Source of the DNA: Candidatus Tectimicrobiota bacterium
GTDB taxonomy: Bacteria > JACPUC01
Assembly (NCBI GenBank): GCA_016192455.1
Contig: JACPUC010000030.1
Span: 62,001-126,000, forward strand
Direction of reading: 5' to 3'
DNA: 64,000 bases
Part shown: positions 1-64,000 of the stretch, in pieces
Numbering within the stretch: position 1 is the stretch's first letter
Layout: the number at the start of each line of letters is the position of its first letter
Translations under genes and position numbers: made by a program
The notes under the pieces: generated by a model
What the model was told of the DNA's origin: nothing
Databases searched by the model: none
What the model saw: the letters and a program-made list of their open reading frames with translations, nothing else

Positions 1-843
1 GAACATCGTGCACAGCCCGCCGAGGATAGCGGCAGGAGTGAACTGCTCATAGCGGCGCATGAAGAGGGCTCCGAAGATGAGGGTGCCGAGAGGATTGCTG
101 TTCACAATCGGCGAGATGGTGATCAGGTCGCCGTGGCGCAGGGCGGTAAAGTAGAGGGCATAGGCAATGGTGATGGAGAGACCGGCCAGGGTCAGGTAGG
201 GGAGATCACGGCGGGCGGCGCGCCAGGGTCCCAGCGCGGGGCTGAGCACCCGAACGATTCCGAGCAGAGCAAGGGCCGCCGTGGTGGCCAGGGCGCTCCC
301 CAGCATCGGCGCGCCACCTTGCAACAGCGCCTCCTTGCGCAGAACCATGGCCCCGGAGAAGCAGATGGCTGAGGCCAGGGGGTAGATGAGGTCGCTCCGT
401 TTGAACGCCTTGACCTGGCGCTCGAAGGAGATCAACGCCACCCCCAGAACCACCGTCACCGCCCCGATGGCGGTCGGCAGCGTCAGGCGTTCGCCGAAGA
501 AGATGATGCCCGCCAGGGCGGCGAAGAAGGGGGCGACCGCCGTCAGTGGCGCGGCGCGCGCCATGCCGACGCGGATGATGCCCTCGAAGAAGAGGTACCA
601 GGAGAGCGCCGGAGAGAGGAACCCCGAGAGCACGAAGTAGAGGCCGGCGCCCAGGCCCGCAAGCTCGAGCTGGCCGAAGAAGGCGGCTACGAGCCAGAGG
701 CCAAGGCAGGCGACGGCCACCGAGAAGAGGACGCCAGCGAAGGTGGAGGTGCCCCGCAAGCCGAGCCGGACCAGGATCGTTTGGGCGGAGAAACTCAGGG
801 AGGTGAGGAGAGCCAGGATCTCTGGAGTCATGCCGGTCTTCAT
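1..843 (-). CDS. EamA-family (DMT superfamily) transporter, C-terminus cut by window edge
   Basis: A multi-pass inner-membrane transporter of the drug/metabolite superfamily; the substrate cannot be read from sequence. The minus-strand frame stays open from an ATG at 843 to base 1, giving about 281 residues without a stop, so the gene runs off the left edge. Two EamA-like halves are visible. The first starts with an N-terminal helix (ILALLTSLSFSAQTILVRLG) and holds alternating helices to about residue 140; the second begins with SDLIYPLASAICFSGAMVL. A second in-frame ATG lies at 831, with GGAAG upstream that suits 831 at least as well as 843. The family is usually about 300 residues, so little is missing. 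It is transcribed away from the UbiD gene. Confidence 0.85.
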   Translation of the reverse strand, partial: MKTGMTPEILALLTSLSFSAQTILVRLGLRGTSTFAGVLFSVAVACLGLWLVAAFFGQLELAGLGAGLYFVLSGFLSPALSWYLFFEGIIRVGMARAAPLTAVAPFFAALAGIIFFGERLTLPTAIGAVTVVLGVALISFERQVKAFKRSDLIYPLASAICFSGAMVLRKEALLQGGAPMLGSALATTAALALLGIVRVLSPALGPWRAARRDLPYLTLAGLSITIAYALYFTALRHGDLITISPIVNSNPLGTLIFGALFMRRYEQFTPAAILGGLCTMF

Positions 844-1236
844 CCCTTCCTGGCGGCGAGCGACGCGCAGCCGCGGCGCACGGCGTTCGCGCCGCCCAGG
901 CGAGCAAGCCGGGCACGGAACCCCGCGGGACGTGCCAGCCGTCGCACCGACCTTGTACCTTGACTGCCAAGGAAGTTCAAATGGCGGGGAGCGGGGGGCC
1001 CCAGTTCTCCTCCAACGAATGCCTCCCGCTGGCGTGGCCATTAGGGGGCTTTCACCTTGACAAAACCTGAGGAGACTGTTAGGCAGCAAGGCAGGGAGCG
1101 TCATCGCGATCATCGTGGCGGAAGTTCCACAGGGTGGCTCGCGCTCCTCGGTGGCGCGCGCGTCGGGTTTCGCGGCCCAGGTTTTGCGGTCTCGCGCGCC
1201 GGACCAGCCTTCGTGCTACAGCTCAAGGAGTGCCCC
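844..1236. other. Intergenic, divergent promoter region
   Basis: Spacer between the divergently transcribed EamA transporter and UbiD-family decarboxylase. It must hold both promoters, but I see no convincing -35/-10 pair and no RNA gene. Confidence 0.4.
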
Positions 1237-2607
1237 ATGGCAAAAGACCTGCGTAGCTTCCTCGAAGATCAACAGCGCTGCTTCCCGGAGGAGTTCCTCA
1301 CCATCAAGAAGCCGGTGGACCCGCGAAACTGGGACATCTCGGCGATTCTTGAGCACTTGCGCCGCCAGGGACGCTTCGAGATCACGATGTTCGAACAGCC
1401 GCTGGGGATGAACGGCAAGCCCTCCCCCTTCCGCACCCTCTACAACGCCTTCGCCACGCGCCAGCGCTGCGCTGATGCCATCGAGTTTGATCGCGAGCAG
1501 TGGAAGATGCCTCTCAGCGAGGAGTTCGGACGCCTCGAAGAGCAGGTGGTGGAGCCGGTCACCGTGGCGCCCGGCCAGGCGCCCGTCAAGGAGGTGGTGC
1601 AGCGAGGGGAGGAGTGCGATGTCGGGGTCTTTCCCGGCGCCCGTTACCACCATGCCGACATCGGCCCCTACTTCGTCATGACCATGGTGCTGAAGGATGA
1701 AGAGGGAGGGTTCTACGACATCTCCTTCGCCAAGAACCTCTACAAGGGGCCGCGCAAAGTCTCGGCTTCTCTCACCTTGCCGCACCTGAAGCGCATCTTC
1801 GAGCAGAATGAGAAAAAGGGGAAAGAAACCCCGTGCATCATCGTGCTGGGGCATCACCCGGCCTTCTACTGGGGCTCGCTGGCGCTGACGCCGTTTGGGA
1901 ATGACGACTACCGCACCGTGGGGGCGTTCCTGCGCGAACCCCTCCGCTTGACCCCCTCGGAGACCTGGGGAAGCGACTTCATGGTGCCGGCGGACGCGGA
2001 GATCGTCATCGAAGGGGTGATGCCGCCGGGGGTGCGTGAGGTGCAGAACCCCTTCGGCGAGATCAGCGGTCATTACCAGCCGCAGATGCTGCGTCCCATC
2101 GTCAACGTCACGGCCATCACGCACCGCCATGATGCGATCCTGCAGGGCGTCTACCCCGGCCACGAGGCGCACTACAACCTGGGTGCCATTCCCAAGGAAG
2201 GATCGATCTACAAGACCTGCAAGAAGCTCGTCCCCTACGTCACCGCGGTGCACTACCCGCACTCCGGCTGCGGCCGCATGTCCTGCTACATCTCCATCAA
2301 GAAGAGACAGGAGGGAGACGCCAAGCGAGTGGGGCTGGTGCCTCTCGTCGAGTCGGCGCAGATGCAGCTCGTCGTCGTCGTCGATGACGACATCGATGTC
2401 TTTAACGAGACGGAGGTGATCTGGGCGGTGATTACGAACGCCCAGCCGTCGCGCGATTGGGACATCATCAAGAACATCGCGAGCATCCATTCCTGGACGG
2501 AGAAGGTCGTCATCGACGCCACCGAACCGCTCGACATTCCGTTCCCGGAGCGCATCAAGGTTCCGGAGCAGGCGTTGGAGCGCGTCAAGCTGGCCGATTA
2601 CCTCTAG
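1237..2607 (+). CDS. UbiD-family (de)carboxylase
   Basis: Predicted prenylated-FMN-dependent decarboxylase of the UbiD family, acting on an aromatic or alpha,beta-unsaturated carboxylic acid. The start ATG at 1237 follows AAGGAG at the right spacing; the frame is open further upstream but that part is low-complexity and unlike the family. The 456-residue product has the family's central FGE-containing segment (NPFGEISGHYQPQ), the VTAITHRHDAIL segment and the late VVVVDDDIDVFNETEVIWA block. UbiD enzymes need a flavin prenyltransferase (UbiX), which is not in the window. The closest relatives are probably the catabolic UbiD-like proteins rather than ubiquinone-pathway UbiD; the substrate is unknown. 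A second, divergent UbiD homologue lies at 10402-11940. Confidence 0.9.
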   Translation: MAKDLRSFLEDQQRCFPEEFLTIKKPVDPRNWDISAILEHLRRQGRFEITMFEQPLGMNGKPSPFRTLYNAFATRQRCADAIEFDREQWKMPLSEEFGRLEEQVVEPVTVAPGQAPVKEVVQRGEECDVGVFPGARYHHADIGPYFVMTMVLKDEEGGFYDISFAKNLYKGPRKVSASLTLPHLKRIFEQNEKKGKETPCIIVLGHHPAFYWGSLALTPFGNDDYRTVGAFLREPLRLTPSETWGSDFMVPADAEIVIEGVMPPGVREVQNPFGEISGHYQPQMLRPIVNVTAITHRHDAILQGVYPGHEAHYNLGAIPKEGSIYKTCKKLVPYVTAVHYPHSGCGRMSCYISIKKRQEGDAKRVGLVPLVESAQMQLVVVVDDDIDVFNETEVIWAVITNAQPSRDWDIIKNIASIHSWTEKVVIDATEPLDIPFPERIKVPEQALERVKLADYL

Positions 2608-2744
2608 CCCGCGCAGGACCGGCGCGCCAGGCAGCGGGAACGCCCGGCGGCAGAGGAGAGAAGTGGCGAAGGTAGGACCGGCGGAGGGGGCGGCCGGCGC
2701 CCGCGGGCACGGAGTCCGCCCTCATCGCCGCGGGAGATCATGCG

Positions 2745-2897
2745 ATGAATATGATGGCCGATATCTTCTGGGTGCAGTGCCCCAAGTGTCAGGGACGGTG
2801 GTACTGCGAAGGAGACATGAAGGGGGTTTCGAACGTCGTCTGTCCCTTCTGCCTCCACGACTTCCCGCAAGAGGAGAGCCTGGAGAAGGTGAAGTAG
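2745..2897 (+). CDS. Small zinc-ribbon microprotein (50 aa)
   Basis: A short ORF missed by ordinary length cut-offs. ATG at 2745 is preceded by GGGAG (2732-2736). The 50-residue product has two CxxC knuckles, C-P-K-C at residues 12-15 and C-P-F-C at 33-36, spaced as in a treble-clef or zinc-ribbon fold, followed by an acidic tail. It most likely binds one zinc ion and may act as an adaptor or nucleic-acid-binding protein; nothing more specific can be said. It lies 137 bp after the UbiD gene on the same strand and could be cotranscribed. The codon pattern and good ribosome-binding site favour a real gene. Confidence 0.7.
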   Translation: MNMMADIFWVQCPKCQGRWYCEGDMKGVSNVVCPFCLHDFPQEESLEKVK

Positions 2898-3146
2898 AAG
2901 CACCGTAAAGTTTTGCTGCGGCCGCCCTGAATTGTCCAAGGAAGATTGTCCTGGGAGTTCGGGAGCGTGGTTTGCGCCGTGCCCCGGGGCTGGAGATCGT
3001 CCTCGAGATCAGGCGCCCCACTTTGAGGTCGCAGGCAAGCACAGCTCCCGCGTGCCGCCTCCGCCGTCGGAGGAGGGCGCCTGAGTTCCGGGACGGCAAG
3101 CCTCTGCGCCCGGGCGCGGAGGGCGGCCGGGTGGGGAGGCCCGATC

Positions 3147-3614
3147 ATGCCGCCAGCAACCTTCGGCGAAGAGGTGAGGAGGATTCTGGAAAGCATCCAG
3201 ACCATTGCCGTGGTTGGGCTCTCACCCTCCCCGGAGCGACCGAGCTACGGGGTGAGCCGCTACATGCAAGACATGGGGTACACGATCATCCCCATCCGTC
3301 CTGGGGGTGGGAGGATCCTCGGTCAATCGGCCTATGCCTCGCTGCAAGAGAGTCCCGTCCCCATCGATATGGTGAATATCTTCCGGCGCCCGGAGTTCGT
3401 GCCGTCCATTGTCGATGCGGCGATTGCCTGCGGCGCCAAGGTGGTCTGGATGCAGGAAGGCGTGGTCCACCACGAAGCGGCGGAGAAAGCCAGGCAGGCA
3501 GGGATGCAGGTGGTGCAGGACGCCTGCGTCCTGAAAGCGCACAAGTTCTTCGGCCTGCCGCGGCGTCCTGAGCGAGGCGTCTCCGCCACGCCGGTGGCTG
3601 ATCAGCCGAAGTAA
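3147..3614 (+). CDS. CoA-binding domain protein (YccU-like)
   Basis: A 155-residue stand-alone Rossmann-fold CoA-binding protein of the CoA_binding_2/YccU type. The N-terminal segment IAVVGLSPSPERPSYGVSRY is the family's nucleotide-binding loop. It is followed by the conserved IIPIRPGG turn (family: IPVNPxxxEILG), the VDMVNIFRRPEFVP-like core and a C-terminal KAHKFFG. GGGGAGG precedes the ATG at the right distance. Members occur widely as single-domain proteins; they bind CoA in crystal structures but have no settled function. Close homologues are about 130-150 residues, so the protein is full length. Confidence 0.9.
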   Translation: MPPATFGEEVRRILESIQTIAVVGLSPSPERPSYGVSRYMQDMGYTIIPIRPGGGRILGQSAYASLQESPVPIDMVNIFRRPEFVPSIVDAAIACGAKVVWMQEGVVHHEAAEKARQAGMQVVQDACVLKAHKFFGLPRRPERGVSATPVADQPK

Positions 3615-3821
3615 CCGCCCGACGCGGCGCACCCCGTGCCGGCGCCGCCGGGGCAGCCGCGCCTGCCCCCTACCCGCGCGGCTCCTCGGCAAATTGACAA
3701 AGAGAGCGGCGAATACTACGTTGAGAGTGGAGCCTGCCTGCTGGCTCGGGGTATGGTGGCATCAGGGTTCGAGGGTGATCGCCCGGGGGGAGCGGAGCAG
3801 GCTGAAGAGGAGGGAGAGGGG

Positions 3822-4265
3822 ATGGCGCTCATCCATCGGAGTCCGTTCGGTGAAAGCGGCTTGCTGCCCAACCTGATCAACAGCTTCTTCGATGAGTCCT
3901 GGCCCTTCTTCGAGCTGCCGGCGACCACCGGGCGCGGGTTTCGGCCGGCCGTCGAGGTGCAGGAGACCGATAGCAGTTTCATCATCCGGGCCGAGGTGCC
4001 GGGGATGAAGAAAGAAGACCTGAGCATCGAGGTGAAAGGGCATTCCCTGGTGCTTTCAGGCGAGAAGAGGGAACGCCGGGAAGAGAAGGGCCCGGGCACG
4101 TTCCGGAGCGAAATTCAATACGGCGCTTTCGAGCGCTCGTTCTCTCTGGGTGAACCGATCAACCCTGATGAGATCGATGCCGAGTTCAAGGATGGCGTCT
4201 TGACGATCACGGTGCCCAAACGCGAGCGGGAGAAGCGCCAAGCCATTGAGATCAAGGGTGAATAG
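3822..4265 (+). CDS. Hsp20/alpha-crystallin small heat-shock protein
   Basis: An ATP-independent holdase chaperone that forms cytoplasmic oligomers and keeps unfolding proteins soluble. The ATG at 3822 lies just after a purine-rich AGGAGGGAGAGGG ribosome site; the longer open frame upstream is not homologous to the family. The 147-residue product has a short N-terminal arm (ESGLLPNLINSFFDE), then the alpha-crystallin domain from about residue 42 to 140, with the hallmark EVPGMKKEDLSIEVKG, LSGEKRE and the late A-x-x-x-G-V-L-x-I-x-x-P signature (AEFKDGVLTITVPK). A C-terminal IEIKGE tail replaces the classical IxI/V motif. The gene is monocistronic and followed by a clear terminator. A CIRCE-type operator was not found. 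Confidence 0.95.
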   Translation: MALIHRSPFGESGLLPNLINSFFDESWPFFELPATTGRGFRPAVEVQETDSSFIIRAEVPGMKKEDLSIEVKGHSLVLSGEKRERREEKGPGTFRSEIQYGAFERSFSLGEPINPDEIDAEFKDGVLTITVPKREREKRQAIEIKGE

Positions 4266-4307
4266 CAGGCTCCCCCGCAAGGGCCCCGCGGGGGCTGCGC
4301 GCCGACG

Positions 4308-4351
4308 AGACCGCGAGAGCTCCAGGGAGGCTCTGGCGGTCTTCTTGTTTC
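4308..4351 (+). terminator. Rho-independent terminator after hsp20
   Basis: AGACCGC (4308-4314) pairs with GCGGTCT (4336-4342), and AGAGC (4316-4320) pairs with GCTCT (4330-4334) within the same arm. The hairpin is followed by the T-rich run TCTTCTTGTTT. It lies 43 bp after the hsp20 stop codon and before the convergent reductase gene. Confidence 0.75.
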
Positions 4352-4393
4352 AGGCGGGGCCGCCAGACTCCGCCGCGCCCGGCCCGCACCTGC

Positions 4394-5380
4394 CTATGCC
4401 GTCACCTTCAGCACCAGCCTGCCGCGCACCCTGCCGGCGAGAATCTCAGCGGCAAGGCGAGGCAGCTCCTCCAGCGTCGCCTCGCTTGTCATGGCGTCGA
4501 GGTTCTCCATCGGCAAATCCGTTGCCAGCCGCCGCCAGGCGGTCATGCGGCGCTCCCTGGGGCAGATCGAGGACTCCACGCCGATCAGGCTGACCGCCCG
4601 CAGCAGGAAGGGGAGCACCGTCGTCTCCAGCTTATTGCTGGCGACAAGCCCCACCGCGGCCACGGCGTGGTCATACTTCGTCTGCGCCAGCACCCGCGCC
4701 AGCGTCGTCCCCCCCACCGTCTCGATGCAGCCGGCCCAGCGCTCGCTCTCCAGCGGTCGGTTCAACGGCTCGGCCAGCACCTGCCGGTCGATGATCGAGG
4801 TGGCCCCGAGGGACGTGAGGTAGGCGTGGCTGGCCGCCCGCCCGGTCGAGGCGACGACGCTATACCCCAGGTTGGCGAGCGTGGCGACGGCCACCGAGCC
4901 GACTCCGCCCGAGGCGCCCGTCACGAGGACTTCGCCGTCGCCCGGCCGCATACCGTTCCGCTCCAGGGCCATGATTGCCAGCATGGCGGTGAAGCCGGCC
5001 GTGCCCAGCGCCATGGCGCGCCGCAGCGTCAGCCCCTGCATGGGTCGGACCAGCCACTCCCCCTGAACGCGCGCCTTCTCCGCGTAGCCCCCCCAGCGGG
5101 ACTCACCCACGCGACAGCCCGTCAGGAAGACCGCATCACCCGGCTTGAAGTCGGGGTTGCTGCTCTCGGCGACAATGCCGGCGAGGTCAATGCCGGGAAC
5201 GTGCGGGTAGTGCCGCACCATGCCGCCGATCCCCTTCAGCATCATGCCGTCCTTGTAGTTCAGCGTCGAGTACTGCACCCGCACCGTCACATCGCCCTCG
5301 GGCAGCCGCGCCTCCTCGATCTCCTGGATTGATGATCTCACCCTGCCCTCTTGCTGCTCCAGCACCACTGCCTTGAACAT
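4394..5380 (-). CDS. acuI: Acrylyl-CoA reductase AcuI/YhdH-type MDR oxidoreductase
   Basis: A zinc-independent medium-chain dehydrogenase of the YhdH/AcuI group, which reduces acrylyl-CoA to propionyl-CoA with NADPH and so detoxifies acrylate. The 328-residue product matches the group end to end. It has the N-terminal catalytic domain with the STLNYKDGM motif and HVPGIDLAGIV, then a Rossmann domain with VTGASGGVGSVAV (about residues 152-164), then SLIGVESSICP near the C-terminus. No zinc-binding cysteine cluster is present, as expected for the group. It is transcribed alone on the minus strand, convergent with hsp20. Family assignment is firm; physiological substrate is inferred from characterised members. 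Confidence 0.92.
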   Translation of the reverse strand: MFKAVVLEQQEGRVRSSIQEIEEARLPEGDVTVRVQYSTLNYKDGMMLKGIGGMVRHYPHVPGIDLAGIVAESSNPDFKPGDAVFLTGCRVGESRWGGYAEKARVQGEWLVRPMQGLTLRRAMALGTAGFTAMLAIMALERNGMRPGDGEVLVTGASGGVGSVAVATLANLGYSVVASTGRAASHAYLTSLGATSIIDRQVLAEPLNRPLESERWAGCIETVGGTTLARVLAQTKYDHAVAAVGLVASNKLETTVLPFLLRAVSLIGVESSICPRERRMTAWRRLATDLPMENLDAMTSEATLEELPRLAAEILAGRVRGRLVLKVTA

Positions 5381-5703
5381 GAGCGCTCCTTCCCTCCATC
5401 CCTTCGGGTGCTGCGTCGTTGACCATAGCCCTCCCCCAGGAAGGGAGCTGCTGCGGTCCTCCTCACGGCCGCGCGGATCGAGAGCGGTCCGAGTCGTCAG
5501 ACAAGGCGACAGGGAACGCTCCTCCCCCGGCGGTCTCGCCTGCCACGGCGGCCGCCACTCCGGGGCGAGGGGCCCGCACCTGAGGCTTGGTCTTGCACCG
5601 CCTAGCTAAGGGGTCATGGTAGCAAAAAACCGCCCGCGTGAGAAGCTGCGGAGAAGCTCCTCGCGGCTCCACCAGGCGCCGGCCCATGCCATCGACGCAC
5701 GGC
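5381..5703. other. Intergenic
   Basis: 323 bp between the SppA stop and the reductase start, both genes on the minus strand. I see no coding sequence, repeat or clear hairpin with a T-run. Confidence 0.5.
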
Positions 5704-7524
5704 TCACCCGAGGGAGGAGGGGTCATGCCAAAGCACCGGCCAGAGGCAATGGACGCGCGCCTGCGAGAAGAGGCGCACCCCTTCCGCTGCGTACTTCAGC
5801 ATTGCCGAGAGATCAGGCTGCGGCAGCGTCGGAGGAGCGAGGGGGCGCGAGCTGGGCTTTACCGCTCGCAGCGGCGCGGTTTCCGGCAAGCCGGCGAGGT
5901 GTCGAGCCTTGGCGAGCGCCGCATCGAGCCGCCCCAGCTCATCGATGAGGCCGTGGCCGAGAGCCTGGCGGCCGCTCCAGACGCGGCCGCCCCCCACGGC
6001 GTCAACGGCGTCCCGCGTCATCGTGCGAGCGGCTGCGACGCGCGCCAGGAACAGCTCGTAGGTGGACGTGATCTCCTCCTCCATGATCCGCCGCTCCGCC
6101 TCGGTGAAGGGGCGGACCGGATCGTGGAGCGCGGCGTGCCGCCCCCGGCTCAGGCTCTCCCAGCGCACCAGGAGCTGGTCGAGGAAGCCGGCGTTGGAGA
6201 GCTTGCCGGCAAGCACCCCGATGGAGCCGGTGATCGTACCCGGCTGGGCGACGATCCAGTGTGCGGGGGCGGCGACGTAGTAGCCGCCCGAGGCGGCGAT
6301 GCCGCCGAGGTAGGCGACGAGGGGCTTCCGCGCCGCCACCCTGGTCAGCGCTGCGCAGATCGCCTCGGCGGCAGTGGCCGAGCCGCCGCGTGACTCGATC
6401 GCCACGACGAGCGCCGCGGCGCGCTCATCCCGCAGCACCCGGCGCGCCTCCTCAACCACGCTCAGGTCGCCGGCGCGCGCATTGAAGAGGAACGGCAGCG
6501 GCAGCGGCGGTCTGAACGGCGGCTGCTGGCTCCTGCCGTTGATGATGTCGCCCTCGACGCGCAGGAGCGCCACGTAGCGCCCCGACTTCCCGCGACGCCC
6601 GCGCGGCGCGACGGTGTCGAAGGGCGGGGCTGCGGACGCGCCGTGGCGTGGTTCCGCCGCCGGCCCGGGCGAGGGCGGCGCGCCGCGGTCGGCGCGGGGC
6701 TGCCCCGGCGCCGGCACCAGGAGGCGCCTCCGGGCCTCCCGCCAGGGGGCAAGCTGCGCCGGCTTCCCCGCGATGGCCAGGAAGCTCGGCAGCTCCTCCT
6801 CGCTCAGGCGCGCGTCCACGGCAGCCGCCGTCAGCGCCTGGAGATCGGTGTAGGGGGACCCGTCAACGAGCGCCTCGGCCCGCGCCTCGTCGATCTTTCG
6901 GCCGGCGGCGATCTCGCCCAACAGCTCGCCGTAGGCGGCATCCATGAGCCAGGTGAGATTTTCGCGCATGGCGTCCGACATGCGGTTGCGCGTGAACAGA
7001 TCGGCGGCCGCCTTGTAGGGGCTGATCTGCACGATGTCGGCTTTCAGGCCAAGGCGCTGAAACGCATCGCCGAGGAAGAGGAAACTGCGGTGCAGCCCGA
7101 GGGGATCGACGCGTCCGCCCGGCTGCAGAAGGATCGTCCCGGCGGCGCAGGCGACCTGAAAGCTGAGGTGATCATACTGCTGCGACCAGGCGATGACCTG
7201 CTTGCCGGCGCGGCGCAGCTCCTCGATGAGGCTGCGCAACGTCTGACGCTGCGAGCCGGAGAGATGCAGGTCGCGGAGGTGCAGCACCACCCCGCGCGGC
7301 CGCGGATCGCCGGCCACGCTGTGGAACTGCTCCGCCAGCTCCTGCAGGCTCGGCTGCGGCGGGAAGAAGCGGCGTTTCCAGTACTCCGCCGGCCGCGGGC
7401 GCAGCTCGGGGTAGCTGCCGGCCAGGGTGAAGACGACGTAATCGGGGGCCTTCCCGCGGCCGCGCCGGAGGTTCCGGAGAGCGCGCAGGAAGCGCCGCAA
7501 GGAGGAGAGGAGGAGGCGCAGCAC
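5704..7524 (-). CDS. sppA: Signal peptide peptidase SppA, 67-kDa double-domain type
   Basis: Membrane-associated serine protease that digests signal peptides left in the inner membrane. The 606-residue product has the long, tandem-domain architecture of E. coli SppA. The N-terminal repeat carries the general-base lysine in SPYKAAADLF (K171). The C-terminal repeat carries the nucleophile serine in the GGIAASGGYYVAAP motif (S412), together with the TGSIGV segment that follows. A Pro/Ala/Gly-rich linker at about 265-305 separates the two halves. The N-terminal LRLLLSSLRRFLRALRNLRR stretch is basic rather than a clear transmembrane segment, so membrane attachment may differ from E. coli. Confidence 0.93.
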   Translation of the reverse strand: MLRLLLSSLRRFLRALRNLRRGRGKAPDYVVFTLAGSYPELRPRPAEYWKRRFFPPQPSLQELAEQFHSVAGDPRPRGVVLHLRDLHLSGSQRQTLRSLIEELRRAGKQVIAWSQQYDHLSFQVACAAGTILLQPGGRVDPLGLHRSFLFLGDAFQRLGLKADIVQISPYKAAADLFTRNRMSDAMRENLTWLMDAAYGELLGEIAAGRKIDEARAEALVDGSPYTDLQALTAAAVDARLSEEELPSFLAIAGKPAQLAPWREARRRLLVPAPGQPRADRGAPPSPGPAAEPRHGASAAPPFDTVAPRGRRGKSGRYVALLRVEGDIINGRSQQPPFRPPLPLPFLFNARAGDLSVVEEARRVLRDERAAALVVAIESRGGSATAAEAICAALTRVAARKPLVAYLGGIAASGGYYVAAPAHWIVAQPGTITGSIGVLAGKLSNAGFLDQLLVRWESLSRGRHAALHDPVRPFTEAERRIMEEEITSTYELFLARVAAARTMTRDAVDAVGGGRVWSGRQALGHGLIDELGRLDAALAKARHLAGLPETAPLRAVKPSSRPLAPPTLPQPDLSAMLKYAAEGVRLFSQARVHCLWPVLWHDPSSLG

Positions 7525-7891
7525 AGCCGATCCCCTTCAACTGCCGAGGTGAACTGCCCGGGCGAACATTGCGGAGACCTTGCCCGGCGCTCTGCCCTGG
7601 TGCTGTCGCGGTTTTGCCGCAGAACGATTCGCGCCCGCGGGAGAGTCCAAGCGCAGCTCGCGAGCCGAGCGGCCCCGCTCCAATGTACCGTTGCAGCTCA
7701 GTCCTGTCCAAGGGGAAGAGGCCGTGCGCAACGGCGATGTCAAGTGCGCCATAACTTGAGGTGGGGAACGGCGGGGGAGGGGAGAAAGGGCGGAGGAAGA
7801 AAACGCCGTGGTCAAGGCTTACGGACGGGGCGCCCCGGCCGCGCGGCTGCGGAGCCCTCTCACCAATTCCCTTCGCAGGCAGCGGCAAGGC
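7525..7891. other. Intergenic upstream of sppA
   Basis: 367 bp between the glycosylase stop and the sppA start on the minus strand. It probably holds the sppA promoter. A perfect TTGACA box reads on the minus strand at 7743-7738, but no good -10 lies 16-18 bp away. No gene seen. Confidence 0.4.
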
Positions 7892-8845
7892 TCAGGGCCA
7901 GCTTGGCGGCTGGTCCTCGGCGTGCCAGTCGCGCGTCAGGTCGAGCCAGAGGGCCAAGCCCTGCCACGCCCCGAATTGCCGGTAGCGGCGTCGCAGCCGC
8001 GCCGGCGTGGGCAGCGTCTTCGTGCCGTAGAGCCGCTGGAACTTCGCCAGGCACCAGCGGTCGATCGCCAGCCCGTCGTAATGGCCGAGGAGGCGCAGCA
8101 GTCCTTCAGCGGCGTAGGGTCCCATCCCCTTCACCCCCAGCGCCTGCCGCTTCAGCGCCGCGCTGTCGGTCGCCCCGCCTTCCCACGCCTCCAGCTCCAG
8201 CTCGCCCGCGGCCACGCGCTCGGCCAGCTCCTTCAGGAAGGGCGCGCGGTAGCCGGCCTTGACCGTGTGACGGTAGAACCCTTCTGGCTGCGCCGCCATG
8301 GCCCGCGCCGTGGGGAAGGCGCGGCGGCCGTCCGGCGCCGCCTCGCCGAGGGCCGTCACCAGCCGCTCGACCATGCTCCGCGTCAGCCGCCAGTTGCAGT
8401 TCGTGGTGCAGAGGAGCTTCACCGCGTCTTCAAAGACGCAGGCGCCGCGTAGGAAGCGGCCGGCGCCGGCGGGTCCGGCCCAGGCCAGCGCCGGTTCCCG
8501 GGCGGTGAGATCGTAGAACGGCTCCAGCTCGGCGTCGAGGGAGAGCATGCGGCGCACGAGGCGCCGGGCTTCGGAGCGTTCCTCCGACCTCAGCGGCTGA
8601 CCGGCGCGCACCGTCAGCCGGGGGCGCGCCGCGTCGCTTGTCTGCCGACGCGAAGGCCCCGTGGGCTGACAGGCGATCTCCAGCGTGGTGACCATGCTGC
8701 CCAGGCGGGCGGTGTACCGGAGCGAGCCGCCGTCTCCGTCGTAACGGAACGGGAGCAGGGTGTACCAGCCGTGGCTGCGCACCGTGCGCTGGAAACTGAA
8801 GCCTGGCGGGGTGACAAGGCTGAAGCGGGTGGCGGAGGGAGCCAA
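7892..8845 (-). CDS. HhH-GPD-family DNA glycosylase (3-methyladenine type)
   Basis: Base-excision-repair glycosylase of the helix-hairpin-helix/Gly-Pro-Asp superfamily. The 317-residue product has an N-terminal AlkA-like beta domain (to about residue 110) and a helical glycosylase core. In that core, the hairpin motif KRQALGVKGMGPYAAEG is followed by the catalytic-aspartate segment GLAIDRW. No CxxxxxxCxxCxxxxxC iron-sulphur cluster, as found in EndoIII/MutY, is present. It probably removes alkylated purines, as AlkA does; exact specificity cannot be read. The gene stands alone on the minus strand. Confidence 0.88.
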   Translation of the reverse strand: MAPSATRFSLVTPPGFSFQRTVRSHGWYTLLPFRYDGDGGSLRYTARLGSMVTTLEIACQPTGPSRRQTSDAARPRLTVRAGQPLRSEERSEARRLVRRMLSLDAELEPFYDLTAREPALAWAGPAGAGRFLRGACVFEDAVKLLCTTNCNWRLTRSMVERLVTALGEAAPDGRRAFPTARAMAAQPEGFYRHTVKAGYRAPFLKELAERVAAGELELEAWEGGATDSAALKRQALGVKGMGPYAAEGLLRLLGHYDGLAIDRWCLAKFQRLYGTKTLPTPARLRRRYRQFGAWQGLALWLDLTRDWHAEDQPPSWP

Positions 8846-8980
8846 GGCGGTTGACCATGGGGCTGCGGCGCCCCCGCGAAGCTCTGAACAGGGGGGAGGC
8901 TTGGGAGTACCGCTCAGCGAATGTCGTCAGACGGTCCTTGCCGCCGCATCTCCGTACGACATGTTCCCAGCCCATCAACC

Positions 8981-9005
8981 GGGGCGGTTCGCGAACCGCC
9001 CCTAC
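8981..9005. repeat. Palindromic dispersed repeat, copy 1
   Basis: Perfect palindrome GGCGGTTCGCGAACCGCC extended to GGGG...CCCCTAC. A second copy lies at 47283-47306. After each palindrome the sequences remain related (GGGATGC and an ATGAAC about 30 bp further). It sits in the spacer between the glycosylase and ketoacyl synthase genes, as expected of an extragenic repeat. Confidence 0.75.
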
Positions 9006-9110
9006 CGGTGGGGATGCAAGGACCCACGCATGAACGCGGCGGCGCTGCCTCGTCCCGGAACCGCAGGGGCGCCGACCTACAGCCTCCCGGAAGCCTTCCG
9101 GGGCATGCCC

Positions 9111-10379
<1,269 letters not shown>

Positions 10380-10401
10380 TCCTCGTCATCCGTCCGTCGC
10401 A

Positions 10402-11940
10402 TTACCCCTGCGGCGTTCCACCGCGCCGCGGCCGCCCGGCCGGCGCGCCGCCGTCCCCAGAAACGCCTCGGCGTGCTCGGCGCGGGCGGGGGCGCCGGGG
10501 GGGCGCTGCCGCCAGGTAGTCGTCCAGGTTCACCTCCTTCGACCCTGCCACCTGGGCGCGGCGGAACCAGGGGCGCGCCGCGGCGGGGACGGCGGCGTTG
10601 ATGGCGATGCGCACCTGGCTGTCGTGGCCGAGGAAGCGCAGGTCGAAGGGGCTGACGACGACATCCTCGGGGGGCGGCTCCTGGCCGAGCATCATCCGCT
10701 TGCTGGCGAAGGGCGGGAAGTGGATGTCTTCCAGCGCCAGGTCGATGTCGAACTGGCGGAAGTGGAAGTCGCGCTTCGGATCGGTGCGGGTCAAGATGGC
10801 CCAGAGGATGTCCTCGGCGTTGTCGATGTCGATGTCGTCGTTCACCAGGATACCCATGCGCACCCAGGTGTGCTGCATGATGCCTTCGAGGAGCTTCTCG
10901 AGGGTCGGCTCATCGCAGTTGCCGACCGAGACGACGCAGCGCATGAAGTAGGGGAGGAAGCTGGCTCCCTTCACCTCCGGGGAGATTTTGCGCAAGTGGC
11001 GCAGCATCGCCCCCTCGCGGGGCAGGGCGCAGACGGCGTGCTCCTCGAGGTTGCCGCTGAAGAGGGTGTGGTAGATCGGCTGGAGGCGGTGGGTGATGGC
11101 GGTCACCGTGATCACCGGCTTGGGCGAGCGCGTGCCGTAGTAGCGGTGCATCTCGCCGAACGGCCCCTCCTCGCGCACCTCGCGGTGGCTGATGAAGCCC
11201 TCGACGATGATCTCGCTGTTGGCCGGCACCAGCAGGCCGTTGGTCTTGGCCGGCACGACCTCGAGCGGCTTCTCTTGCACGGCGCCGGCAAACGTGTACT
11301 CATCCGCGTCTTCCGGGATGTGAATGCCGCCGGAGATGAAGAGGGCCGGCTCGGCGCCGATCGCCAGGGCCACGGGGAGGTCGAGGCGGCGCGCCACGGC
11401 GCGGTCGTGGATCGCCTTCAGGTTCATGCGGGGAAGAATCTGGATGCCGAGCTTGTTGCCGCCATGCACCATGATGCGCTGGAACGAGGCGTTCATGGCG
11501 CCGCCCTGTGGGTCGCGCACGAGCACCACCGCGGCGGTGATGAAGGGGCCGCCGTCGCGGGCGTAGTGCGTCGGCACCGGCAGGAGGGCGGGGAGGTCCA
11601 CCTCCCCCTCGTGCACCACCTCCTGGGAGGCGGCACGCTTCACCTGGCGGGGCTCGAGGGGTTGGAAATCCCAGTAGCGCTCGAACGTCTCCGCCAGCTT
11701 CTCGATGGGCTGGCCGAGGAGGAGAGCGTACTTGTCCCGCCCGGCGAAGACATTGCCGGCGACGGTGACGCCCGGTATGCCCACGTCGGTGAAGTGGACG
11801 GCCTGCCCGGTGGTCGTCAGCGCCCGGTGGAGGACGGCCGCCAGCTCCTGGCGCGGGTTGACGCGGCGAGGCACGGTGGCGCAGCGGCCGGCTGCCCGCA
11901 GGCGCTCCAGGAAGTCGCGGAATGTGGTTGCCGTCAGCAC
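10402..11940 (-). CDS. UbiD-family decarboxylase with basic low-complexity tail
   Basis: Second predicted prenylated-FMN decarboxylase. The ATG at 11940 is preceded by GAGGAG. Family features include the early RCATVPRRVNPRQELA segment, FGEMHRYYG in the centre, TVTAITHRLQPIYHTLFSG and the ILVNDDIDIDNAEDILWA block near residue 365. The family core ends at about residue 465; the last 45 residues are Arg/Pro/Gly-rich and have no counterpart in relatives, so the natural stop may once have been earlier. The gene lies directly upstream of the ketoacyl synthase gene with a 22-bp gap. The substrate is unknown; the two UbiD proteins of this window are clearly diverged. Confidence 0.9.
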   Translation of the reverse strand: MLTATTFRDFLERLRAAGRCATVPRRVNPRQELAAVLHRALTTTGQAVHFTDVGIPGVTVAGNVFAGRDKYALLLGQPIEKLAETFERYWDFQPLEPRQVKRAASQEVVHEGEVDLPALLPVPTHYARDGGPFITAAVVLVRDPQGGAMNASFQRIMVHGGNKLGIQILPRMNLKAIHDRAVARRLDLPVALAIGAEPALFISGGIHIPEDADEYTFAGAVQEKPLEVVPAKTNGLLVPANSEIIVEGFISHREVREEGPFGEMHRYYGTRSPKPVITVTAITHRLQPIYHTLFSGNLEEHAVCALPREGAMLRHLRKISPEVKGASFLPYFMRCVVSVGNCDEPTLEKLLEGIMQHTWVRMGILVNDDIDIDNAEDILWAILTRTDPKRDFHFRQFDIDLALEDIHFPPFASKRMMLGQEPPPEDVVVSPFDLRFLGHDSQVRIAINAAVPAAARPWFRRAQVAGSKEVNLDDYLAAAPPRRPRPRRARRGVSGDGGAPAGRPRRGGTPQG

Positions 11941-12188
11941 GTCTTCCCTTCTCCTCTTGGTGCTCGCTGGAGCTCTTGGCGCGCTGAGCCGCTCCGCGTG
12001 ACGCCGGCAAGCTCAGGCACGCCACCTCGAACGCCTCCGTTTCCTGGGAAGCGCTCCGGGGCCGGCGGCGCCGAAAGCGGCGGCCCGACCGCGAAGGGTG
12101 CCACGCCCGATGCGGCTCTCATTCTACTGGAAGGAGGGCGAGGCGTCCACTCCGTCTCCCCCGGCGAGCTCGCGGCGGGGACATGGCC

Positions 12189-13904
12189 TCAAAGGAGGCC
12201 CCAGCGGCCGGCGCGGTAGTAGGTCGGCAGAACGGGTCGCAGCTCCGTGTTGATCTCCACCTCGTCGGCGGAGCCGGGCGGCTCCTTGCCGAAGGCGAGC
12301 ATGGCGGCGGAGAGCTCGGCGGTGAGGTAGCGGGTCGTAATTCCGGCGTAGGTGAGCGCCGCGAAGCGCCGGCGCAGAAGGGCCTCGGAGGCGGCGTCGG
12401 GCGCCGTCGCCAGGTGCCAGCCCCAATCCCCCATGCTCGGCACGGAGGTGTGGTAGGGAAGGACGCTGAACCCGGCGGCGCGCAGGGTCTTGCCGATACT
12501 CTGGAAGACGCTCGGCGCCATGGCGGGGCTGGTGCTCTGGGTGACGAGCACGCCGCCGGGGGCCAAGCGGCGCCGCAGGAGCTGGTAGAACTCGAGGGAG
12601 AAGAGCCGCGCCAGCGCCACCGACTTCGGGTCGGGGAGGTCGATGATGACGACGTCGAAGAGGCCGGGTTCATCGCGCACGTACAGCGCCCCATCCATGT
12701 TGATCACCCGCAGGCGCGGTGAATCGAAGGCGTTGGCGTTGAGCCGCCGGAGCGCCGGATGGGTGCGTCCCAGCTTCGTCACGCCGGGGTCGAGATCGAC
12801 GAGGACGAGCTCCTCCACCTCGGCGTACTTGAGCGCCTCGCGCGCCGCCAGCCCATCGCCGCCTCCAAGGATGAGGACGCGGCGGCGATCCCGGCTGAGT
12901 TGCATGGCGGGGTGCACGAGGGGTTCGTGGTAGCGGGCCTCGTCGAAGCTGCTGAACTGCAGGCTGCCGTCCAGGAAGAGCCAGTACGTGTCGCGGAACT
13001 GCGTCAGCACGATGTTCTGGTAGGGGGTCTGCTCGGCGTGGATGATCTTGTCGCGGTAGCGGCTCTGCTGGCCGTAGAGGATGATCGGCTCGACGGTAAG
13101 GGCGAGGCCGGCGAGGATGGCGGTGCAGGCGATGAGGCCGGCCCCGAGCAGGCGGGGGCGGCGCAGGCTGCCGCGGCAGCGCAGGAACAGCGTCGCGGCG
13201 ACGCTGAAATTGAGGGCGCCGAGCGCCAGCGGCGTGTACGTCAGGCCGAGCCGCGGCAGGGCCACGAAGGCGAACAGCAGGCCGCCCGCCAGGGCGCCGT
13301 AGTAGTCCTGCTCCAGCACGCCGGCGATGTTCGTGCGCAGCGTCTCGTAGGTCTCGTTGATGCGCGCCACCAGCGGTATCTCCATGCCGATGAGCAGGCC
13401 GATGGCGATCGCCAGGGCGTAGATGAAGAGGTTGAGGCTCTCGGTGAAGGCCGCCAGGGTGTAGATGCTGACGGAGCTGACGGCGCACAGGAGCGAAAGG
13501 AGGAACTCCACGGCGATGAAGCAGTCCAGGAGGTGCCGGTGCAGGGCGCGGCTGACGCGGGTGCCGGCGCCCATGGCGAAGAGCATGAGCGACATCACCA
13601 GCGTCCACTGCAGGATGGCGTTGCCGAGCAAGTAGGTAGCGAGCGTCGAGAGGACGAACTCGGCGACGATGCCGGAGAGCCCAGTGGCGAACAGGCAGGC
13701 CTTCAGGAGCAGGCTGCGGCGCGTGCCGGAGGGCCGGTCGGTGAGGGAGACGGCGCCGGCGGCAGGCGACTGCGGTGCGGGGTGAGGGGAGGGATGCGAC
13801 AACATACTCGTGGTGCGGGAGAGGGCGCGGGGGCGCACTGGTTGCTCGCGTCGCGTCTCGGCGGCTCGACGCATGATCCCGGTTCGGGTTCGGAACCGAG
13901 GCAA
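12189..13904 (-). CDS. Membrane-anchored spermidine synthase-like aminopropyltransferase
   Basis: Polyamine synthase-type Rossmann methyltransferase-fold enzyme fused to a multi-helix membrane domain. Residues about 65-270 contain roughly seven hydrophobic helices. The C-terminal domain carries the spermidine synthase signature: QTPYQNIVLTQF, LFLDGSLQFSSFDEARYHE, RRVLILGGGDGLAAREALKY (nucleotide-binding loop) and VVIIDLPDPKS. The Met at 13904 gives a 571-residue product; an internal Met (13805) would remove a 33-residue basic leader of doubtful value. It is the last gene of an apparent three-gene operon with DUF350 and a lipoprotein: the DUF350 stop is 6 bp upstream. Linkage of spermidine synthase homologues with DUF350 proteins is known from other bacteria; the acceptor amine is not. 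Confidence 0.88.
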   Translation of the reverse strand: MPRFRTRTGIMRRAAETRREQPVRPRALSRTTSMLSHPSPHPAPQSPAAGAVSLTDRPSGTRRSLLLKACLFATGLSGIVAEFVLSTLATYLLGNAILQWTLVMSLMLFAMGAGTRVSRALHRHLLDCFIAVEFLLSLLCAVSSVSIYTLAAFTESLNLFIYALAIAIGLLIGMEIPLVARINETYETLRTNIAGVLEQDYYGALAGGLLFAFVALPRLGLTYTPLALGALNFSVAATLFLRCRGSLRRPRLLGAGLIACTAILAGLALTVEPIILYGQQSRYRDKIIHAEQTPYQNIVLTQFRDTYWLFLDGSLQFSSFDEARYHEPLVHPAMQLSRDRRRVLILGGGDGLAAREALKYAEVEELVLVDLDPGVTKLGRTHPALRRLNANAFDSPRLRVINMDGALYVRDEPGLFDVVIIDLPDPKSVALARLFSLEFYQLLRRRLAPGGVLVTQSTSPAMAPSVFQSIGKTLRAAGFSVLPYHTSVPSMGDWGWHLATAPDAASEALLRRRFAALTYAGITTRYLTAELSAAMLAFGKEPPGSADEVEINTELRPVLPTYYRAGRWGLL

Positions 13905-13910
13905 CGCCGC

Positions 13911-14759
13911 CTACATCGCCCAGACAATCAAAAACGATGCGCCGATGTACGAGAATGCTTCCACGTAAGCCGCCCCCAGGTTGGGCGGGTTCTCCTTGGC
14001 GATCTCCTCCGTCAGGCTGCTTCCCGGCAGCAGCATCTTGTCGGTGACGAAGCGGATCACCGGCAGGAGCAGGATCGTGATAAGGAACTCCAGGGCGAAG
14101 AAGCTCAAGTTCGAGGACCAGCTTATGAAGTCCGCCTCGCTGGCTCCGCGCACCACGTTGCCGACGGCCACGAGGGCTCCGGCAAAGCCGACCCCCACCG
14201 CCACGTTATCGCGCTCGATCAGCGCATGGATGTCATACGGGGTGATGAGCTGGTACACCAGCCCGACGATGACCAGCGCCGCCTGGCCGAGAATCCAGAA
14301 GGCGATGGCCGTGAGCAGGGTGCCCCCTTCGCCCGCCACCGCCCCGTAGATGACCATGCCGGAGGCGATGGAGATCGCCGCCTCCACCACGCCCGTGCCG
14401 ACGTTCTGGTCGCGGATGATCTCGTCCGTCACCCGAAACCGGTAGAGGATCAGCTTATCCCGGACCAGCGCCGAGATGTTGAGCGCGAGAATGCCGAAGA
14501 CGCCGTACAGCACGAGATCGAGGAGGTCCTCCACGAGTCCCCGGCTGGGGCCGACGATGCTGCCGCCGATCGCCAGGATGAGGCCGAAGTAGTACCCGAC
14601 CAGCGCCACGCCAAGGGCCGCGTTGTTGCGCTGCAGGAGTTCCTCGTTGACGTTCACGGAGGGGTGTGTGAGGCTGTACACCCCCTTGCCGAGCCAAAAG
14701 AGGAGGTAGCCCACGATGAGGTAGATGATGCCGAGAAGGAGACTGTCCAGGGTGACCAT
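13911..14759 (-). CDS. DUF350 (YjfL-like) membrane protein
   Basis: Integral membrane protein built of two YjfL/DUF350 repeats, about eight hydrophobic helices in all. Visible helices include LLLGIIYLIVGYLLFWLG, ALGVALVGYYFGLILAIGG, VAVGVGFAGALVAVGNVV and SFFALEFLITILLLPVI. The repeated pattern of N-x-A-L/V-G-V-x-x-A/V-G is the DUF350 hallmark. I chose ATG 14759 because a GGGGAGTGAGGG site precedes it; a GTG/ATG 30 bp upstream is possible. The gene sits 48 bp after the lipoprotein stop and 6 bp before the spermidine synthase-like gene. The function of DUF350 is not established; the neighbours suggest envelope maintenance or polyamine-related membrane stress. Confidence 0.85.
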   Translation of the reverse strand: MVTLDSLLLGIIYLIVGYLLFWLGKGVYSLTHPSVNVNEELLQRNNAALGVALVGYYFGLILAIGGSIVGPSRGLVEDLLDLVLYGVFGILALNISALVRDKLILYRFRVTDEIIRDQNVGTGVVEAAISIASGMVIYGAVAGEGGTLLTAIAFWILGQAALVIVGLVYQLITPYDIHALIERDNVAVGVGFAGALVAVGNVVRGASEADFISWSSNLSFFALEFLITILLLPVIRFVTDKMLLPGSSLTEEIAKENPPNLGAAYVEAFSYIGASFLIVWAM

Positions 14760-14807
14760 GCGAGCCCTCACTCCCCAGAGGTGAGGCACGAGAGGTGCGG
14801 CAAGCGC

Positions 14808-15494
14808 TTACTTGCCAAAGCCGCGGACTCCCCCGCCGACCCGGACCGGCGCGCGGGAGCGCTCGAAGCGCCGGTTGAAGCGCTCGCCGAAGCTGCTGCG
14901 CTGAGCCGCCTGGCGCGCCTGGCGGCGCTCGAAGAAGTCGGGTTTGGTGCTGCGGGTGAAGCGTCCGCCGGTGCCGAACTGGTTGTCGCCGCCGAAGTAG
15001 GGGCGACCCTGCGTGCGGGAGCGGCTGTAGTCGTCGTAGTCGCGCCGGTAAATGAGGCCCGCGCCCAGGCCGATGAGGTCGGTCAGCAGGCGGTACTTGC
15101 CGTAGAACTCCCAGAAGCTGGTGCCGCGGCTGTCGGTGCGCCACTCGCCGTACCGCGGGTTGCCGACGTAGGCATAGCCCGGCGGCGCCGGTGTGGTGGA
15201 CGGCTGCTCATCCTTCGCCTTCGAGGCCAGGGCCATGCCAAGGTGGTTGGCGTGCGCCTCGTAGAAGTTCTTCGGCACCTGCAGCCAATCAGTGCGCTGG
15301 AGGCGCTCGCCCAGCGCGATGGTGTAGCGGTGGTAGTACGTCTTGATGAACGTGCCTTCCTCGCGCATGTCGTCGAGGATGATGAGGTATTCGGGCTCGT
15401 TCGCCACCGACCGCGCGATGCGGTCGAAGGGATTCGATTGGCCGCAGCCGGTGACAAGGAGCAGGAGGAAGGCGAGGATGGCAAGTTTTCGCAT
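14808..15494 (-). CDS. Lipoprotein of a DUF350/spermidine-synthase operon
   Basis: Exported lipoprotein of about 228 residues. The chosen start (15494) gives a clean signal peptide, MRKLAILAFLLLLVTGCGQ, with a lipobox ending at Cys17. A GTG 30 bp upstream would add ten residues before it. The mature part has a conserved-looking core (GNPRYGEWRTDSRGTSFWEF) and then a long Arg/Phe/Gly/Ser-rich tail with many aromatic-basic repeats, likely disordered. I do not recognise a catalytic domain. It is the first gene of the operon, and lipoproteins in this position are known next to DUF350 genes elsewhere. Role inferred only from context. Confidence 0.75.
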   Translation of the reverse strand: MRKLAILAFLLLLVTGCGQSNPFDRIARSVANEPEYLIILDDMREEGTFIKTYYHRYTIALGERLQRTDWLQVPKNFYEAHANHLGMALASKAKDEQPSTTPAPPGYAYVGNPRYGEWRTDSRGTSFWEFYGKYRLLTDLIGLGAGLIYRRDYDDYSRSRTQGRPYFGGDNQFGTGGRFTRSTKPDFFERRQARQAAQRSSFGERFNRRFERSRAPVRVGGGVRGFGK

Positions 15495-15600
15495 CGGCAC
15501 AGTCCATGTCCATGGAACACGCACAGGAACAGCACAACGTTCTCGTTTACCTTTTCATAGATGCTCTAGCATTGCAAGACAGGATCGGCGCGCCCGCCGG

Positions 15601-16377
15601 TCACCGCGCCACATAGCCGCCGTCCACCACGAGGATGTGGCCGGTGACGTAGTCGGAGGCGGAGGAGGCGAGGTAGAGGATGGAGCCGCGCAGGCTCTCG
15701 ACCTTGGCGAAGTGGCCGAAGGGGATGAGGGACTTGGTGCGCGCGTACCACGCGGGGTTGTGGTCGTAGCGGCGGTCGAGGCGCGTCGGGCCGTGGTAGC
15801 CGGGTGCGAGGGCGTTGACGTTGATGTGGTACGGGGCGTACTCGATGGCGAGCTCGCGGGTCAGATTCACGACGGCCCCCTTCGAGGCGGCGTAAGCGGG
15901 GATCGGGTGGTCGGCGCCGACGAGGCCGATGATGGAGGCCACGTTGATGATCTTGCCGGAGCGCTGCTGGAGCATCGGCTTCACGGCCTCGCGGGCGCAC
16001 AGGAAGACCCCCCGCAGGTTCACCGCCAGGACCGCGTCCCACTCCGCGAGTTCCAGCTCGTGGGCCGGTTTGCTTGGCTCCAGGATGCCGGCGTTGTTCA
16101 CCGCGATATCGAGGCGGCCATGCTGCGCGACAACCCCGGCCATGACGCTTGCCACCTCGGCCTCCTGGGTGACATCCAGCCGCACCGCCGCCGCCGAGCC
16201 GCCGCTGTCGAGAATCTGCCGCGCCGTCTCCGAGGCGGCCGCGACCTCGATGTCGGCGCACACCACGTGGGCTCCCGCCTCCGCCAGGGTGGCGGCGAAG
16301 GTGCGCCCCAGCCCCATGCCGGCGCCGGTGACGACGGCGACTTTGCGATCCAGCGAGAAGATCTCGGCGATGCTCAC
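15601..16377 (-). CDS. Short-chain dehydrogenase/reductase (SDR)
   Basis: Classical NAD(P)-dependent SDR of 258 residues. The cofactor loop is TGAGMGLGRT, with D in VVCADIE after the second strand, which favours NAD(H). The NNAG motif is NNAGILEPSK, the catalytic tetrad includes Ser in NVASIIGLVG and the Y-x-x-x-K in YAASKGAVVNL, and the C-terminus has VTGHILVVDGGYVAR. Relatives include glucose 1-dehydrogenase and 3-oxoacyl-ACP reductase-like enzymes. The substrate is unknown; it stands alone on the minus strand. Confidence 0.9.
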   Translation of the reverse strand: MSIAEIFSLDRKVAVVTGAGMGLGRTFAATLAEAGAHVVCADIEVAAASETARQILDSGGSAAAVRLDVTQEAEVASVMAGVVAQHGRLDIAVNNAGILEPSKPAHELELAEWDAVLAVNLRGVFLCAREAVKPMLQQRSGKIINVASIIGLVGADHPIPAYAASKGAVVNLTRELAIEYAPYHINVNALAPGYHGPTRLDRRYDHNPAWYARTKSLIPFGHFAKVESLRGSILYLASSASDYVTGHILVVDGGYVAR

Positions 16378-16819
16378 AGGAGTTCCCTTTCTCTCCCCGG
16401 GCGACGCTCCCAGCGCCTGGTCTCGGGGGATGGCGTCGCCTGGGGGTGGTGGTCGAGCTGCTGACGGCCCCAGGCGCTTGCCGGGCGCCGGGCGCGCCGT
16501 GCCCCGGCACGAGGCTCTTTCCCAGCGCCGCGTCCAACCCAGACCTCAGGCGGCAGGGCCGCGCCACCCTATTGTATCGCCGCCGCCGTGGAAGGGCAAA
16601 ATGGACCGCGCTGCGTTGCGAGGCCGGCGTGGAGCCGCCGCCTCCCCCCTTTCCCGGCGCAGTCGGGAAGGAGTGGGAATACTTGCGAAGTGCGGCGCGA
16701 AGGTTGTAGGCTTCGAGGATGCCGCGCTGCGGCCTGCGGGAGAGGAACGGTCGGCCCGCCGCGACCAGGACGGGCGAACGGCGGGCAGCGAGGCCCATGA
16801 GGCGGTGACAGGTGAAGCC
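16378..16819. other. Intergenic, divergent
   Basis: 442 bp between the divergently oriented SDR gene and the DNRLRE-domain gene. It must contain both promoters; I cannot name a convincing pair. No RNA gene or repeat seen. Confidence 0.4.
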
Positions 16820-17875
16820 ATGACACGCGTTGCCTGGGGAGCCACGCTCCTCGTGGCCGGCATCATCCTCCTGGCGCGGCCGCTGCGGGCGGAGACCCTG
16901 AGCTTGCGGCCGAGCCAGGATACGACGATTTTCTCCGAGAGCACGAACAGCAATGGAGCGGGAAGCCGCATCTTCGTCGGGATGACGCGGCGGGGCGACA
17001 TCCGGCGTGGGCTGGTGCAGTTCGATCTGCGCCAGCTTCCGCCCGGCGCCATGATCACGTCGGCGGCCTTGACGTTCTCCATTGTCCGCAGCGCCTCCGC
17101 GTCCAGTGGTACGATCCTGGCCCTGCATCCGCTCACCGCCTCCTGGGGCGAAGCCGGCAGCACCAGCAGCACGGGGAGCGGGGCAAGCCCCCAGCGGGGC
17201 GATGCGACCTGGAGGCACCGTTTTTTCCCTGACACCTCATGGGCCCGCGAGGGAGGGGATTTCCTGCCAGACCCCAGCGTCACCGGCATGGAGAGCGGCA
17301 CGGAGGTGACCGTGACCGGGGAGGGTCTCCTTGCCGACGTGGAGACGTGGCTCGCAAACCCTGCCGAGAACCACGGCTGGATTCTGCGCGGCGACGAGAG
17401 CGTGCCCCAGAGCGCCCGGGCCTATATCAACCCCGTCCTCACCGTTGAGTTCAGCGTCAGCGAAGCCGCGCCGACAGCCGGCGGCGAGGCGCCGCGGCCC
17501 GAGCCCGGCGAGATGCCGGCGGCGCCCGCCGTGGAGCTGGGGGAACCGGGCGGGGAACTGCGCTTCAGCGTCAGCCTGCGCGCCGGACCACTCCCCGTCG
17601 ATGTCTACCTTGGCTACGTGACGCCCGCGGGCGAGATCGTTACGCTTACCCTGACGGAGGATCGCCTAGTGGAGCGGCGCGGCATCGGGCCCATCGTCAG
17701 GGGGTTCCTGCCCGTCGATCTCTCCGAGGTGCTGGTGTACGCACGCCCGTTCGGCGCCGTGGATGCGCCGGGAGGCTACCTCCTGTTCGCCGCCCTGGCG
17801 CCTGTGGGGGCAGACCCTCTCAACCTTGAGGGCCTCATCAGCCTGTCGACGGTGCGGCTGGAGCACGTGCGCTGA
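16820..17875 (+). CDS. Secreted DNRLRE-domain protein
   Basis: Exported protein of 351 residues with a signal peptide (MTRVAWGATLLVAGIILLARPLRA, likely cut after A). Residues about 25-210 form a DNRLRE-type beta-sandwich. Visible features are L-x-P-S-Q-D-T-T-I-F, RRGLVQFDLRQLPPGAMI, the WLANPAENHGWIL segment and the closing YINPVLTVEFS. This module is common in extracellular and cell-surface proteins of environmental bacteria and often accompanies adhesion or matrix proteins. The remaining part (about 240-351) is a second beta-rich module found in large secreted proteins (DVYLGYVTPAGEIVTLT). The ATG at 16820 was chosen because it opens the signal peptide. Binding partner unknown. Confidence 0.8.
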   Translation: MTRVAWGATLLVAGIILLARPLRAETLSLRPSQDTTIFSESTNSNGAGSRIFVGMTRRGDIRRGLVQFDLRQLPPGAMITSAALTFSIVRSASASSGTILALHPLTASWGEAGSTSSTGSGASPQRGDATWRHRFFPDTSWAREGGDFLPDPSVTGMESGTEVTVTGEGLLADVETWLANPAENHGWILRGDESVPQSARAYINPVLTVEFSVSEAAPTAGGEAPRPEPGEMPAAPAVELGEPGGELRFSVSLRAGPLPVDVYLGYVTPAGEIVTLTLTEDRLVERRGIGPIVRGFLPVDLSEVLVYARPFGAVDAPGGYLLFAALAPVGADPLNLEGLISLSTVRLEHVR

Positions 17876-17990
17876 GGAGGACGACCAAGAGGGGGCCGCG
17901 GGCGATGAGGCCGGCCGCGCCGGCGGGTGCGCTCCTCTGCTTCTGTTACCCCCGCCTCGCCAGCCCTCTTCAACGTGGAAAGGAGGCGCG

Positions 17991-18584
17991 ATGAAACGCG
18001 GTGGACTTCGTGCAGAGCTTGCCGCGGCAGGCCTTCTGGCGTTGCTCGTGTTGTGGTCCGTCGGCGCCGGCGCCGTGACCTTTGGCTTCGATCAGCGCCT
18101 CAGCTCCCTGACCTTCAAGGTGACCGCGCCCTTCGTGACCGCGGTGGGCCTTGTTCGGGAGTACTCCGGCACCGTGGAGGTGGAGGATGCGCGCCGGTTC
18201 CGCAATCCCCGCCTTGACCTCACCGTCAACCTGAAGAGCCTGTTCACGAAACATGCGGAGCGCGATGCGAAGATGATGGAGGTGCTCGAGGTGGAGAAGT
18301 TCCCCACCGCCAGTCTGCACATCGAGCGCATCGAGGGGATTCCCGACGCTCCCGCGCCTGGACAGCCGGCGGAGGTGACGCTGCGGGGCACGCTCAGCCT
18401 GCACGGCGCGTCGAAGCCGATCGACATCCGCGCCAGCGCCACGTACGACGGCGCCACCTTGATCGGCAGGGGCTCCGCCCAGTTCCTTCTCTCCTCTTTC
18501 AACATTGAGCGGCCGCGGGTGTTCCTCGTCTCTCTGCGTGATGAAGTTGAGGTGTTCTTCACCATTCGCGCCGTGCCGCGCTGA
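17991..18584 (+). CDS. YceI-family periplasmic lipid-binding-type protein
   Basis: Exported YceI-domain protein, 197 residues. A perfect AAGGAGG lies just before the ATG, followed by a signal peptide (hydrophobic AAAGLLALLVLWSVGAGA). The YceI lipocalin-like barrel is marked by F-D-x-R-L-S-S-L-T-F-K-V, DLTVNLKSLFTKHAERD, EVEKFPTASLHIERI, VTLRGTLSLHGASKPI and a final EVEVFFTIRAV. Family members bind long-chain isoprenoids such as polyprenyl quinones in a hydrophobic tunnel; their role is in envelope or isoprenoid handling. It follows the DNRLRE gene on the same strand (115 bp) and could share its transcript. Confidence 0.92.
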   Translation: MKRGGLRAELAAAGLLALLVLWSVGAGAVTFGFDQRLSSLTFKVTAPFVTAVGLVREYSGTVEVEDARRFRNPRLDLTVNLKSLFTKHAERDAKMMEVLEVEKFPTASLHIERIEGIPDAPAPGQPAEVTLRGTLSLHGASKPIDIRASATYDGATLIGRGSAQFLLSSFNIERPRVFLVSLRDEVEVFFTIRAVPR

Positions 18585-18650
18585 GCGGAGAACGGGTGAC
18601 GGCGAAGAGATGCGGCTGGGGAAGGGAGGCAGGCGAGGCTTCCCTCCAGA

Positions 18651-19079
18651 CTACGTGTTGGGCGTGATGCGGCGGGCAACGCGCGACAGCGGGTGGCCCT
18701 TGGCGCGGATGTCGAGGGTGTTGAACCAGCCGAACGGAGTACGGATGACGCGGCCGAGGTGAGGGGCAAGCTGCTCTTCCACCTCGGCCAGGAGGGCAAC
18801 GGCATCGGCGGGGCGGCTCAGCTCGCCGAAGAGGTGCGCGAACGGATGCAGGACGACGGTGTCGACCTTCAACTGCCGGGCCAGGCTGAGCACCTCCCCG
18901 GCGGTGCGCCGCGCCACGCCCTCGCGGTCGGTCTCGTCCCCCGCTTCGGCCGCGGCGAGCACCAGGAGCGCCTCGTCAACAGCCGTGACCGGATCGTCAA
19001 AGGCTTCGATGATCTTCGAGCGGCCGCGCTCGGTGATGACGCAGCGGAACGAGTCGACGTGCCAGATGAGGATACGCAC
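18651..19079 (-). CDS. Freestanding archaeal-type threonyl-tRNA synthetase editing domain
   Basis: 142-residue protein matching the editing domain that archaeal ThrRS enzymes carry at their N-terminus, here without any synthetase body. The match is continuous: RILIWHVDSFRC at the start, EALLVLAAAEAGDE, then VDTVVLHPFAHLFGELSRP, and TPFGWFNTLDIRAKGHPLSR at the end. In archaea the domain hydrolyses Ser-tRNA(Thr) and has the D-aminoacyl-tRNA deacylase fold. The start was placed at GTG 19079, where the homology begins; the frame is open upstream but that segment is low-complexity. Whether it edits tRNA in trans here is inference. Confidence 0.82.
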   Translation of the reverse strand: MRILIWHVDSFRCVITERGRSKIIEAFDDPVTAVDEALLVLAAAEAGDETDREGVARRTAGEVLSLARQLKVDTVVLHPFAHLFGELSRPADAVALLAEVEEQLAPHLGRVIRTPFGWFNTLDIRAKGHPLSRVARRITPNT

Positions 19080-19538
19080 GGAGTTCCGGAACACGGGGGC
19101 GAGGTTCCTCTCGCGTCCCGCGCCATGATGGGGCGCAGCAGCCCTGGTGGGATGGACTGCTTGGCGGTGAGGCGGGACCCCGGGGGGACGCGCCGCCGCT
19201 TGCCGCCGTTCGCCGTCGGCTGTCGCTGAGCCGCAGGCGGCTGCCGGCTCATCCCCAGGGTTTTCCGTACCAGAGATTGGGCTACCGCTTTCCTTGCCCA
19301 TCAAGACCGCGTGGGAGAGGGTGCGCCGCCCCGGAGAGCAGAACCGCCCGCCATGCGGTGCATGCCGGGCACTCAACGTTCTCGCGCCATCCTCGCGGCT
19401 CAGCAGGAAGCCTCTCTCCTTTCCAACGAGGCGCGCCGGCGCTTCACCCCTCGCCCGCGCCCCAGCCTTCCCCGCTGCCCTGCTGACGGCCGCTCAACGG
19501 GCCTCCGCCGCTCTGCCGGTCCTGCCTCCCCAGGCTTG
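19080..19538. other. Intergenic
   Basis: 459 bp between two minus-strand genes (DksA-like and the editing-domain protein). It includes the frame extension of the editing gene, which I do not consider coding. No hairpin with T-run or repeat noted. Confidence 0.4.
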
Positions 19539-19907
19539 TTATGAGCGCCGTTGCTGCACCTCTCGTTCTTCCTGACAGGCTACGCAGAGGACGGCGAACG
19601 GGAGGATCTCGAGCCGGCGCGGCTCGATGGGACCGCCGCAATCCTCACATTCCCCATAGGAGCCCGCTTCGATGCGTTCGAGCGCGCCTTCGATGGACCG
19701 GAGCTCCTGACGGTCTCGATCATTCAAGACGTAGTTCAACTCGATATTTTGGGTGCGGCTTGCCTCGTCCAGATAGTCCCCAGGACCGGAGTCCGACGAG
19801 AACCCTTCCGTTCCCTTCGTATGACCGAGCCGCGCGAGAAGCGCGCGCTTCATCTCCTTCAGCTTCGTCTTCACCGTGGCATAATTTGGTTGGGGCTTTT
19901 TCTTCAC
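19539..19907 (-). CDS. TraR/DksA-family zinc-finger protein
   Basis: 122-residue DksA/TraR-type protein. The N-terminal half is a predicted coiled coil; the C-terminal zinc finger has C-E-D-C-G-G and C-V-A-C, with the conserved RLEILPFAVLC segment between them. The stretch E-L-x-x-I-E-x-A-L-x-R-I-E-x-G-x-Y-G-x-C is diagnostic of the family. DksA binds the RNA polymerase secondary channel and works with ppGpp; many short homologues like this one have unproven roles. AAAGGAAG precedes the ATG at 19907. Confidence 0.92.
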   Translation of the reverse strand: MKKKPQPNYATVKTKLKEMKRALLARLGHTKGTEGFSSDSGPGDYLDEASRTQNIELNYVLNDRDRQELRSIEGALERIEAGSYGECEDCGGPIEPRRLEILPFAVLCVACQEEREVQQRRS

Positions 19908-20135
19908 TCGGTCTTCCTTTCACACCAGAAGAACCGCGGTGTGTTGGGTGGACGGCCGGCGCCCCCTCACCCGCGTTGCTCGTGGCGCAGCACGGTGAGG
20001 TTCCGTCGCCGATCCGCCACCGCGCGCTCCATGATACGGCCTCCGCGCGCCGCGCCTGTAGCAATGTGCGACATACTATTGGTCAGGGGGCGAGAGATTG
20101 CAACACGCCGCCGCATCTTCGGCGGGCGCTCCCTT

Positions 20136-20453
20136 TCAGGCGCGCCGCACGGTGATTTGCGTGGCGCAGTGGACGCCGTCGCGGTCGCGGATGGCGGCCA
20201 CGTCGGCCACAATGCGCACGCGCGCGCCGCCCTTCGCGAGGCGCTCCGCATGGAAGCCCTGCACGTTCCCCTCGGACCTCACCCGCTCAAGGACGCCGGC
20301 AGCCGCCTGGCGCTGATCCTCCGGCACCAAGGTGAACACCGGCTGACCGAGAATCTCGGCGGCCTCATAGCCGAAGATCTCCTGCACGCCAGCCGTCCAG
20401 GCAACGATCGTGAGGTTGCGATCCAAGGTGAGGAAGGAGTCGACCTTGCTCAT
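20136..20453 (-). CDS. Single PAS-domain protein
   Basis: A 105-residue protein that is just one PAS domain: LDRNLTIVAWTAGVQEIFGY, then EILGQPVFTLVPEDQRQAA, and RLAKGGARVRIVADVAAIRDRDG with a final short strand. There is no kinase, cyclase or DNA-binding module. It may sense a small ligand or redox state and act on a partner in trans. The gene lies 43 bp downstream-of-promoter side of the aryl-CoA ligase gene (the ligase ends at 20503, PAS starts at 20453, both minus), so the two are probably cotranscribed. Confidence 0.85.
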   Translation of the reverse strand: MSKVDSFLTLDRNLTIVAWTAGVQEIFGYEAAEILGQPVFTLVPEDQRQAAAGVLERVRSEGNVQGFHAERLAKGGARVRIVADVAAIRDRDGVHCATQITVRRA

Positions 20454-20502
20454 GGCACCTCCGTGCTCGCGTTGCGGCAGCCGCGCCCACGAGCGGCCGG
20501 CG

Positions 20503-22092
20503 CTACGCCTGCTGCTCCTGCCGCAGCATGCGCCGCAGGATCTTGCCGGTGGCGGTCTTCGGCAGCTCGCTGACGAACTCGATCTCGCGCGGCGCTTTGT
20601 AGGGCGCGATCTTCTCCTTCAGCATCGCCTTGATCTCTTCAGCCAACGCACCGGACGGCGCCACGCTTGGCTTGAGCGTGATGAAGGCTTTGATCTTCTG
20701 CCCGATGGTGGGGTCGGGCAGCCCCACCACGCCCGCCTCGAGCACGGCGGGGTGGTCCATGATCGCTTCCTCCACCTCCTTCGGGCTTACCAGGTAGGCG
20801 CGGGTGACGATGATGTCGTCCGAGCGGGAGACGTACCAGTAGTAGCCGTCTTCATCGCGATAGGCGTAATCCTTGCAGTAGTACCAGCCTGCCTTGTTGA
20901 CCGCCTGCCAGCGGTCCTCCATCTTCCGGTACCCCAGGGTGAGGCCGGGGTCATCGGCGCGGAGGCAGAGCTCCCCCACTTCGCCGGCAGGGCATTCCTC
21001 GCCCTTGTCGTTCAGCACCGCCACCGTGTGCCCGAGCATCGGCTTCCCCATGGCGCCGGGTTTCACCTTCAGACCGGGATAGTTGCTGAGGAAGATGTGC
21101 AGCTCCGTCTGGCCGATGCCGTCCATGGTCTCGAAGCCGAAGCGCCGCTTCACCTCCTCGTAGGTGTCCTGCGGCAACGGCTCGCCGGCTGAATTGCCGA
21201 GGCGCACGCTGCTCAGATCGTAGCGCTTCTCGGCGTCCGCAATGGCCAGCAGCATGCGGTAGATCGTCGGCACCGCCGAGAAGATGGTCACCCGGTAGCG
21301 TTGGATGTACGCCAGCGTCCGCTCCGGCTCGAAGCGCCCCGCGTACATGACAATGCAGGCGCCGGAATAGAGGGGGTAGAAAAAGTTGTTGCCGAATGGG
21401 TACATGAAGCTGATCTCTTGCGGCTGGAAACAGATGTCGCTCGGCCGCAGGTCCATGGCGAAGTGACAGATGGGGTCTCCCGAGCCGATCAGCCAGCGGT
21501 GGGCATGCTGGACCCCCTTGGGGTCCCCCGTGGTGCCGGAGGTGTAAAGGCTGAAAGCCAGGTCGTCCTTGCTCGTCCGCGCCGCCTCCAGGCGCTCGCT
21601 GCCCGCCTCGAGGAGGTCGCTGAAGGAGAGCTGCCCCGCCTTTGGGGCGCCGAGGATGATGGTGTGGCGCAGGCTGGGACAGGCGCGCCGCACTTCGTCG
21701 ATGGGGCCCACCAGCTCCGGGGTGGAGATCACCGCGATGGACTCGCTGTTGGTGATGATGTGGCGCAGCTCCTTGGAGCGGAAGAGCGTGTTGGTGGGGA
21801 TGGGGACGGCGCCGATCTTCATGCCGCCGAGCACGGCCACGTAGTATTCCAGGCAGTTGGCGGCGCGGATGATGAAGTGATCCCCTTTCTTGAAGCCGAG
21901 GTCCTTGAGGGCGTTCCCCCAGCGGTTGAGGAGACGCTGCAGCTCGGCATAGGTGATCGTGCGCTCGCCGTCGAGAATGGCGGGCGCCCCGCCCTTGCCC
22001 GCCTCCACATGGCGGTCAACCGCCAGGGTGGCCATATTAAGGAACGGGGGAACGACCATATAGTTCGGGGGAAGTGTGCGTGGCTCGGACAT
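20503..22092 (-). CDS. Benzoate-CoA ligase-type acyl/aryl-CoA synthetase
   Basis: ATP-dependent CoA ligase of the ANL superfamily. The 529-residue product starts at the ATG at 22092. The P-loop-like motif is YTSGTTGDPKGVQHAH (about residue 187). The adenylation motifs follow: GIGQTELHIF, the YCKDYAYRDEDGYYWYVSRSDDIIVTRAYLVSP block with the hinge, and the catalytic lysine in PKTATGKILRR near the end. The overall pattern is that of benzoate/2-aminobenzoate/4-hydroxybenzoate-CoA ligases, which activate aromatic acids for anaerobic or hybrid degradation. Substrate is inferred. It is the first gene before the PAS protein gene. Confidence 0.88.
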   Translation of the reverse strand: MSEPRTLPPNYMVVPPFLNMATLAVDRHVEAGKGGAPAILDGERTITYAELQRLLNRWGNALKDLGFKKGDHFIIRAANCLEYYVAVLGGMKIGAVPIPTNTLFRSKELRHIITNSESIAVISTPELVGPIDEVRRACPSLRHTIILGAPKAGQLSFSDLLEAGSERLEAARTSKDDLAFSLYTSGTTGDPKGVQHAHRWLIGSGDPICHFAMDLRPSDICFQPQEISFMYPFGNNFFYPLYSGACIVMYAGRFEPERTLAYIQRYRVTIFSAVPTIYRMLLAIADAEKRYDLSSVRLGNSAGEPLPQDTYEEVKRRFGFETMDGIGQTELHIFLSNYPGLKVKPGAMGKPMLGHTVAVLNDKGEECPAGEVGELCLRADDPGLTLGYRKMEDRWQAVNKAGWYYCKDYAYRDEDGYYWYVSRSDDIIVTRAYLVSPKEVEEAIMDHPAVLEAGVVGLPDPTIGQKIKAFITLKPSVAPSGALAEEIKAMLKEKIAPYKAPREIEFVSELPKTATGKILRRMLRQEQQA

Positions 22093-22419
22093 GGTCTTCA
22101 ATCTCCCAATGGCGGGGCGCCCACGGGCGTAGGCGCCGATCAACGGCGTTGCACCTGTCGAACTATCACAAATCATGGCGTCCCTGGTCAAGGGGCTTGT
22201 TGCCGCCCCGCCGCTGTAAGGTTTCAGCGTGAAGAAAACCACCATGCTTGCGAACGGCGGCGAAGTACCTATAATGAGAGTACCTAGGTGCCGACAGAAG
22301 GCGGCGCGCTAAAGATTGTCCCTTCTGGCGGGTGCTTTGCCAGGTGAGGGTGCCGCATTCCTGAACGTACCCTGCCCTCCGGAGGGTGGTATGACAGCGG
22401 AGTGGTCGGGAGAGCCATC
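22093..22419. other. Divergent intergenic region
   Basis: Spacer between the divergent aryl-CoA ligase and MuF-like genes. It holds the plus-strand promoter described at 22248-22275 and the AGTACCT direct repeat around its -10 box. Confidence 0.5.
22248..22275 (+). promoter_or_regulatory. Sigma70-type promoter with repeated AGTACCT element
   Basis: TTGCGA (22248-22253), 16-bp spacer, consensus TATAAT (22270-22275), directing transcription toward the MuF-like gene. The heptamer AGTACCT occurs twice, starting in the spacer and again just after the -10 box, 15 bp apart; the second copy merges into the palindrome ACCTAGGT. This may be an operator. Confidence 0.6.
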
Positions 22420-23166
22420 ATGAGCTGGTTGCTCGTATTCATCCTTATGGGCATCGTCTTCCTCTACCTGCAGCAACGCCGCGCCGGCCACACGCTGCGG
22501 GCTTCGGAGCGCAGCGGGGAGTCGACCGCGACGCTCAATCCAGGGGTGGTGACCGGCATCGGTTCCAAGCGGGCCCCCGCCAGACAAGCGCAGGAGGAGG
22601 TGGCGGCGGAGGAGCACGTTGAGCTGGTGCGGATTAGCTGGGAATGGCCCACCTGCGAGCGCTGCAACCAGTTTCAGGGAAAGGTCTACGCCGCCAAGGG
22701 ACGGAGCCGCATTTACCAGTCCCTCGAAGAGCTGCCCGGCGGCGGGCCCCCCTTTCATCCTGAATGTCGCCACACGCTGAAACCGTTCTCGGAAAGCGAG
22801 GTGACGAAGGAGGAGCTGGAGCGCCTGCGCGCGGGGGCTCCGTTGCGCGAGCTGACGCGTGATGACCAGGGGCAGTATCGGCGCGAGAAGATCGAGCGCA
22901 TCCGCAAGGTGGAGTACGAGCAGCTCAGGATCGCGGAGGCCGAGAATAACACCTCCAAGGTGCTCCGCTCCCTGCTGCGGCTTGTTTCACGAGGCGCGGC
23001 GACCGCCGGGGACCTGAAGAAACTTGGCGATACGTACGAGCGCCTGGGCAAAATCTACACGGCACTGGAGGCCTGGAAACGAGCCCGCAGGCTCGATCGC
23101 ACGCTGCCCGGGGTGGAGATCAAGCTCAAGAAGTACGAGCAGTTGGAGGAGAAGGCACCCTCCTAA
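22420..23166 (+). CDS. Membrane-anchored protein with phage MuF-like minor-head motif
   Basis: 248-residue protein with one N-terminal transmembrane helix (SWLLVFILMGIVFLYLQQ) starting at an ATG with GGGAG upstream; a GTG 18 bp earlier is possible. Residues about 68-125 carry C-E-R-C (79-82), N-Q-F-Q-G-K-V-Y, then P-P-F-H-P-E-C-R-H (111-119). This Cys-pair, glycine, HPxCRH pattern is the C-terminal signature of phage Mu F-like minor capsid proteins. The C-terminal part is helical and TPR-like (KKLGDTYERLGKIYTALEAW). No phage genes are nearby. The fold may be a metal-binding hydrolase-like or structural module borrowed from phage; function unknown. Confidence 0.7.
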   Translation: MSWLLVFILMGIVFLYLQQRRAGHTLRASERSGESTATLNPGVVTGIGSKRAPARQAQEEVAAEEHVELVRISWEWPTCERCNQFQGKVYAAKGRSRIYQSLEELPGGGPPFHPECRHTLKPFSESEVTKEELERLRAGAPLRELTRDDQGQYRREKIERIRKVEYEQLRIAEAENNTSKVLRSLLRLVSRGAATAGDLKKLGDTYERLGKIYTALEAWKRARRLDRTLPGVEIKLKKYEQLEEKAPS

Positions 23167-23638
23167 GTGTCATAGTCTCACCAGTTCGCTGACCCAGGTG
23201 CGGCGTTGCACGCTGTATCGAGCGTGGGCGTGTGGGGGACCCTACGGCCCCTCACCTGCCTGCCGTCCCAGCGAAGCAGCGTGGCGCCCCCATTCCCCGC
23301 GAGATGCGCGGCAGCTCGCGTAAGTGGGGTGCGCGAGGGGAGAGGGTTCCCTCGCTGCATGAAGTGATGGAACTGAGGGGAGACAACACGAGCAGAGGGT
23401 TGTCGGTCAGCTCCCTTGGCGAGCAGCGGGTGGTCTCTCAGGGCGGGCGAGGAGTTGAAGGGGCGGGGTTCCCGCCCCTTTGTCGTTCGTGCGCTGGCGG
23501 CAGGACGCTCCCCACGCTCTTGCTTCCCCGCGCCGCGCGGCAGCTCGCGCGCAAGAGGTTTGCGCAGGGGTGCGACGGCCTCGCGGCAAACCCTTTTTCG
23601 GCGGCCAGCCGAGAGGAACCAACGTCCAGACCGCCACC
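23167..23638. other. Intergenic between convergent genes
   Basis: 472 bp between the convergent MuF-like and ferredoxin-NADP reductase genes. It contains the strong hairpin at 23458-23480. I see no coding region. Confidence 0.5.
23458..23480. terminator. Strong GC hairpin, probable terminator
   Basis: AAGGGGCGGG (23458-23467) and CCCGCCCCTT (23471-23480) form a perfect 10-bp stem with a 3-nt loop. It lies between two convergent genes and is followed by only a short T stretch, so termination may be bidirectional but weak. Confidence 0.5.
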
Positions 23639-24649
23639 TTAGCCCCTCTTCGCCAGCGTCAGCGGCAGGGCGCTCATGGTGCTGCTGTGACCGGGGAACG
23701 CCTTCGCCTCGGGGTCGATGTAGTTCTTGGCGAAATTCACCGCCACGGCGGCTTCCCCGAAGCCGGTGACAATGAGCTTCAGTTTTCCTGCGTGGTCCGA
23801 GACATCGCCGGCGGCGTAGACAGCCGGCAGGTTCGTCTCCATGCGCGCGTTCACGACGATGGAGTTCTTGCGAAACCTGATCCCCCAGTTCTTTAACGGC
23901 CCCATGTCGGAGACAAACCCCAGGTTCAGCAGCACGTGATCGACGCCAAGGGTCTCCTCCTCGTTCGTCTGGTTATTGAAGATCACCGCCTCCGTCACCC
24001 ACTCCTGCCCATGCAGGGCGCGCAGCTCGTAAAAGGTCTTCACGTCGACCGACGACGCGAAGAGCTGGTTGACGCTGTGCTCGTGGGCGCGAAACCGATC
24101 GCGCCGATGGATGAGGGTGATCGCCTTGGCGATGGGTTCGAGGTTGAGCGCCCAGTCCAACGCCGTATCGCCGCCACCCACGATGAGGAGGCGTTTGCCG
24201 CGCAGCTCCTCCTTCGAGGTCACGATGTAAGAGAGCCCCCGTCCTTCGTACGCATCGATGCGGGGATCACCGATCTTGCGGGGCGAGAAGGCGCCCAGAC
24301 CCGTGCAGATGATGAGGGAACGCGTGAAATGCTCCTGAACATTGCTCTGCAGGCGGATGATCTTGTTGTCCAGGTAGGAGAACTCGGTGAGGAACTCGTT
24401 CAGGCAGAAGGTGGGGTTGAACGCCTGCGCCTGCTCCAGGAGGCGTTGCACGAGGTCCTTCGACATGATTTTCGAGAAGCCGGCGACATCATAGATGTAC
24501 TTCTCCGGGTAGAGCGCCGCGAGCTGCCCACCGGGTTCCGCCAGGCTGTCGATCAGCTTCACGCTGCAGCCGCGAAGGCCGGTGTAGAAGGCGCCGAACA
24601 AGCCCACCGGTCCCGCCCCCAGGATGGTCACATCGTAGACGGTATCCAT
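23639..24649 (-). CDS. Thioredoxin reductase-like ferredoxin-NADP(+) reductase
   Basis: Flavoprotein of 336 residues of the FNR type 2 group (YumC-like), which passes electrons between ferredoxin and NADP(H). The FAD-binding motif GAGPVGLFGAFYTGLRG is at the N-terminus. The NADP-binding motif is VGGGDTALDWALNL, followed by LIHRRDRFRAHEHSV, and the second FAD motif is NLPAVYAAGDV. The redox-active CxxC of true thioredoxin reductases is absent between the NADP motif and its usual position, which separates the two groups. It stands alone on the minus strand and could feed ferredoxin-dependent aromatic metabolism. Confidence 0.93.
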   Translation of the reverse strand: MDTVYDVTILGAGPVGLFGAFYTGLRGCSVKLIDSLAEPGGQLAALYPEKYIYDVAGFSKIMSKDLVQRLLEQAQAFNPTFCLNEFLTEFSYLDNKIIRLQSNVQEHFTRSLIICTGLGAFSPRKIGDPRIDAYEGRGLSYIVTSKEELRGKRLLIVGGGDTALDWALNLEPIAKAITLIHRRDRFRAHEHSVNQLFASSVDVKTFYELRALHGQEWVTEAVIFNNQTNEEETLGVDHVLLNLGFVSDMGPLKNWGIRFRKNSIVVNARMETNLPAVYAAGDVSDHAGKLKLIVTGFGEAAVAVNFAKNYIDPEAKAFPGHSSTMSALPLTLAKRG

Positions 24650-24799
24650 GCAGTCTCCCGCTGCGTCTGATCAGCAACCCACCTTAGGCTCTGCTGCGGC
24701 GCCTGCCTCTCCGCGGCTTTCACGTCAAGAGCTCGTCCATTTGCCGATAACGGCCCCCGGCCACGTCCGGGTGGGGGGTAACGACGTCTCGCCACGGTT

Positions 24800-25795
24800 T
24801 CATTGTTGTTCGTCCCGACTTGCGTTGATGATGCCGTTCAAGCGGGCAACCGCCCGCTCACGAACCTCGTCCCACGTGTTTCCCTCCAGGCGGACGGGAA
24901 CGACGCAACTTTCACTGTAGTCCACGACGCCTCGCACGCGGGAACGGAGCCAGCGAACCGCTTCCCGCTCATCGGCGGTCAACCAGAGCGGTCCCACCCG
25001 CTCCGACGCCCACGGACCGACCCATACTCCGAACCACACTTGGACGGAACTTGAGACCGGCTTGAGATAAAAGCCGTAGTACCATCCCTTGTCGTCGCCG
25101 GAGCTGATGCGGCCCACCTCGACGCCATCCGACTCCATCTTGGCGCGAACGTTGCCGACGATTCGGCAGAGGTCCCGGAGCGCCGCCCCCAAACCGTCAA
25201 CGGCCAGACGGTCCGGTTTCGACTCGAACCGCGGGTCTATCTCGTCGGTTACCACGACGACCTCCTCCATGTGCATTTTCGTTCTTGGGTCATCTTCTTC
25301 TCCGGCGGCTTTTCTGACCCAATCGCCAACATCGCGCCATGAAAAGCAGACCAGCCGGACTCCATTGGCCTTTCCAACGCCATCGCTCCATGATGTCGCG
25401 GGGAAGTCCTTTCTGAGCCGCTGGACTGCCTCCTCACGGAGAACGACCAAGCGGGTTGACGGAGCCACAAGTCCGAAGACGGCATCGCCGCCCTCGACAA
25501 GGAGGTCGCGTATGTACCGGCTGGGTTGTTCTTGGCCCCACCAAGCCCAGATCTTGGATTCGAGGATGAACGTTCGCCCAGGCGCTTTCCACATGACATC
25601 GGCCCGTCCACCGCCCGCGCCTCGTTGAGTCTCAATCTCGAAGTCATCATCCACGCCACCATTGCCCCAAATGCGTTTGGCCACGAGTCGCCGAAACGGC
25701 GCGCTGTTCCGCAGCATGTAGGCCAGCGCCTCCGTGAGGATGTCCTCGGGAGTCGATCGGCTCATCATCTGCGGCAACAGGTATTCGTCACTCAC
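24800..25795 (-). CDS. PD-(D/E)XK nuclease-superfamily protein
   Basis: 331-residue protein with an N-terminal PD-(D/E)XK core. The region T-E-A-L-A-Y-M-L-R-N near residue 20 gives the early acidic helix. It is followed by G-R-A-D-V-M-W (Asp66) and F-I-L-E-S-K (Glu79, Lys81), the D...ExK triad. The C-terminal half resembles none I can name. Such proteins often accompany restriction or defence genes. It starts with GTG at 25795, 18 bp after the stop of a truncated DNA-methylase fragment on the same strand. Base composition is less GC-rich than the flanks, consistent with horizontal transfer. It may be an orphan left from a larger defence locus. Confidence 0.75.
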   Translation of the reverse strand: MSDEYLLPQMMSRSTPEDILTEALAYMLRNSAPFRRLVAKRIWGNGGVDDDFEIETQRGAGGGRADVMWKAPGRTFILESKIWAWWGQEQPSRYIRDLLVEGGDAVFGLVAPSTRLVVLREEAVQRLRKDFPATSWSDGVGKANGVRLVCFSWRDVGDWVRKAAGEEDDPRTKMHMEEVVVVTDEIDPRFESKPDRLAVDGLGAALRDLCRIVGNVRAKMESDGVEVGRISSGDDKGWYYGFYLKPVSSSVQVWFGVWVGPWASERVGPLWLTADEREAVRWLRSRVRGVVDYSESCVVPVRLEGNTWDEVRERAVARLNGIINASRDEQQ

Positions 25796-25813
25796 GGTCG
25801 CTCACCGTGTGGT

Positions 25814-26242
25814 TCACGTGAAGAGGTCCTGTTGTTTTCTGCCCGTGCCCACCCGCGCCGCTTTGGCCTGAATCGCGGGCCACGACACGACCAGGGAGTT
25901 GTAGGCCAGGGTCTCTTCGGACCACGCCTTGCGCTCGCATATCGAGAACAGTCGGTAGGCCAGCGCGCGAGCGTCCTCCGCCTTCCCGCCGCCCAGCCGG
26001 GCGCAAAGCCGCGCGGCCCCGTCTTCGCCCTCCGCAGCGAGCTTCTGGATGAGATGCTGGGTGCACTCCCACACTGTGAGCCGCGTGTCCTCGACCGGGC
26101 CCCAGTCCTTCTCGTACTCAGACCGCTTGAGGAGACGCACCTTGCCCGCCCGTGCCACGAGAACGCCAGCGTTCACGAGGCCCTGCACCGACGTGTTCTT
26201 GGCGCGGGCGAGAACGTCCGCCTCGCCGAACTGACCTTCCAC
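25814..26242 (-). pseudogene. C-terminal fragment of a DUF1156/COG1743-type adenine DNA methylase
   Basis: 142 residues resembling only the last part of the large zinc-ribbon adenine-specific methylases that begin with DUF1156. Recognisable segments are ADVLARAKNTSVQGLVNAGV, RLTVWECTQHLIQKLAAEG and AYRLFSICERKAWSEE. The catalytic NPP(Y/F) motif and DUF1156 region are missing; full-length proteins are about 900 residues. No continuation is seen upstream of 26242, so this is a truncated remnant. With the PD-(D/E)XK gene 18 bp downstream it marks a decayed defence or restriction locus. Confidence 0.7.
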
Positions 26243-26406
26243 CGTCTCTCTTCAATACGAGTGAGCAGGCAGCCGGGACCCCAGGCGCGCTGATTTCTGG
26301 GCGGCGGCGTTGGCACCTGTCATGGCGCCTAAGGTCGGTCTGTGAGGGAGCGCCGGCCCGCGGCCCGCAAACAGCCGCCTTCCATGACACGGAAGGCCGC
26401 GCCTTG

Positions 26407-27351
26407 TCAAGGCTGGGAGCTTGATGAGGCGGCGCCGGGCTCGTGCCCGTGCCCCTGGGGAGGGGCATGGTGGCCGCGCCATTTCCGGCGTAGGGGCGCC
26501 GCCAGGGCTTCGGCCAGCGCTGCCTCGCTCCACCCCTCGCGCAGCCCGTTGCACAGCACCGGCAGGCAGAGCCGCACCTCGTCGTTGGGGCCCGGCAGGG
26601 CGATCAGCAGGGAGCGGCCCAAGCGGCCGACGGCGAGACGCACGCCATCCTTCGCATGCCGGCCCGTTCCCACCTCGTAGCGCACGATGTACGGCGTGGC
26701 GGCCTGCAGATCGAGGTCGAGCACGGCCTCGACGGTGTGATCCTTGTCCTCCGCGCCGATCCCGCCGGTGGTGATGAGCACCCCGAAGCCGGCGACGGCG
26801 CCCTCGTAGAGAGCCCGGCTGATCGCGCCACGACTGTCGGGGAGGATCGGCCCGCGCCGCACCTGGTAGCCTTCCTCCTCCAAGGCCGCAGCCAGGGTGG
26901 GGGAGTTCGTATCAGCGATGAGGCCCGCCTGGACTTCGGCGCCGGTGGAGAAGATCATCACTCGTCGATCCACGCGCGCCTTGATCTCCTCCGCCATCTC
27001 CCGAGAGCGTGCCAGCACGTCGCGGCCGAGGGCTGCGTCCAGCGCCACGAACCCCAGGATGCCTTCGGAGCGGAGGTCCGTTTCCGGCAGCAGGGTCACA
27101 CCCGCAACGGCGGCCAGCGCCGCCAGAATCTCGTCGCGCTTGCCGAGCAGGTTCTCCGGGCGAAGCGTGGGCCGCAGCACGTCGAGGGTGAGGGTGTCGT
27201 CGCGCACATCCGTAACGAGGACCTCCTCCGCCCGCAGGGCGAGGACCTCCGCTACCCGCGCCGCCACCGCCGTGAGGTTGGCGCCCCGCAGACGGATCGG
27301 GCGAATCCACAGCTCCGTCTTCTCCAGCAGGTTGAAGTCGTCGTCGGCCAT
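26407..27351 (-). CDS. MoCF/CinA-like molybdopterin-binding-domain protein
   Basis: 314-residue protein with a MoCF_biosynth (molybdopterin-binding) domain. The segment RVMIFSTGAEVQAGLIADTN opens the domain (about residues 131-150). It is followed by GFGVLITTGGIGAEDKDHTVEAV, the classical GG-x-G-x-x-x-x-D motif, and LLIALPGPNDEV. The N-terminal 130 residues (ELWIRPIRLRGANL, LTLDVLRPTLRPENLLGK) are not part of that domain and have no clear match. The start at 27351 lies 13 bp after the NadC-like stop, so the two form an operon. CinA and MoeA/MogA relatives act on nucleotides or molybdopterin; which applies here is unknown. Confidence 0.8.
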   Translation of the reverse strand: MADDDFNLLEKTELWIRPIRLRGANLTAVAARVAEVLALRAEEVLVTDVRDDTLTLDVLRPTLRPENLLGKRDEILAALAAVAGVTLLPETDLRSEGILGFVALDAALGRDVLARSREMAEEIKARVDRRVMIFSTGAEVQAGLIADTNSPTLAAALEEEGYQVRRGPILPDSRGAISRALYEGAVAGFGVLITTGGIGAEDKDHTVEAVLDLDLQAATPYIVRYEVGTGRHAKDGVRLAVGRLGRSLLIALPGPNDEVRLCLPVLCNGLREGWSEAALAEALAAPLRRKWRGHHAPPQGHGHEPGAASSSSQP

Positions 27352-27364
27352 GGGGTCCAGCTCC

Positions 27365-28300
27365 TCAGCGCTCCACCTCGACGACGTCGAAGCGCAGCGG
27401 CAGGCACGGCGCGTCGAGCACCGCGTAGCCGATGTCCAGGAGGTCCACATCCTCGCGGCTGAGGCGTTCGATGTCGCCGAGCGCGATCGAGCCGGCGAAG
27501 GCGAGCCGCAGGCTGTCGCGACAGCCGGCCCGGCGCAGGACCGCCGCGGCCTGCCGCAGGTCGCGCAGGCGCCCCGTATCGATCATGATGATGGAGGCGC
27601 CGCCACGGGCCGCGGCGAGCGTCTCCTCGGCGGGCGCGCCGTGCTCGCCGCGGACCTGCACGACGATGGGGCGCCCCAGGGGACGCGCCTGCTCGAGCGC
27701 CGCCGCAATGCCGCCGAAGATGCGCACGTAGTTCTTGTCGAGATAGGTGAAGGGCGGCTCGCAGATGCGCGGCTTGGCCCCGCCGTCCTGCACGGCCTGG
27801 CGCAGGGGTTCCTTGAAGGCGGGGGGAAGCTTCTTCCAGCCGCCGCAGACGATCTCCACCCGCCCGTCCGCGGCGGCCACCGCCTGCGCCACCGCCGTCG
27901 CCACGCCCGACGGCTTCGAGAGCAGCCCAATGACGTGGTTCTCGGCTTCCACGATGGCCGCGGGGGCGCCCCGGAAGCGGGCCACCGGCGTGCCGGCCGC
28001 GCAGCGGCCGCCGTCAGGCAGGAGCGCTTCACAGCTCAGCCCCTCCTCGGCGCAGCGGGCCGCCAGCAGCACCATGCCGCTCAGCACGCCGGCCGCCTCC
28101 GCAATGAGCTGGGCGTGCGCGCGACGCGCCGAGCAGCTTCGGAAGAGGCGCTCCTGGAACTCATCCGGCTTCATGCGCTGGCCCAGCAGCGGTACCGTGG
28201 CAGGCGCGCCGCTCGTGGGCGCCGCGGCCTGGAAGCTGCGCGGCTCCGCGGGCGGCGGACCAGGGCGAACCTCGGTCTCGATGAATGACGCCTGGCCCAC
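27365..28300 (-). CDS. NadC/ModD-like phosphoribosyltransferase homologue
   Basis: 311-residue homologue of quinolinate phosphoribosyltransferase. Features are IVEAENHVIGLLSKPSGVAT (family core around residue 118), GGWKKLPPAFKEPLRQAVQDGG, YLDKNYVRIFGG, and barrel strands ending in SIIMIDTG and LAFAGSIALGDIERLS. It differs from housekeeping NadC at several substrate-contact positions, so quinolinate may not be its substrate. The first 42 residues are low-complexity; an internal Met at 28174 could be the true start, and the GTG at 28300 has no good ribosome site. It forms a pair with the molybdopterin-binding protein gene, recalling ModD-type proteins linked to molybdenum. Confidence 0.75.
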   Translation of the reverse strand: MGQASFIETEVRPGPPPAEPRSFQAAAPTSGAPATVPLLGQRMKPDEFQERLFRSCSARRAHAQLIAEAAGVLSGMVLLAARCAEEGLSCEALLPDGGRCAAGTPVARFRGAPAAIVEAENHVIGLLSKPSGVATAVAQAVAAADGRVEIVCGGWKKLPPAFKEPLRQAVQDGGAKPRICEPPFTYLDKNYVRIFGGIAAALEQARPLGRPIVVQVRGEHGAPAEETLAAARGGASIIMIDTGRLRDLRQAAAVLRRAGCRDSLRLAFAGSIALGDIERLSREDVDLLDIGYAVLDAPCLPLRFDVVEVER

Positions 28301-28426
28301 TCTGGGGTTGCGGGAACGGAGGCGTGATCGGCCTGAGGAACGGCGAGGAGCCAGCCTCCCGCAGCCGCCCCATGCTGCCCCTGGCGCGCGGTGAGGAGGA
28401 TGGCAAGAGGGAGTTTAGTAAACGCG

Positions 28427-29326
28427 TCAGAAGGTGTCAATCGGTGAGCTTGGCTGCGAGGGGTGCGAGGGCGGGAGCAGCCTCGCTTCAGGAAGCCGGG
28501 TCGGCAGCATCATCGTCTGGTGGGCGAGGCGGAGAAGGTCCTCCGATCCCATCTCCGAGGCGCCGGCGACGAGCGCGTAAGCCAGCCCCGCCTTCTTCCA
28601 GCAGACGGCGCGGTAGCCTTTCATGGCGCCGATGTGGAAGGTTTCGCCCCGATAGCGCTGGGTTCCCTCGCGAGGGAAGATCAGGTCATCGCCGTTCGCC
28701 GCGTAGAGGGAGACGAGCGAACCGTTGCGCGTGTAACAGACCTGCGCCGCCACCCTGTCCCCCGTGTAGCCCAGCCGTGCGCCGAGGAGGGTGAGGCGCT
28801 CATGCTCCAGGCTGGGCACCGTCGCCGCGGCATCGAGGTTGCGCTCCAACCAGCTTCTCGCCAAGCCGGCGTCGGCGGTCTTGACGCCGAGGGGGAGTCG
28901 CAACATGCCCTGGCGGATGTGATCGTTGATCGCCGCGGTCATGAAGAGGGCGGGGGCAGCTCCCCCGCCGGATTGCAGGGCCGACCGCCCGGCGTACGCG
29001 CCGACGCCAAGCAGGGCAAGGAGGAGCGAGGCGGCCAGCGCGAGAACCGGCTGGCGCGGCAACCATCCCAGGAGGCGCGTCGCGCGCGGCTGGGCTGACG
29101 CCTCCCGGGCCAGGCGTTGCCGGATGTGCCGGCTAAGGCGCGCCGGGGGCGCCGCTTGCAAAAGTGGACACCCGAGCAAAGTCTGGAAGTTGCGCTGCGC
29201 CAGGCTCTCGGCGCGGCACGGCGGGCATTCCAGCAGATGGTCTTCAACGGCCAGGGTGTCGCGCACGCGCAGTTCGCTGTCGGTGTGCGCCTGCATGAGG
29301 TTGCGTGCGCTCCTGCAATTCATCAT
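28427..29326 (-). CDS. Anti-sigma factor with zinc-finger (zf-HC2) domain
   Basis: 299-residue membrane protein that should hold the partner sigma factor. The N-terminal anti-sigma domain has H-x3-C-x2-C (HLLECPPC, about residues 28-35). It is followed by a Pro/Arg-rich linker, one transmembrane helix (VLALAASLLLALLGVGAYAG) and an exported or periplasmic C-terminal domain of about 180 residues that may sense the signal. It starts 7 bp after the sigma gene stop. Start at 29326 (ATGATG) follows AGGCGG. The tight sigma/anti-sigma pairing is typical. Confidence 0.88.
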   Translation of the reverse strand: MMNCRSARNLMQAHTDSELRVRDTLAVEDHLLECPPCRAESLAQRNFQTLLGCPLLQAAPPARLSRHIRQRLAREASAQPRATRLLGWLPRQPVLALAASLLLALLGVGAYAGRSALQSGGGAAPALFMTAAINDHIRQGMLRLPLGVKTADAGLARSWLERNLDAAATVPSLEHERLTLLGARLGYTGDRVAAQVCYTRNGSLVSLYAANGDDLIFPREGTQRYRGETFHIGAMKGYRAVCWKKAGLAYALVAGASEMGSEDLLRLAHQTMMLPTRLPEARLLPPSHPSQPSSPIDTF

Positions 29327-29333
29327 CTGCCGC

Positions 29334-30005
29334 CTATGGCTCCTGCCTCTCCTGCTTGCGACGGAACTGGCTGAGGTCAACGGCGTCCGCCTTGCGCTGC
29401 ACGCTCTCCGGCCGCACGTAGCCGCGCTGCAGGGCGAATTCCCACAGCATGTTCTGCAGCAGCTTCCGCCCGCGGTAGAGACGCGACATCACCGTCCCCA
29501 TGGGGCAGCCGACAATGTCGGCGATCTCGCGGTAGGAGAACCCCTCCATGTCCGAGAGGACGACCACGCTGCGGAACTCGCTGGGAAGCTGCTCGATCGC
29601 CCGCCGCACCTCATCGTGCACGGAATTCGCCAGGGCGATATCCTCCGGGTTGCCGAGCATCTTCTGCGAGAAGTCGGCGCGCTGCTGCGGGTCGATGGTA
29701 TTCTCCACCGTGGCGAAATCGACCTGCCCCGGTTCGCGCGACTGTTTAAAGTAGTGATCCTTGTAAACGTTGATGAGGATTTTGAACATCCAGGCCTTGC
29801 AGTTCGTCCCCGGCTGAAACTGGTGGAAGAAGCGGAACGCCTTCAGGTAGGTCTCCTGCACGAGGTCCTCGGCATCCTGCTTGTCGCGCGTCATGCGCAG
29901 GGCGGTGTTGTAGAGAGTCGGCATGAACTCCAGGGTGAGCGCCTCGAACGCCTGCCGGTCTGCGCGTGGCGCCTCTGGGTTCTGTTTCTTCGTCGCGGCC
30001 GTCAT
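29334..30005 (-). CDS. ECF-type RNA polymerase sigma factor
   Basis: 223-residue extracytoplasmic-function sigma factor. Region 2 is EFMPTLYNTALRMTRD through DLVQETYLKAFRFFHQFQPG. Region 4 is LPSEFRSVVVLSDMEGFSYREIADIVGCPMGTVMSRLYRGRKLL, a helix-turn-helix that reads the -35 element. A 60-residue tail follows. It is cotranscribed with its anti-sigma gene (7-bp gap). The promoter it recognises cannot be assigned; such pairs are usually autoregulated. Confidence 0.92.
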   Translation of the reverse strand: MTAATKKQNPEAPRADRQAFEALTLEFMPTLYNTALRMTRDKQDAEDLVQETYLKAFRFFHQFQPGTNCKAWMFKILINVYKDHYFKQSREPGQVDFATVENTIDPQQRADFSQKMLGNPEDIALANSVHDEVRRAIEQLPSEFRSVVVLSDMEGFSYREIADIVGCPMGTVMSRLYRGRKLLQNMLWEFALQRGYVRPESVQRKADAVDLSQFRRKQERQEP

Positions 30006-30441
30006 GCCTCGGGTTCCTCGCGCCTCTGCTTTCCGCCAGCCTCGCCCAGTGTCATCTGGAACGGCAGCAGGCGGTCTTCTATTCCGCCGCCTCCAGGGGC
30101 ATCGCCGCTCTCGCCGCGGCGCGTCGGCATCGTGGCGCTATCATACCACGCCGGCGGGTCCGTCGGCAGGCAATTCTCCCCCCGGCGACCGGCCGCGGCC
30201 CGCCAGCGATCACCTCGGGCCTCGGGCGCCCATCGCCCACGCATCTTTTGCCGGCGCTTCCTTCCGCGGGATGTTGCCAAGGCTTGCCGGAGGGATGACT
30301 CCTCCCGCATGGTTTGCGCCAGCGGGGAAATTGTATACACTTCTGCCCTGTGGAACGCTGGCGGGCGCAGTCGCCGGGCGTGTCGCTGCGCCGCCGTGCC
30401 CAAGTCTCTCTTCTCCCCTTCCTCGATGAGGCGTGCCGCGC
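30006..30441. other. Divergent intergenic region
   Basis: 436 bp between the divergent sigma factor and acyl-CoA synthetase genes. A possible plus-strand promoter is TTGCGC with a 16-bp spacer and TACACT ending around 30340. An ECF-type GAAC/GTC pair was not evident. No gene. Confidence 0.35.
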
Positions 30442-32043
30442 ATGTCGATCTCCTTCCACCCCTATCCCATGGACATCCCGGAGCGCCTGAACATGGCCGA
30501 TTGGGCCATCGACCGCTGGGTACGCCAGGGTCACGGCGACCGGGTGGCCTTCGTAGCCCCGCACCCTGCCGGCGGGGGCGACGCCATCCTGGAGCTCACC
30601 TACGCTGCCATGCAGGAGCGCATGAACCGCGCCGGCAATGCCATGCGCGCCCTCGGGGTGGGGCGAGGCGAGCGGGTCCTGGTGCGCAGCCAGAACACGC
30701 CGGAGATCCTCGCCATCGTGCTGGGGTGTTTGAAGATCGGCGCCGTGCCGATGGCCGTCTCCTCGCTCTTCCGCTCCGAGGAGCTCGCCTACATCTTGCG
30801 CAACAGCGAGGCCGCCGTCGCCGTCTCCTCCCAGGAGCTGGCGGGGCCCCTGCGGGCCATCAGGCAGCGTGTTCCCACCTTGAAAACCCTCGCCACCCTC
30901 GGCGGCAGCGAAGCCGGCGAGACCGCCCTCGAGCCGCTGCTCGCCGCCTCGTCCGCCGAGCTCGCCTGCGCCGACACCCGCCGCGACGAGGCCGCCTTCG
31001 TCTTCTACACCTCCGGCACCTCGGGGAACCCAAAGGGCATCTGCCAGGCGCATCGCTACGTCATCGGCGCCCTCGATCCCCTGGCCCGCTTCCTGGTCCA
31101 GTTTCAGCCCCACGAGCGCATGTACAACCCGCATGAGATCAGCTTCAGCTACGCCTTCGGGTGGACCTTCTTCATGCCGCTGCTGGTGGGCGCCTCTAGC
31201 ATCCTGCACCTGGGGCGCATCGAGCCGCGCTCGCTCCTGCAGAATATCCAGCGCTTCCGGCCGCAGATTCTCGCCTCGGTGCCGACGCTCTACAACGCCA
31301 TGATGGCGCTCGACGACCGCCAGGCCTACGACATGCGCTCCCTGCGCCTCATCATCTCCGCCGGCGCGCCCCTGCACCAGGAGCTGCACGCGGAGATGCG
31401 CGCCTACTTCGGCTGCGAGGTGCGCGAGGCCATCGGCCAGTCGGAGAGCCAGACCTTCATCGGCCAGTGGGGCGACCGGCCCAGGAAGCCGGGGTCGCTC
31501 GGCTACCCCCTGCCGAGCTATCACATCCGCATCCTCGACGAGGAGGGGAAGGACTGTCCCCCCGGCGCCATCGGCTCCATCGCCATCCGCGACGACCACC
31601 CGTCGCTCTTCATCGCCTATCAGGGCCTGCCGCAGTTCTGGCAGGCGAACCACCGCGACGGTTGGTACCACACGGGCGACATGGGGCATCTCGACGGAGA
31701 GGGCTGCATCTGGTTCGACGCGCGCGGCGATGACCTCATCAAGAGCCGCGGCTACCTCGTCTCACCGGACGAGATCGAGCGGGTCCTGGCAGGCCATCCC
31801 GCGGTGGCGGAGGTGGGCGTGATCGGCGTGCCGGATGCGTACTACGGCCGGCGCCTGCGGGCCTACGTGGCGCTGCGGCCCGGCGCCGCGGCAGGCGAGG
31901 AGGAGCTGAAGCAGCACGTGCGCGAGCGCCTCGCCCCCTTCAAGACGCCGCAGGAGGTGGTTTTTCTACCGGCCATGCCGCGCACCGCCACGGGCAAACT
32001 GCAGCGCGTTACCCTGCGCCGGCTGATGGAGACGCAGGGGTGA
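30442..32043 (+). CDS. Acyl-CoA synthetase (ANL superfamily)
   Basis: ATP-dependent acid-CoA ligase of 533 residues. Adenylation motifs are YTSGTSGNPKGICQAHR (about residue 187), IGQSESQTFIG, then WYHTGDMGHLDGEGCIWFDARGDDLIKSRGYLVSP, and the lysine motif PRTATGKLQRV at the C-terminus. ATG 30442 has GAGG at suitable distance; GTG 30433 is an alternative. It is a paralogue of the ligase at 20503-22092 but diverged, so substrate is probably another carboxylic or aromatic acid. Neighbours give no pathway. Confidence 0.9.
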   Translation: MSISFHPYPMDIPERLNMADWAIDRWVRQGHGDRVAFVAPHPAGGGDAILELTYAAMQERMNRAGNAMRALGVGRGERVLVRSQNTPEILAIVLGCLKIGAVPMAVSSLFRSEELAYILRNSEAAVAVSSQELAGPLRAIRQRVPTLKTLATLGGSEAGETALEPLLAASSAELACADTRRDEAAFVFYTSGTSGNPKGICQAHRYVIGALDPLARFLVQFQPHERMYNPHEISFSYAFGWTFFMPLLVGASSILHLGRIEPRSLLQNIQRFRPQILASVPTLYNAMMALDDRQAYDMRSLRLIISAGAPLHQELHAEMRAYFGCEVREAIGQSESQTFIGQWGDRPRKPGSLGYPLPSYHIRILDEEGKDCPPGAIGSIAIRDDHPSLFIAYQGLPQFWQANHRDGWYHTGDMGHLDGEGCIWFDARGDDLIKSRGYLVSPDEIERVLAGHPAVAEVGVIGVPDAYYGRRLRAYVALRPGAAAGEEELKQHVRERLAPFKTPQEVVFLPAMPRTATGKLQRVTLRRLMETQG

Positions 32044-32132
32044 ACGTTGCCTCCGCAACGGCCAGGCAGAGACCGGTGCGCGGCGATGCGATCAGGAAGA
32101 GCGGCAAGGGGGTGGCGCGGGCCGTCGCGGCG

Positions 32133-32465
32133 CTAGTTTCGGCTGACGCTCTCGTACAGCTTCTGGAAATCGGTCTTCACGTCATCGAGCCAGGTGACGC
32201 CGATCCACCTGAAGCGTGGCACGAGGTACTTGCTCGCCTGCGAGGAGAGATCGAAGAGGAAGTGCTGGTAGACCTGCTCGGCGCTCTGGGCCTGTGTGCG
32301 GTACTCCTGCGCCAGCCGCTTCATGACGATCTGGGCGTAGTTGAACATGGCGAAGCGTTCGTTCTCCTCCTTCTTGTCATACGGGTTCTCGGCATTCATG
32401 ACCGGAAGGAACACCCGTTCATTGAGGAACTGCAGAAGCTTGTCACGCGCCATCGAGTCTGCCAT
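32133..32465 (-). CDS. Hypothetical protein (110 aa)
   Basis: Not recognised. The product from the Met at 32465 is largely helical and soluble, with a conserved-looking aromatic segment (FLFDLSSQASKYLVPRFRWI) and the end WLDDVKTDFQKLYESVSRN. Codon use matches the neighbours and the frame has clear third-position GC bias. It is transcribed convergently with the acyl-CoA synthetase gene, 89 bp away. No signal peptide or membrane segment. Confidence 0.6.
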   Translation of the reverse strand: MADSMARDKLLQFLNERVFLPVMNAENPYDKKEENERFAMFNYAQIVMKRLAQEYRTQAQSAEQVYQHFLFDLSSQASKYLVPRFRWIGVTWLDDVKTDFQKLYESVSRN

Positions 32466-32492
32466 GCCCTTCCTACCTCTCTGCAATGCCAT

Positions 32493-32836
32493 CGTCTGGG
32501 CGCACTCCGCGAGGGTACCCGGCGTGCGCGTGCGCTGCCCCCCTTCCGCGAGCCATGGTAGATTCTCATCTTAGCAGACCTCTCCCCGCCTGCCAAGACG
32601 TGCGGGGAAGGCGGCCGCGCGACAAGGAGTCCTGGGGGAAACCGCGCTTTGACTCGAGCGGCGGGGCGGAGGGCTGAAATCCCCTTGCAAACTCACGGAG
32701 CTGGCCCGATGCTACGAGGGGAAGAGGCGGTTGGAGGTTATGAGCGCGGACGGTCCGCGCCACGTGCGCCTGGCTCGCCGGGGACGAGGAGCGGCGGGCA
32801 GGGTCGTGGCGCGCTTCTAGCAACGAGGAGACGAGG
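32493..32836. other. Divergent intergenic region
   Basis: 344 bp between the hypothetical protein gene and the CoA-transferase genes. No convincing promoter pair or RNA gene seen. Confidence 0.4.
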
Positions 32837-33715
32837 GTGGGGTATCCGCAGCTCTGCACGTTGCGCGAGGCGGTGACGGAGGTGCCGCAGGGGGCCTTCA
32901 TCGTCATGGCGGGGACGAACGACATGGCGCCGATGGCGCTGGTGCGCGAGCTCGTGCGCCAACGCAAGCGGGGCCTGCGCGTCATCACGGCGCCCACCGG
33001 CGGCTTGAACGTTGATCTCCTCATCGGGGCGGGGTGCCTTGCGAGCCTCGAACTCTCGGCCGTCTCCCTGGGCGAGTTCGGCGCGGCGCCGCACTTCCGT
33101 CGCGCCGCCGAGACGCGGAGCCTCGACCTCAGGGATACGACCTGACCCGCCGTGCTCGCGGCGCTCCAGGCTGGAGCGCAGGCCCTCCCCTTCGTGCCGG
33201 TGCGCGGTCTCCTGGAGAGCGACCTCCTGCGCACGCGCCCCGACTACAAGGTCGTTGCGAACCCCTTTGACGAGAGCGAACAGATCGTCCTCGTGCCGGC
33301 GCTGCGGCCGGAGTTCGCGCTGCTCCACGGCTTCCAGGCCGATGCCCATGGCAATGTGCTGCTGCCGGGCGGCCTGGACGGCGTGCTCGCGGCGCAGGCG
33401 GCCGAGCGCGTCATCGTGACGGTGGAGGAGCTGGTGGATCACGATCTGTTCGAGCACCCGCGTCCCGGCGTGGTGCTGCCGGCGCTCTATGTGGAGAGCG
33501 TCGTCCTGGCGCCCTCCGGCGCGCGCCCCACGGGCTGTCCGGGATACTACGAGGTGGATGGCGCGGCGATCCAGGACTACCTGAGAGCGGCGGCTGACCC
33601 CACCGCCTTCGCGGCCTACCTGGCGCGCTCCGTGCTCCGCCCCGAAGGCGAGGAGGGCGGCCGCGAGGACTTCGAGACCGCAGGAGCCGCCGGGGGGAAG
33701 CGCGTGGGCAGCTAG
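32837..33715 (+). pseudogene. CoA-transferase subunit A, frame disrupted
   Basis: Class I CoA-transferase alpha subunit homologue (COG1788 type) split by a TGA at 33143-33145. The upstream part (GTG at 32837 after GAGGAG) gives TLREAVTEVP, ALVRELVRQRKRGLRVITAP and LLIGAGCLASLELSAVSLGE. The downstream part resumes in the same frame at 33152 with VLAALQAGAQALPFVPVRGLLESDLL and continues to 33715. Between them the +1 frame spells the expected Y-D-L-T (TACGACCTGACC), so one base lost before it and one C gained after it would explain the stop. Either a true double frameshift or assembly error. Full function requires both halves. Confidence 0.8.
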
Positions 33716-34001
33716 GGCCGTGGCCCGGCGTTTCGGTGCGGCATGGCGGGGCGTGATTCGGCGGCAGGCATGGTGCGAGGCAACCGTCTCCCACCGCCTG
33801 CCGGTGGGTTGCATCCGCTTCGTCGTCGCTCCCCTCAGCGCGGTCGCCTTGACCAGTGGCAGAGGCGTAGGCTGGGAGGGCGGGGGATCAAGGCCCCTCA
33901 GCCAACGTGAGCCTTCGTGACGCGGCACGGATGCCGCGCGCGCGCCGGAGCCCAGCAGGCGACGACTCCCTCAGAGGTGCGACGCGGCGGGAGGAGCGTG
34001 A

Positions 34002-34760
34002 ATGGAGGCGGAAGCGTCCTGGACACAAGCGGAGATGCTGGCCTGCATCATCGCGCGCGAGCTGCGCGACGGCGAGACCGTCGGCGTGGGAGCCGCCTCT
34101 CCCGTGCCCGCCGCGGCAGCCCTGCTGGCCCGGGCCAGCCACGCGCCGACGCTCTGCCCGCTCATCATCGGCAGCCCCGCCCACTTCCCCTTCCGGGGCG
34201 GCAGCAAGGAGTTCTTCGATTTCGCCCAGCGCGGCGGCCTGGACGTCTTCTTCCTCAGCGGCGCCCAGATCGACCTGCGCGCGAACATCAACCTCCACTG
34301 CATCGGGCCGTACGAGGCGCCCAGCGTGCGGCTGCCGGGAGCGCGCGGCTCCGCCATGCTCTACTACATGGCGCGCCGCACCATCCTCTTCCGCACCGAG
34401 CACACGCCGCGGGTGTTCGTGCCGCGCGTTGATTTCATCACCAGCCCCGGCGCCAGCTCGGCCGGCGTGTTTCGGCGCGGGGGGCCGGACAAGGTCATCA
34501 CCCCGCTGCTCACCTTCCGCTTCAATCAGCAGGCGGGGGAGCTGGAGCTGGCCGGCCTGCACCCCGGCGTGAGCCTCGACGCGGCGCGCGCGCAGACCGG
34601 ATTCCCGCTGCGCTGGCAAGGCGGCGAGGCGCCGCGCGTGGCGCCGCCGACGGCGGAGGAGCTGGCGGTCCTGCGCGAGCGCGTGCGCGACGAGCTCGCG
34701 CCCATCTATCCGCGCTTCGCGGCAGGCCAGATCAAGGCGCCGCACGCGGCGCAGCCCTGA
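34002..34760 (+). CDS. CoA-transferase subunit B
   Basis: 252-residue beta subunit of a class I CoA-transferase (COG2057 type). Visible are W-T-Q-A-E-M-L-A-C-I-I-A-R-E-L-R-D-G, GVGAASPVPAAAALLARASHAP, LDVFFLSGAQIDLRANIN, and FVPRVDFITSPGASSAGVFRRGGPDKVI near residue 155. It follows the alpha gene by 286 bp on the same strand, a larger gap than usual for such pairs. If the alpha gene is truly broken, this subunit is an orphan. Substrate of the original enzyme unknown; relatives act on glutaconate-like or 3-oxoacids in aromatic or steroid ring degradation. Confidence 0.88.
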   Translation: MEAEASWTQAEMLACIIARELRDGETVGVGAASPVPAAAALLARASHAPTLCPLIIGSPAHFPFRGGSKEFFDFAQRGGLDVFFLSGAQIDLRANINLHCIGPYEAPSVRLPGARGSAMLYYMARRTILFRTEHTPRVFVPRVDFITSPGASSAGVFRRGGPDKVITPLLTFRFNQQAGELELAGLHPGVSLDAARAQTGFPLRWQGGEAPRVAPPTAEELAVLRERVRDELAPIYPRFAAGQIKAPHAAQP

Positions 34761-35170
34761 GTGGCAAGGCCCTCCCCGCCCCTCCAGCCTCGACGGCTGC
34801 GGCGGCGCAGCAGCACGTAGTCCCGCCCGCCGATCTCCCTCCATCCTATCTCCACGTCTATGGCAAGCCTTCGGCGCCGGTCGTTGGGCGGCGTTCCCCT
34901 AGGGTATCGCGAAGCAGGGCGAGGCTATTTTTCTTGCAAAACGCCAACGCCGACACTATCATTGGGTCCTCTCTGTCAAGGACCTGCGCAGGTGGCTGGG
35001 GGCGCAGGGGCAGCGGCTGTGCCGCTCGCGACGAGGCGGAGCGGCGTGGCGGGCGATGAGGCCGTAGTCCCGCGGAGGCGCCGTGGCATGAGCTCCGGGT
35101 AAGCGACGGAGCTGTTCAACAAGCGACAAGGGTGCTGGCGAGTGCCCATCGCAGGGGAGGCGTAAAGAGG
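34761..35170. other. Intergenic with promoter and long leader
   Basis: 410 bp before the secreted 452-residue protein. It holds the promoter at 34934-34962, leaving about 200 nt of untranslated leader, in which I see no known riboswitch. Confidence 0.5.
34934..34962 (+). promoter_or_regulatory. Sigma70-type promoter
   Basis: TTGCAA (34934-34939), 17-bp spacer, TATCAT (34957-34962), in a locally AT-richer stretch, pointing at the secreted-protein gene 208 bp downstream. Confidence 0.6.
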
Positions 35171-36529
35171 ATGAAGAGGTATCGTGGTGCGAATGCAGCG
35201 CGTCGGGCCGTTGTGGCGGGGGTTGCCATAGCGGTGCTTCTCCTCAGTGGCTCCCTGGTCCTGGCGCAGCGTCCCTTTGGTCCGCCTTCGGGGGATCAAG
35301 CCGGAGTGCGACCCGAGGTGCCGTCGCCGCCGCCGCCGCCGCCGCCGCCGGGTGAGCCCAGCAAGCCACCCGTGCCGAGCAGTCTGGCGGATCTGTTGGT
35401 GGGATTGCGGCCGAGCGGCGGCGGCGCGCCGCAGGCCGGAACAGGTCCTGATATCAATGCCACCTTCTCCGGCCAGGTGCCGGGGTTCATTCCTCTGAAC
35501 ATCGAAGTCAATATCACGGAATCCGAGGGGGCGATCAGCGGCTCGGTGAACGTGCTCCAGGGTCAAACGCTCTTGACCGAGTTCGGCATGAGCGGGGAGT
35601 ATGATCGCCAGATGCGCAAGGTGACGTTGAGCATCCAGCTCGATCCGCCGCTGTCGCTGAGCGGCGAAGTCTCTCCCGATGGGAACATGATCGAGACCGA
35701 CCTGGGGATCGTGCTCTTTCGCGGCGGTGGACGTGGGAGCCCCGTGGAGGGGCTGTTCATCGGCTCCCTGGGCGTCTTCCAGGTGCCCCTCCTGGGCGAG
35801 ATCGATATCAGCCTGAGCGTGGAACTCTTTGAAGCGGAACCTGGGAGTGTGGATGGGTTCTTCGACACCCGCGTGGGCGGCGAGTTCCTCGGTTTCGGCG
35901 AGGTGCGGGGGAGCGCGGCGCCCGCCGATCAGAGCGGCGCCCGCCATCTCACGCTCACGTTCTTCTTCCAAGACCGCACCGAGGTGACCGTGGAGGCGGT
36001 GCTGCCCTTCGATCAGCGCGTCCTCGAGGTGCCGCAGTTCCAGTTGCTGCTCCACCGGGGCCGCTTCCTGGATGGCACGGTGGAGGAGATCGGCGAGGAC
36101 CAGTTCACCATCTTCAACGAGTTCAGCGAGGAGCGGTTTGTGGTGCGCGTCAGCCGCAACACCCGCTTCCTCCTCGGCCCCTCTATTCTTGCTACGCACG
36201 CTGAGGACGTGGAGGGCGAAGCCCTGGAGGAGGACGCGCTGGATTTCGTCGACGAGGGCGTTCTGCGCGGCAAGGCCGGCTTGCAGGCCCTGCGGCAGGG
36301 TGAGTTCGCCTTCGTCTTGGCCATCGAAGGGCTGCCCGATGAACCATTGCTGGCGCTGGAGGTGGAGCAGGGGGGCTTCTTCGATGAGGGCGAACTCGAC
36401 TTTGAGGAGAACGACGACTCGCTGAGTGATGGGTTCGCCGATGGTGGGTCGCTCGACTGCGCGCCGGACGATACCGCGTGCCTGGCCGGCCTTGCCGGTG
36501 TCGACTCACTATTTGGCAATGGCTCCTGA
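35171..36529 (+). CDS. Secreted acidic beta-rich protein with polyproline linker
   Basis: 452-residue exported protein, no recognised domain. An N-terminal signal peptide (AVVAGVAIAVLLLSGSLVLAQ) is followed by a linker with eight consecutive prolines encoded by a CCG tract, then a beta-rich region (about 95-300) with D-I-N-A-T-F-S-G-Q-V and repeated amphipathic strands. Residues about 300-360 include FLDGTVEEIGEDQFTIFNEF, similar to DUF5666-like or OB-type barrels (inference). The C-terminal 100 residues are strongly acidic, ending with two cysteines (LDCAPDDTACLAG). Start at ATG 35171 after AAGAGG. Likely cell-surface or periplasmic; function unknown. A terminator follows at once. Confidence 0.75.
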   Translation: MKRYRGANAARRAVVAGVAIAVLLLSGSLVLAQRPFGPPSGDQAGVRPEVPSPPPPPPPPGEPSKPPVPSSLADLLVGLRPSGGGAPQAGTGPDINATFSGQVPGFIPLNIEVNITESEGAISGSVNVLQGQTLLTEFGMSGEYDRQMRKVTLSIQLDPPLSLSGEVSPDGNMIETDLGIVLFRGGGRGSPVEGLFIGSLGVFQVPLLGEIDISLSVELFEAEPGSVDGFFDTRVGGEFLGFGEVRGSAAPADQSGARHLTLTFFFQDRTEVTVEAVLPFDQRVLEVPQFQLLLHRGRFLDGTVEEIGEDQFTIFNEFSEERFVVRVSRNTRFLLGPSILATHAEDVEGEALEEDALDFVDEGVLRGKAGLQALRQGEFAFVLAIEGLPDEPLLALEVEQGGFFDEGELDFEENDDSLSDGFADGGSLDCAPDDTACLAGLAGVDSLFGNGS

Positions 36530-36572
36530 TTGCGCTTCGTGGCCGCGCCGCACGTTCCCGCCCGCAGTAACG

Positions 36573-36608
36573 AAAATGGGGCGCCCGTGGGGGGCGCCCC
36601 ATTGTTGT
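36573..36608. terminator. Bidirectional terminator between secreted protein and thiC
   Basis: AATGGGGCGCC (36575-36585) and GGCGCCCCATT (36593-36603) are perfectly complementary, with a 7-nt loop. The A-run before and T-rich stretch after make it usable from either strand, serving the two convergent genes. Confidence 0.8.
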
Positions 36609-36659
36609 TGACGCGCCGGCCGCCGGTCGCCGGTCGCCGTGCCGGGGACTCCCCCCATC

Positions 36660-38205
<1,546 letters not shown>

Positions 38206-38624
38206 TCGCTGGTTGGTAGGTGAAGTGTAGGCCGCGCGCGCCGCAAAATCAAGCACGGAGTGCGGCATGCGGGGCCTCGCCGCGATACCCGGCCAGCGGC
38301 GCATGCTGAGCGGTCGCACGGCGCCGCCGACGCGCCTCGAGTCTTCGGCGGCACGAGACCAGCGAGCGCCGAGGCCCACTGCTTTCTCCCGGCCATCCCC
38401 CCAACACTCGCCCCCCAGCCCCGCGCCGATCTCCCATGGCGGGGTGTCCGCCGTTGCGTTATCTTTAGCAAAACTCGCCGCCAGGACAGGCGGCGAGGTT
38501 CCTGGCGCTCCAACCCGACGACCGCAACGGCGAGTCTCTCAAGGCCGGCGCGGCGGTGGAGGGCTGGCGGTGGCGCGCTGTCCGCGCGCGGCGGAGCCTG
38601 CCGCCGGCGGGGAGGGAACGGGGC
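38206..38624. other. Divergent intergenic region
   Basis: 419 bp between the thiC leader and the divergent double-cupin gene. It contains the thiC promoter below. No gene seen. Confidence 0.5.
38224..38252 (-). promoter_or_regulatory. Probable thiC promoter
   Basis: On the minus strand TTGATT (38252-38247), 17-bp spacer, TACACT (38229-38224). Transcription would begin just before the TPP riboswitch, a good positional fit. Confidence 0.6.
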
Positions 38625-39683
38625 ATGAAGACCATGGAAGCGGCCATGGCGAAGACGCCGCAGGCGTACTTCCAGGAGGTGGCGCGCTACAAGACGGAGC
38701 CGCTCTGGATGCGCCTGGCGGAGGTCCTCACGAACGAGCCGCCGGTGCGCGCCCTCCCCTGCCTCTGGCGGTATGCCGACATTCGCCCGCTGCTCCTCCG
38801 CGCCGGCGAGCTCCTGACCGCGGCGGAGGCCGAGCGCCGCGTGCTCATGCTCATGAACCCCGGCCTCGAGGGAGAGGTGGCCGCCACGCAGACGCTCTAC
38901 GCGGGGCTGCAGCTCATCCTTCCCAGCGAGATCGCGCCGACCCATCGCCACTCCCCGGCGGCCTTCCGCTTCATCGTCGAGGGGGAGGGGGCTTACACCT
39001 CCGTGAACGGCGAGCGCCTCATCATGCACCCGGGCGATCTCATCCTGACGCCGGCCTGGGCCTGGCACGACCACGGCAACGAGACGGACGCCCCCACCGT
39101 TTGGCTTGATGGCCTCGACGTGCCCTTGGTGAAGGGGCTGGGCGCTGTCTTTGCGCAGCCGTATGCCGCCGGCACTCACCCCGTGGCGCGACCCGACAAC
39201 GCCTCCTTGGGGCTTTACGGCGCCGGCGGCATGCTGCCCCTGGGCGCGGCGCACGACGGCCCCCACTCGCCCCTGCCGATCTACCCCTGGAAGCAGGCCA
39301 GGACCGCCCTCGAGCAGGCCGGCGCGCCGACCACGCCGCACGACGGCGTCATCTTCGAGTACGTCAACCCGCTGACCGGCGGCCCGATCTTCCCCACCAT
39401 GTCGGCCTACGTGCAGATGCTGCGTCCGGGCGAGCAGACGCGCCGCCACCGCCACATGTCGAGCCACGTCATGCACGTCGTCAGCGGCAGCGGCGTCAGC
39501 ATCATCGGCGATGCGCGCCTGGAGTGGCGCGCCAAGGACACCTTCGCCCAACCCGGCTGGATGTGGCACGAGCACCGGAACCTCTCGGCGAGCGAGCTGG
39601 CGTTCCTCTTCTCCTTCTCGGATCGGCCGGTGCTCGAGCGCTGCGGCCTCTACCGTGAAGAGGATCGCGGACCGCAGGGATAG
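38625..39683 (+). CDS. Gentisate 1,2-dioxygenase-like double-cupin enzyme
   Basis: 352-residue bicupin related to gentisate, 1-hydroxy-2-naphthoate and salicylate 1,2-dioxygenases, iron(II) enzymes that cleave the aromatic ring. The first cupin has the metal motif THRHSPAAFRFIVEGEGAY and WAWHDHGNE. The second has RRHRHMSSHVMHVVSGSG and the late WMWHEHRNLS. Both cupins keep histidine pairs, though in characterised relatives only the N-terminal site holds iron. ATG 38625 follows a GGAGGGAACGGGG stretch. It is followed 129 bp later by a metallo-beta-lactamase-fold hydrolase, perhaps in one transcript. A paralogue is at 49006-50112. Substrate inferred from family only. Confidence 0.87.
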   Translation: MKTMEAAMAKTPQAYFQEVARYKTEPLWMRLAEVLTNEPPVRALPCLWRYADIRPLLLRAGELLTAAEAERRVLMLMNPGLEGEVAATQTLYAGLQLILPSEIAPTHRHSPAAFRFIVEGEGAYTSVNGERLIMHPGDLILTPAWAWHDHGNETDAPTVWLDGLDVPLVKGLGAVFAQPYAAGTHPVARPDNASLGLYGAGGMLPLGAAHDGPHSPLPIYPWKQARTALEQAGAPTTPHDGVIFEYVNPLTGGPIFPTMSAYVQMLRPGEQTRRHRHMSSHVMHVVSGSGVSIIGDARLEWRAKDTFAQPGWMWHEHRNLSASELAFLFSFSDRPVLERCGLYREEDRGPQG

Positions 39684-39812
39684 GCCGCGGGCGGCCGGGG
39701 GGCTGCGCCGCCTCACGGCGCTGGGGAGGCCGGGTTGCACGCAGTTCCTGGGCGAGGGGCTGGCGCGCTTCGCGGCGCGAAGATCCCGAGTATTCTCGGA
39801 AAGGATAGGTGC

Positions 39813-40655
39813 ATGGAGCTCTCCCCGGGGGTCTATCACATCGAGGTGCCGTCCCGCACGCTGCCGCCGGCCAAAGCGACGAACTCGTACCTCATCGGCG
39901 CCGTCGAGCTGACGCTCATCGACGTGCCGCGCACCTGGGATACGGCGCACAACCCCATCGCCCGGGAGCTCGAGCGGCGAGGCAGCCCGCCGTTGCGGCG
40001 CGTCCTCTTCACGCACTCCCACATGGACCATTACGAGGGCGTGGATGACATCCCGGCCCTGGCGGGCGCCGCGCTCATGGCCCATCCGGTCGAGGGAAGG
40101 GTGATCAGCGCCAACCTGAAGACGCAGCGCGTCGAGCACGATCTCCAGGATGGAGATCGGCTGCGCGCCGACGGCATCACGATCCGCGCCCTCTTCACCC
40201 CTGGCCACGCCCCCGGCCACCTTTGCTACTACCTCGAGGAGCCGCGCTTCCTCATCTCTGGCGACGTCATCCTGGGCTTCGGCACCTCCGTCATCAGCCC
40301 CCCCCAGGGCGACATGAGCGAGTACCTCGCCACCCTCGAGCGCCTCAAGCAGCTCGACTTGGCGATGATCCTGCCGGCCCACGGACCGATGATCCGCGAC
40401 CCCTACGCCAAGATCCAGGAGTACATCGAGCACCGCCTCAGGCGCGAGGCGAAGGTGCTCGACGCGGTCCGCCAGGGGCACGCCACGCCGGAGCGCATCG
40501 CCCGGGCGATTTACGGCGAGGAGGATTTCCGCGTGCACGGCTACGACCTGCTGCCGCGCGCGGCCCGCATGGTCCTTGCCCACCTCCTGAAGCTGGAGCG
40601 GGAGGGCCGCATCCACCGCACCGCCGGGGCGCGCGTCGATGCCTTCGCGGCGTGA
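39813..40655 (+). CDS. Metallo-beta-lactamase-fold hydrolase
   Basis: 280-residue MBL-fold protein of the LACTB2/glyoxalase-II-like type. The metal motif is T-H-S-H-M-D-H-Y-E-G (His68, His70, Asp72, His73), followed by FTPGHAPGHLCYYLEEP and LISGDVILGFGTSVI, then PAHGP. The last 70 residues form a winged-helix-like tail (HRLRREAKVLDAVRQG), as in LACTB2. Likely a thioester, lactone or ester hydrolase. AAAGGATAGG precedes ATG 39813. Located after the bicupin gene on the same strand. Confidence 0.9.
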   Translation: MELSPGVYHIEVPSRTLPPAKATNSYLIGAVELTLIDVPRTWDTAHNPIARELERRGSPPLRRVLFTHSHMDHYEGVDDIPALAGAALMAHPVEGRVISANLKTQRVEHDLQDGDRLRADGITIRALFTPGHAPGHLCYYLEEPRFLISGDVILGFGTSVISPPQGDMSEYLATLERLKQLDLAMILPAHGPMIRDPYAKIQEYIEHRLRREAKVLDAVRQGHATPERIARAIYGEEDFRVHGYDLLPRAARMVLAHLLKLEREGRIHRTAGARVDAFAA

Positions 40656-40769
40656 GGGAGGGCGACCATGCCGCGGAGGCGCGTCCGGCGCCCACATTTT
40701 CAGATTTTCTGCTTGCGCGGCGCCTGGGGATGTGCTAAAGGAGGGTCACGCAAGAAAGGAGGTGGTCCG

Positions 40770-40811
40770 ATGGCATTACCGTGTAGGACCTGCGAGGTGA
40801 CTGAGCGGTAG
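40770..40811 (+). CDS. 13-residue peptide ORF inside the structured RNA
   Basis: ATG at 40770 is preceded by AAGGAGGTG, fully complementary to the 16S rRNA 3' end, at a spacing of 5 nt. It encodes MALPCRTCEVTER and a TAG stop at 40809-40811. The peptide has a C-x2-C pair. Its last codons overlap the 5' arm of P1, and its stop abuts P2, so translation would open both helices. Whether the peptide itself or the act of translation matters cannot be decided. Confidence 0.6.
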   Translation: MALPCRTCEVTER

Positions 40812-40886
40812 CGCTTTGCGCCGCGACTCGGCGAGATTGCAAAGCGCCAGCGCAACAGCGCTATTGCAATCCAATCAGTTTCACCG

Positions 40887-40954
40887 ACCCTGAAAGCGCC
40901 GCGGTAAGGTCCCCGCGGCCGGCTCCGCCGTAAAAGCTTTCAGGGTTCTTTTTT
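40887..40954 (+). terminator. Intrinsic terminator of the structured RNA
   Basis: ACCCTGAAAGC (40887-40897) pairs with GCTTTCAGGGT (40936-40946), enclosing a second hairpin GCCGCGG/CCGCGGC (40898-40919). The T-run TTCTTTTTT (40946-40954) follows directly. Works on the plus strand only. Confidence 0.85.
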
Positions 40955-41124
40955 GCCTGCAGGCTGCGCCGCCAGCGGCGCGACTTTTCCCCGCCTGCTT
41001 GCCCACCTTGCTGCACCGTCCTTGCGTGCCAGAAGTGTCCGCCTGCCGAAGCGAGGCTCGCTGCTCCATGCCCAGCACACCTGCGCCCGGCGCGAGCCGC
41101 TGGGAGGATTGGGGGCTGCCCTCC

Positions 41125-42225
41125 TCACGCCAGGCGCGCCGGGTCGAAGGCCGCGGCGTCCTCGCGCGGCTGACCAAGGAGGAGGTCCGCCGCCAGCCGG
41201 CCGACGGCGTAGCTCGTGGTGACGCCGTGCCCGCCCAGCCCGGCAAGCCAGAAGAAGCCCGGCAGGCGCGGGTCCCAGCCGATGACGAAGCGCCCGTCAG
41301 GGGTGAGCGTGCGCAGCCCCGCCCAGATGCGCTGCACCTCGATGCGCGGCAGGCGGGGGAAATGGGCCGCCAGCTTCTCCCCCAGCAGGTCGAGGACCGC
41401 GTGGTTGGTCGGCGGCAGGCAGGCGGCCATCTCGTCCTCATCGCAGGCGCTCAGCAGCAAGCCGCCCGACTCCGGCCGGAAGTAGACCTCGTGGGCCACG
41501 TCCCAGATGAACGGCCAGGAGGGATCGACCTCCCGCATCGGCGGCGTGCATACGAGGTGGCGCCGGCAGGGGCGCAGCGGCAGGGCGTCGGCGCCGGCGA
41601 GCCGGGCGAGGGGATTCGCCCAGGCCCCCGCGGCATTGACAAGCAGCTCGGCGCTGATCGGTCCCTGGGTGGTCGTCAGGGCGAAACCCCCGTTGCGCGC
41701 CGCGATCGCCTCCACCCGGCAGGAGGTGAGGAGGCTGGCGCCGGCGGCCTGGCTGGCGCGCACGTAGCCGCTCAGCAGGGCGTGGATGTCAACGACGCCG
41801 TCGCTGGGGCACCAGAGACCGGCCTCGCAGTCGCTGCCCTCGAGGAAGGGGTAGCGGGGGACGAGATCAGGGATCGGCAGGCAGGCTGCTTCCACGTCGT
41901 CGCCGCGGGAGGCCAACAGCCTCTCGGCCAGCGCCTGGTCGCAGAGGAGGAGCGACCCCGTGCGGTTCAGGATCGGCTGCCCCTCGTTGAGCGCCGGGGC
42001 GCCCTCGCGGAGGAACCGGGTGCCCTCCCGGGCGAGGCGGGCGAGATGCGGGTCCGCCACGAGCTGCCGGGCCATGGCCGCGTTGCGTCCCGAGGAGTGC
42101 GCGCCGGGGGTCGGCTCGCTCTCGAGGATCACTACGTCCCGCTCCCCCGCCAGCGTCAGATGGTAGGCGGCGGCAGCCCCGGCAAACCCCGCACCGATGA
42201 TGGCCACGCGCGCGTGCTGTCTCAC
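41125..42225 (-). CDS. FAD-dependent oxidoreductase (DAO/glycine oxidase type)
   Basis: 366-residue flavoprotein of the D-amino acid oxidase/glycine oxidase family. The FAD-binding N-terminus is VAIIGAGFAGAAAAYHLTLAG with the acidic residue in VVILES. AELLVNAAGAWANPLARLAG and the C-terminal WLAGLGGHGVTTSYAVGRLAADL are family hallmarks. It oxidises the C-N bond of an amino acid or amine, giving imine plus H2O2 or passing electrons elsewhere. Substrate unknown. It stands alone on the minus strand, convergent with the structured RNA. Confidence 0.92.
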   Translation of the reverse strand: MRQHARVAIIGAGFAGAAAAYHLTLAGERDVVILESEPTPGAHSSGRNAAMARQLVADPHLARLAREGTRFLREGAPALNEGQPILNRTGSLLLCDQALAERLLASRGDDVEAACLPIPDLVPRYPFLEGSDCEAGLWCPSDGVVDIHALLSGYVRASQAAGASLLTSCRVEAIAARNGGFALTTTQGPISAELLVNAAGAWANPLARLAGADALPLRPCRRHLVCTPPMREVDPSWPFIWDVAHEVYFRPESGGLLLSACDEDEMAACLPPTNHAVLDLLGEKLAAHFPRLPRIEVQRIWAGLRTLTPDGRFVIGWDPRLPGFFWLAGLGGHGVTTSYAVGRLAADLLLGQPREDAAAFDPARLA

Positions 42226-42659
42226 TCGACCTTCTCCTCAGCCTGGGGGGAACGCAGCCTGCCTGCCGCGCCGCGTCCGGGTTCTGGGATGCCGCCGGCC
42301 GTCGTGCCGCGGTCTCTGGGAGGGACCTGTTCCCGCTTCCATCCAGGGCCGACGGGGCTTTCTCCAGCGGCATTCTTTCGATAGTATGCGCAGGTTGCGG
42401 TCTGCCTTCCATGGCATGCCGGACGCGGCCGGGCGGTCAACGTCCACCACGCCGGAGGCGTCGCGTGCCGGGAGGATGCCGGTTCGCTGGGGCGTGGGGG
42501 CGTCAACCGTAGGCTGGCCTTCGGGGAAGCGGGTGCCGGGGGGAAGGAAGCGCGGCGAAACGCCACGGCGCCGCGCCCCGACTGTCGTGTCGTCCTGCCG
42601 CCAAGGAACCTGGCGGAGACGGCGAAGGTGCGCCGTGGAACGCCGCTGGAGAGTCCGTC
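42226..42659. other. Divergent intergenic region
   Basis: 434 bp between the divergent FAD oxidoreductase and flavin-fold genes. Open frames here look like shadows with no homology. No RNA or repeat seen. Confidence 0.4.
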
Positions 42660-43094
42660 ATGGCCGATGCGGGCCTGCGAGAGAAAATCTATGCGGTCAC
42701 CGATGCCAACTACCTTGCGGTGGTGGCCACGGTGGATGAGCGCGGCGAGTCGCCGAAGCTGCGCATCATGGCGCCGGCGCGCGAGGGGGACGTCTTTTGG
42801 TTCAACAGCACCCACGCCGCGGGCGGCAAGCTGCGGCAGGTGGCGCGGCGTCCCGCTGCGGAGCTCTTCTTCACCCCCGACGGCTATCGCCGCTGCGTGC
42901 TGGCGGCGGGGGAGATGGTTCTCGTCACCGACGGCGACGAGAAGCGCCGCGTCTTCCCGCTCTTTCTGAAGGGCCAGCAGCGCCTCATCGGCAGCCCCGA
43001 GGCGCCGAACTTCAATCTCCTGAAATTCACGACGCGCCGCTACACCTACCTCGATCACGATGCCTCGGAGTTCCACTCCCTGAACGTGGCATGA
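42660..43094 (+). CDS. Pyridoxamine 5'-phosphate oxidase-fold protein
   Basis: 144-residue split-barrel protein of the PNPOx/FMN-binding class, similar to general-stress or F420/FMN-type small proteins. Strands such as YLAVVATVDERGESPKLRIM and VFWFNSTHAAGGKLRQVARRP, then GEMVLVTDGDEKRRVFPLFLKG are typical. Such proteins bind FMN, F420 or haem; which one is not evident. It ends 94 bp from the convergent nitrilase gene. Confidence 0.82.
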   Translation: MADAGLREKIYAVTDANYLAVVATVDERGESPKLRIMAPAREGDVFWFNSTHAAGGKLRQVARRPAAELFFTPDGYRRCVLAAGEMVLVTDGDEKRRVFPLFLKGQQRLIGSPEAPNFNLLKFTTRRYTYLDHDASEFHSLNVA

Positions 43095-43187
43095 TGGCGC
43101 GGCTGGAATGTCCACCGGCGCACCGGCCCGGCCCTGCGAAGCCGCGCCGGTGTGGGCCGCGCGGGGCCGGTGGCTCTATGCTCAACG

Positions 43188-44231
43188 TTACTCCCGTTTG
43201 TAGGGCCGCGTGTAGACGCCCTTGTCGTAGAGCTTTTCGAGGATGGAGCGGAAGAGGGCGCGGGTCTGGTCGATGCTCTCGATCGGCTGCTCGAGGAAGC
43301 CATCGAGGGGCCAGCCGATCGCCTCGGCGTACTCGCGCGCAAACAGCTCGGCGCGGATCGAGGCCGGGTAGAAGGGCCTCGAGCGCGCGGCGCGCAGGGC
43401 GTTCACGTCGACGAGGGCGCGGATGCTCGCTTCGCCCGGGCCGCCCGTCTTCGCCAGCACCTGCCCTTCGTGGTTGATGATCATGCTGCCGCCGTGGGAG
43501 CAGTCGACGCCGCGCTTGGCGCCCTCGAAGACGCCGATGTTGCAGGTGGCGAAGATCGCCTTGTTCTCGATGGCGCGGGTGATCTTGATGGGACCCCAGT
43601 CGGCGTAGTCGAGCGACTCCGAGGTGCAGTGGAAGATGATCTCGGCGCCGTTCAGCATGGTGCAGCGCGCGTTCTCGGGGTAGAGCAGCTCGCCGCAAGT
43701 GATCACCCCGACGCGCCCGTGCGGCGTCTCGAGGACGGGGAAGAGCGCCTGCCGGCCGTAACGCTCGACGAACTCGGAGTAGATGTCCGACGGCGTGGTG
43801 TAGGGGAGGAGCCAGGAGTTGTTGTTGATCTTCCAGTGCTTCAGCACCACCTCGCCGGTGGGGCTGATGATGAAGGAGGTGTTGAAAAAGCGCCCCGGCC
43901 AGTCGTCGTGCACCTCGGCCATGTTGGCGACGATGTAGACCCCCAGCTCCTTCGCCTTCTGGCCCATGAGGTCGGTAACGGGGCCGGGGATCGGCACGGC
44001 GATCTTCATCCAGTCCTTCACTGGCATCTCTTTCCAGGCGCCGTTGATGCCGTACTCCGGCATGACGATGAAGCGCACGTCGCTGCGGCCGAAGGAGGCG
44101 ACGTAGTCCATGAGATCGAAGGCGCGCTCCAGGTTGGCGTGGATGTGCTTGTCGCGCTCCCTGCGGTTCGTCGAGGCCTGGTGAGCCACGCTCTGCAGAC
44201 AGGCGATGCCGAAGGGCTCAACGTAGTCCAT
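43188..44231 (-). CDS. Nitrilase-superfamily amidohydrolase
   Basis: 347-residue carbon-nitrogen hydrolase. The Glu-Lys-Cys triad is visible: Glu59 in VMPEYG, Lys134 in LKHWKINNN, and Cys179 in GVITCGELLYPE. It resembles aliphatic amidase and formamidase-like members and cleaves an amide or nitrile. It is the last gene of the ATPase-permease-binding protein operon (61-bp gap after the binding-protein stop), so its substrate is probably what that importer brings in. Confidence 0.9.
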   Translation of the reverse strand: MDYVEPFGIACLQSVAHQASTNRRERDKHIHANLERAFDLMDYVASFGRSDVRFIVMPEYGINGAWKEMPVKDWMKIAVPIPGPVTDLMGQKAKELGVYIVANMAEVHDDWPGRFFNTSFIISPTGEVVLKHWKINNNSWLLPYTTPSDIYSEFVERYGRQALFPVLETPHGRVGVITCGELLYPENARCTMLNGAEIIFHCTSESLDYADWGPIKITRAIENKAIFATCNIGVFEGAKRGVDCSHGGSMIINHEGQVLAKTGGPGEASIRALVDVNALRAARSRPFYPASIRAELFAREYAEAIGWPLDGFLEQPIESIDQTRALFRSILEKLYDKGVYTRPYKRE

Positions 44232-44292
44232 GGCGTTTCCTTTCGCTCCACCATTGGCGAGGCGCGCCGCTCGGAACTTCCGGGTCCTGCTG

Positions 44293-45315
44293 CTACAGAT
44301 AGTCGTTGGAGTAGAGCGACTGCAGCTCCTCGTCGGTCAACATGCGTTTGATCTTCTTTCCTTCCAGGAGAAATTTCGCGGCGTTGCGCATCCCCTCGGG
44401 CGAGAACTTCCCATCCGGCGAGGTGGCCGCGATGATGCGCTCCACGCTCAGGCGCAGGACCTTCTCGGGCGTCTTCGAGAAGCGCTTCTGGAACAGGGGG
44501 AAGAGCTCGTCCACCTGGTGCGATTTGATAAACTCGTTCGCCCGGCGCACCGCCCCGGCCACTTTCCGGGTGATGTCGGCATGGTCCTTGGCATAGGCGA
44601 CGGTGGTGTGGAGCGAGCCGTAGTCGAACGGCCAGAGGGCCTTCAGGTCGCCGAGAGGGGCGCTGATGAGGGTCGCGCCGAACCCCTCGACCACCGGCAC
44701 CATGGTGTTCGGCAGGGCATGCGCGAAGGCCTTGATGTCACCCCGGCGCAGGGCGGCGATATTGGCCTCGGGGGTGCCGAGCGGCACCTTCGTGACGTCG
44801 CGCTCAGGGTTGAGCCCCTGGCTTCCCAGGGCGTAGGAGACGAAGAGGTCGGGCACGCCCCCCCGGCTGGAGATGCCGACGCGCAGCCCTTTCAGCGCCG
44901 CCACCCGCGCCGCCAGCGGCGAGGCGGCGGTGATGCCGCGCTCCTTGGCCTCCTCGGTGCTCATGACGATCTCGATCGTCATGGTGTTCTGGAAGAGGGC
45001 GATGTTCAGCGGCTTCTCACCCTTCTCGAAGACCTGGATTGTCGAGGGGACCGAGTTGGCGCCGAACTGCGCGTTGCCCGCCAGCACCGCCGCCATGGCC
45101 AGGGGCGAGCCTTTCATGCGCACCTCTTTGACCTGCAGGCCGGCATCCTTGTAGTAACCGTTCAAGGTGGCGATCTCGAGGGGCGCCCATGAGAGGCTCA
45201 CCGGCGAGGAGTAGGCGATGGTCACCTCCTCTCCCTGAGCCGGCGTTGTCAGGCTGGCGGCGAGTAGCGTGATGAGCAGAAGCATGAGCGGTCGCAGGAC
45301 GTTCGTTGCGCGCAT
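44293..45315 (-). CDS. NitT/TauT-type ABC substrate-binding protein
   Basis: Periplasmic binding protein of 340 residues for a NitT/TauT/SsuA-type importer. The signal peptide is MRATNVLRPLMLLLITLLAASLTTPAQG, which decided the start at 45315. The mature domain has S-L-S-W-A-P-L-E-I-A-T-L-N-G-Y-Y-K, AVLAGNAQFGANSVPS, LKGLRVGISSRGGVPDLFV and later TTVAYAKDHADITRKVAGAVRRANEF. These are standard NMT1/THI5-like signatures. Known relatives bind nitrate, taurine, alkanesulphonates, pyrimidine precursors or aromatic acids. The operon's amidohydrolase hints at an amide- or nitrile-bearing ligand. Confidence 0.9.
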   Translation of the reverse strand: MRATNVLRPLMLLLITLLAASLTTPAQGEEVTIAYSSPVSLSWAPLEIATLNGYYKDAGLQVKEVRMKGSPLAMAAVLAGNAQFGANSVPSTIQVFEKGEKPLNIALFQNTMTIEIVMSTEEAKERGITAASPLAARVAALKGLRVGISSRGGVPDLFVSYALGSQGLNPERDVTKVPLGTPEANIAALRRGDIKAFAHALPNTMVPVVEGFGATLISAPLGDLKALWPFDYGSLHTTVAYAKDHADITRKVAGAVRRANEFIKSHQVDELFPLFQKRFSKTPEKVLRLSVERIIAATSPDGKFSPEGMRNAAKFLLEGKKIKRMLTDEELQSLYSNDYL

Positions 45316-45365
45316 GGCCACCATCCCCCTGGGTATGTTCCCCTTGCGGGTCCCCGCCGTGGGTT

Positions 45366-46253
45366 CTAGAGAACCTCGCGATCCTCGACGCGGGTCGTGC
45401 CGCGCTCCTCTTGCGGCCGCCACTTCAAGAGACGGCGCTCGGAGGTTTTGAGGATCTCGTTGATGAGCATGATGATGACGGCGATCAAGACAACGCCGGC
45501 GAAGACGCCGGAGGTGTCGTACTGCCCCGAGGCGTCCATGATGAGGTAGCCGATCCCCTTGTCCGAGGCGATGAACTCACCCACGATGGCGGCGGTGAGG
45601 GCGTAGGGAAGCGCCACCTTCAGCCCGGCGATGACGTAGGGCACGCAGCTCGGCAGCACCACCGTGCGCTCCACCTGCCAGGGGGTGGCTCCCATGACGC
45701 GGGCCACCTTTGTCAGCTCCACGTCCACGCCGCGGATGCCGGCGTAAGTGTTGAAGAAGACGATGAAGAAGGCGAGGAGGCCGGCGAGGTAAATCTTCGA
45801 CAGCAGGCCGATGCCGAACCACAAGATGAAGAGCGGCGCAAGAGTGATCTTGGGGATGCCGTAGATCGTCATGAGGAACGGATCGAGCGCCTCGGCCAGG
45901 TTCTCGAAGCGGCTGATGGCGAAGGCGAAGATGAGGCCCAACAGACCCCCCGCCACGTAGCCGGAAAGCGCCTCGAAGAGGGTGATGCGGATGTGCAGCA
46001 GGGCGTCGCCCGAGGTGATGAGCGCCCACAGGCTCTGCCAGGTCAGCAGGGGCGAGCTCACCCAGAAATGGCCCAGGCTGCGGCTGGCAAGAACCCAGAG
46101 GACCAGGAAGAAGGCGATGATGATGAACCGGTAGCTGTTCACCCGCACCCAGATCAGGAGCCGTCTGCGGGTGCGCGTCGTAGACCCCTCCGGAGCAGTG
46201 AGGATGTCCACCTCCGCCGCGGGGTCTTCCCTGCTCCGCGCGCTTTTGACCAT
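45366..46253 (-). CDS. NitT/TauT-type ABC permease
   Basis: Inner-membrane permease with six hydrophobic helices (FIIIAFFLVLWVLASRSLG, YVAGGLLGLIFAFAIS, TIYGIPKITLAPLFILWFGIG, IYLAGLLAFFIVFFNTYAGI and others). The EAA loop, where the ATPase docks, reads GATPWQVERTVVLPSCVPYVIAGLKVALPYA. The start was set at ATG 46253 behind GGGAG; a GTG 21 bp upstream is possible. It follows the ATPase gene closely and precedes the binding protein. Confidence 0.93.
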   Translation of the reverse strand: MVKSARSREDPAAEVDILTAPEGSTTRTRRRLLIWVRVNSYRFIIIAFFLVLWVLASRSLGHFWVSSPLLTWQSLWALITSGDALLHIRITLFEALSGYVAGGLLGLIFAFAISRFENLAEALDPFLMTIYGIPKITLAPLFILWFGIGLLSKIYLAGLLAFFIVFFNTYAGIRGVDVELTKVARVMGATPWQVERTVVLPSCVPYVIAGLKVALPYALTAAIVGEFIASDKGIGYLIMDASGQYDTSGVFAGVVLIAVIIMLINEILKTSERRLLKWRPQEERGTTRVEDREVL

Positions 46254-46277
46254 CCGCTTCTCCCTCACGCACACCCT

Positions 46278-47060
46278 TTAGCGCTTGAACTCCTTCAGGA
46301 CGCGCAGGTAGAGCTCGGTGAACTGCTGATCTTCAAGGGGATACTCAAGATGGCGGGGTCGCGGCAGGGCAACCTCGTACTCGCACTGCACCGACGCCGG
46401 CCGATTGCCGAGGAGGATGGTGCGGTCGGCGAGCAGGATGGCCTCGATGAGATCGTGGGTGATGAAGAGGATGGTCTTCTTCGTGCGTTGCCACAGGGAG
46501 AGGAGCTCGCGGTGCAGCTCCGTGCGGGTGTAGGCGTCGAGCGCCCCGAAGGGCTCGTCCATGAGGATGATGGGGGGATCATAGATGAGCGTGCGGATGA
46601 GGGAGACGCGTTTGCGCATGCCGCCGGAGAGCTCATGCGGGTAGTGCTGGGCGAACTCCGCCAGCCCCACCATCTCCAGCAGCTCCCCGACCCGTTCCTT
46701 CTGCTCCGGCAGCGGCACCCCGGCAAGCTCCAGGGGGTAGCGCACGTTGTCGAAGACGAGCCGCCAGGGGAAAAGGTTGTCGTTCTGGGTGATGTAGCCG
46801 ATCCGCCGCTTGAAGCCTGGATGGAGGCGGCCGTTGTAGGTATGCCCCGCCACGGTGATCGAGCCGGCCGACGGCGGCAGCAGGCCGACGAGGATGTTCA
46901 GCAGCGTCGACTTGCCGCACCCCGAAGGACCAATGATGGTGACAAACCCGCCCTCCGGCACCGTGAAGCTCAGATTCTGCAACACGTTCACGTGCCGGAC
47001 CTCGCCGCCGCGCTCGACAACAAAGGACTTGCTGAGGTTTTCGACGCGCAGCAAGGACAT
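46278..47060 (-). CDS. NitT/TauT-type ABC ATPase
   Basis: 260-residue nucleotide-binding subunit. Walker A is GPSGCGKSTLL, Q-loop YITQNDNLFPWR, signature LSGGMRKRVSLIRTL, Walker B ILMDEPFGALD, and H-switch LFITHDLIEAI. The first gene of the importer operon; the permease starts 24 bp on. It powers uptake of the ligand bound by the 44293-45315 protein. Confidence 0.95.
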   Translation of the reverse strand: MSLLRVENLSKSFVVERGGEVRHVNVLQNLSFTVPEGGFVTIIGPSGCGKSTLLNILVGLLPPSAGSITVAGHTYNGRLHPGFKRRIGYITQNDNLFPWRLVFDNVRYPLELAGVPLPEQKERVGELLEMVGLAEFAQHYPHELSGGMRKRVSLIRTLIYDPPIILMDEPFGALDAYTRTELHRELLSLWQRTKKTILFITHDLIEAILLADRTILLGNRPASVQCEYEVALPRPRHLEYPLEDQQFTELYLRVLKEFKR

Positions 47061-47191
47061 GGCAGGTGACCTGTGGCGCGGGCGGGGGTTGCGGCGTGGT
47101 GATGCTCCCCAACGTACACAAAAGCCGCGCCGGAGTCAACAGCCCCCCTCACCCTCGCGGCGCCTGTAGGACAGTTGCACAGAGGCGTGTC

Positions 47192-47249
47192 GCCCTCCGC
47201 GCCTCGGCGGTGCAATCCTTTGAACCGCGGAGACGCGGAGGGCGCAGAG
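47192..47249. repeat. Inverted-repeat element, copy A
   Basis: Left arm CTCCGCGCCTCGGCGGT and right arm AACCGCGGAGACGCGGAG surround GCAATCCTTTG. The same arrangement recurs at 47386-47450. Elements with AACCGCAGAGACGC...GCAGAG are common extragenic repeats in environmental genomes. Confidence 0.75.
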
Positions 47250-47282
47250 ATGCGAGGACGGTCTTCCCGCCTGTCGACCGTA

Positions 47283-47306
47283 GGGCGGTTCGCGAACCGC
47301 CCCTAC
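47283..47306. repeat. Palindromic dispersed repeat, copy 2
   Basis: GGCGGTTCGCGAACCGCC with CCCTAC after it, matching copy 1 at 8981-9005. Confidence 0.75.
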
Positions 47307-47324
47307 ATCGGGATGCGGGGAACC

Positions 47325-47350
47325 ACTGATGAACACTGATGGACACTGAT
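47325..47350. repeat. ACTGAT tandem repeat
   Basis: Three ACTGAT hexamers at 47325, 47335 and 47345, a 10-bp period. A loosely complementary stretch rich in CCGTG lies at 47624-47655. Confidence 0.6.
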
Positions 47351-47385
47351 AGGCGTAAATTCGTCTCCCTCCGTGGATCACCCTT

Positions 47386-47450
47386 CCTCCGCGCCCTCTG
47401 CGTCTCGGCGGTGCAATCCTTTGAACCGCAGAGACGCGGAGCGCGCAGAG
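47386..47450. repeat. Inverted-repeat element, copy B
   Basis: Left arm CTCTGCGTCTCGGCGGT, centre GCAATCCTTTG, right arm AACCGCAGAGACGCGGAG, ending GCGCAGAG. Near-identical centre and right arm to copy A. Confidence 0.75.
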
Positions 47451-47588
47451 GTGGAGGACACCGGCCGCGCGACCGTCAGCCTCACCGCGCCAGGCGTCTT
47501 GCCTGTCACCATGGGACGGGATAATGACAGACAGGATGCTCCGCCTACGGGGAACAAGGCGCCGCCAGAACTCCTGCCTCGGGCGCTT

Positions 47589-47674
47589 CCGGTCTGTCAG
47601 CGCACCCTTGAGACACACCTCTCCGTGTGAATCCGTGTCCATCCGTGGTTCCGCGCGCATCCGGTCTGTCAGCG
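47589..47674. repeat. CCGGTCTGTCAGCG direct repeat pair
   Basis: CCGGTCTGTCAGCG occurs at 47589-47602 and 47661-47674, each followed within 10 bp by TTGAG. They flank a CCGTGT-rich stretch. Confidence 0.65.
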
Positions 47675-47702
47675 AAATTTTGAGCTACGCAAGCAGGGTG
47701 AT

Positions 47703-48401
47703 TCAGAGGTAGGCCGGCAGGTCGGTGAGTGAGGGCATTGAAGGGCAGTCGGCGTCGGGATGGAGCCGGTGGGGGTCGAGGAGGAGCGGCTGCATGCCGG
47801 CGGCGCGGGCGCCGAGGACATCGGCGTAGTAGTTGTCGCCGACGTGCAGGGCGCGCTGCGGCGCCACGCCGGCCTGGGCCAACGCATGCTGGAAGATGCC
47901 GGCATCCGGCTTCGAGGAGCCGACGAGCATGGAGGCGTGGATGCCGTCGAAGTAAGGGCTGAGGCCGTGCTCATCGCAGTGGCGGCTCAGGGAGGCGTCC
48001 CAGTTGGAGATGATCCCCAGGTGGTAGCCGGTGCCGCGCAGCTCGCGCAGCAGCTCGTGGACCCCCGGCGGGCAGACCATCTTTTGCTCTTGGCGGAGGG
48101 CGCGCTGCTTTTCCTGCACCTGCTCGATGAGCTCCGGGGTGATCGGCGCGATCCCAACCGCCTCGAGGAAGGCGCGGAAGAACTCCTCCTCAAGCGCCTT
48201 CGGCGACACCCCCGCATCGCGCAGGCGGGCGTCGAAGCTGCTCATCGCCTGGCGGGCCCAGCGCATGCCAGCGGCGCGCTGCTGCGGGGAGACGCGCCAG
48301 CCGAGCTGCTCGAGGACGGTGTAGAAGACCTCCTCGTGCGACGGCCGGTGGTAGACGAGGGTCTCCCCCATATCGAAGAAGATGGCGTCATACTTCCGCA
48401 C
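47703..48401 (-). CDS. HAD-family hydrolase
   Basis: 232-residue haloacid-dehalogenase-superfamily phosphatase. Motif I is FFDMGETLV (D in second position replaced by G-E-T form, nucleophile Asp10), motif II ISNWD, motif III lysine in GSSKPDAGIF, motif IV HVGDNYYADVLGA. A helical cap spans about 20-100, as in the C1 subfamily. Close to YjjG/REG-2-like phosphatases; substrate unknown. It precedes the RidA gene in gene order but is transcribed after it. Confidence 0.92.
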   Translation of the reverse strand: MRKYDAIFFDMGETLVYHRPSHEEVFYTVLEQLGWRVSPQQRAAGMRWARQAMSSFDARLRDAGVSPKALEEEFFRAFLEAVGIAPITPELIEQVQEKQRALRQEQKMVCPPGVHELLRELRGTGYHLGIISNWDASLSRHCDEHGLSPYFDGIHASMLVGSSKPDAGIFQHALAQAGVAPQRALHVGDNYYADVLGARAAGMQPLLLDPHRLHPDADCPSMPSLTDLPAYL

Positions 48402-48479
48402 GGGACCCTCCGCTCCGTTGCCGCCAGGGGCGCCGCAGGACCGCCTCCCCCGCCGCGCGCGGCGCCACCGGCGCGCCGT

Positions 48480-48884
48480 TCAGGCCACCAGGGCGATGCA
48501 GTCGATCTCCACCATCATCCCCTCGATCGCTAGTTTGCGCACCTCGACCATGGTGGAGACCGGCGGGTTGTGCACGTCGATGAACTCCGCCCGCACGTTG
48601 CGCACCGGCCACTGGTGGTTGGCGATGTCGAGGAGGTAGATGGTCATCTTCACCACGTCCTTGAACGCCGCCCCGGCCAGCTCGAGGTGCCGCTTGAGGT
48701 TCCGAAAGGTGGCGCGCGCCTGGGCTTCGATGTCGCCGGCACCGATGACCTTCATGTTCTCATCCAGCGGTCCCTGGCCGGCAATGAAGACGAACGAAGC
48801 GGGATTCTTTACTCTGATCGCATGGCTGTACCCGCGCGGGATGGACTTCATGGCGCCGGATGGATTGAAGAACTCACGTTCCAA
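48480..48884 (-). CDS. RidA/YjgF-family protein
   Basis: 134-residue RidA-family protein. Members deaminate reactive enamine/imine intermediates. Visible are Y-S-H-A-I-R-V, FVFIAGQGPLDENMK, QARATFRNLKRHLELAGAAFKDVVKMTIYLLD and, near the end, the STMVEV...IEIDCIALV segment. The conserved arginine of RidA (in R-P-A/T) is here replaced by the NPPVSTMVEV context without a clear Arg, so it may belong to a non-deaminating Rid subgroup. It lies between the HAD and bicupin genes, all minus-strand, with gaps of 78 and 121 bp. Confidence 0.87.
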   Translation of the reverse strand: MEREFFNPSGAMKSIPRGYSHAIRVKNPASFVFIAGQGPLDENMKVIGAGDIEAQARATFRNLKRHLELAGAAFKDVVKMTIYLLDIANHQWPVRNVRAEFIDVHNPPVSTMVEVRKLAIEGMMVEIDCIALVA

Positions 48885-49005
48885 GGCTCAGCTCCTTCCT
48901 CGCTGGTGATGACCTCCGTGGCCGAGATTGATCCAGAATCGCACTGCTCACCGGCTGGCCGGGAGGGGGGATTGCGCTTGCCAGCCACCGCTCGGCCCGC
49001 CCGTC

Positions 49006-50112
49006 TCAGGCGCCGGAGAGCAGCATCGGCGTGAACGTCTTCTCCACGCGCTGCTGGTGGCCGTTCTCCGCGTAGGCTTCCTCGCGGGAGAGGTTGAAGG
49101 TGTCGTAGATCGGCTTGTCGCTTATCACGAAGAAGCGGCTCTCCTCTGCCGCGGTGTTGACATGTTCATGCCAGTACCACGGTGGGATCATGAAGAGGTC
49201 GCCCGGCGCCCAGTTGAAACGCTCGCCGTTCAGGACGCTGTAGCCGGCGCCGTCGAGGACGAAGCAGATGGCGCTGCTGGTGTGCCGGTGGGCGCGGGTG
49301 TGCTCGCCGGGCCGCAGGAGCTGCGCGTAGCAGGCCATGGTCGGCAGCACCGGCCCCTGCCGGAAGGGATTGACGTACTCCAGGAGGATGCCGTCAAAAG
49401 GGCTGCCCTCTGATCCCTGCAAGTACTGCAGCGCGCGCGCGGTCTCCGTCCAGCGGTAGGTCGCCAGCGGCACGGGTTCCGCGTAGGTCTCCCAGGTGGG
49501 GCGCGCGAAGCCCATCCAGTTGGCCGTATACCCCAGCGGCTTGGTGAAGGGATGGCGGGCCTCCGGATAGGCATTGAAGAAGCTCACCTGCATGAGCTGG
49601 TTGAACGGGTAGTCGAGGGCGTCCACCCAGATGATGGGCTCGGTGGTCTCGTTGCCGTGGTCGTGCCAGGTCCAGCTTGGGGTGAGGATGAGGTCGCGCT
49701 CCTCCATGTAGAGCGGCTCCCCCTGCACGGCGGTGTAGGAGCCTCTTCCCTTGACGATGAAACGGATGGCATTGGCCAGGTGGCGGTGCGCCGGCGCCAC
49801 TTCGCCCGGTTTCACCAACTGCACGGCGGCGCCGATGGTGTGGGTGGTGCCCATGATGTGCCGCAGGGCGGGGTTGACCAGCTCGAACGAACGCCGCTCG
49901 GCGCCCCGCTCGAGGTCCACCAGCTCGCCGGCGCGCCGCAGGTAGTGCAGCAGCACCTCCCACTTCCACAGGTAGGGCGCATAGCTCACCTTCGGCTGGG
50001 GGGTGATCAGGCTCGTGTAGTAGGCCCAGGTCGGCGTGAGGTTCTGCTTCAGCAACTCGGCGTTGAGCCGTTCGAGCTCGACATCCCGGCTCGCCTCGGT
50101 GCGGCTTGCCAT
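49006..50112 (-). CDS. Gentisate 1,2-dioxygenase-like double-cupin enzyme (paralogue)
   Basis: 368-residue bicupin similar to the 38625-39683 protein. The first cupin has APAHRHLANAIRFIVKGRG and WTWHDHGNE; the second has TRAHRHTSSAICFVLDGAG and WYWHEHVN. ATG 50112 lies behind GGAGGAGAG, which decided the start. The two paralogues differ strongly in the N-terminal 60 residues. It lies with RidA and HAD genes, consistent with a small catabolic cluster. Ring-cleavage function is inferred from the family. Confidence 0.88.
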   Translation of the reverse strand: MASRTEASRDVELERLNAELLKQNLTPTWAYYTSLITPQPKVSYAPYLWKWEVLLHYLRRAGELVDLERGAERRSFELVNPALRHIMGTTHTIGAAVQLVKPGEVAPAHRHLANAIRFIVKGRGSYTAVQGEPLYMEERDLILTPSWTWHDHGNETTEPIIWVDALDYPFNQLMQVSFFNAYPEARHPFTKPLGYTANWMGFARPTWETYAEPVPLATYRWTETARALQYLQGSEGSPFDGILLEYVNPFRQGPVLPTMACYAQLLRPGEHTRAHRHTSSAICFVLDGAGYSVLNGERFNWAPGDLFMIPPWYWHEHVNTAAEESRFFVISDKPIYDTFNLSREEAYAENGHQQRVEKTFTPMLLSGA

Positions 50113-50566
50113 GCTTCGCTCTCCTCCCACGCCTCCCTGCCACGGACGGCGGCGCGGGAACGCCGCCGCGGCGGGCGGCGCCCTCGGTGGGTCCAGGTCG
50201 CCTCCGGCCGGCGTGGCCGCCGGGAGGGTCACGGACCCTGGCAGGCCGGCATGCATCCCAGGAAGCCGCTGGATGTCCTGCCCTTGCAGCCGATACGTCG
50301 GCGGCAGCCGTTTTTCACAGTCGTTATAGAGTATCCCCAGGAGACGGCCAAGATCAACGGCATTCCACGCTGAACCGAGTAACAGACGCGCGCGGCCGTT
50401 GCCGGCTCAGACCCCGACGGCGAATTGACACCCTGAAGCTCTCTCATCTACAATCCTTGCGTGGGTTCGAGCTCCGGCCTGGGGCGGCGCCTCGGAAGTC
50501 TCGCTGCGTGTGCGGCGAGCGGCAGATTTGCGCATACTACCTGGAGACAGTGACGGGAACGCAACC
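50113..50566. other. Divergent intergenic region with promoter
   Basis: 454 bp between the bicupin and CoxG-like genes. It contains the strong promoter at 50425-50454. A TTATAG box near 50325 might serve either strand. No gene seen. Confidence 0.5.
50425..50454 (+). promoter_or_regulatory. Near-consensus sigma70 promoter
   Basis: TTGACA (50425-50430), 18-bp spacer, TACAAT (50449-50454). It should drive coxG-like, pilT and pilU, with a leader of about 105 nt. Confidence 0.75.
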
Positions 50567-51013
50567 ATGGAGTTTCACGAGACCTTTACGATCAAGGCCC
50601 CAATTCAACAGGTGTGGGATTTCCTCTGGAACCCGCGGCAGATGTTGGAGTGCGTGCCGGGCTGCGAAGACGTGGAGCAGGTGGATGAGAACAACTTCCG
50701 CGTCCTGCTGAAGGTGAAGGTCGGCTTCCTGTCGGCCAACTTCAAGGCGAAGCTGAGCGTCACGGAGAAGAAGCCGCCGCACTTCTTCACCTCGGTTGGC
50801 ACCGGCGAGGACTCGCGGCTCGGCAGCTTGGTGAAGCAGAGCAATACGGTGACCCTCACCGAGCTCTCTCCGGGCGCGACCGAGGTGGACCTGAAGTCGG
50901 AAGTGAGCATGTTCGGCAAGCTGGGCACCCTCGGCTACAGCGTCATTAAAGGCAAGGCGGCGAAGCTCACCGAGGAGTTTGCTGCGAACGTGCGGCAGCG
51001 GTTGGAGAAGTAG
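50567..51013 (+). CDS. SRPBCC/CoxG-family protein
   Basis: 148-residue START-like (SRPBCC) protein of the CoxG type. It has FHETFTIKAPIQQVWDFLWNPRQMLECVPGCEDVEQ, the classical opening, and then VLLKVKVGFLSANFKAKLSV and GKLGTLGYSVIKGKAAKL. CoxG proteins are known with CO dehydrogenase-type molybdenum hydroxylases, where they help membrane attachment, but no cox genes are present. It begins the transcript that continues into pilT (41-bp gap). Why a CoxG-like lipid- or ligand-binding protein precedes pilus motors is unclear. Confidence 0.88.
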   Translation: MEFHETFTIKAPIQQVWDFLWNPRQMLECVPGCEDVEQVDENNFRVLLKVKVGFLSANFKAKLSVTEKKPPHFFTSVGTGEDSRLGSLVKQSNTVTLTELSPGATEVDLKSEVSMFGKLGTLGYSVIKGKAAKLTEEFAANVRQRLEK

Positions 51014-51054
51014 CCGGACGAGACCTCGGCCGGCGGGCTACAGGGAGCGTGGGC

Positions 51055-52119
51055 ATGGATATCTCGGAACTCCTGATGTTTGCCGTCAAGCAGGGCGCTT
51101 CGGACGTTCATCTGAGCTCCGGAGAGCCGCCCATCGTGCGCGTCTCGGGCGACATGAAGCGGGTGAAGGTGCCGGTGCTGACGAAGGAAGAAGTCCACGG
51201 CATGATCTACGACGTCATGAACGATAACCAGCGCAAGGTCTTTGAAGAGATCTACGAGCTGGACTTCTCCATCGATCTCGGCACGGTGGCCCGCTTCCGC
51301 GTCAACGCCTTCCGGCAGCGGCGCGGCGAGGCGGCGGTGTTCCGGCAGATTCCCACCGAAATCCTCAGCATGGAGCAGCTTGGCCTGCCGCCGATCTGCC
51401 GCGAGCTCTGCGACCGCGAGCGCGGCCTCATCCTCTGCACCGGCCCCACCGGCAGCGGCAAGTCCACCACGCTGGCGGCCATGGTCGATTTCATCAACCG
51501 CGAGAAAGCCGGGCACATCCTCACCGTGGAGGACCCCATCGAGTTCGTGCACCAGTCGAAGAACTGCCTCATCAGCCAGCGCGAGCTGGGGCCGCACACG
51601 CACTCCTTCGCCAATGCCCTGAAGAGCGCCCTGCGCGAGGACCCCGATTACATCCTGGTGGGCGAGATGCGCGACCTCGAGACCATTTCGCTGGCCCTCA
51701 CCGCGGCGGAGACCGGCCACCTCGTCTTCGGCACCCTGCACACCAGCAGCGCCCCGAAGACCGTGGACCGCATCATCGACGTCTTCCCCTCGGCGCAGCA
51801 GGCGCAGGTGCGCGCCATGTTTGCCGAGTCGATCGTGGCGGTGATCTCCCAGGCCCTGCTGCGCCGCAAGGAGAAGGGCCGCGTCGGTGCCCAGGAGATC
51901 ATGATCGGCGTGCCGGCGGTGCGCAACCTCATCCGCGAGGGGAAGATTCACCAGATTCCCTCGGCCATTCAGACCGGCCAGAAGTTCGGCATGCAGACGC
52001 TCGAACAGGCGGTGCTGACGCTCTACGAGAAGGGGATCGTCAGCCGGGAGGAGGCCTTGCTCAAGTGCCCCGGCCTCTTCCGCGAAGAGCAGGTGGAGCA
52101 GCGCAAGGCGGTGGCGTAG
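51055..52119 (+). CDS. pilT: Twitching-motility retraction ATPase PilT
   Basis: 354-residue hexameric ATPase that drives type IV pilus retraction. It has the N-terminal LLMFAVKQGASDVHLSSGEPPIVRV, Walker A GPTGSGKSTTLA, the Asp box ILTVEDPIEFVH, Walker B ILVGEMRD, His box GHLVFGTLHT and the PilT-specific VRNLIREGKIHQIPS (relating to the AIRNLIRE motif). ATG 51055 is 7 nt after CAGGGAG; a GTG lies 6 bp earlier. Other pilus genes are not in the window. PilT and PilU together are typical of proteobacterial-type pili. Confidence 0.95.
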   Translation: MDISELLMFAVKQGASDVHLSSGEPPIVRVSGDMKRVKVPVLTKEEVHGMIYDVMNDNQRKVFEEIYELDFSIDLGTVARFRVNAFRQRRGEAAVFRQIPTEILSMEQLGLPPICRELCDRERGLILCTGPTGSGKSTTLAAMVDFINREKAGHILTVEDPIEFVHQSKNCLISQRELGPHTHSFANALKSALREDPDYILVGEMRDLETISLALTAAETGHLVFGTLHTSSAPKTVDRIIDVFPSAQQAQVRAMFAESIVAVISQALLRRKEKGRVGAQEIMIGVPAVRNLIREGKIHQIPSAIQTGQKFGMQTLEQAVLTLYEKGIVSREEALLKCPGLFREEQVEQRKAVA

Positions 52120-52211
52120 CGAACCGGCGCGGGCGGGCGTGAGGCTGGCGGCGCCGGCCGCCGCGGCCGCGAGGGCCGGCACGAACCCTTTGCACGCAGG
52201 GGGACCCTGCA

Positions 52212-53321
52212 ATGACCATCAAGGACCTGTTGAAGATCATGGTGGAGCGCGACGCCTCGGACGTCTACTTGACGGCGGAGGCGCCCCCGATGTACCGCAT
52301 CGACGGCGTCAACCGACCCGCCGGCAAAACGCCGCTCACCGCCCAGATGACCGACGCCCTGGCCGCCTCTGCGATGACTGAAAAGCAGCGAGCCGAGTTC
52401 GACGAGACCATGGAGATGAACCTCGCCCTCTACTACCCCGAGCTGGGGCGCTTCCGCGTCAACATCTTCCGGCAGCGCGGCTGCACCGGCATGGTCATCC
52501 GGCAGATCAAGGTCGATATCGTGACGATGGACCAGCTCAAGCTGCCGCCGATTATCAAAGACGTCATTATGACAAAGCGCGGCCTCATCGTCGTCGTCGG
52601 CGCCACCGGCTCGGGGAAATCGACCTCGCTGGCCGCCATGATCGACTACCGCAACACCCACGAGGCGGGGCACATCATCACCATCGAGGACCCGGTGGAA
52701 TTCGTCCACCCGCATAAGAAATCCGTCGTCACGCAGCGCGAGGTCGGCATGGACACGCACTCCTTCCACGCCGCCCTGAAGAACACCCTGCGCCAGGCGC
52801 CCGACGTCATCCTCATCGGCGAAATCCGCGACACCGAGACCATGGAGGCCGCCATCACCTTCGCCGAGACCGGCCACCTCTGCCTGGGAACGCTGCACTC
52901 GAACAACGCCAACCAGGCGATGGAGCGCATCCTCAACTTCTTCCCCCAGGAGCGCCACGAGCAGATTCTCTTGCAGCTCGCCCTCAACCTGCGCTCCATC
53001 ATCTCGCAGCGCCTGGTGCGCACGGTGGACGGCAAGCGCGCCGCCGCCGTGGAGATTCTCCTCAACACGCCGCGCATGGCCGACCTGATCATGAAGGGAG
53101 AGATCGAGAGCCTGAAGGACACCATGGAGCACAGCATTCAGGACGGCATGCAGACCTTCGACCAGGCGCTCTTCAAGCTCTACCAGGAGGGCCGCATCTC
53201 CTACGAGGACGCCCTGGCCAATGCCGACAGCGCCAACAACCTGCGTCTGAAGATCAAGATGGCGAAGCTCGACGAAGGCGCCGAAGAGGAGGTGGAGGAG
53301 AAGAGCTCGTTGAAGATTTGA
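52212..53321 (+). CDS. pilU: PilT-paralogue ATPase PilU
   Basis: 369-residue PilT-like ATPase. It has LLKIMVERDASDVYLTAEAPP, Walker A GATGSGKSTSLA, IITIEDPVEFVH, ILIGEIRD and GHLCLGTLHSNN. The C-terminal part LIMKGEIESLKDTMEHSIQDGMQTFDQAL matches PilU, as does the acidic C-terminal extension (about 20 residues). PilU assists PilT in high-force retraction. 92 bp after pilT, same strand. Confidence 0.93.
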   Translation: MTIKDLLKIMVERDASDVYLTAEAPPMYRIDGVNRPAGKTPLTAQMTDALAASAMTEKQRAEFDETMEMNLALYYPELGRFRVNIFRQRGCTGMVIRQIKVDIVTMDQLKLPPIIKDVIMTKRGLIVVVGATGSGKSTSLAAMIDYRNTHEAGHIITIEDPVEFVHPHKKSVVTQREVGMDTHSFHAALKNTLRQAPDVILIGEIRDTETMEAAITFAETGHLCLGTLHSNNANQAMERILNFFPQERHEQILLQLALNLRSIISQRLVRTVDGKRAAAVEILLNTPRMADLIMKGEIESLKDTMEHSIQDGMQTFDQALFKLYQEGRISYEDALANADSANNLRLKIKMAKLDEGAEEEVEEKSSLKI

Positions 53322-53380
53322 GGGTTTCGCGGCAAGCCTCGGAAGGTTCTGCGGACGGGCCACGTCAGGGATTACTCTAG

Positions 53381-54277
53381 ATGTTGAGAACCCTCGGCAA
53401 GTGGGCTGTTGGATTGTTCGTAGGGATATTAGGGATTCCATTAAATTGGGGGATTGAGTTCTTTTCCAAATTGCGATCCAGGGAAGGGTACGTGCTTTTT
53501 TTCACAATTATCGGTGCATACGTGGCGCTCTATGCGATATTCGTAAGCCAGCACGAACGGCAATTGAATCGTGCGCTGTTTGAACGCCAAGCATTCCTTT
53601 CGATGGTCTCCTCTAACAATCGGGAGATGATTATCACAGCGATGAAAAATTTTGGACCTATCCAATCAATAGAGGTCCGGCAAGAACCATCTCTTTTCAA
53701 GCCATGGACTTGGCTACCGTGGAATTACCTCAAGCCCAATGAAAGCCCCCTCTATCTCTGGGCCCAAACTTTCTTGAACCAATGTGAACCAGGAACCTGC
53801 GGATACACTAAACCTCGTTCAGGTGATAGTTATAGGATTGACCTGCGCCTGGCAAATCTGGAAGGAGCCAACCTGGGCATGAATTGGGTTCTGCGGGCCA
53901 ATTTGAATGGAGCCGACTTACTATGGGCGAAGCTAAGTAAAGCCAATTTGCAAAGAGCCATGTTGCGCGGCGCGCTCATGGGGTCAGTCGACCTGCAGGG
54001 TGCGAATTTACGGTGGGCTGATCTACGCGAAGCTTGCATGGGTTTGGCAACATTGGTGGATACTGACCTGTTCGAAGCAGACCTGCGTAAATCTTCTTTG
54101 CGCTCAGCAGATCTGAAAAGGGCTAATGTAACGAAGGCCGATCTACGTGGTGCCGACCTTTGTTGGGCAAGGAACCTGGCAAATGATCAGATAAAAAGCG
54201 CGAAAACAAACGGCGAAACCTTATTGCCTGGTAATCCACAATGTGTGATAGAGAGGCGTTGCCCACACGCCCCCTAA
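53381..54277 (+). CDS. Membrane-anchored pentapeptide-repeat protein, AT-rich
   Basis: 298-residue protein. An N-terminal membrane helix region (WAVGLFVGILGIPLNWGI, then YVLFFTIIGAYVALYAIFV) is followed by a charged segment and, from about residue 155 to 275, pentapeptide repeats of the A(D/N)Lxx type (ANLEGANLG, ANLNGADLLWAKL, ANLQRAMLRGAL, ADLKRANVTKADLRGADLCWA), which form a right-handed beta helix. Codon use and base composition are visibly more AT-rich than all neighbours, so it was probably acquired by transfer. The gene starts 59 bp after pilU but likely has its own expression signals. Function unknown; some pentapeptide proteins protect DNA gyrase. Confidence 0.85.
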   Translation: MLRTLGKWAVGLFVGILGIPLNWGIEFFSKLRSREGYVLFFTIIGAYVALYAIFVSQHERQLNRALFERQAFLSMVSSNNREMIITAMKNFGPIQSIEVRQEPSLFKPWTWLPWNYLKPNESPLYLWAQTFLNQCEPGTCGYTKPRSGDSYRIDLRLANLEGANLGMNWVLRANLNGADLLWAKLSKANLQRAMLRGALMGSVDLQGANLRWADLREACMGLATLVDTDLFEADLRKSSLRSADLKRANVTKADLRGADLCWARNLANDQIKSAKTNGETLLPGNPQCVIERRCPHAP

Positions 54278-54477
54278 AACTTTTGAACCATCTGAGTTTC
54301 AGGTTCTCTCTGCAGGATGCTGGTGCAAGTGGTGGGTTCCACTTAAAAACGAAGAGCCAGCACAATAACTGGGAATTATACCAGTCCTCTCACCACTAAG
54401 AATCTCCTTCGACCTGAAGTGTGGAGCATCGAGAATCCCCTGCTGTGCCTGCAAAGTACGTCGCTCCCCCACTCTCC

Positions 54478-55065
54478 CTACTTCACCTCCGCGAGCAATT
54501 TCCTGAACAGCTTCAGCGACTCCTCGCCGTCCCACTGGCGGGGGCCGATGCCCATGCCGACGAGGTCGCCGCGGTGGTCGATGATGAAGGTGGTGGGGGT
54601 GCCCCGCACCATGTAGAGAATCTGCGCCGCCCCCTCCGGGTCGAGGAGGATTGGGAAGGGGATGGCGTGCTTCTTTACGAAGGGGGCCACCGCCGACTTC
54701 CCCTCGCGGTCGATGGCAACGCCCACCAGCACGAACTTGTCGTTCTTCAGGAGCTCCGACAGCTTGATGAGAGAGGCACGCTCTCGCGCGCAGTAGGGTC
54801 ACCAGGTGGCCCAGAAGTTGAGGAGCATCACCTTGCCCTTGAAGTCGCTCAGCTTCACCGTCTTGTCGTCGAGGTTCGGCAGCGCCACGTCCGGCGCCTG
54901 GATGCCGGGCGGCGCCGGGTGCAGACCGAGCGCGCCCAGCTCCTCCTTGTAGGGGTTCTCCGGAGTCGGCGGGGTCTCGGCGACCGCGCGCCGGCCAAGC
55001 AGGGCGAACGCGAGCAGCACGGCACACGCTACCAGAATGACGTTACGCCGCTGCACTGATGCCAT
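54478..55065 (-). CDS. TlpA-like thioredoxin, predicted selenoprotein (W-U-P-Y-C)
   Basis: Exported thioredoxin-fold protein of 195 residues if TGA 54801-54799 is read as selenocysteine. ATG 55065 follows AAGGAG. A hydrophobic leader (VILVACAVLLAFALLG) is followed by the TlpA/AhpC-type core: APDVALPNLDDKTVKLSDFKGKVMLLNFWATW, then U89-P-Y-C, then LIKLSELLKNDKFVLVGVAIDREG and RGTPTTFIIDHRGDLVG. In relatives the U position is the attacking Cys of W-C-P/x-x-C. The frame is otherwise intact to a TAG at 54480-54478. A SECIS-like hairpin lies 14 nt downstream. It would reduce disulphides or selenenyl/metal bonds in the periplasm. Confidence 0.85.
54771..54785 (-). promoter_or_regulatory. Putative bacterial SECIS hairpin in tlpA-like gene
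   Basis: GAGAG and CTCTC pair around the 5-nt loop CGUGC; the loop starts 18 nt after the UGA and has G as second base, as bacterial SECIS rules ask. Confidence 0.6.
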
Positions 55066-55316
55066 GAGATGCTCCTTCAACCCCGTTTCGTTCCAACCCG
55101 CCCATACAGGCCCTCGACATCGACTTGCGGCGTGGCGACGCGCGCCGCGCAAGCTTGATTCCTACCGGGCAACGCGGTCAGGCGCTGAGGTATTCCCCCA
55201 CCGCCGGGGCCCCGCCGCGGCAGGGGCCCGCCTCCACCTGGATGCCGCAGCGCGGCGGGCGCGTCTGCCTTCAGGATGAGCCGGCGGGGTCCGGGGCGGC
55301 GCGGTCGCCACGCGGC

Positions 55317-55910
55317 TCAATGCAGGGATTTCGGCCCCACGCGGATCACCGTCATCATGAGGTCGTCCTCGCCGATGCTCTTGATGGTGTGCCGCCAGTT
55401 CGTGGGGACGGTGAACCAGGAACCGGCCGGAACGGCTTTCACGACCTCCCCCTTGGCATCCATCAAAAGCCCCAGGCCCTGCTCGATGTAGCAAATCTCC
55501 GTGGTGCTCATGATCCCCACATTTCCCCCGTTGGGGATGCGCGCCTTGCGGACGGAGAACCAGACGTCATTGCCGAAGTCGACCTTGGCGATGAGCTTCG
55601 CAAAGAACTTCTCTCCCATGCCGGTCGGCTGAAAGGGGAGGGCTTCATCGGGAAGCACGACCTGCTTCTCGAAGCTGCTGATGAGGAGGTCGGGGTCGGG
55701 CACCTTGCCCATCTCCATCGTAGGCATTGGTGGTGTGCGCATCGGTTGCCCGGCGTCGGGTTGCATGCTCTGCATCGGCTGCTGCATCGGCATGGACGAG
55801 GGCGCGCCCGGTTGTCTGCGCGGCATGCTCGGCATTCCCTGCGCCAAGACGCCCGCGGAGCCGAGCCACACCACGAGCATTCCCACCACACTCGCGAGAA
55901 CCCCCCTCAT
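55317..55910 (-). CDS. Exported Met/Pro-rich cupin-type protein
   Basis: 197-residue secreted protein. ATG 55910 follows AGGGGAG and opens a signal peptide (GVLASVVGMLVVWLGSAGVLAQ). The next 45 residues are Met-, Pro- and Gln-rich (about ten Met, with PMQQPMQSMQP and PMPTMEM), suitable for binding soft metals such as copper, silver or mercury (inference). The C-terminal 120 residues form a single cupin barrel: NVGIMSTTEICYIEQGLGLLMD and AGSWFTVPTNWRHTIKSI. It is encoded 49 bp after the MerP-like selenoprotein gene on the same strand. Confidence 0.75.
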   Translation of the reverse strand: MRGVLASVVGMLVVWLGSAGVLAQGMPSMPRRQPGAPSSMPMQQPMQSMQPDAGQPMRTPPMPTMEMGKVPDPDLLISSFEKQVVLPDEALPFQPTGMGEKFFAKLIAKVDFGNDVWFSVRKARIPNGGNVGIMSTTEICYIEQGLGLLMDAKGEVVKAVPAGSWFTVPTNWRHTIKSIGEDDLMMTVIRVGPKSLH

Positions 55911-55961
55911 GGTCTCCCCTCCTACTGGAGCCACGGGCCGCCGCCGGCCGCGTCGCCTCGG

Positions 55962-56282
55962 TTACTCTCCGGCGGGTTTCTCCGCGGCCCCTCCGGGATC
56001 GCTGGACAGAACGCCGGCCCGGAACCCCACGGACCTGAGGGCGGCGATCATCTGCGCCGCGCCGACGCGGGCTGGGTCGAATGCCACCTCGGCCTTCGCC
56101 TCGCGCAAGCTCACCTGCGCCTTCTCAACTCCGTCGAGCCTCTCCAAGGCTCGTTGAGCGATGATCACTCACGTCCCTCACGTCAGCCCCTCGACGCGCA
56201 GGCTCAGGTTCTCCGCCAGCGCGGCGGCGCTGCCGAGACCGAGGATGCTGGCCGCCAAGAGCAGCGTGACCCAGGTGCGCAT
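55962..56282 (-). CDS. Periplasmic MerP-like metal-binding protein, predicted selenoprotein (T-U-G-T-U)
   Basis: 106-residue exported HMA-domain protein if two TGA codons (56180-56178 and 56171-56169) are read as selenocysteine. It has a signal peptide, MRTWVTLLLAASILGLGSAAALA, then L-S-L-R-V-E-G-L-T-U35-G-T-U38, followed by the standard HMA helix and strands: ALERLDGVEKAQVSLREAKA and EVAFDPARVGAAQMIAALRSVGF. The family has G-M-T-C-x-x-C at that spot, so both metal ligands are replaced. The only hairpin downstream lies 22 nt after the second UGA and 31 nt after the first, within range of both. It should capture Hg(II) or another soft metal and hand it to MerT. The gene starts 2 bp after the zinc-ribbon gene stop. 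Confidence 0.85.
56135..56153 (-). promoter_or_regulatory. Putative bacterial SECIS hairpin in merP-like gene
   Basis: CGAGCCU and AGGCUCG form a perfect 7-bp stem with loop UGGAG (G second). The loop begins 22 nt after the second UGA, 31 nt after the first. Confidence 0.7.
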
Positions 56283-56284
56283 GC

Positions 56285-56569
56285 TCACTCCTCCCTCTCC
56301 AGGGCGAAGACGCCGTAGGCATGCAGCAGGCGAAACGTCTCGCCGCAGTGCTCGAGGCGGTCGCCCGCGGCGGCCTCATCCGGCAGGGTGAGCATGGTCC
56401 CGCACGCCGGACAGCTCGCGCGCTTGACGATCATGAGGCCGTACCGACCGTGTCGCTCCGAAACTCGGAACAGGAGCCCGGCTCAGTTGGCGCACTCGAA
56501 GCCCTCGCCCGGGCGCGCCCGCGGCCCAAGCTCGACCTCTTGCCCTCAGCCAGGACAGAGCGCCTTCAT
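56285..56569 (-). CDS. Small zinc-ribbon protein, predicted selenoprotein (C-P-G-U, C-A-N-U)
   Basis: 94-residue cytoplasmic protein if TGA 56548-56546 and 56485-56483 are selenocysteine. ATG 56569 follows GGGAGG. It begins M-K-A-L-C5-P-G-U8-G-Q-E-V and continues G-F-E-C26-A-N-U29-A-G-L-L-F, so in both knuckles of an otherwise ordinary zinc ribbon the second Cys is Sec. A second cluster, C53-P-A-C56 and H74-C75-G, is all cysteine. The frame is open to a TGA at 56287-56285 that is the natural stop, as the next gene starts 2 bp on. Both Sec codons have plausible hairpins downstream. It could be a metal sensor, chaperone or mercury trap. Confidence 0.8.
56455..56471 (-). promoter_or_regulatory. 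Putative bacterial SECIS hairpin for U29 of the zinc-ribbon gene
   Basis: GUUCCG and CGGAGC pair (one G-U) around loop AGUUU, G second; the loop starts 17 nt after the UGA. Confidence 0.6.
56508..56530 (-). promoter_or_regulatory. Putative bacterial SECIS hairpin for U8 of the zinc-ribbon gene
   Basis: CUUGGGC and GCCCGGG pair (two G-U) around a 9-nt loop, CGCGGGCGC, starting 22 nt after the UGA. The region is so GC-rich that competing folds exist. Confidence 0.45.
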
Positions 56570-56600
56570 GCCGCCTCCCGATCAGGTGGGTACGTTGAAG

Positions 56601-56834
56601 CTACAGGTGCAGGAGCTGCTTCAGCCGCCCCAGGTCGAAGCCCACGACCACCTCGTCGTCCACTGTGATCACCGGCACGGCAAGCCGACCCGTCTTCGCC
56701 TTCAGCTCGGCGATGGCGCCTTGGTCCGCTTCGACGTTCCGCTCCACGAAGGCGATCTGGTTCTGTGAAAGGAACTCTTTCACCTGTTTGCAGGGCCTTC
56801 ACGTAGGGCTGGTAAAGACCATGACGTTGGGCAT
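56601..56834 (-). CDS. Glutaredoxin-like protein, predicted selenoprotein (T-U-R-P-C)
   Basis: 77-residue glutaredoxin/NrdH-type protein if TGA 56801-56799 is read as selenocysteine. ATG 56834 follows GAGGGAG. M-P-N-V-M-V-F-T-S-P-T-U12-R-P-C15 is the usual N-terminus with Sec in place of the first redox Cys. The rest, KEFLSQNQIAFVERNVEA, then PVITVDDEVVVGFDLGRLKQLL, carries the TVP-type cis-proline and family C-terminus. A strong hairpin (7 bp) follows. It sits between the MerT-like and zinc-ribbon genes. It would act as reductant for selenols or for a mercury-selenol complex (inference). Confidence 0.87.
56765..56783 (-). promoter_or_regulatory. Putative bacterial SECIS hairpin in glutaredoxin-like gene
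   Basis: GUGAAAG and CUUUCAC form a perfect 7-bp stem with loop AGUUC (G second), 22 nt after the UGA. The cleanest SECIS candidate of the cluster. Confidence 0.75.
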
Positions 56835-56875
56835 CGTTCTCCCTCCCTATGAATTACGGCTGGCGAGGCAGATCC

Positions 56876-57259
56876 TCAGTTCATCGCGCCTTGCAGCAGC
56901 GCGGCGGTTGCGTCCGGGAAGAGATCGAGCGCCAGCGCCGCCAGCAGCGCCAGGGTGGCGCCCAGCAGCATAACGAGGTTGAGGCGCGCCCCGATGAAGC
57001 GGCATGCCACCGCGCGGCAGCGTCGGCGCTCCCTGAAGTATAACGCATACGAGCCAAGAACTCCGAACACGCCGGCTGGCAGGAAGATGGAACGGTACTG
57101 CATCGTCGTGCCCATGAACGCCCCTGTCCCAAGCCCCGTGAGCACGACGAGAAGCGGCAGGACGCAGCAGAGCGAGGCGACGAAGGCCGCCCCTAGGCTC
57201 ACCGCGCCCACTCCGAAAGCGCGCAGGCACTCTCGACCGGCATGCAGGGATACTCTCAT
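56876..57259 (-). CDS. MerT-like mercuric-ion membrane transporter
   Basis: 127-residue inner-membrane protein with three hydrophobic helices. The first holds the vicinal cysteine pair typical of MerT (GAAFVASLCCVLPLLVVLTG, C31-C32). The loop between helices 2 and 3 has C81-R-A-V-A-C86, matching the second cysteine pair of MerT. The third helix is NLVMLLGATLALLAALALDL. MerT takes Hg(II) from MerP and passes it inward. No Sec codons here. AGGGGA precedes ATG 57259. It is the first gene of the selenoprotein operon; MerR and MerA are not in the window. Confidence 0.82.
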   Translation of the reverse strand: MRVSLHAGRECLRAFGVGAVSLGAAFVASLCCVLPLLVVLTGLGTGAFMGTTMQYRSIFLPAGVFGVLGSYALYFRERRRCRAVACRFIGARLNLVMLLGATLALLAALALDLFPDATAALLQGAMN

Positions 57260-57439
57260 GAAACGTCCCCTGAACCGGCTTCACAAGCGCAAGACTGGAC
57301 GTCCCGCGTCGCCAGCCGCGTCCACGCCGCGCAGGGTCGCTGCTTGGGGATGACGCCGCGACCGGCGCTGGACCCTGCTGTCAAAGAAAACGATGCGCCG
57401 ACGGGGTTTTATTCGCCCAGCGGCGAAATTTTTCCGCTC

Positions 57440-58750
57440 CTACACCTTGTTCATCTTCAGCTCATCGAGGGGGTACCAGGTATCCCGCCAGGTGATGCCA
57501 TGGTTGCGCAGGGTGACGATGGCCGACCTCCAGAGGATGTAGAGGAAGACGAGGGCGGCGAGTGGAAAACCCAGGCCGTACCAAGGGCGCATGCCGTAGA
57601 ACCTGGCGTTGTCCCAACAGAGCAGGACAAGGCTGAGGAGGATGAGCCCGTTGAGGAGCCGGGTAAGGCCGTCGGTGGCGGCGAGGGCCGCGAACGGCCA
57701 CACATCAACCAGCAGCAGGGCGAGGGTGGAGGCGATGACGACGGAGAGGCGGTAGTCGATGCCGGCGAAGGCGTTCTTCATCAAGCCGTCGATCATCTCG
57801 CGCAGCGAGGTGTACCACTCCACCGCCAGCATCCCCTGGCCGAGGAGCACCTCCTGCCGGAAGCCGGACTTCTTCACCAGCTTGCCCAGCTTCACGTCAT
57901 CATCGGGGCGCATGGCAATGGCCCGGTGCGTGCCGATGGCATCGTAGACGCCGCGCCGCAGCAGGTTGAAGGCGCCGATGCCAAGGTGACAGCGGCTCGC
58001 CGCGTCCCGCGCCTTCCACGGTTTCGTGTAGCTGATGAAGAAGACGCCGAAGGCGGCGGCAAGCCAGTTCAGCAGCACGCCGGGCATGGTGAGGCGCGGG
58101 AAGACGGTGAGGTGATCGAGGCGCTCCCGCAGCAGGAAACGGGTGGCGCGGCGGAGCACGGTCGGTTCCATGACGACATCGGCATCGGTGAAGAGAAGCA
58201 GCTCGCCGCGGGAGTGCAGCGCCCCCTGGTGCAAGGCGTGGTTCTTCCCCAGCCACCCCGGCGGCAGCTCGCTGACATGGAGAACCCGCAGACGTTCCTG
58301 CCGCCGAGCCAGCTCATCCAGAATGGCGCCGGTGCGGTCGGTGGAACGATCGTCGACCGCCAGCACCTCGTAGGCATCGTACTCCTGCGCCAGCACCGAC
58401 AGCAGCGCCTGCCTGAGGTTACGCGCCTCGTTCCGCGCGGCGATGATCACCGACACCGTGGGGGCCGCGCCCGCCACGGCGGCCGAGGTTTTGGCGGCGC
58501 GCGGCGACGCCGTGCTACGAGGCGAAACGTGACGGGATGCCTCCACCGAGGCGCCGGCCGCTGCCGGGAATGGCGAGAGAGGGTGCGCCTCAACCTTCCC
58601 TGCTTCGCCAGGGGCGCCGGGGGGGAGATCACGCAGGAACTGCAAGGTGCGGTTGCCGCGCGCCATCCGCAGCGCGATGCCGAGGCCGAGGACGAGGGTC
58701 GCGAGGGCGAGGGAGAAGAGGATGGGATGACCCAGGGAGAGTGCCGGCAT
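57440..58750 (-). CDS. Glycosyltransferase family 2 membrane protein
   Basis: 436-residue GT-A glycosyltransferase with a leading membrane helix (HPILFSLALATLVLGLGIAL) and several C-terminal helices. Catalytic pieces are VSVIIAARNEARNLRQALLSVL, VLAVDDRSTDRTGAI, WLGKNHALHQGA, the DxD-type LLFTDADVVMEP, and MRPDDDVKLGKLVKKSG. It resembles HpnB-like and other hopanoid- or lipid-linked transferases. The ATG at 58750 begins the first helix; a GTG/ATG 129 bp upstream would add a low-complexity leader. Acceptor unknown. Confidence 0.87.
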   Translation of the reverse strand: MPALSLGHPILFSLALATLVLGLGIALRMARGNRTLQFLRDLPPGAPGEAGKVEAHPLSPFPAAAGASVEASRHVSPRSTASPRAAKTSAAVAGAAPTVSVIIAARNEARNLRQALLSVLAQEYDAYEVLAVDDRSTDRTGAILDELARRQERLRVLHVSELPPGWLGKNHALHQGALHSRGELLLFTDADVVMEPTVLRRATRFLLRERLDHLTVFPRLTMPGVLLNWLAAAFGVFFISYTKPWKARDAASRCHLGIGAFNLLRRGVYDAIGTHRAIAMRPDDDVKLGKLVKKSGFRQEVLLGQGMLAVEWYTSLREMIDGLMKNAFAGIDYRLSVVIASTLALLLVDVWPFAALAATDGLTRLLNGLILLSLVLLCWDNARFYGMRPWYGLGFPLAALVFLYILWRSAIVTLRNHGITWRDTWYPLDELKMNKV

Positions 58751-59008
58751 GGATGGTTGGGGAGCGCCTTGCCGCTTCGCTGGGGTTGGGGGACCGCGCG
58801 CCGTCCCGCCGCGGCTCTTCCCCTGGGGTGCGGCCGGATACCACCCGGCAAGCAGCGCGGGTAACCTGAAGGACACCACGACAGGCGCGGCCTAGCTCTC
58901 AGGAGATAGGGGAGACCGAGGGCCAGCGTCACGTTGCCGCTGCCGCCGCGCCTCCCTCCGCCTCTCCGCCGCCGCCATCCACCCACCCAGCCCGGCAAGC
59001 CGCAAGGC

Positions 59009-60148
59009 TCAGGCTGGCTTCACCATCTCCTTGTCGTCGGCGCCGAGCTTCTCAAAGACCTTTTGCTTCACTTGGGCGTCGAAGATTTCCCATTTCTTGT
59101 ACGTGAAGTCCCCTTCAAGGGTGCCGGAGAGGAAGCCGAGGGGCACGGTGAAGCCGCCGGCATCGTGCCGTCCGCCGCCGAAGTAGCGGCCGGCGGCGTC
59201 GCGCCCGAAGCTCTCCTTCAGGAAATGGTCAGGGTCCAGGGTGATCTTCGAGGTGCGCAGGGAGCCAACGAGCATCTCGGTCTTGTCGGCATCGATGACG
59301 ATGCCGTAGACGATGGCGGTGTGGACGTTCTCTTCGGTAAGGAGGAAGTCGGCCGCCTGCGGGATGGCATCGCGGTCTTCGGCCCGCAGGTAGCCGATGC
59401 CGGCCACGCTGACGTTGTTCTGCACGACGCGGTTCTCGAGCGCCTTCTGGATGACGCTCATCACCTTCTTCGAGCGCGCCTGGTTCATAATGTCGCTGAG
59501 CAGCCCTTGATCGGTGAAAGAGCTCAGGTACGCGGCGGCGTAAAAATCCTCCTCGCCCGCTCGCAGCAGGTTCGAGGTTTCGGTGATGATCCCGTGCATG
59601 AGCGCCGTGGCGCAGCGCACATGGGTCTTGTTCGTGCGCTCGAAGCTGACGAGCCCGGCCTGCAGGTAGCCGGTGTAGATCGTTGCGGTGGCGCCCACCT
59701 TCTGGATGTCGCAGAACTCCGGGCTGACCGCGTACTGCTTCTCGTGGTGGTCGACGACGATCAGGTCCTTCACGCCGGCCTCGTGCAGGCGCTCGGTAAG
59801 CGAGGTGGTGGTGCCCTGGTTGTCGATGAAGACCGCGCCGTCGAAACGCTTGAAGTCGAAGCCGGATTGGTAGCGGGTGAGGTCGATCTCCAGCAGCTTC
59901 GTCAGGGCGATGTTCTGTTGGTGGCTGATGATGCCGTCGTAGACGATCTCGCACTCGATGCCGAAGCCGCGGGAGATGAGCAGATGGGCGAATCCCGAGG
60001 AGATCGCGTCGGGGTCGGGGAAGTTCTGGATGGCGATGATGTGGTGCTCACCCCGGTGGAGCTGCAAAAAGCTCGCAAGCTTCTCCGCCATCGACCGGGG
60101 GACGGCGTTGGAGGCGACGAGGCTCGCCACACTCTGTTGCTGTTCCAT
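59009..60148 (-). CDS. DHH-family phosphoesterase (NrnA/exopolyphosphatase-like)
   Basis: 379-residue DHH/DHHA1 enzyme. The metal motifs are F-P-D-P-D-A-I-S-S-G, F-I-D-N-Q, and V-V-D-H-H-E-K-Q; the DHHA1 domain ends with GGGRHDAGGFTVPLGFL. Such enzymes degrade oligoribonucleotides, pAp or cyclic dinucleotides. Start ATG 60148 has AGGAG upstream. It probably belongs to the NrnA/RecJ-like cytosolic group; exact substrate unknown. Its promoter and an inverted repeat are at 60366-60417. Confidence 0.92.
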   Translation of the reverse strand: MEQQQSVASLVASNAVPRSMAEKLASFLQLHRGEHHIIAIQNFPDPDAISSGFAHLLISRGFGIECEIVYDGIISHQQNIALTKLLEIDLTRYQSGFDFKRFDGAVFIDNQGTTTSLTERLHEAGVKDLIVVDHHEKQYAVSPEFCDIQKVGATATIYTGYLQAGLVSFERTNKTHVRCATALMHGIITETSNLLRAGEEDFYAAAYLSSFTDQGLLSDIMNQARSKKVMSVIQKALENRVVQNNVSVAGIGYLRAEDRDAIPQAADFLLTEENVHTAIVYGIVIDADKTEMLVGSLRTSKITLDPDHFLKESFGRDAAGRYFGGGRHDAGGFTVPLGFLSGTLEGDFTYKKWEIFDAQVKQKVFEKLGADDKEMVKPA

Positions 60149-60365
60149 AAACGTAGAAACTCCTGAGCTCGCCGGTGGCAAGCCTCACGACGACGCGCCG
60201 ACGGCGCCGACCCTCGGGTCTCCGGGCCGCACCTGGCGCCGGCCGTCAGCGAAGCTTCCTCACCGGAGCAGCGGCTGATCCCAAGCGACGATAGACGAGG
60301 AATCCATCAGGGGAAATGACTATCGCTTCGCGCTACGGGCTGGTTAACTGCATGACCGTGGTACT

Positions 60366-60393
60366 CATGTATCACGATTGAGCAAAATGTCAA
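60366..60393 (-). promoter_or_regulatory. Promoter of the DHH gene
   Basis: On the minus strand consensus TTGACA (60393-60388), 16-bp spacer, TACATG (60371-60366). The region is AT-richer than its surroundings. Confidence 0.6.
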
Positions 60394-60394
60394 C

Positions 60395-60417
60395 GGTTGA
60401 ATTTCGCTGCTTCAACC
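60395..60417. promoter_or_regulatory. Inverted repeat just upstream of the DHH promoter
   Basis: GGTTGAA (60395-60401) and TTCAACC (60411-60417), 9-nt spacer, immediately before the -35 box on the minus strand: a candidate binding site for a dimeric regulator. Confidence 0.45.
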
Positions 60418-60969
60418 TCGCGGGACGCGCCTGGGCGCGCCAGGGGGAAATGGGGGCCACGAGGGAGCGGAGGGCCTCCTCCCGAGGCACTGCGGCGGGC
60501 GCGGGACGCGCTGGAGGAACAAGGGTGGCGCCATGATCGGCCTGTGCCTCCAGCCTCATTTGACGAACCTTCGTAGCTGTGCTACCGAACATCAGGGGCA
60601 GCCGAGAACGCCCGCGGCTTCATGCGGCCTGGCGAGGTGGCGGAGCTGCTCACCGGCTCGGCGCAGGTTCCCCCGCCCTCGCTCCGCCATCCCCCAGGCT
60701 GGCTCCTGGGGCGTGCTTCCGGGGGCTTGCTCTTAGGGCTCGCTGGAAGGGGCTTGCTGGGGATGCCTCGATCCCGAGGCATTCAAGCGCGATTCGGTTT
60801 TTCACCACAAGACAAGAGTAAGAATGGAAGGACTACATTTCAAGTCCCGCCGGCGAGTCTCGGCGCCGAACCGCTCCTGGCGCTGGGCCGCGACGGCCTC
60901 AGCGCGACGGCCTTGGCTTTTGAGGGCGACTGCGGGCAGGCGCGCGCCCTGAACAGTGAAGGAGGCAGT

Positions 60970-61953
60970 GTGGCAGGGGTGCTCATTACCGGCGGAACGG
61001 GATTGATCGGCGCGCAGGTGGCGCGCCTCCTTGTGGAGCGCGGCGAATCGCCGCTGCTCTTCGAGCTGTCGCCGCGCCAGGAGGCTGTCTCCGCATTGCA
61101 GGCGGAGTCCGCTGGAGCTGCGGCGCGGGGTCGCATCCATCTGCTTCAGGGGGACGTGCTGCATCTGGACCAGGTGCGGGCGGCCGTGCGGCAGCACGAC
61201 ATCAGGTGCGTCATCCACACCGCCGCCCTGCGGGGCCTCACCGCGGGGGTGCAAGCGAATCCCTACGAGGGGGCGCGCTTGAACTTCGAAGGGGCCTTGA
61301 ACATCCTGGAGGCGGCTCGCCTCGAGGGGGTTCGGCGGGTTGTCTTCTCCAGCTCCTCGACGGTCTACTTCGGCACTCTTGATCCCCTGCCCGCGACGCT
61401 CCGCGAGGAGATGCCCCTGCGGCCGCCGCCGTCGATTTACGCCGCCACGAAGCTCGCCGCCGAGCACCTGGGGCGGAACTACGCCCGCTGGTTCGGCGTC
61501 GAGTTCACGGCGGTGCGCTATGCCAGGGTGATCGGCCCCCAGGCGAACCCCGTCACCCCTCACGGGGTGGCCCTCAAGACCATGGCGGAGGCGGCGGTGC
61601 GCGGCGAGCCCGCCAAGGTTGAGGCGTTCCTGTTCAGCGAGGAGCTCCTCTCGTATCGGGACGCGGCTCGCGGCACCGTGCTGGCGGCGCTGAAGAAGGG
61701 CGACCCGGCGCCGGCGTACAACATCGGCAGCGGCCAGCCCCACACGATGGCGGAGGTGCTGGAGGCCCTGCGCCGCTGCGTGCCCGAGGCGCGCATCAGC
61801 ACGCGCCCCCTGTCGCCGAGCTTTCCCTACCGCTTCCCCATCCCCCCGCAGGACGGCGAGCTGGCGCAGCGGGACCTCGGCTACACCGCCGCCTGCGACC
61901 TCGAGCAGATCATGGCGGAGTACTGCGACTATGCTCGCGCTCGGCGCGGCTGA
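60970..61953 (+). CDS. NAD-dependent epimerase/dehydratase
   Basis: 327-residue extended SDR related to nucleotide-sugar epimerases. GTG 60970 follows GAAGGAGG, which decides the start. VLITGGTGLIGAQVARLLVERG is the NAD-binding loop; VVFSSSSTVYFG and the catalytic Y-x-x-x-K in SIYAATKLAAEHLGRNYA follow, then VRYARVIGPQAN and YNIGSGQPHTM. Sugar substrate not determinable. It stands alone on the plus strand. Confidence 0.9.
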   Translation: MAGVLITGGTGLIGAQVARLLVERGESPLLFELSPRQEAVSALQAESAGAAARGRIHLLQGDVLHLDQVRAAVRQHDIRCVIHTAALRGLTAGVQANPYEGARLNFEGALNILEAARLEGVRRVVFSSSSTVYFGTLDPLPATLREEMPLRPPPSIYAATKLAAEHLGRNYARWFGVEFTAVRYARVIGPQANPVTPHGVALKTMAEAAVRGEPAKVEAFLFSEELLSYRDAARGTVLAALKKGDPAPAYNIGSGQPHTMAEVLEALRRCVPEARISTRPLSPSFPYRFPIPPQDGELAQRDLGYTAACDLEQIMAEYCDYARARRG

Positions 61954-62081
61954 GGGAGCCGCCCGGGGGAGGAAGAGCGCCACGGCGCAGGGACGAGCCG
62001 GTGTGGAGGGGGCGCGCAAAGCGCAGAAAGGGGCAGCGCCGCCGCGCCGCCCCTTGCAGGAGGGTCCAGGTCTCCCGAACG

Positions 62082-63092
62082 CTACTTCTTCCCCGCCGCT
62101 TTCAGGAAGCTCAGGTCGAAGAGCTGGTCCTCGGGCACCATTTTCTGCACGTTCCCGGTCTTGACAAGCCACTCCTGCATCGCCATGACGCTCTTTATGT
62201 TCGGCATGGAATCGTACGTAAAGCCGGCATGGATGGACTTCTTGATGAGGTCCGGCTCAAGCTTCGTCCATTTGTTCATCACCGTGGCCACTTCATCGCT
62301 CTGCTTGCCTTTGTCGATGTAGAACTTCACCCCCTTCTGGTAGGCGTTCATCCATTTCTGGGCATCGTCGCGGCGCTCGCGGATGAACTTACCGGTGTAG
62401 ATGAAGAACGCCGAGGTAAAATCGAGGGTGCCGGGGGTCTGATCGCCGGTGACCAGGATTTTGCCGACGCCCATCTCCTCGGCGCGCGTCCCCCATGGGT
62501 CCACGAAGATGCCCGCGTCGACGGCCTTGGTCTGCATCCCCTGCACCATCTTCGGGATGTCCATGTATTTGACCTTGTTGTGATCGTAGGGAACACCGTT
62601 CGAGGTGAGGATGTGGTAGAGGAGGTACTCGCCGGAGGTGAAGGGGGCGTTGTTGTAGATCGTCCGGCCGGCAAGGTCCTTCACGCTGCGGACCTCGCCG
62701 GAGTCGTAGAGGTCCTTGCGGACGGCCAACAAGAGGTAGCCGTTGCCCTTCGACAGCTTCCCCTTGTCGGCGACGATCTTCATATCCAGGCCCGTGGCGA
62801 AGGCGTTGAAGAAGCCCGCGCTCACCGCGCCGCCGAGGACATCGAGCTGCCCGGTGGCGGCGGGCGCCATCATCTTCTGGGCGGAGATGAAGCGCTCGGC
62901 CTTGACCGTCAGTCCTGCCTCCGTGAAGTAGCCGTTGTCAATGGCGATAAAGAACGGGGCGTAGGAGAGGAACGGTTGGTAGCCGGCATTCACCTCCGCC
63001 GCCGAGGCCGGGCCGAGGGGCAGGGCGAGCAGGCTGGCGAGCAGAGCGAGGGGGAACGTCAGGGATACAACGCGTCGCATGCGTGGCAGCAT
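62082..63092 (-). CDS. NitT/TauT-type ABC substrate-binding protein
   Basis: 336-residue periplasmic binding protein, NMT1/THI5-like. ATG 63092 has GAGGAGG upstream. The signal peptide (VVSLTFPLALLASLLALPLGPASA) is followed by NAGYQPFLSYAPFFIAIDNGYF, AATGQLDVLGGAVSAGFFNAF and VKDLAGRTIYNNAP, all family features. It is followed on the same strand by nothing in the window; the next gene upstream, another binding protein, ends 303 bp before it. Ligand unknown. Confidence 0.9.
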   Translation of the reverse strand: MLPRMRRVVSLTFPLALLASLLALPLGPASAAEVNAGYQPFLSYAPFFIAIDNGYFTEAGLTVKAERFISAQKMMAPAATGQLDVLGGAVSAGFFNAFATGLDMKIVADKGKLSKGNGYLLLAVRKDLYDSGEVRSVKDLAGRTIYNNAPFTSGEYLLYHILTSNGVPYDHNKVKYMDIPKMVQGMQTKAVDAGIFVDPWGTRAEEMGVGKILVTGDQTPGTLDFTSAFFIYTGKFIRERRDDAQKWMNAYQKGVKFYIDKGKQSDEVATVMNKWTKLEPDLIKKSIHAGFTYDSMPNIKSVMAMQEWLVKTGNVQKMVPEDQLFDLSFLKAAGKK

Positions 63093-63394
63093 CTTGATAC
63101 CTCCTCAGGAACAGCGCGTGCGTTCAGTGGCCGCTCCTCTCATCTCGTCGCCGCGCCGTTCGGGGCAGCGCTCCGCGATGAGAAGGCCGCAGGACCACAT
63201 CTCCTCATGCCGACTTGGTGAGCGGAGAGGCTCCGCCGCCGAGCATCACTTGTGCAGAGCTGGGTGTGCTCTCTCCCATATACCAGCCGCGCCGCAAGAG
63301 TTCAAAGGGAAAGCGGCCCAGCCGCCCGGCCCGCGGCTGTGGCGTGGTGACCCTCCACCCCGCCGCGCCGGTCGTCGTCCTGCCCCGGCGCGTC
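63093..63394. other. Intergenic between two binding-protein genes
   Basis: 302 bp with no gene; a good ribosome site (GAGGAGG) for the 62082-63092 gene lies at its lower end. No promoter identified. Confidence 0.4.
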
Positions 63395-64000
63395 TTAAAA
63401 CTTCGCAAAGAGCTCCTTGTCCGGCGCCTTCTTCACGATGCCGAGCTCCACCGCTTTCCGCACCTGCCACCTGCCGGCCTCGATCGCCTTGTCATCCCAC
63501 GGCGTCTTGTAGATGCGGATCATTCGCTGCTTCAGGACGGCGATGACTTTGGGATCGCTGATCTCCAGGGTTTTCCTGCCGATCTCCAGCGCTTCATCGG
63601 GATGCGCCAGAATCCAGGCGCGCGCCTGCCCCACGGCGCGGGCCAGCCCTTGCGCCGCCTTCGGGTGCGCATCGAGCCACGCCTTGCGCGCCGCTAACGT
63701 CGAGAAGAGGAGCGGCACGCCCTTCGTCGTCTCGTTCCAGAGGTCTTCAAACCACACCACTTCCTCGGCCTCGCCTTTCGCGATCAGCATGCTGGTGAAG
63801 GGCTCGTAATGGATCGACGCGTCAACCTCCTTGCGGCTGATGAAGGCCATCAAGGCGATGGGGTTGCCGATGATGAGCTTGTAATCCTTCTCGGGATCAC
63901 AGCCGCGCACCGCGCAGAGAATCCTGAACGTGTTGTACGTTGAGGAGCTGCGCTGGACGAAGCCGAGGCGCTTCCCCTTCAGGTCCTCAAAGCGGTTGAG
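63395..64000 (-). CDS. ABC substrate-binding protein, N-terminus cut by window edge
   Basis: Frame open from 64000 down to the stop at 63395, giving 201 residues of the C-terminal part of a NitT/TauT/SsuA-type binding protein. The first residues visible are LNRFEDLKGKRLGFVQRSSS, the domain's conserved K-G-K-R-x-G-x hinge region. Later ALMAFISRKEVDASIHYEPF and VWFEDLWNETTKGVPLLFSTLAARKAWLDAHP are typical. About 120-140 residues, including the signal peptide, lie beyond the right edge. Together with the next gene it suggests two related binding proteins for one or more importers. Confidence 0.88.
   Translation of the reverse strand, partial: LNRFEDLKGKRLGFVQRSSSTYNTFRILCAVRGCDPEKDYKLIIGNPIALMAFISRKEVDASIHYEPFTSMLIAKGEAEEVVWFEDLWNETTKGVPLLFSTLAARKAWLDAHPKAAQGLARAVGQARAWILAHPDEALEIGRKTLEISDPKVIAVLKQRMIRIYKTPWDDKAIEAGRWQVRKAVELGIVKKAPDKELFAKF

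Follow-up and report, generated by a model that had tools for sequence, protein, structure and literature searches.

What might a free-standing editing domain of the archaeal threonyl-tRNA synthetase (ThrRS) type be doing in a bacterium whose own ThrRS carries an unrelated editing domain? The question is raised by one gene in a window of 64,000 nucleotides, by which we mean the whole stretch of DNA that was analysed, corresponding to bases 62001-126000 of contig C27 of a Candidatus Tectimicrobiota bacterium. This host genome (4.46 Mb, 31 contigs, 88% complete) is the sole representative of its phylum in our genome set. The gene and a possible extension of it are located as follows.

18651..19079, minus strand: stand-alone tRNA-Thr_ED (DTD-fold) protein P0002, 142 codons plus stop, GTG start at 19079, recognized by PF08915, AlphaFold and Foldseek
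19080..19094, minus strand: possible five-codon N-terminal extension of P0002 from an alternative in-frame GTG at 19094, suggested by reading the sequence

The last base of the stop codon lies at 18651. A start at the GTG of 19094 would give a protein of 147 amino acids and is preceded, 11 nt upstream, by GAGGA (19110-19106); the alignment of P0002 homologues begins at 19079, not at this alternative codon. The gene is flanked by a YceI-like gene on the opposite strand and by a DksA-type zinc-finger gene on the same strand. A role as a defence or phage gene was considered and rejected, since P0002 has no match in PADLOC at E<=0.1 and a single one in PHROG, at E 0.033.

The first-pass annotation had described the product as a free-standing archaeal ThrRS-type editing domain, and this description holds. 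P0002 matches PF08915 (tRNA-Thr_ED) over residues 2-138 of 142 (E 9.8e-31, 107.1 bits, cut-off 30.2), as do 52/52 members of alignment A4 at E<=0.001, and its frame ends with the domain, fusion to ThrRS or to the anticodon-binding domain of ThrRS being absent. The best sequence match in the PDB is the M. jannaschii ThrRS editing domain 4rrf (E 9.7e-24). An AlphaFold2 model built from a 52-row alignment (pLDDT 96.5, pTM 0.91) predicts the DTD-like fold seen in the P. abyssi NTD: in Foldseek, the editing domains of P. abyssi, M. jannaschii and A. pernix come first, the P. abyssi entries with a TM (query) of 0.91-0.96 and an rmsd of 1.0-1.6 A, followed by DTD-fold entries with a TM (query) of 0.57-0.69. 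No Pfam family besides PF08915 matches P0002 at E<=1, the DTD family PF02580 included, and the DTD Gly-Pro motif is absent, GHPLSR standing where DTD has its GPVT motif. DTD3 is TatD-like. The better match to DTD3-like families that would have spoken for another assignment was not found, PF08915 being the sole Pfam match at E<=1, and P0002 accordingly has no homology to TatD-type hydrolases at this level.

In the host genome, the P0002 gene is the only PF08915 match, and it is an extra gene, since the host also encodes a DTD and a ThrRS of the bacterial kind that bears the zinc-type editing motif. The single full copy of ThrRS comprises the tRNA_SAD domain (PF07973), the catalytic and anticodon-binding domains and an HxxxH...CxxxH zinc site; its best-scoring partner among 11 compared is the ThrRS of a Nitrospinota MAG (53% identity). 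The DTD is encoded by one separate gene. The statement that bacterial ThrRS has an unrelated editing domain of its own, so that redundancy or a new role is implied, therefore applies to this host. The zinc editing motif is present in the ThrRS of 11 of the 12 bacterial hosts checked (our host and 10 others), two of these 11 frames (G044 and G049) being cut by contig ends, and the remaining genome, G045, gave no ThrRS match at 1e-50. DTD was found in 11/11 bacterial hosts checked and in 0/3 archaea. Replacement of DTD by P0002 was rejected on the bacterial DTD count, and replacement of ThrRS editing was rejected for the 11 of 12 bacterial hosts whose ThrRS carries its own motif.

A scan of named genomes recovered relatives of P0002 in 13 MAGs, their best segments being 50-63% identical to P0002. 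These MAGs carry the labels Nitrospinota, Acetothermia, Deltaproteobacteria, Acidobacteria, Tectomicrobia, Phycisphaerae, Chloroflexi (two), Ktedonobacteria, Blastocatellia, Freyarchaeota, Jordarchaeia and Bathyarchaeota. Twelve are intact stand-alone frames, and that of Bathyarchaeota (L014, 6001-6443) is broken into two. Among stand-alone ('solo') domains, we distinguish type I, the kind of P0002 (n=48; RGRS, FGWFN and KGHPLSR), from a weaker kind, type II (n=59; FGYFLD or FGYLNEW with LAR or LAK). Type I spans several phyla of bacteria and also occurs in Asgard archaea. With A2, a subfamily profile based on type I (matches counted at E<=0.001), we obtained matches in 8/347 genomes of the phylum of G052 (2 type I, 6 weaker), 22/350 of that of G050 (20 type I, including one truncated at a contig end, 1 weaker and 1 canonical DTD), 39/345 of that of G043 (2 type I, 36 weaker and 1 genome with fused forms), 1/5 of that of G045, and 152/195 of that of G047, where the fused domain is common and 19 are type I. 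Of 41 genomes given as relatives of the host, three match PF08915: the host itself, G011 with a ThrRS-fused domain, and G013 with a weaker solo. In NCBIfam there is no dedicated model: this type of editing domain matches the threonine-tRNA ligase and Ser-tRNA(Thr) hydrolase models only partially and far under their cut-offs, and the five families that the 48 type I members match do not include a model of a P0002-type protein.

For comparison of residues, 134 domains were gathered from the loci fetched, of which two fragments shorter than 110 amino acids and L170 (a canonical DTD, 17 bits) were left out of the counts; this gave 115 solo domains (116 aligned less L170) and 16 fused ones (15 to ThrRS, 1 to CysRS). 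A frame of 774 amino acids around the domain in L088 was not accepted as a fusion because Pfam finds the editing domain alone. The fused Asgard domains used here, a part of those listed, are the 11 scoring best against the type I profile together with those of G047 and G048. As the sequences are related to each other and were collected with the type I profile, the residue counts are not independent, and solos with Glu at position 134 may be under-sampled.

Seven side chains of the P. abyssi domain come within 6 A of the bond to be cleaved, namely Pro80, Phe81, Ala82, His83, Tyr120, Lys121 and, from the other monomer, Glu134; those able to act chemically are His83, Tyr120, Lys121 and Glu134, and Glu134, which crosses from the partner subunit, holds the amino group of the substrate (passages of PMC4491819). 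P0002 keeps four of the seven (the equivalents of Pro80, Phe81, Ala82 and His83) and changes three, so that His83 alone remains of the four that could act chemically and the serine pocket of Ser-tRNA(Thr) editing has Phe, Asn and Arg in place of Tyr120, Lys121 and Glu134. The positions concerned, and a motif typical of type I, are the following.

19017..19028, minus strand: RGRS, residues 18-21 of P0002, with Arg20 and Ser21 in 48/48 type I
18834..18836, minus strand: His82 of P0002, equivalent by alignment to His83 of the P. abyssi NTD, present in 115/115 solo and 16/16 fused domains
18720..18725, minus strand: Phe119-Asn120 of P0002, replacing by alignment Tyr120-Lys121 of the P. abyssi NTD
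18681..18683, minus strand: Arg133 of P0002, replacing by alignment the cross-subunit Glu134 of the P. abyssi NTD

The catalytic residues thus gave a divided answer, with the histidine retained and the other three lost. These replacements are shared by most solos. Position 134 is Arg (71) or Lys (36) in 107/115, and none of these 107 keeps Tyr120 or Lys121; the other eight, all from Asgard archaea (L201-L208), keep Tyr120, Lys121 and Glu134 together. ThrRS-fused domains have Glu134 and Lys121 in 15/15 each; with the CysRS fusion included, Lys121 is found in 16/16, Tyr120 in 15/16 (Cys in L044) and Glu134 in 15/16 (Thr in the CysRS fusion). Within type I, in P0002 numbering, Phe119 and Arg133 occur in 48/48 and Asn120 in 38/48. 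Phe11 and Phe84 are as invariant (48/48) as Arg20 and Ser21; in the other two groups, some other residue is commoner at the positions of Arg20, Ser21 and Phe84. Type I also retains, as in ThrRS-type domains, the equivalents of Glu46, Asp49, His83 and Gly118 (48/48) and of Phe117 (47/48).

How such changes bear on activity can be judged from mutants. The catalytic group of the fold is the 2'-OH of tRNA A76; P. abyssi and A. pernix domains mutated at both Tyr120 and Glu134 continue to edit Ser-tRNA(Thr) while leaving Thr alone, and Glu135Ala in M. jannaschii abolishes activity (PMC4491819, in part). According to the same passages, His83 variants of one archaeal domain are inactive on Ser-tRNA(Thr) and those of another moderately active, and Lys121-to-Met is severely compromised in all three because the catalytic water moves, while an earlier study by the same group is cited for partial activity of a Lys121 variant, and DTD has Met at position 121.

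The Asgard archaea offer a natural control. The eight Tyr-Lys-Glu solos are each the sole A2 match in their genome (8/8), as expected if they stand in for a missing fused domain. By hand count, 15/19 Asgard type I genomes have a second A2 match (Fisher p 0.0002 against the Glu-type solos, for genomes that are related and MAGs that are incomplete); among the matches listed, this second match lies in a frame of ThrRS length in 3 of the 15 (G047, G048 and G1217). Asgard type II hosts have a second A2 match in 8 of the 15 fetched.

From the homology, the predicted fold, the conserved pocket changes and the co-existence with an editing ThrRS and a DTD, we infer, with moderate confidence, that P0002 is a free-standing, probably dimeric DTD-fold aminoacyl-tRNA deacylase, that is, a trans-editing factor, with a charge-reversed pocket and a substrate changed from Ser-tRNA(Thr). 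Its dimer would most likely take the 3' end of a charged tRNA, because the residues on the adenosine side and His83 are shared with the archaeal ThrRS NTD, and the tRNA's own 2'-OH would drive hydrolysis, as shown for archaeal NTDs. The concerted rewiring (Tyr120 to Phe, Lys121 to Asn, partner Glu134 to Arg) suggests that the acyl group is probably not L-serine on tRNA(Thr), and the exchange of Glu for Arg, one residue, hints at an acyl group that has no free positive alpha-amine or is negatively charged. The rewired family as a whole, with Arg or Lys at position 134, no Lys121, and His83 and the adenosine side kept, likely binds the ends of charged tRNAs and is unlikely to be tuned for L-serine. 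Judged by sequence, the proposal that P0002 edits Ser-tRNA(Thr) in trans is consequently not favoured, given that only His83 of the four chemically capable side chains is kept and that Lys121 is lost. Rewired solos could still edit serine: a pocket with altered side chains may keep its substrate, since Tyr120/Glu134 double mutants edit and a Lys121 variant is partly active, and P0002 may be active as such because the catalytic group belongs to the tRNA.

P0002 can be compared with several known systems. It resembles the archaeal ThrRS NTDs of P. abyssi, M. jannaschii and A. pernix in whole-length homology, a TM of about 0.9-0.95, and the presence of His83, Glu46, Asp49, Phe117-Gly118 and Gly-His-Pro. 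Unlike them, it is unfused and has Phe, Asn and Arg for Tyr120, Lys121 and Glu134; type I further differs in its fixed Arg20-Ser21 and Phe84, and its bacterial hosts have another ThrRS editing domain. In the two-protein ThrRS of Crenarchaeota, which Korencic reportedly described in 2004, editing takes place in trans, an activity that P0002 may share. The A. pernix ThrRS-2 has an anticodon-binding domain, which P0002 lacks (passages of PMC4491819). With DTD and ATD, P0002 shares the fold, the free-standing state and the absence of Lys at position 121; it differs from them in having no PF02580 match, no SQFTL or NxGPVT motif, and the lower TM (query) values given above. Stand-alone archaeal tRNA-Thr-ED proteins (in Ignicoccus, beside SepCysS, and L201-L208 in Asgard archaea) are free-standing like P0002, whereas the Asgard solos keep Tyr-Lys-Glu and are the sole A2 match per genome; the SepCysS-linked proteins are compared here through their printed descriptions (in parts of PMC5424206 and PMC8762117).

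Gene neighbourhoods were surveyed in a type I set of 35 loci, a type II set of 45 and 19 Asgard loci, clusters of at least four loci being summarized; the sets include L077 (a repeat of L012), L093, which is a type II locus, L014 and L092, which are broken or cut, and L170, a DTD. With neighbours named by eye, NrdR lies just upstream of the type I gene in five Chloroflexota loci, ArgRS upstream of it in three Acidobacteriota loci, and a cysteine-synthase-like gene beside it in two archaeal loci. Type II neighbours, also named by eye, are hotdog-thioesterase-like in 7, alpha/beta-hydrolase-like in 5 and universal-stress-protein-like in 6. In seven loci of the phylum of G043 (L134, L143, L145, L148, L149, L154 and L158), the type II gene directly follows a hotdog acyl-CoA thioesterase-like gene (by eye), with an overlap of a few bases in 6/7 and a pyruvate-kinase-like gene beyond on the other strand. 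Because neighbours differ between lineages and are not conserved, neighbourhood was rejected as a functional clue and no pathway is inferred.

Other explanations have to be weighed against a deacylase with a changed substrate. P0002 could be a back-up trans-editor of Ser-tRNA(Thr) whose pocket side chains drift because they are dispensable, a view in line with its fold and family, with the retained His83, and with the dispensability of Tyr120 and Glu134 in two archaeal domains. We nevertheless hold it to be unlikely: Lys121, whose Met variants are so severely compromised, occurs in 0/107 rewired solos, the M. jannaschii Glu135Ala variant lost activity, the changes are fixed rather than drifting, as the invariance of Phe119 and Arg133 in type I indicates, and the ThrRS of 11 of the 12 bacterial hosts checked carries an editing motif itself (mutants as in passages of PMC4491819). 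It is also conceivable that P0002 is not a deacylase at all: it might bind the end of a tRNA or a nucleotide without hydrolysing it, shield an ester bond, or have a small molecule as its target. The rewired pocket, neighbourhoods that give no pathway context, and the thioesterase-like gene adjoining some type II genes would fit such a role, yet the conservation of Glu46, Asp49, His83, Gly118 and Phe117 as in ThrRS-type domains argues for a preserved site and chemistry, and we judge this explanation quite improbable.

A function in cysteine charging, with P0002 proofreading Ser- or phosphoseryl-tRNA(Cys), would follow the example of tRNA-Thr-ED beside SepCysS and of ED-SepRS fusions (passages of PMC5424206 and PMC8762117); the CysRS-fused domain in L097 and the cysteine-synthase-like gene, named by eye, directly upstream in L008 and L009 point the same way. 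SepCysS, however, exceeds its cut-off in only 8 of the 57 genomes searched, all Asgard (6/19 type I hosts and 2/8 Glu-solo hosts), with 0/29 bacterial type I hosts and 0/1 Bathyarchaeota; in the host, whose genome is 88% complete, the best match reaches E 1.5e-6 and 28 bits against a cut-off of 365. The SepCysS link was therefore rejected for bacteria, and this system does not explain the P0002 gene. The printed ED-SepRS fusions are described as keeping the serine motif in full (part of PMC8762117), whereas P0002 does not keep it. On both grounds, we regard cysteine proofreading as very unlikely. Finally, the gene might be an archaeal contaminant or a very recent archaeal transfer, as the related solo genes in Asgard archaea and the broken relative in the Bathyarchaeota MAG (63% identity over the best segment) could suggest. 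It lies, however, on a long contig, its GC of 0.69 and GC3 of 0.89 are within the range of five neighbouring genes (0.59-0.70 and 0.71-0.93), the full-length relatives that rank best by E-value come from bacteria (61% identity), and type I is present in several bacterial phyla. Contamination is unlikely in view of the position on the contig, this composition, and the DksA-type and YceI-like neighbours, and an archaeal origin of this kind strikes us as scarcely credible.

Phylogeny against archaeal editing domains, which had been proposed as a check, gave no support to a recent transfer from an archaeal ThrRS, as P0002 falls outside the ThrRS-fused clade in our trees. A 102-row tree (every second type II row used) was calculated with columns 120, 121 and 134 removed; in it, a single switch between Arg/Lys and other residues at position 134 suffices, placed on the branch that separates the fused and Glu-solo rows from the rest (SH-aLRT 99). 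When a 71-row tree was rooted with 11 DTDs, the root fell among unresolved type I rows, and the grouping of all Arg/Lys rows in one clade could not be rejected (p-AU 0.238). Where drawn, the CysRS fusion is counted with the fused kind in the tree group tables and in the 'canon' set. A DTD profile matched sets of 12 sequences at E 5.7e-5 to 4.4e-4 for types I and II and at 0.011 to 0.028 for Tyr-Lys-Glu domains, sets of 6 at 2.6e-4 to 0.14 for type I and 0.0021 for one type II set, and an Asgard-only type I set at E 0.2; as these values scatter with set size and with the Asgard-only set, closeness to DTD is not relied on. Tentatively, the stand-alone charge-reversed proteins may form a distinct and widespread class of DTD-fold trans-deacylases that act on their own substrate, its acyl group lacking a free alpha-amine or being negatively charged. 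Instead of being escaped archaeal domains, they may represent the older stock that supplied archaeal ThrRS with its editing domain; we find this extended reading as a whole possible but doubtful. What seems probable is the narrower statement that P0002 belongs to a separate group of free-standing DTD-fold proteins with a rewired pocket, its substrate probably being an acyl-tRNA, rather than being an archaeal serine-editing domain acting in trans.

Passages of PMC5802732 describe the DTD-like fold as comprising DTD, ATD and the ThrRS NTD. Stand-alone archaeal editing domains are already in print: tRNA-Thr-ED genes beside archaeal SepCysS, one of them in Ignicoccus, are reported together with bacterial ED-SepRS fusions (passages of PMC5424206 and PMC8762117). 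Our literature search, through titles and abstracts with few subscription journals, found no description of bacterial stand-alone editing domains with a changed pocket, which is weak evidence of absence. The pocket side chains of the NTD are presented as strictly conserved yet dispensable, for a reason left open, and it is suggested that such a pocket barred rewiring of the active site, hence the absence of the fold from multiple functional contexts (passages of PMC4491819). A class with its own substrate, or an older stock, would if true contradict this suggestion. The 107 natural proteins in which the pocket residues are replaced in concert, with fold and His83 kept, make the question of conservation despite dispensability directly testable, and the rewired solos may point to a further trans-editing activity in many uncultivated lineages.

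Some observations were made along the way. We know of no CysRS with an editing domain, and in G781 a frame of 638 amino acids (L097:1501-3414) joins a ThrRS-type editing domain (residues 1-136), with Thr at position 134, to CysRS (TIGR00435 cysS, 539.7 bits, cut-off 340). The same genome encodes SepCysS (L253:341-1522, 412 bits, cut-off 365), after which, from 1728 onward, an editing domain is fused to an apparent SepRS start (by eye) interrupted by a run of N; this frame resembles the published ED-SepRS fusions as far as these are described in parts of PMC5424206 and PMC8762117. In L022 (G011), from the same domain as the host, a ThrRS with a fused PF08915 domain has no tRNA_SAD match. Type II Asgard proteins such as L210, L214 and L216 have Gly-Pro-Ser where the ThrRS type has Gly-His-Pro, which recalls the nearby Gly-Pro motif of DTD; Pro occupies this column in 13/59 type II rows. 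Elsewhere in the window, a 254-amino-acid frame on the plus strand (22402-23166) matches phage minor capsid protein 2 (PF06152, E 6.3e-9) amid ordinary chromosomal genes.

Follow-up and report, generated by a model that had tools for sequence, protein, structure and literature searches.

We identified, on the minus strand of the window (the whole 64,000-nucleotide stretch of DNA analysed here), a gene for a MerP-like protein with selenocysteine (Sec) at both metal-ligand positions. In our reading, to which we give a probability of roughly 70%, this protein is a double selenoprotein decoded with one SECIS hairpin, and would act as a periplasmic soft-metal carrier handing its metal to a MerT-like transporter. 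Sec is known chiefly for its role in catalysis; two Sec residues forming a metal clamp would, if this reading is true, put selenium to a separate use and provide a high-affinity binder of soft metals that occurs in nature.

The UxxU HMA gene and its product

The gene and the elements within it are located as follows.
55962..56282, minus strand: UxxU HMA (MerP-like) selenoprotein gene, 106 aa with TAA stop (from translation, PF00403 and NF041115)
56178..56180, minus strand: UGA1, Sec35, first ligand position (from translation)
56169..56171, minus strand: UGA2, Sec38, second ligand position (from translation)
56135..56153, minus strand: putative bacterial SECIS hairpin, CGAGCCUU-GGA-GAGGCUCG (from local fold and comparison)

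The original prediction left the strand unstated. Translation of the minus strand (56282-55962), with TGA read as U, gives MRTWVTLLLAASILGLGSAAALA-ENLSLRVEGLTUGTUVIIAQRALERLDGVEK... up to the stop codon, and bears out the signal peptide and the HMA domain with GLTUGTU that had been described; the plus-strand reading of 55962-56282 gave no relevant product and was rejected. The frame contains exactly two TGAs, 9 nt apart, at U35 and U38, which align with the CxxC of HMA domains and are retained in relatives, in agreement with the proposal that both ligand positions are Sec. The N-terminus is signal-peptide-like, ending ALA/E as judged by eye, and residues 28-87 match the Pfam HMA domain PF00403 with 40.9 bits (gathering cut-off, 24.8). 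The AlphaFold model, with a pLDDT of about 95 over the HMA domain, has the beta-alpha-beta-beta-alpha-beta HMA fold; it superposes on CopZ and oxidised MerP (TM 0.93-0.95) and also on copper-ATPase domains, the best fold matches being metal carriers.

The window's own genome encodes the machinery for Sec insertion, namely, tRNA-Sec (75.5 bits, over the Rfam cut-off), SelB (366 bits) directly beside SelA (596 bits), and a SelD that itself carries one in-frame TGA. TGA is also a normal stop codon in this genome, for example at the end of the zinc-ribbon gene described below, and the Cys codons in this gene group are TGC and TGT; a general reassignment of TGA was rejected on these grounds. Because TGA ends ordinary genes too, recoding is site-specific at the Sec codons. 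With UGAs at positions occupied by Cys in homologues, and with the Sec machinery present in the genome, Sec decoding of the UxxU gene is well supported.

Relationship to known families

The UxxU protein is a further case of the already catalogued family NF041115 (UxxU_metal_bind), which it matches at positions 1-73/74 with 108.5 bits against a curated cut-off of 95. A whole-genome read-through search with the same model returned 95 bits with two TGAs, and all 10 aligned relatives match the model. The UxxU in the metal loop that marks this family is present as U35 and U38, and in its HMA-type domain, its UxxU and its two Sec nothing separates the window protein from the family; the window copy is free-standing and exported, and lies in a four-selenoprotein cluster absent from the family entry. 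The UxxU site is not unprecedented, since such sites are already catalogued in reviews, have their own model in NF041115 and occur in several phyla. Reviews reportedly trace UxxU metal-binding proteins to an earlier study of an Olavius symbiont (2007). An NF041115-type protein with UxxU and two Sec is listed as 'Metal-binding protein (putative mercuric reductase)' (PMC13188914), a UxxU protein (CAB1070815.1) appears as 'Putative mercuric reductase' (PMC9312934), and MerP-like selenoproteins were counted in ocean metagenomes (PMC2398784).

The description as a MerP-like carrier stands for the fold but not for strict MerP membership. The window protein shares with MerP (TIGR02052; 1AFI, 1OSD) the signal peptide, the single HMA domain, the fold and a MerT-like gene in the group, whereas it has Sec for both Cys ligands, scores 50.1 bits against the equivalog cut-off of 92.55, and lies in a gene group with neither merA nor merR. 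Scores with CopZ models were 50-51 bits, below cut-offs of 85-95; the HMA domains of CopZ and CopA share the fold and the ligand spacing, but carry CxxC. The MerT/CopZ fusion-like selenoprotein family NF045683 (33.3 bits; cut-off, 375) and Sec-containing MerT (PF02411, C/SxxU; PMC13188914) likewise place Sec in a MerT/HMA transport system; in the window, however, the Sec lies in the HMA protein, and MerT is a separate protein without Sec.

A candidate SECIS hairpin probably serving two UGA codons

The hairpin CGAGCCUUGGAGAGGCUCG lies within the gene at 56153-56135 (CGAGCC-UUGGAGA-GGCUCG), with alternative apices formed by a 5-nt UGGAG loop (-10.2 kcal/mol) or a 3-nt GGA loop (-11.1 kcal/mol). 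Its apex, taken as the 3-nt GGA loop, is 32 nt past UGA1 and 23 nt past UGA2. The published rule for bacterial SECIS (bSECIS) elements, a spacing of 16-37 nt and G in the first loop positions (PMC13188914), is satisfied for both UGAs by this one hairpin (-11.1 kcal/mol), and the two close Sec codons do not pose the special decoding problem that had been expected of them.

When a bSECIS-type hairpin was called at a stem of at least 5 and an energy of at most -7.5 kcal/mol, it was found in 10 of 11 UxxU, 4 of 6 UxxC and 2 of 59 CxxC HMA genes (2 of 32 among CxxC genes with GC of at least 55%), counts that are not independent, because the genes share ancestry. Synonymous recoding (300 recodings) gave p=0.003 for the hairpin of the window gene and p=0.02-0.09 for the other UxxU genes, and showed no excess in the CxxC set; these single-gene values, mostly 0.003-0.09, are not to be multiplied, and the RALEGL peptide favours part of the stem. 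With 10 of 11 UxxU against 2 of 59 CxxC genes, and p=0.003 for the window gene, the hairpin is more than a chance occurrence. The 8-pair stem was paired in 90.9% of the cells of an 11-sequence alignment, and pairing fell to 60% when the partner was slid by one column, the slid controls reaching at most 60%. Four of the eight pairs change on both sides, and one covarying pair couples a Leu codon (TTG or CTG) with an Arg/Gly codon (AGG or GGG). For 91 nt around the Sec codons, the RNAfold z-value of -1.26 was unremarkable, and folding just the 60 nt that follow UGA1 gave a minimum-energy structure in which the hairpin was not intact; the argument therefore builds on the local hairpin and on comparison rather than on overall fold energy. 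An Rfam scan at gathering thresholds detected no SECIS family in the UxxU gene region.

The predicted arrangement, two TGAs 9 nt apart with one shared hairpin, proved exact in its spacing, the hairpin is present, and comparison with related and neighbouring genes indicates that it most likely serves both UGAs. The UxxC genes of L076 and L059, which have UGA1 only, carry the hairpin likewise 32 nt away, and this distance thus appears workable for UGA1 alone. The 23-nt spacing of UGA2 equals that in the neighbouring single-Sec Grx gene. In the zinc-ribbon gene, by contrast, the UGAs are 63 nt apart and each has its own hairpin, which supports sharing in the UxxU gene. The Nitrospinae copies contain a second candidate hairpin of 7 bp (CCGUCUU-GGUC-AAGACGG) that could serve UGA1, so that some lineages may not share one hairpin between the UGAs, and in the UxxU copy of G190 the strongest downstream hairpin lies 9 nt further on.

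Two UGAs in a row must lower the yield, and Sec1 is constant in all Sec forms, as the UxxC genes show. Both points would fit a situation in which only one UGA, probably UGA1, is decoded efficiently, with UGA2 giving mostly termination or another residue and full-length protein being scarce. This seems to us rather improbable, because UGA2 stands at 23 nt, a spacing common to all Sec-Grx relatives examined, and in UxxU genes the HMA sequence beyond it is constrained at the protein level: most substitutions following the second ligand codon fall at third positions, and the region is therefore translated. In the preferred reading, with both UGAs decoded, the SelB-bound SECIS hairpin downstream would support Sec insertion at each UGA on its reaching the A site. 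The UxxU/UxxC/CxxC series with its fixed hairpin position offers a natural test of the reach of one bacterial SECIS over two UGAs.

Conservation of UxxU among relatives

Relatives were collected by one scan of genome contigs with an alignment of Sec-free MerT (A1) as bait, because they were not to be chosen by their Sec; the MerTs used to build the bait were UxxU-linked, so that the sample speaks for this MerT subfamily and not for HMA proteins in general. The scan yielded 14 loci from NC10/Methylomirabilota, Rokubacteria, Nitrospinae and Acidobacteria. The MerT-linked HMA protein has UxxU in seven loci (L073, L074, L075, L077, L079, L081 and L084) and UxxC in four (L076, L078, L080 and L083), UxxU occurring in NC10/Methylomirabilota, Rokubacteria and Nitrospinae, and UxxC in Acidobacteria. 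The further UxxU HMA proteins for which a search had been suggested were thus found on genome contigs of several phyla. Cys homologues, suggested as a check within the operon, were found in part: UxxC in these four MerT-linked loci, but CxxC in none of the loci with an HMA gene next to a MerT of the bait subfamily. Two genomes of one genus (G072 and G193) kept UxxU, the matches of G193 and L074 being identical; G190 has UxxU, G107 has UxxC, and in G137 a variant spacing, UxxxU (GMTUPFTUP), is found close to a MerA-like reductase. A tblastn search of plasmids returned only distant HMA proteins of <60% identity.

In a poorly resolved tree of 76 HMA domains, 9 of 11 UxxU sequences grouped with one UxxC and one CxxC sequence and two UxxU sequences fell elsewhere, which suggests, but does not prove, that UxxU had more than one origin; in the same tree, the window protein grouped with a Methylomirabilota copy. 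A second, longer UxxU HMA gene (GMVUPVU) in the Nitrospinae locus (L074:2776-3280) has an unrelated hairpin sequence, which suggests an independent origin of its UxxU.

TGA also serves as a normal stop here, at the end of the zinc-ribbon gene, as would suit chance TGAs in a decaying gene or a sequencing or assembly error. The same two TGA positions, however, recur in independent assemblies of several phyla, the hairpin covaries, the neighbouring genes have their Sec codons at Cys positions, and the Sec and Cys homologues are intact rather than broken in frame. This explanation, of negligible probability, is refuted by conservation.

The gene cluster

The minus-strand order of the genes is MerT - Grx (UxxC) - zinc ribbon (CPGU...CANU) - UxxU HMA - cupin - TlpA (UPYC). 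The genes flanking the UxxU HMA gene are as follows.
56876..57259, minus strand: MerT-like membrane protein (SLCCVLPL, RRRCRAVACR), no Sec
56601..56834, minus strand: NrdH/Grx-like selenoprotein, TURPC (UxxC), UGA at 56801-56799, hairpin loop 22-23 nt downstream
56285..56569, minus strand: tandem zinc ribbon, CPGU and CANU, Sec8 and Sec29 (56548-56546 and 56485-56483)
55317..55910, minus strand: exported cupin-like protein (by eye), no Sec, no family match
54478..55065, minus strand: TlpA/ResA-like thiol-disulfide oxidoreductase, WATWUPYC, UGA at 54801-54799

Four genes of the cluster together contain six candidate Sec codons, all at positions where Cys is expected. Candidate bSECIS-type hairpins follow each UGA of the cluster, those of Grx (-6.4) and TlpA (-4.0) missing the -7.5 limit; the Grx hairpin loop lies 23 nt after the UGA in 9/9 relatives examined. 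The MerT-like protein scores 26.5 bits against the MerT cut-off of 150. No MerA gene adjoins the window operon, the genome's best MerA-like match lying elsewhere and below the cut-off. Just 2 nt separate the zinc-ribbon stop codon from the HMA start codon. A promoter scan of the gene group found none, and terminator-like sites were at chance level; the operon boundaries are thus drawn from spacing and strand.

The cluster points to an apparently uncatalogued zinc-ribbon selenoprotein. The zinc ribbon scored below all curated NCBIfam cut-offs, and we found no report of a zinc-ribbon selenoprotein in the open-access literature; the four-selenoprotein group, the double-Sec tandem zinc ribbon and the shared-SECIS comparison were likewise not found in the published selenoprotein catalogues consulted. 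Homologues of the zinc ribbon in NC10/Rokubacteria have CKGU or CQGU plus CPNU (L073:2870-3145, L077:4693-4959 and L085:4708-4986), and those in Nitrospinae and Acidobacteria have CxxC at both places. In the NC10 zinc ribbons, the third knuckle is changed from CxxC to CAVG.

Proposed role

After export, the selenolate pair would bind a soft thiophilic ion, with Hg(II) as the best guess and Cu(I) or Ag(I) also possible; Hg(II) is favoured because of the MerT/MerF company. From selenium chemistry, binding of Hg, Ag or Cu by a Sec pair would be very strong. The bound metal may then be passed to the MerT-like transporter of this gene group. By analogy with their families, the Sec-Grx and zinc-ribbon proteins would probably have a receiving or reducing function on the cytoplasmic side, and Sec-TlpA would probably keep the exported selenols reduced, these three roles being guesses. 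Indirect support for a metal-carrier role comes from the MerT linkage, which the bait imposes on its own loci but which had already been noticed, independently of it, in the window and in G072 (NF041115 search), from the MerF, MerR and ArsR genes beside the L074 copy, and from sigma/anti-sigma genes in NC10/Rokubacteria loci (zf-HC2 anti-sigma genes upstream in L077, L081 and L084; an ECF sigma factor confirmed in L077).

On chemical grounds, a diselenide would form easily within UxxU, and two of the three other operon selenoproteins are thiol-disulfide oxidoreductases. Redox proteins make up the majority of known bacterial selenoproteins, and 82% of those in the ocean set (PMC2398784). The UxxU pair might accordingly be a redox centre that cycles between selenol and diselenide with Grx and TlpA and carries no metal. 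We consider this unlikely, since the HMA ligands occupy the metal-loop position, the best fold matches of the predicted model are metal carriers, and the gene is linked to MerT and, in L074, also to MerF, MerR and ArsR. Beyond the carrier itself, the UxxU carrier, Sec-Grx, double-Sec zinc ribbon (CPGU/CANU) and Sec-TlpA seen in the sequence may act one after another in a resistance pathway for soft metals, Hg(II) or Cu/Ag, rebuilt in selenium, with one SECIS decoding two UGAs three codons apart; this wider proposal is tentative, and we place it somewhat below even odds.

Several further observations were made in the course of the analysis. The arrangement of regulators, with sigma/anti-sigma genes upstream of Sec metal genes, is unusual among mer-like systems. 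In L058 (G137:C19), the UxxxU HMA (GMTUPFTUP) occurs twice, after a MerT-like domain and beside a MerA-like reductase, in surroundings that include a Sec-Grx and a Cys zinc ribbon. L060 (G097:C64) contains a two-domain HMA protein with CxxU (WMLCEKU), grouped with Sec-Grx, MerT-like and TlpA-like genes. A MerA/dihydrolipoamide-dehydrogenase-like flavoprotein (L116, G000:C22:15159-16484) has Sec for the second redox Cys (SCVNSGU), the codon being followed by a hairpin of -10.9 kcal/mol. Elsewhere in the window, a TPP riboswitch over the Rfam cut-off was detected at 38098-38209 on the minus strand.

Follow-up and report, generated by a model that had tools for sequence, protein, structure and literature searches.

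A gene of 94 codons on the reverse strand of a 64,000-nucleotide stretch of a Candidatus Tectimicrobiota genome (the window) carries TGA at codons 8 and 29, which raises the question of whether both encode selenocysteine (Sec, U) and, if so, what Sec would do in a small zinc ribbon. A sequence-only reading had placed C-P-G-U and C-A-N-U in the two knuckles of the ribbon, and translation with TGA as U indeed gave CPGU and CANU, in a protein with the outline MKALCPGUGQEVEL...FECANUAGLLFRV...SCPACG...EHCGETFRLLHAYGVFALEREE. The gene and its two Sec codons are as follows.

56285-56569, reverse strand: predicted zinc-ribbon selenoprotein gene, from translation, homologues and predicted fold; TGA stop at 56285-56287
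56546-56548, reverse strand: Sec codon U8 (TGA), at the second-ligand position of the first knuckle, where homologues have C or U
56483-56485, reverse strand: Sec codon U29 (TGA), at the second-ligand position of the second knuckle, where homologues again have C or U

The window genome (G000; 4.46 Mb in 31 contigs, 88% complete) was found to possess the Sec machinery of bacterial selenoprotein producers: a tRNA-Sec(UCA) scoring 75.5 bits, a selB gene above cut-off and, in the position immediately upstream of selB, a gene which we take from its sequence, by eye, to be selA. Among 39 tRNA matches in this genome no other tRNA had a UCA anticodon, and tRNA-Cys had GCA. Since tRNA-Sec(UCA) and selA-selB are present and no other tRNA has this anticodon, UGA is read as Sec. 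No tRNA-Trp was seen among the same 39 matches, the incomplete assembly being the probable cause. A tRNA-Sec above 70 bits was also found in 17 of the 20 genomes carrying the ribbon, the exceptions (G031, G146 and G157) being incomplete assemblies.

Searches for the ribbon found it in four of 145 genomes spanning the bacterial domain (the window's own, G137, G072 and G031) and, by alignment search, in 14 of 18 genomes from the phylum of G137, where the named matches in an alignment scan of the closer subset were mostly Nitrospinota-labelled MAGs, including isolate UBA8248. A wider sample of 386 genomes contributed three further carriers (G360, G379 and G167), and no relative was found in a plasmid collection. 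The resulting set comprised 21 homologous loci in 20 genomes and six lineages (G000, G031, G072/G360, G137, G167 and G379), each counted as a phylum of its own since searches by phylum gave separate sets. Homologues with Cys or Sec at residues 8 and 29, without which the sequence-only reading would fall, were found throughout these 21 loci: the two positions were UU in 7, UC in 3, CU in 2 and CC in 9, with G155 (CLSC/CWNC, read by eye) scored as CC. Both UGA codons thus align with Cys or Sec. Sec occupied 19/42 of these second-ligand positions against 0/84 of the other conserved Cys positions (C5, C26, C53 and C56), and the ribbon tree, which is poorly resolved, required at least seven Cys/Sec state changes. 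Among five close genomes, pN/pS was 0.18 for the codons separating the two TGAs and 0.25 for those past the second. From these ratios and the Cys/Sec pattern, translation therefore appears to run past both codons, and each position to switch between Cys and Sec independently. Judged from sequence, we conclude that both in-frame UGAs of the ribbon gene are Sec codons and that the ribbon is a real selenoprotein family spread across several bacterial lineages.

Bacterial SECIS elements have been described as having a loop of 3-9 nt with G in one of the first two positions, a stem of 4-16 bp, a spacing of 16-37 nt and an energy of -7.5 kcal/mol or lower (PMC13188914). These constraints were satisfied after 17 of the 19 ribbon UGAs, sites which share descent, against 416/1653 (25%) other codons of the same genes; the comparison of Sec with Cys at the same columns reached only p = 0.023. 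Sec and Cys sites could not be told apart by whole-region folding energy, and constraint-based hairpins were used instead. Both UGAs of the window ribbon passed, although each hairpin is individually weak in this GC-rich genome, while the true stop of the gene failed (-2.8 kcal/mol).

56507-56531, reverse strand: SECIS-like hairpin for U8, loop GGGC, -15.3 kcal/mol; alone p = 0.08 against synonymous shuffles
56454-56472, reverse strand: SECIS-like hairpin for U29, loop GUU, -8.6 kcal/mol; alone p = 0.15 against synonymous shuffles

The window protein fell below every curated Pfam and NCBIfam cut-off, and the models matched by 17/17 aligned ribbon members were those of LysW. Structure prediction with Cys at the U positions, as the sequence-only reading had proposed, was run with AlphaFold2 and gave a confident fold (pLDDT 89, pTM 0.65) of the LysW zinc-ribbon type. 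The five best solved-structure matches to the model were all LysW, Foldseek returned LysW alone at high probability, and residues 1-49 of the model matched 5eio_C with Z 7.1, 46 residues being superposed at 1.4 A. From this superposition, the N-terminal ribbon therefore keeps the four LysW zinc-ligand positions (C5, U8, C26 and U29). The C-terminal cluster of the window protein consists of C53, C56, H74 and C75, that is CPxC + HC; some homologues share this arrangement, and most of the largest clade have CPxC + HD. The second cluster had been read as all-Cys, and Sec was indeed never found at C53 or C56, but it is a degenerate half-ribbon and not an intact one; the C-terminal half resembles another ribbon of LysW type from which the second knuckle has been lost. 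Most likely, the window gene encodes a cytosolic double zinc-ribbon selenoprotein of which the second ribbon is degenerate.

The LysW/ArgW amino-group carriers (NF041070, PF21344) agree with this protein in fold and in where, and how far apart, the four N-terminal zinc ligands stand. The window protein nevertheless scored below their cut-offs (48.2 against 75 bits for NCBIfam, 25.4 against 27 for Pfam) and differs in its tandem ribbons, in Sec at two ligands and in lacking the EDWGE carrier tail, ending instead in ALEREE, with varied tails among homologues. Unlike LysW/ArgW, it has no lysine or arginine biosynthesis genes as neighbours.

The neighbours in the window, all on the same strand, are in order MerT-like, Sec-glutaredoxin, ribbon (U,U), MerP-like (U,U), cupin and TlpA-like (U) genes, and TGA stands at cysteine positions in the glutaredoxin, MerP-like and TlpA-like genes too.

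56876-57259, reverse strand: MerT-like membrane protein, a weak match (NCBIfam MerT 26.5 bits, cut-off 150; Pfam MerT 17 bits)
56601-56834, reverse strand: Sec-glutaredoxin (PTURPC), Sec codon at 56799-56801; adjacent to the ribbon in 21/21 loci
55962-56282, reverse strand: MerP-like metal-binding selenoprotein (LTUGTU), NF041115, 108.5 bits, above the cut-off of 95
55317-55910, reverse strand: cupin-like protein, no Sec, weak Pfam cupin matches only
54478-55065, reverse strand: TlpA/ResA-like thioredoxin (WUPYC), Sec codon at 54799-54801

One hairpin (-11.1 kcal/mol) is common to the two UGAs of the MerP-like gene. That of the glutaredoxin narrowly missed the SECIS energy limit (-6.4 kcal/mol) and was present at the same place in 16/16 loci tested; for the TlpA-like gene no hairpin lay within the published limits (-4.0 kcal/mol). 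Elsewhere in the window, a TPP riboswitch was found at 38098-38209 on the reverse strand (67.5 bits), and the sequence at 40748-40953 on the forward strand matched Ms_IGR-5 (52.3 bits), an actinobacterial sRNA family not expected outside Actinobacteria.

The glutaredoxin (UxxC) adjoins the ribbon in all 20 other loci as well. At least one mer-type gene (MerR-, MerT/F-, MerP- or MerE-type) was found at 13 of these 20, so that 14 of 21 loci including the window show the linkage to mer genes, and the co-occurrence with a MerP-like gene suggested by the sequence-only reading was borne out to that extent. The MerF of G072 scored above cut-off (90 against 50), and MerE-like and MerR-like neighbours had good scores yet fell under theirs. 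The fullest run, in G379, consists of a MerR-family regulator (ZntR scoring slightly higher than MerR), MerT-like, Sec-glutaredoxin, ribbon (CC), MerP-like (UU), an ECF sigma factor and MerE-like; a MerA with a C-terminal SCCAG (Cys-Cys) tail, split in the assembly, lies about 5 kb from the ribbon. No MerA was recognised beside the window ribbon gene. In another contig of the same genome (G000:C22:15159-16484, L131), a flavoprotein of the MerA/dihydrolipoamide dehydrogenase type reads GGSCVNSGUTPTK, with an in-frame TGA where the CxxxxC flavin disulfide would have its second Cys, and may be a further selenoprotein of G000. Two unrelated lineages have ECF-type sigma factor genes near the pair of glutaredoxin and ribbon (L125, G379:C6:3000-22000; L123, G031:C64). 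Recognised mer genes were absent nearby in 7 of the 21 loci, five of the seven belonging to one genus in the phylum of G137 (L112, L113, L114, L116 and L127), where the glutaredoxin-ribbon pair stands without them. Loci lacking mer genes have a thioredoxin reductase-like gene after the pair, and such a gene lies downstream of it in 12 loci of this phylum.

The ribbon is apparently a new, uncatalogued selenoprotein family with Sec on two of the four zinc-ribbon ligands. A 2026 review (PMC13188914) lists 119 prokaryotic selenoprotein families and subfamilies, including the MerP-like UxxU protein (NF041115) and an FmdB type with two Sec, and the window family has no entry among them. The ribbon is likewise unlisted in Haft and Tolstoy 2025, Haft and Gwadz 2023 and the 2007 Olavius work as far as these are summarised in that review, and a literature search for a zinc-ribbon selenoprotein or for a Sec mer operon found none. 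The claim of the sequence-only reading that no such family has been described therefore holds as regards NCBIfam and Pfam matches above cut-off and the 119 families, but it has to be qualified by the precedent of the FmdB zinc-ribbon selenoprotein (TIGR02605; PMC2398784). This, the nearest precedent, is likewise a zinc ribbon of small size for which Sec has been predicted, as CxxU (PMC2398784) or with two Sec as UxxU (PMC13188914). It is a separate family, to whose model the window protein scored 10.3 bits against a cut-off of 31.3, and it is known from two GOS sequences with no mer/glutaredoxin operon reported (PMC2398784). NF041115 shares with the ribbon the operon, Sec at predicted metal ligands and the mer association, but has a ferredoxin-like HMA fold and a single UxxU and is periplasmic. 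The SAO and Tso operons likewise hold several selenoproteins each, and SAO is tied to organometallic chemistry; in the part of the review that treats them (PMC13188914) they have different components, and no zinc ribbon of the window kind is listed there.

What the ribbon does can be approached through its neighbours, and we give somewhat better than an even chance to its being a cytosolic protein that binds Hg(II) or another soft metal and transfers it in partnership with the Sec-glutaredoxin, the metal being suggested by the context. Selenolates bind Hg(II) more strongly than thiolates, and of the two Cys ligands in a rubredoxin-type knuckle the second lies more exposed, an arrangement that would favour ligand exchange. 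Gene context and this selenium-mercury chemistry would together favour a soft-metal over a structural-zinc site, the choice that the sequence-only reading had made. SelB and tRNA-Sec would read both UGAs as Sec, with a separate downstream hairpin for each, and the LysW-type N-terminal ribbon would form a four-ligand site of Cys5, Sec8, Cys26 and Sec29, with Sec second in each knuckle. Hg(II) or another soft cation would enter through MerP(UxxU) and the MerT-type channel and be taken up by the S2Se2 site of the ribbon, and would then be exchanged with the Sec-glutaredoxin or released through its action, or the ribbon would be reset by it. Where MerA is present the metal would pass onward to reduction; otherwise it would be held or passed along. 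The Sec machinery, the selected open frame, the two-position Cys/Sec exchange, the hairpins, the LysW fold and the glutaredoxin and mer neighbours speak for this reading; the loci with no mer gene, the several mer-type calls under cut-off, the G379 regulator that leans towards ZntR, the want of MerA near the window and the existence of Cys-only members, in which the job is done without Sec, speak against it. The more specific proposal, that a single zinc ribbon with two thiolates and two selenolates is a selenium-strengthened acceptor of Hg(II) or other soft metals, working with the Sec-glutaredoxin in the mer-type operons that several uncultivated lineages carry, is tentative, and we put it somewhat short of even.

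The main rival, unlikely in itself and slightly under half as probable as metal binding, is a metal-free redox relay in which the two CxxU motifs would be selenol/thiol pairs cycling through selenylsulfide bonds on the ribbon as a scaffold, shuttling electrons between a client and either the Sec-glutaredoxin or thioredoxin reductase. CxxU is widespread as a redox motif (PMC13188914), the invariable pairing with a Sec-glutaredoxin fits such a relay, and so does the persistence of the family where Cys substitutes for Sec. The downstream thioredoxin reductase-like gene also fits, but in those 12 loci of one phylum it may be mere phylum-wide synteny. A redox pair alone would not need all four LysW zinc-ligand positions to be retained, and the symmetry of Sec across both knuckles and the recurrence of mer-type genes nearby also argue against it.

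An ordinary structural zinc ribbon, serving as a protein-protein adaptor in which Sec replaced Cys opportunistically and with little effect in Sec-rich genomes, is improbable. LysW-like ribbons are known to bind structural zinc and to act as carriers, Cys and Sec forms coexist in the family, and nearly all carriers of the ribbon possess Sec machinery. Neutral drift, however, would not be expected to confine Sec to two of the four ligands while sparing the other cysteines, and Sec, which is costly to make, has recurred, as the state changes on the tree indicate. It is very improbable that the TGAs are true stops, sequencing errors, marks of a pseudogene or Cys codons read by a variant tRNA: TGA does also work as a stop in G000, since the ribbon gene ends in it, but recurrence at the same two positions in independent genomes and purifying selection downstream rule out a pseudogene or sequencing error, tRNA-Sec as the sole UCA-anticodon tRNA rules out UGA as Cys, and TGA never occurs at the remaining conserved Cys codons.

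Gene callers that take UGA as a stop will miss or truncate the ribbon protein. The family also delineates a mer-type operon that recurs and encodes as many as four selenoproteins. The majority of selenoproteins known so far are redox enzymes resembling thioredoxin; in this family Sec takes two of a zinc ribbon's four ligand positions. Because CC, CU, UC and UU versions of the ribbon occur naturally, the contribution of selenium to a protein metal site would be directly testable in this family.
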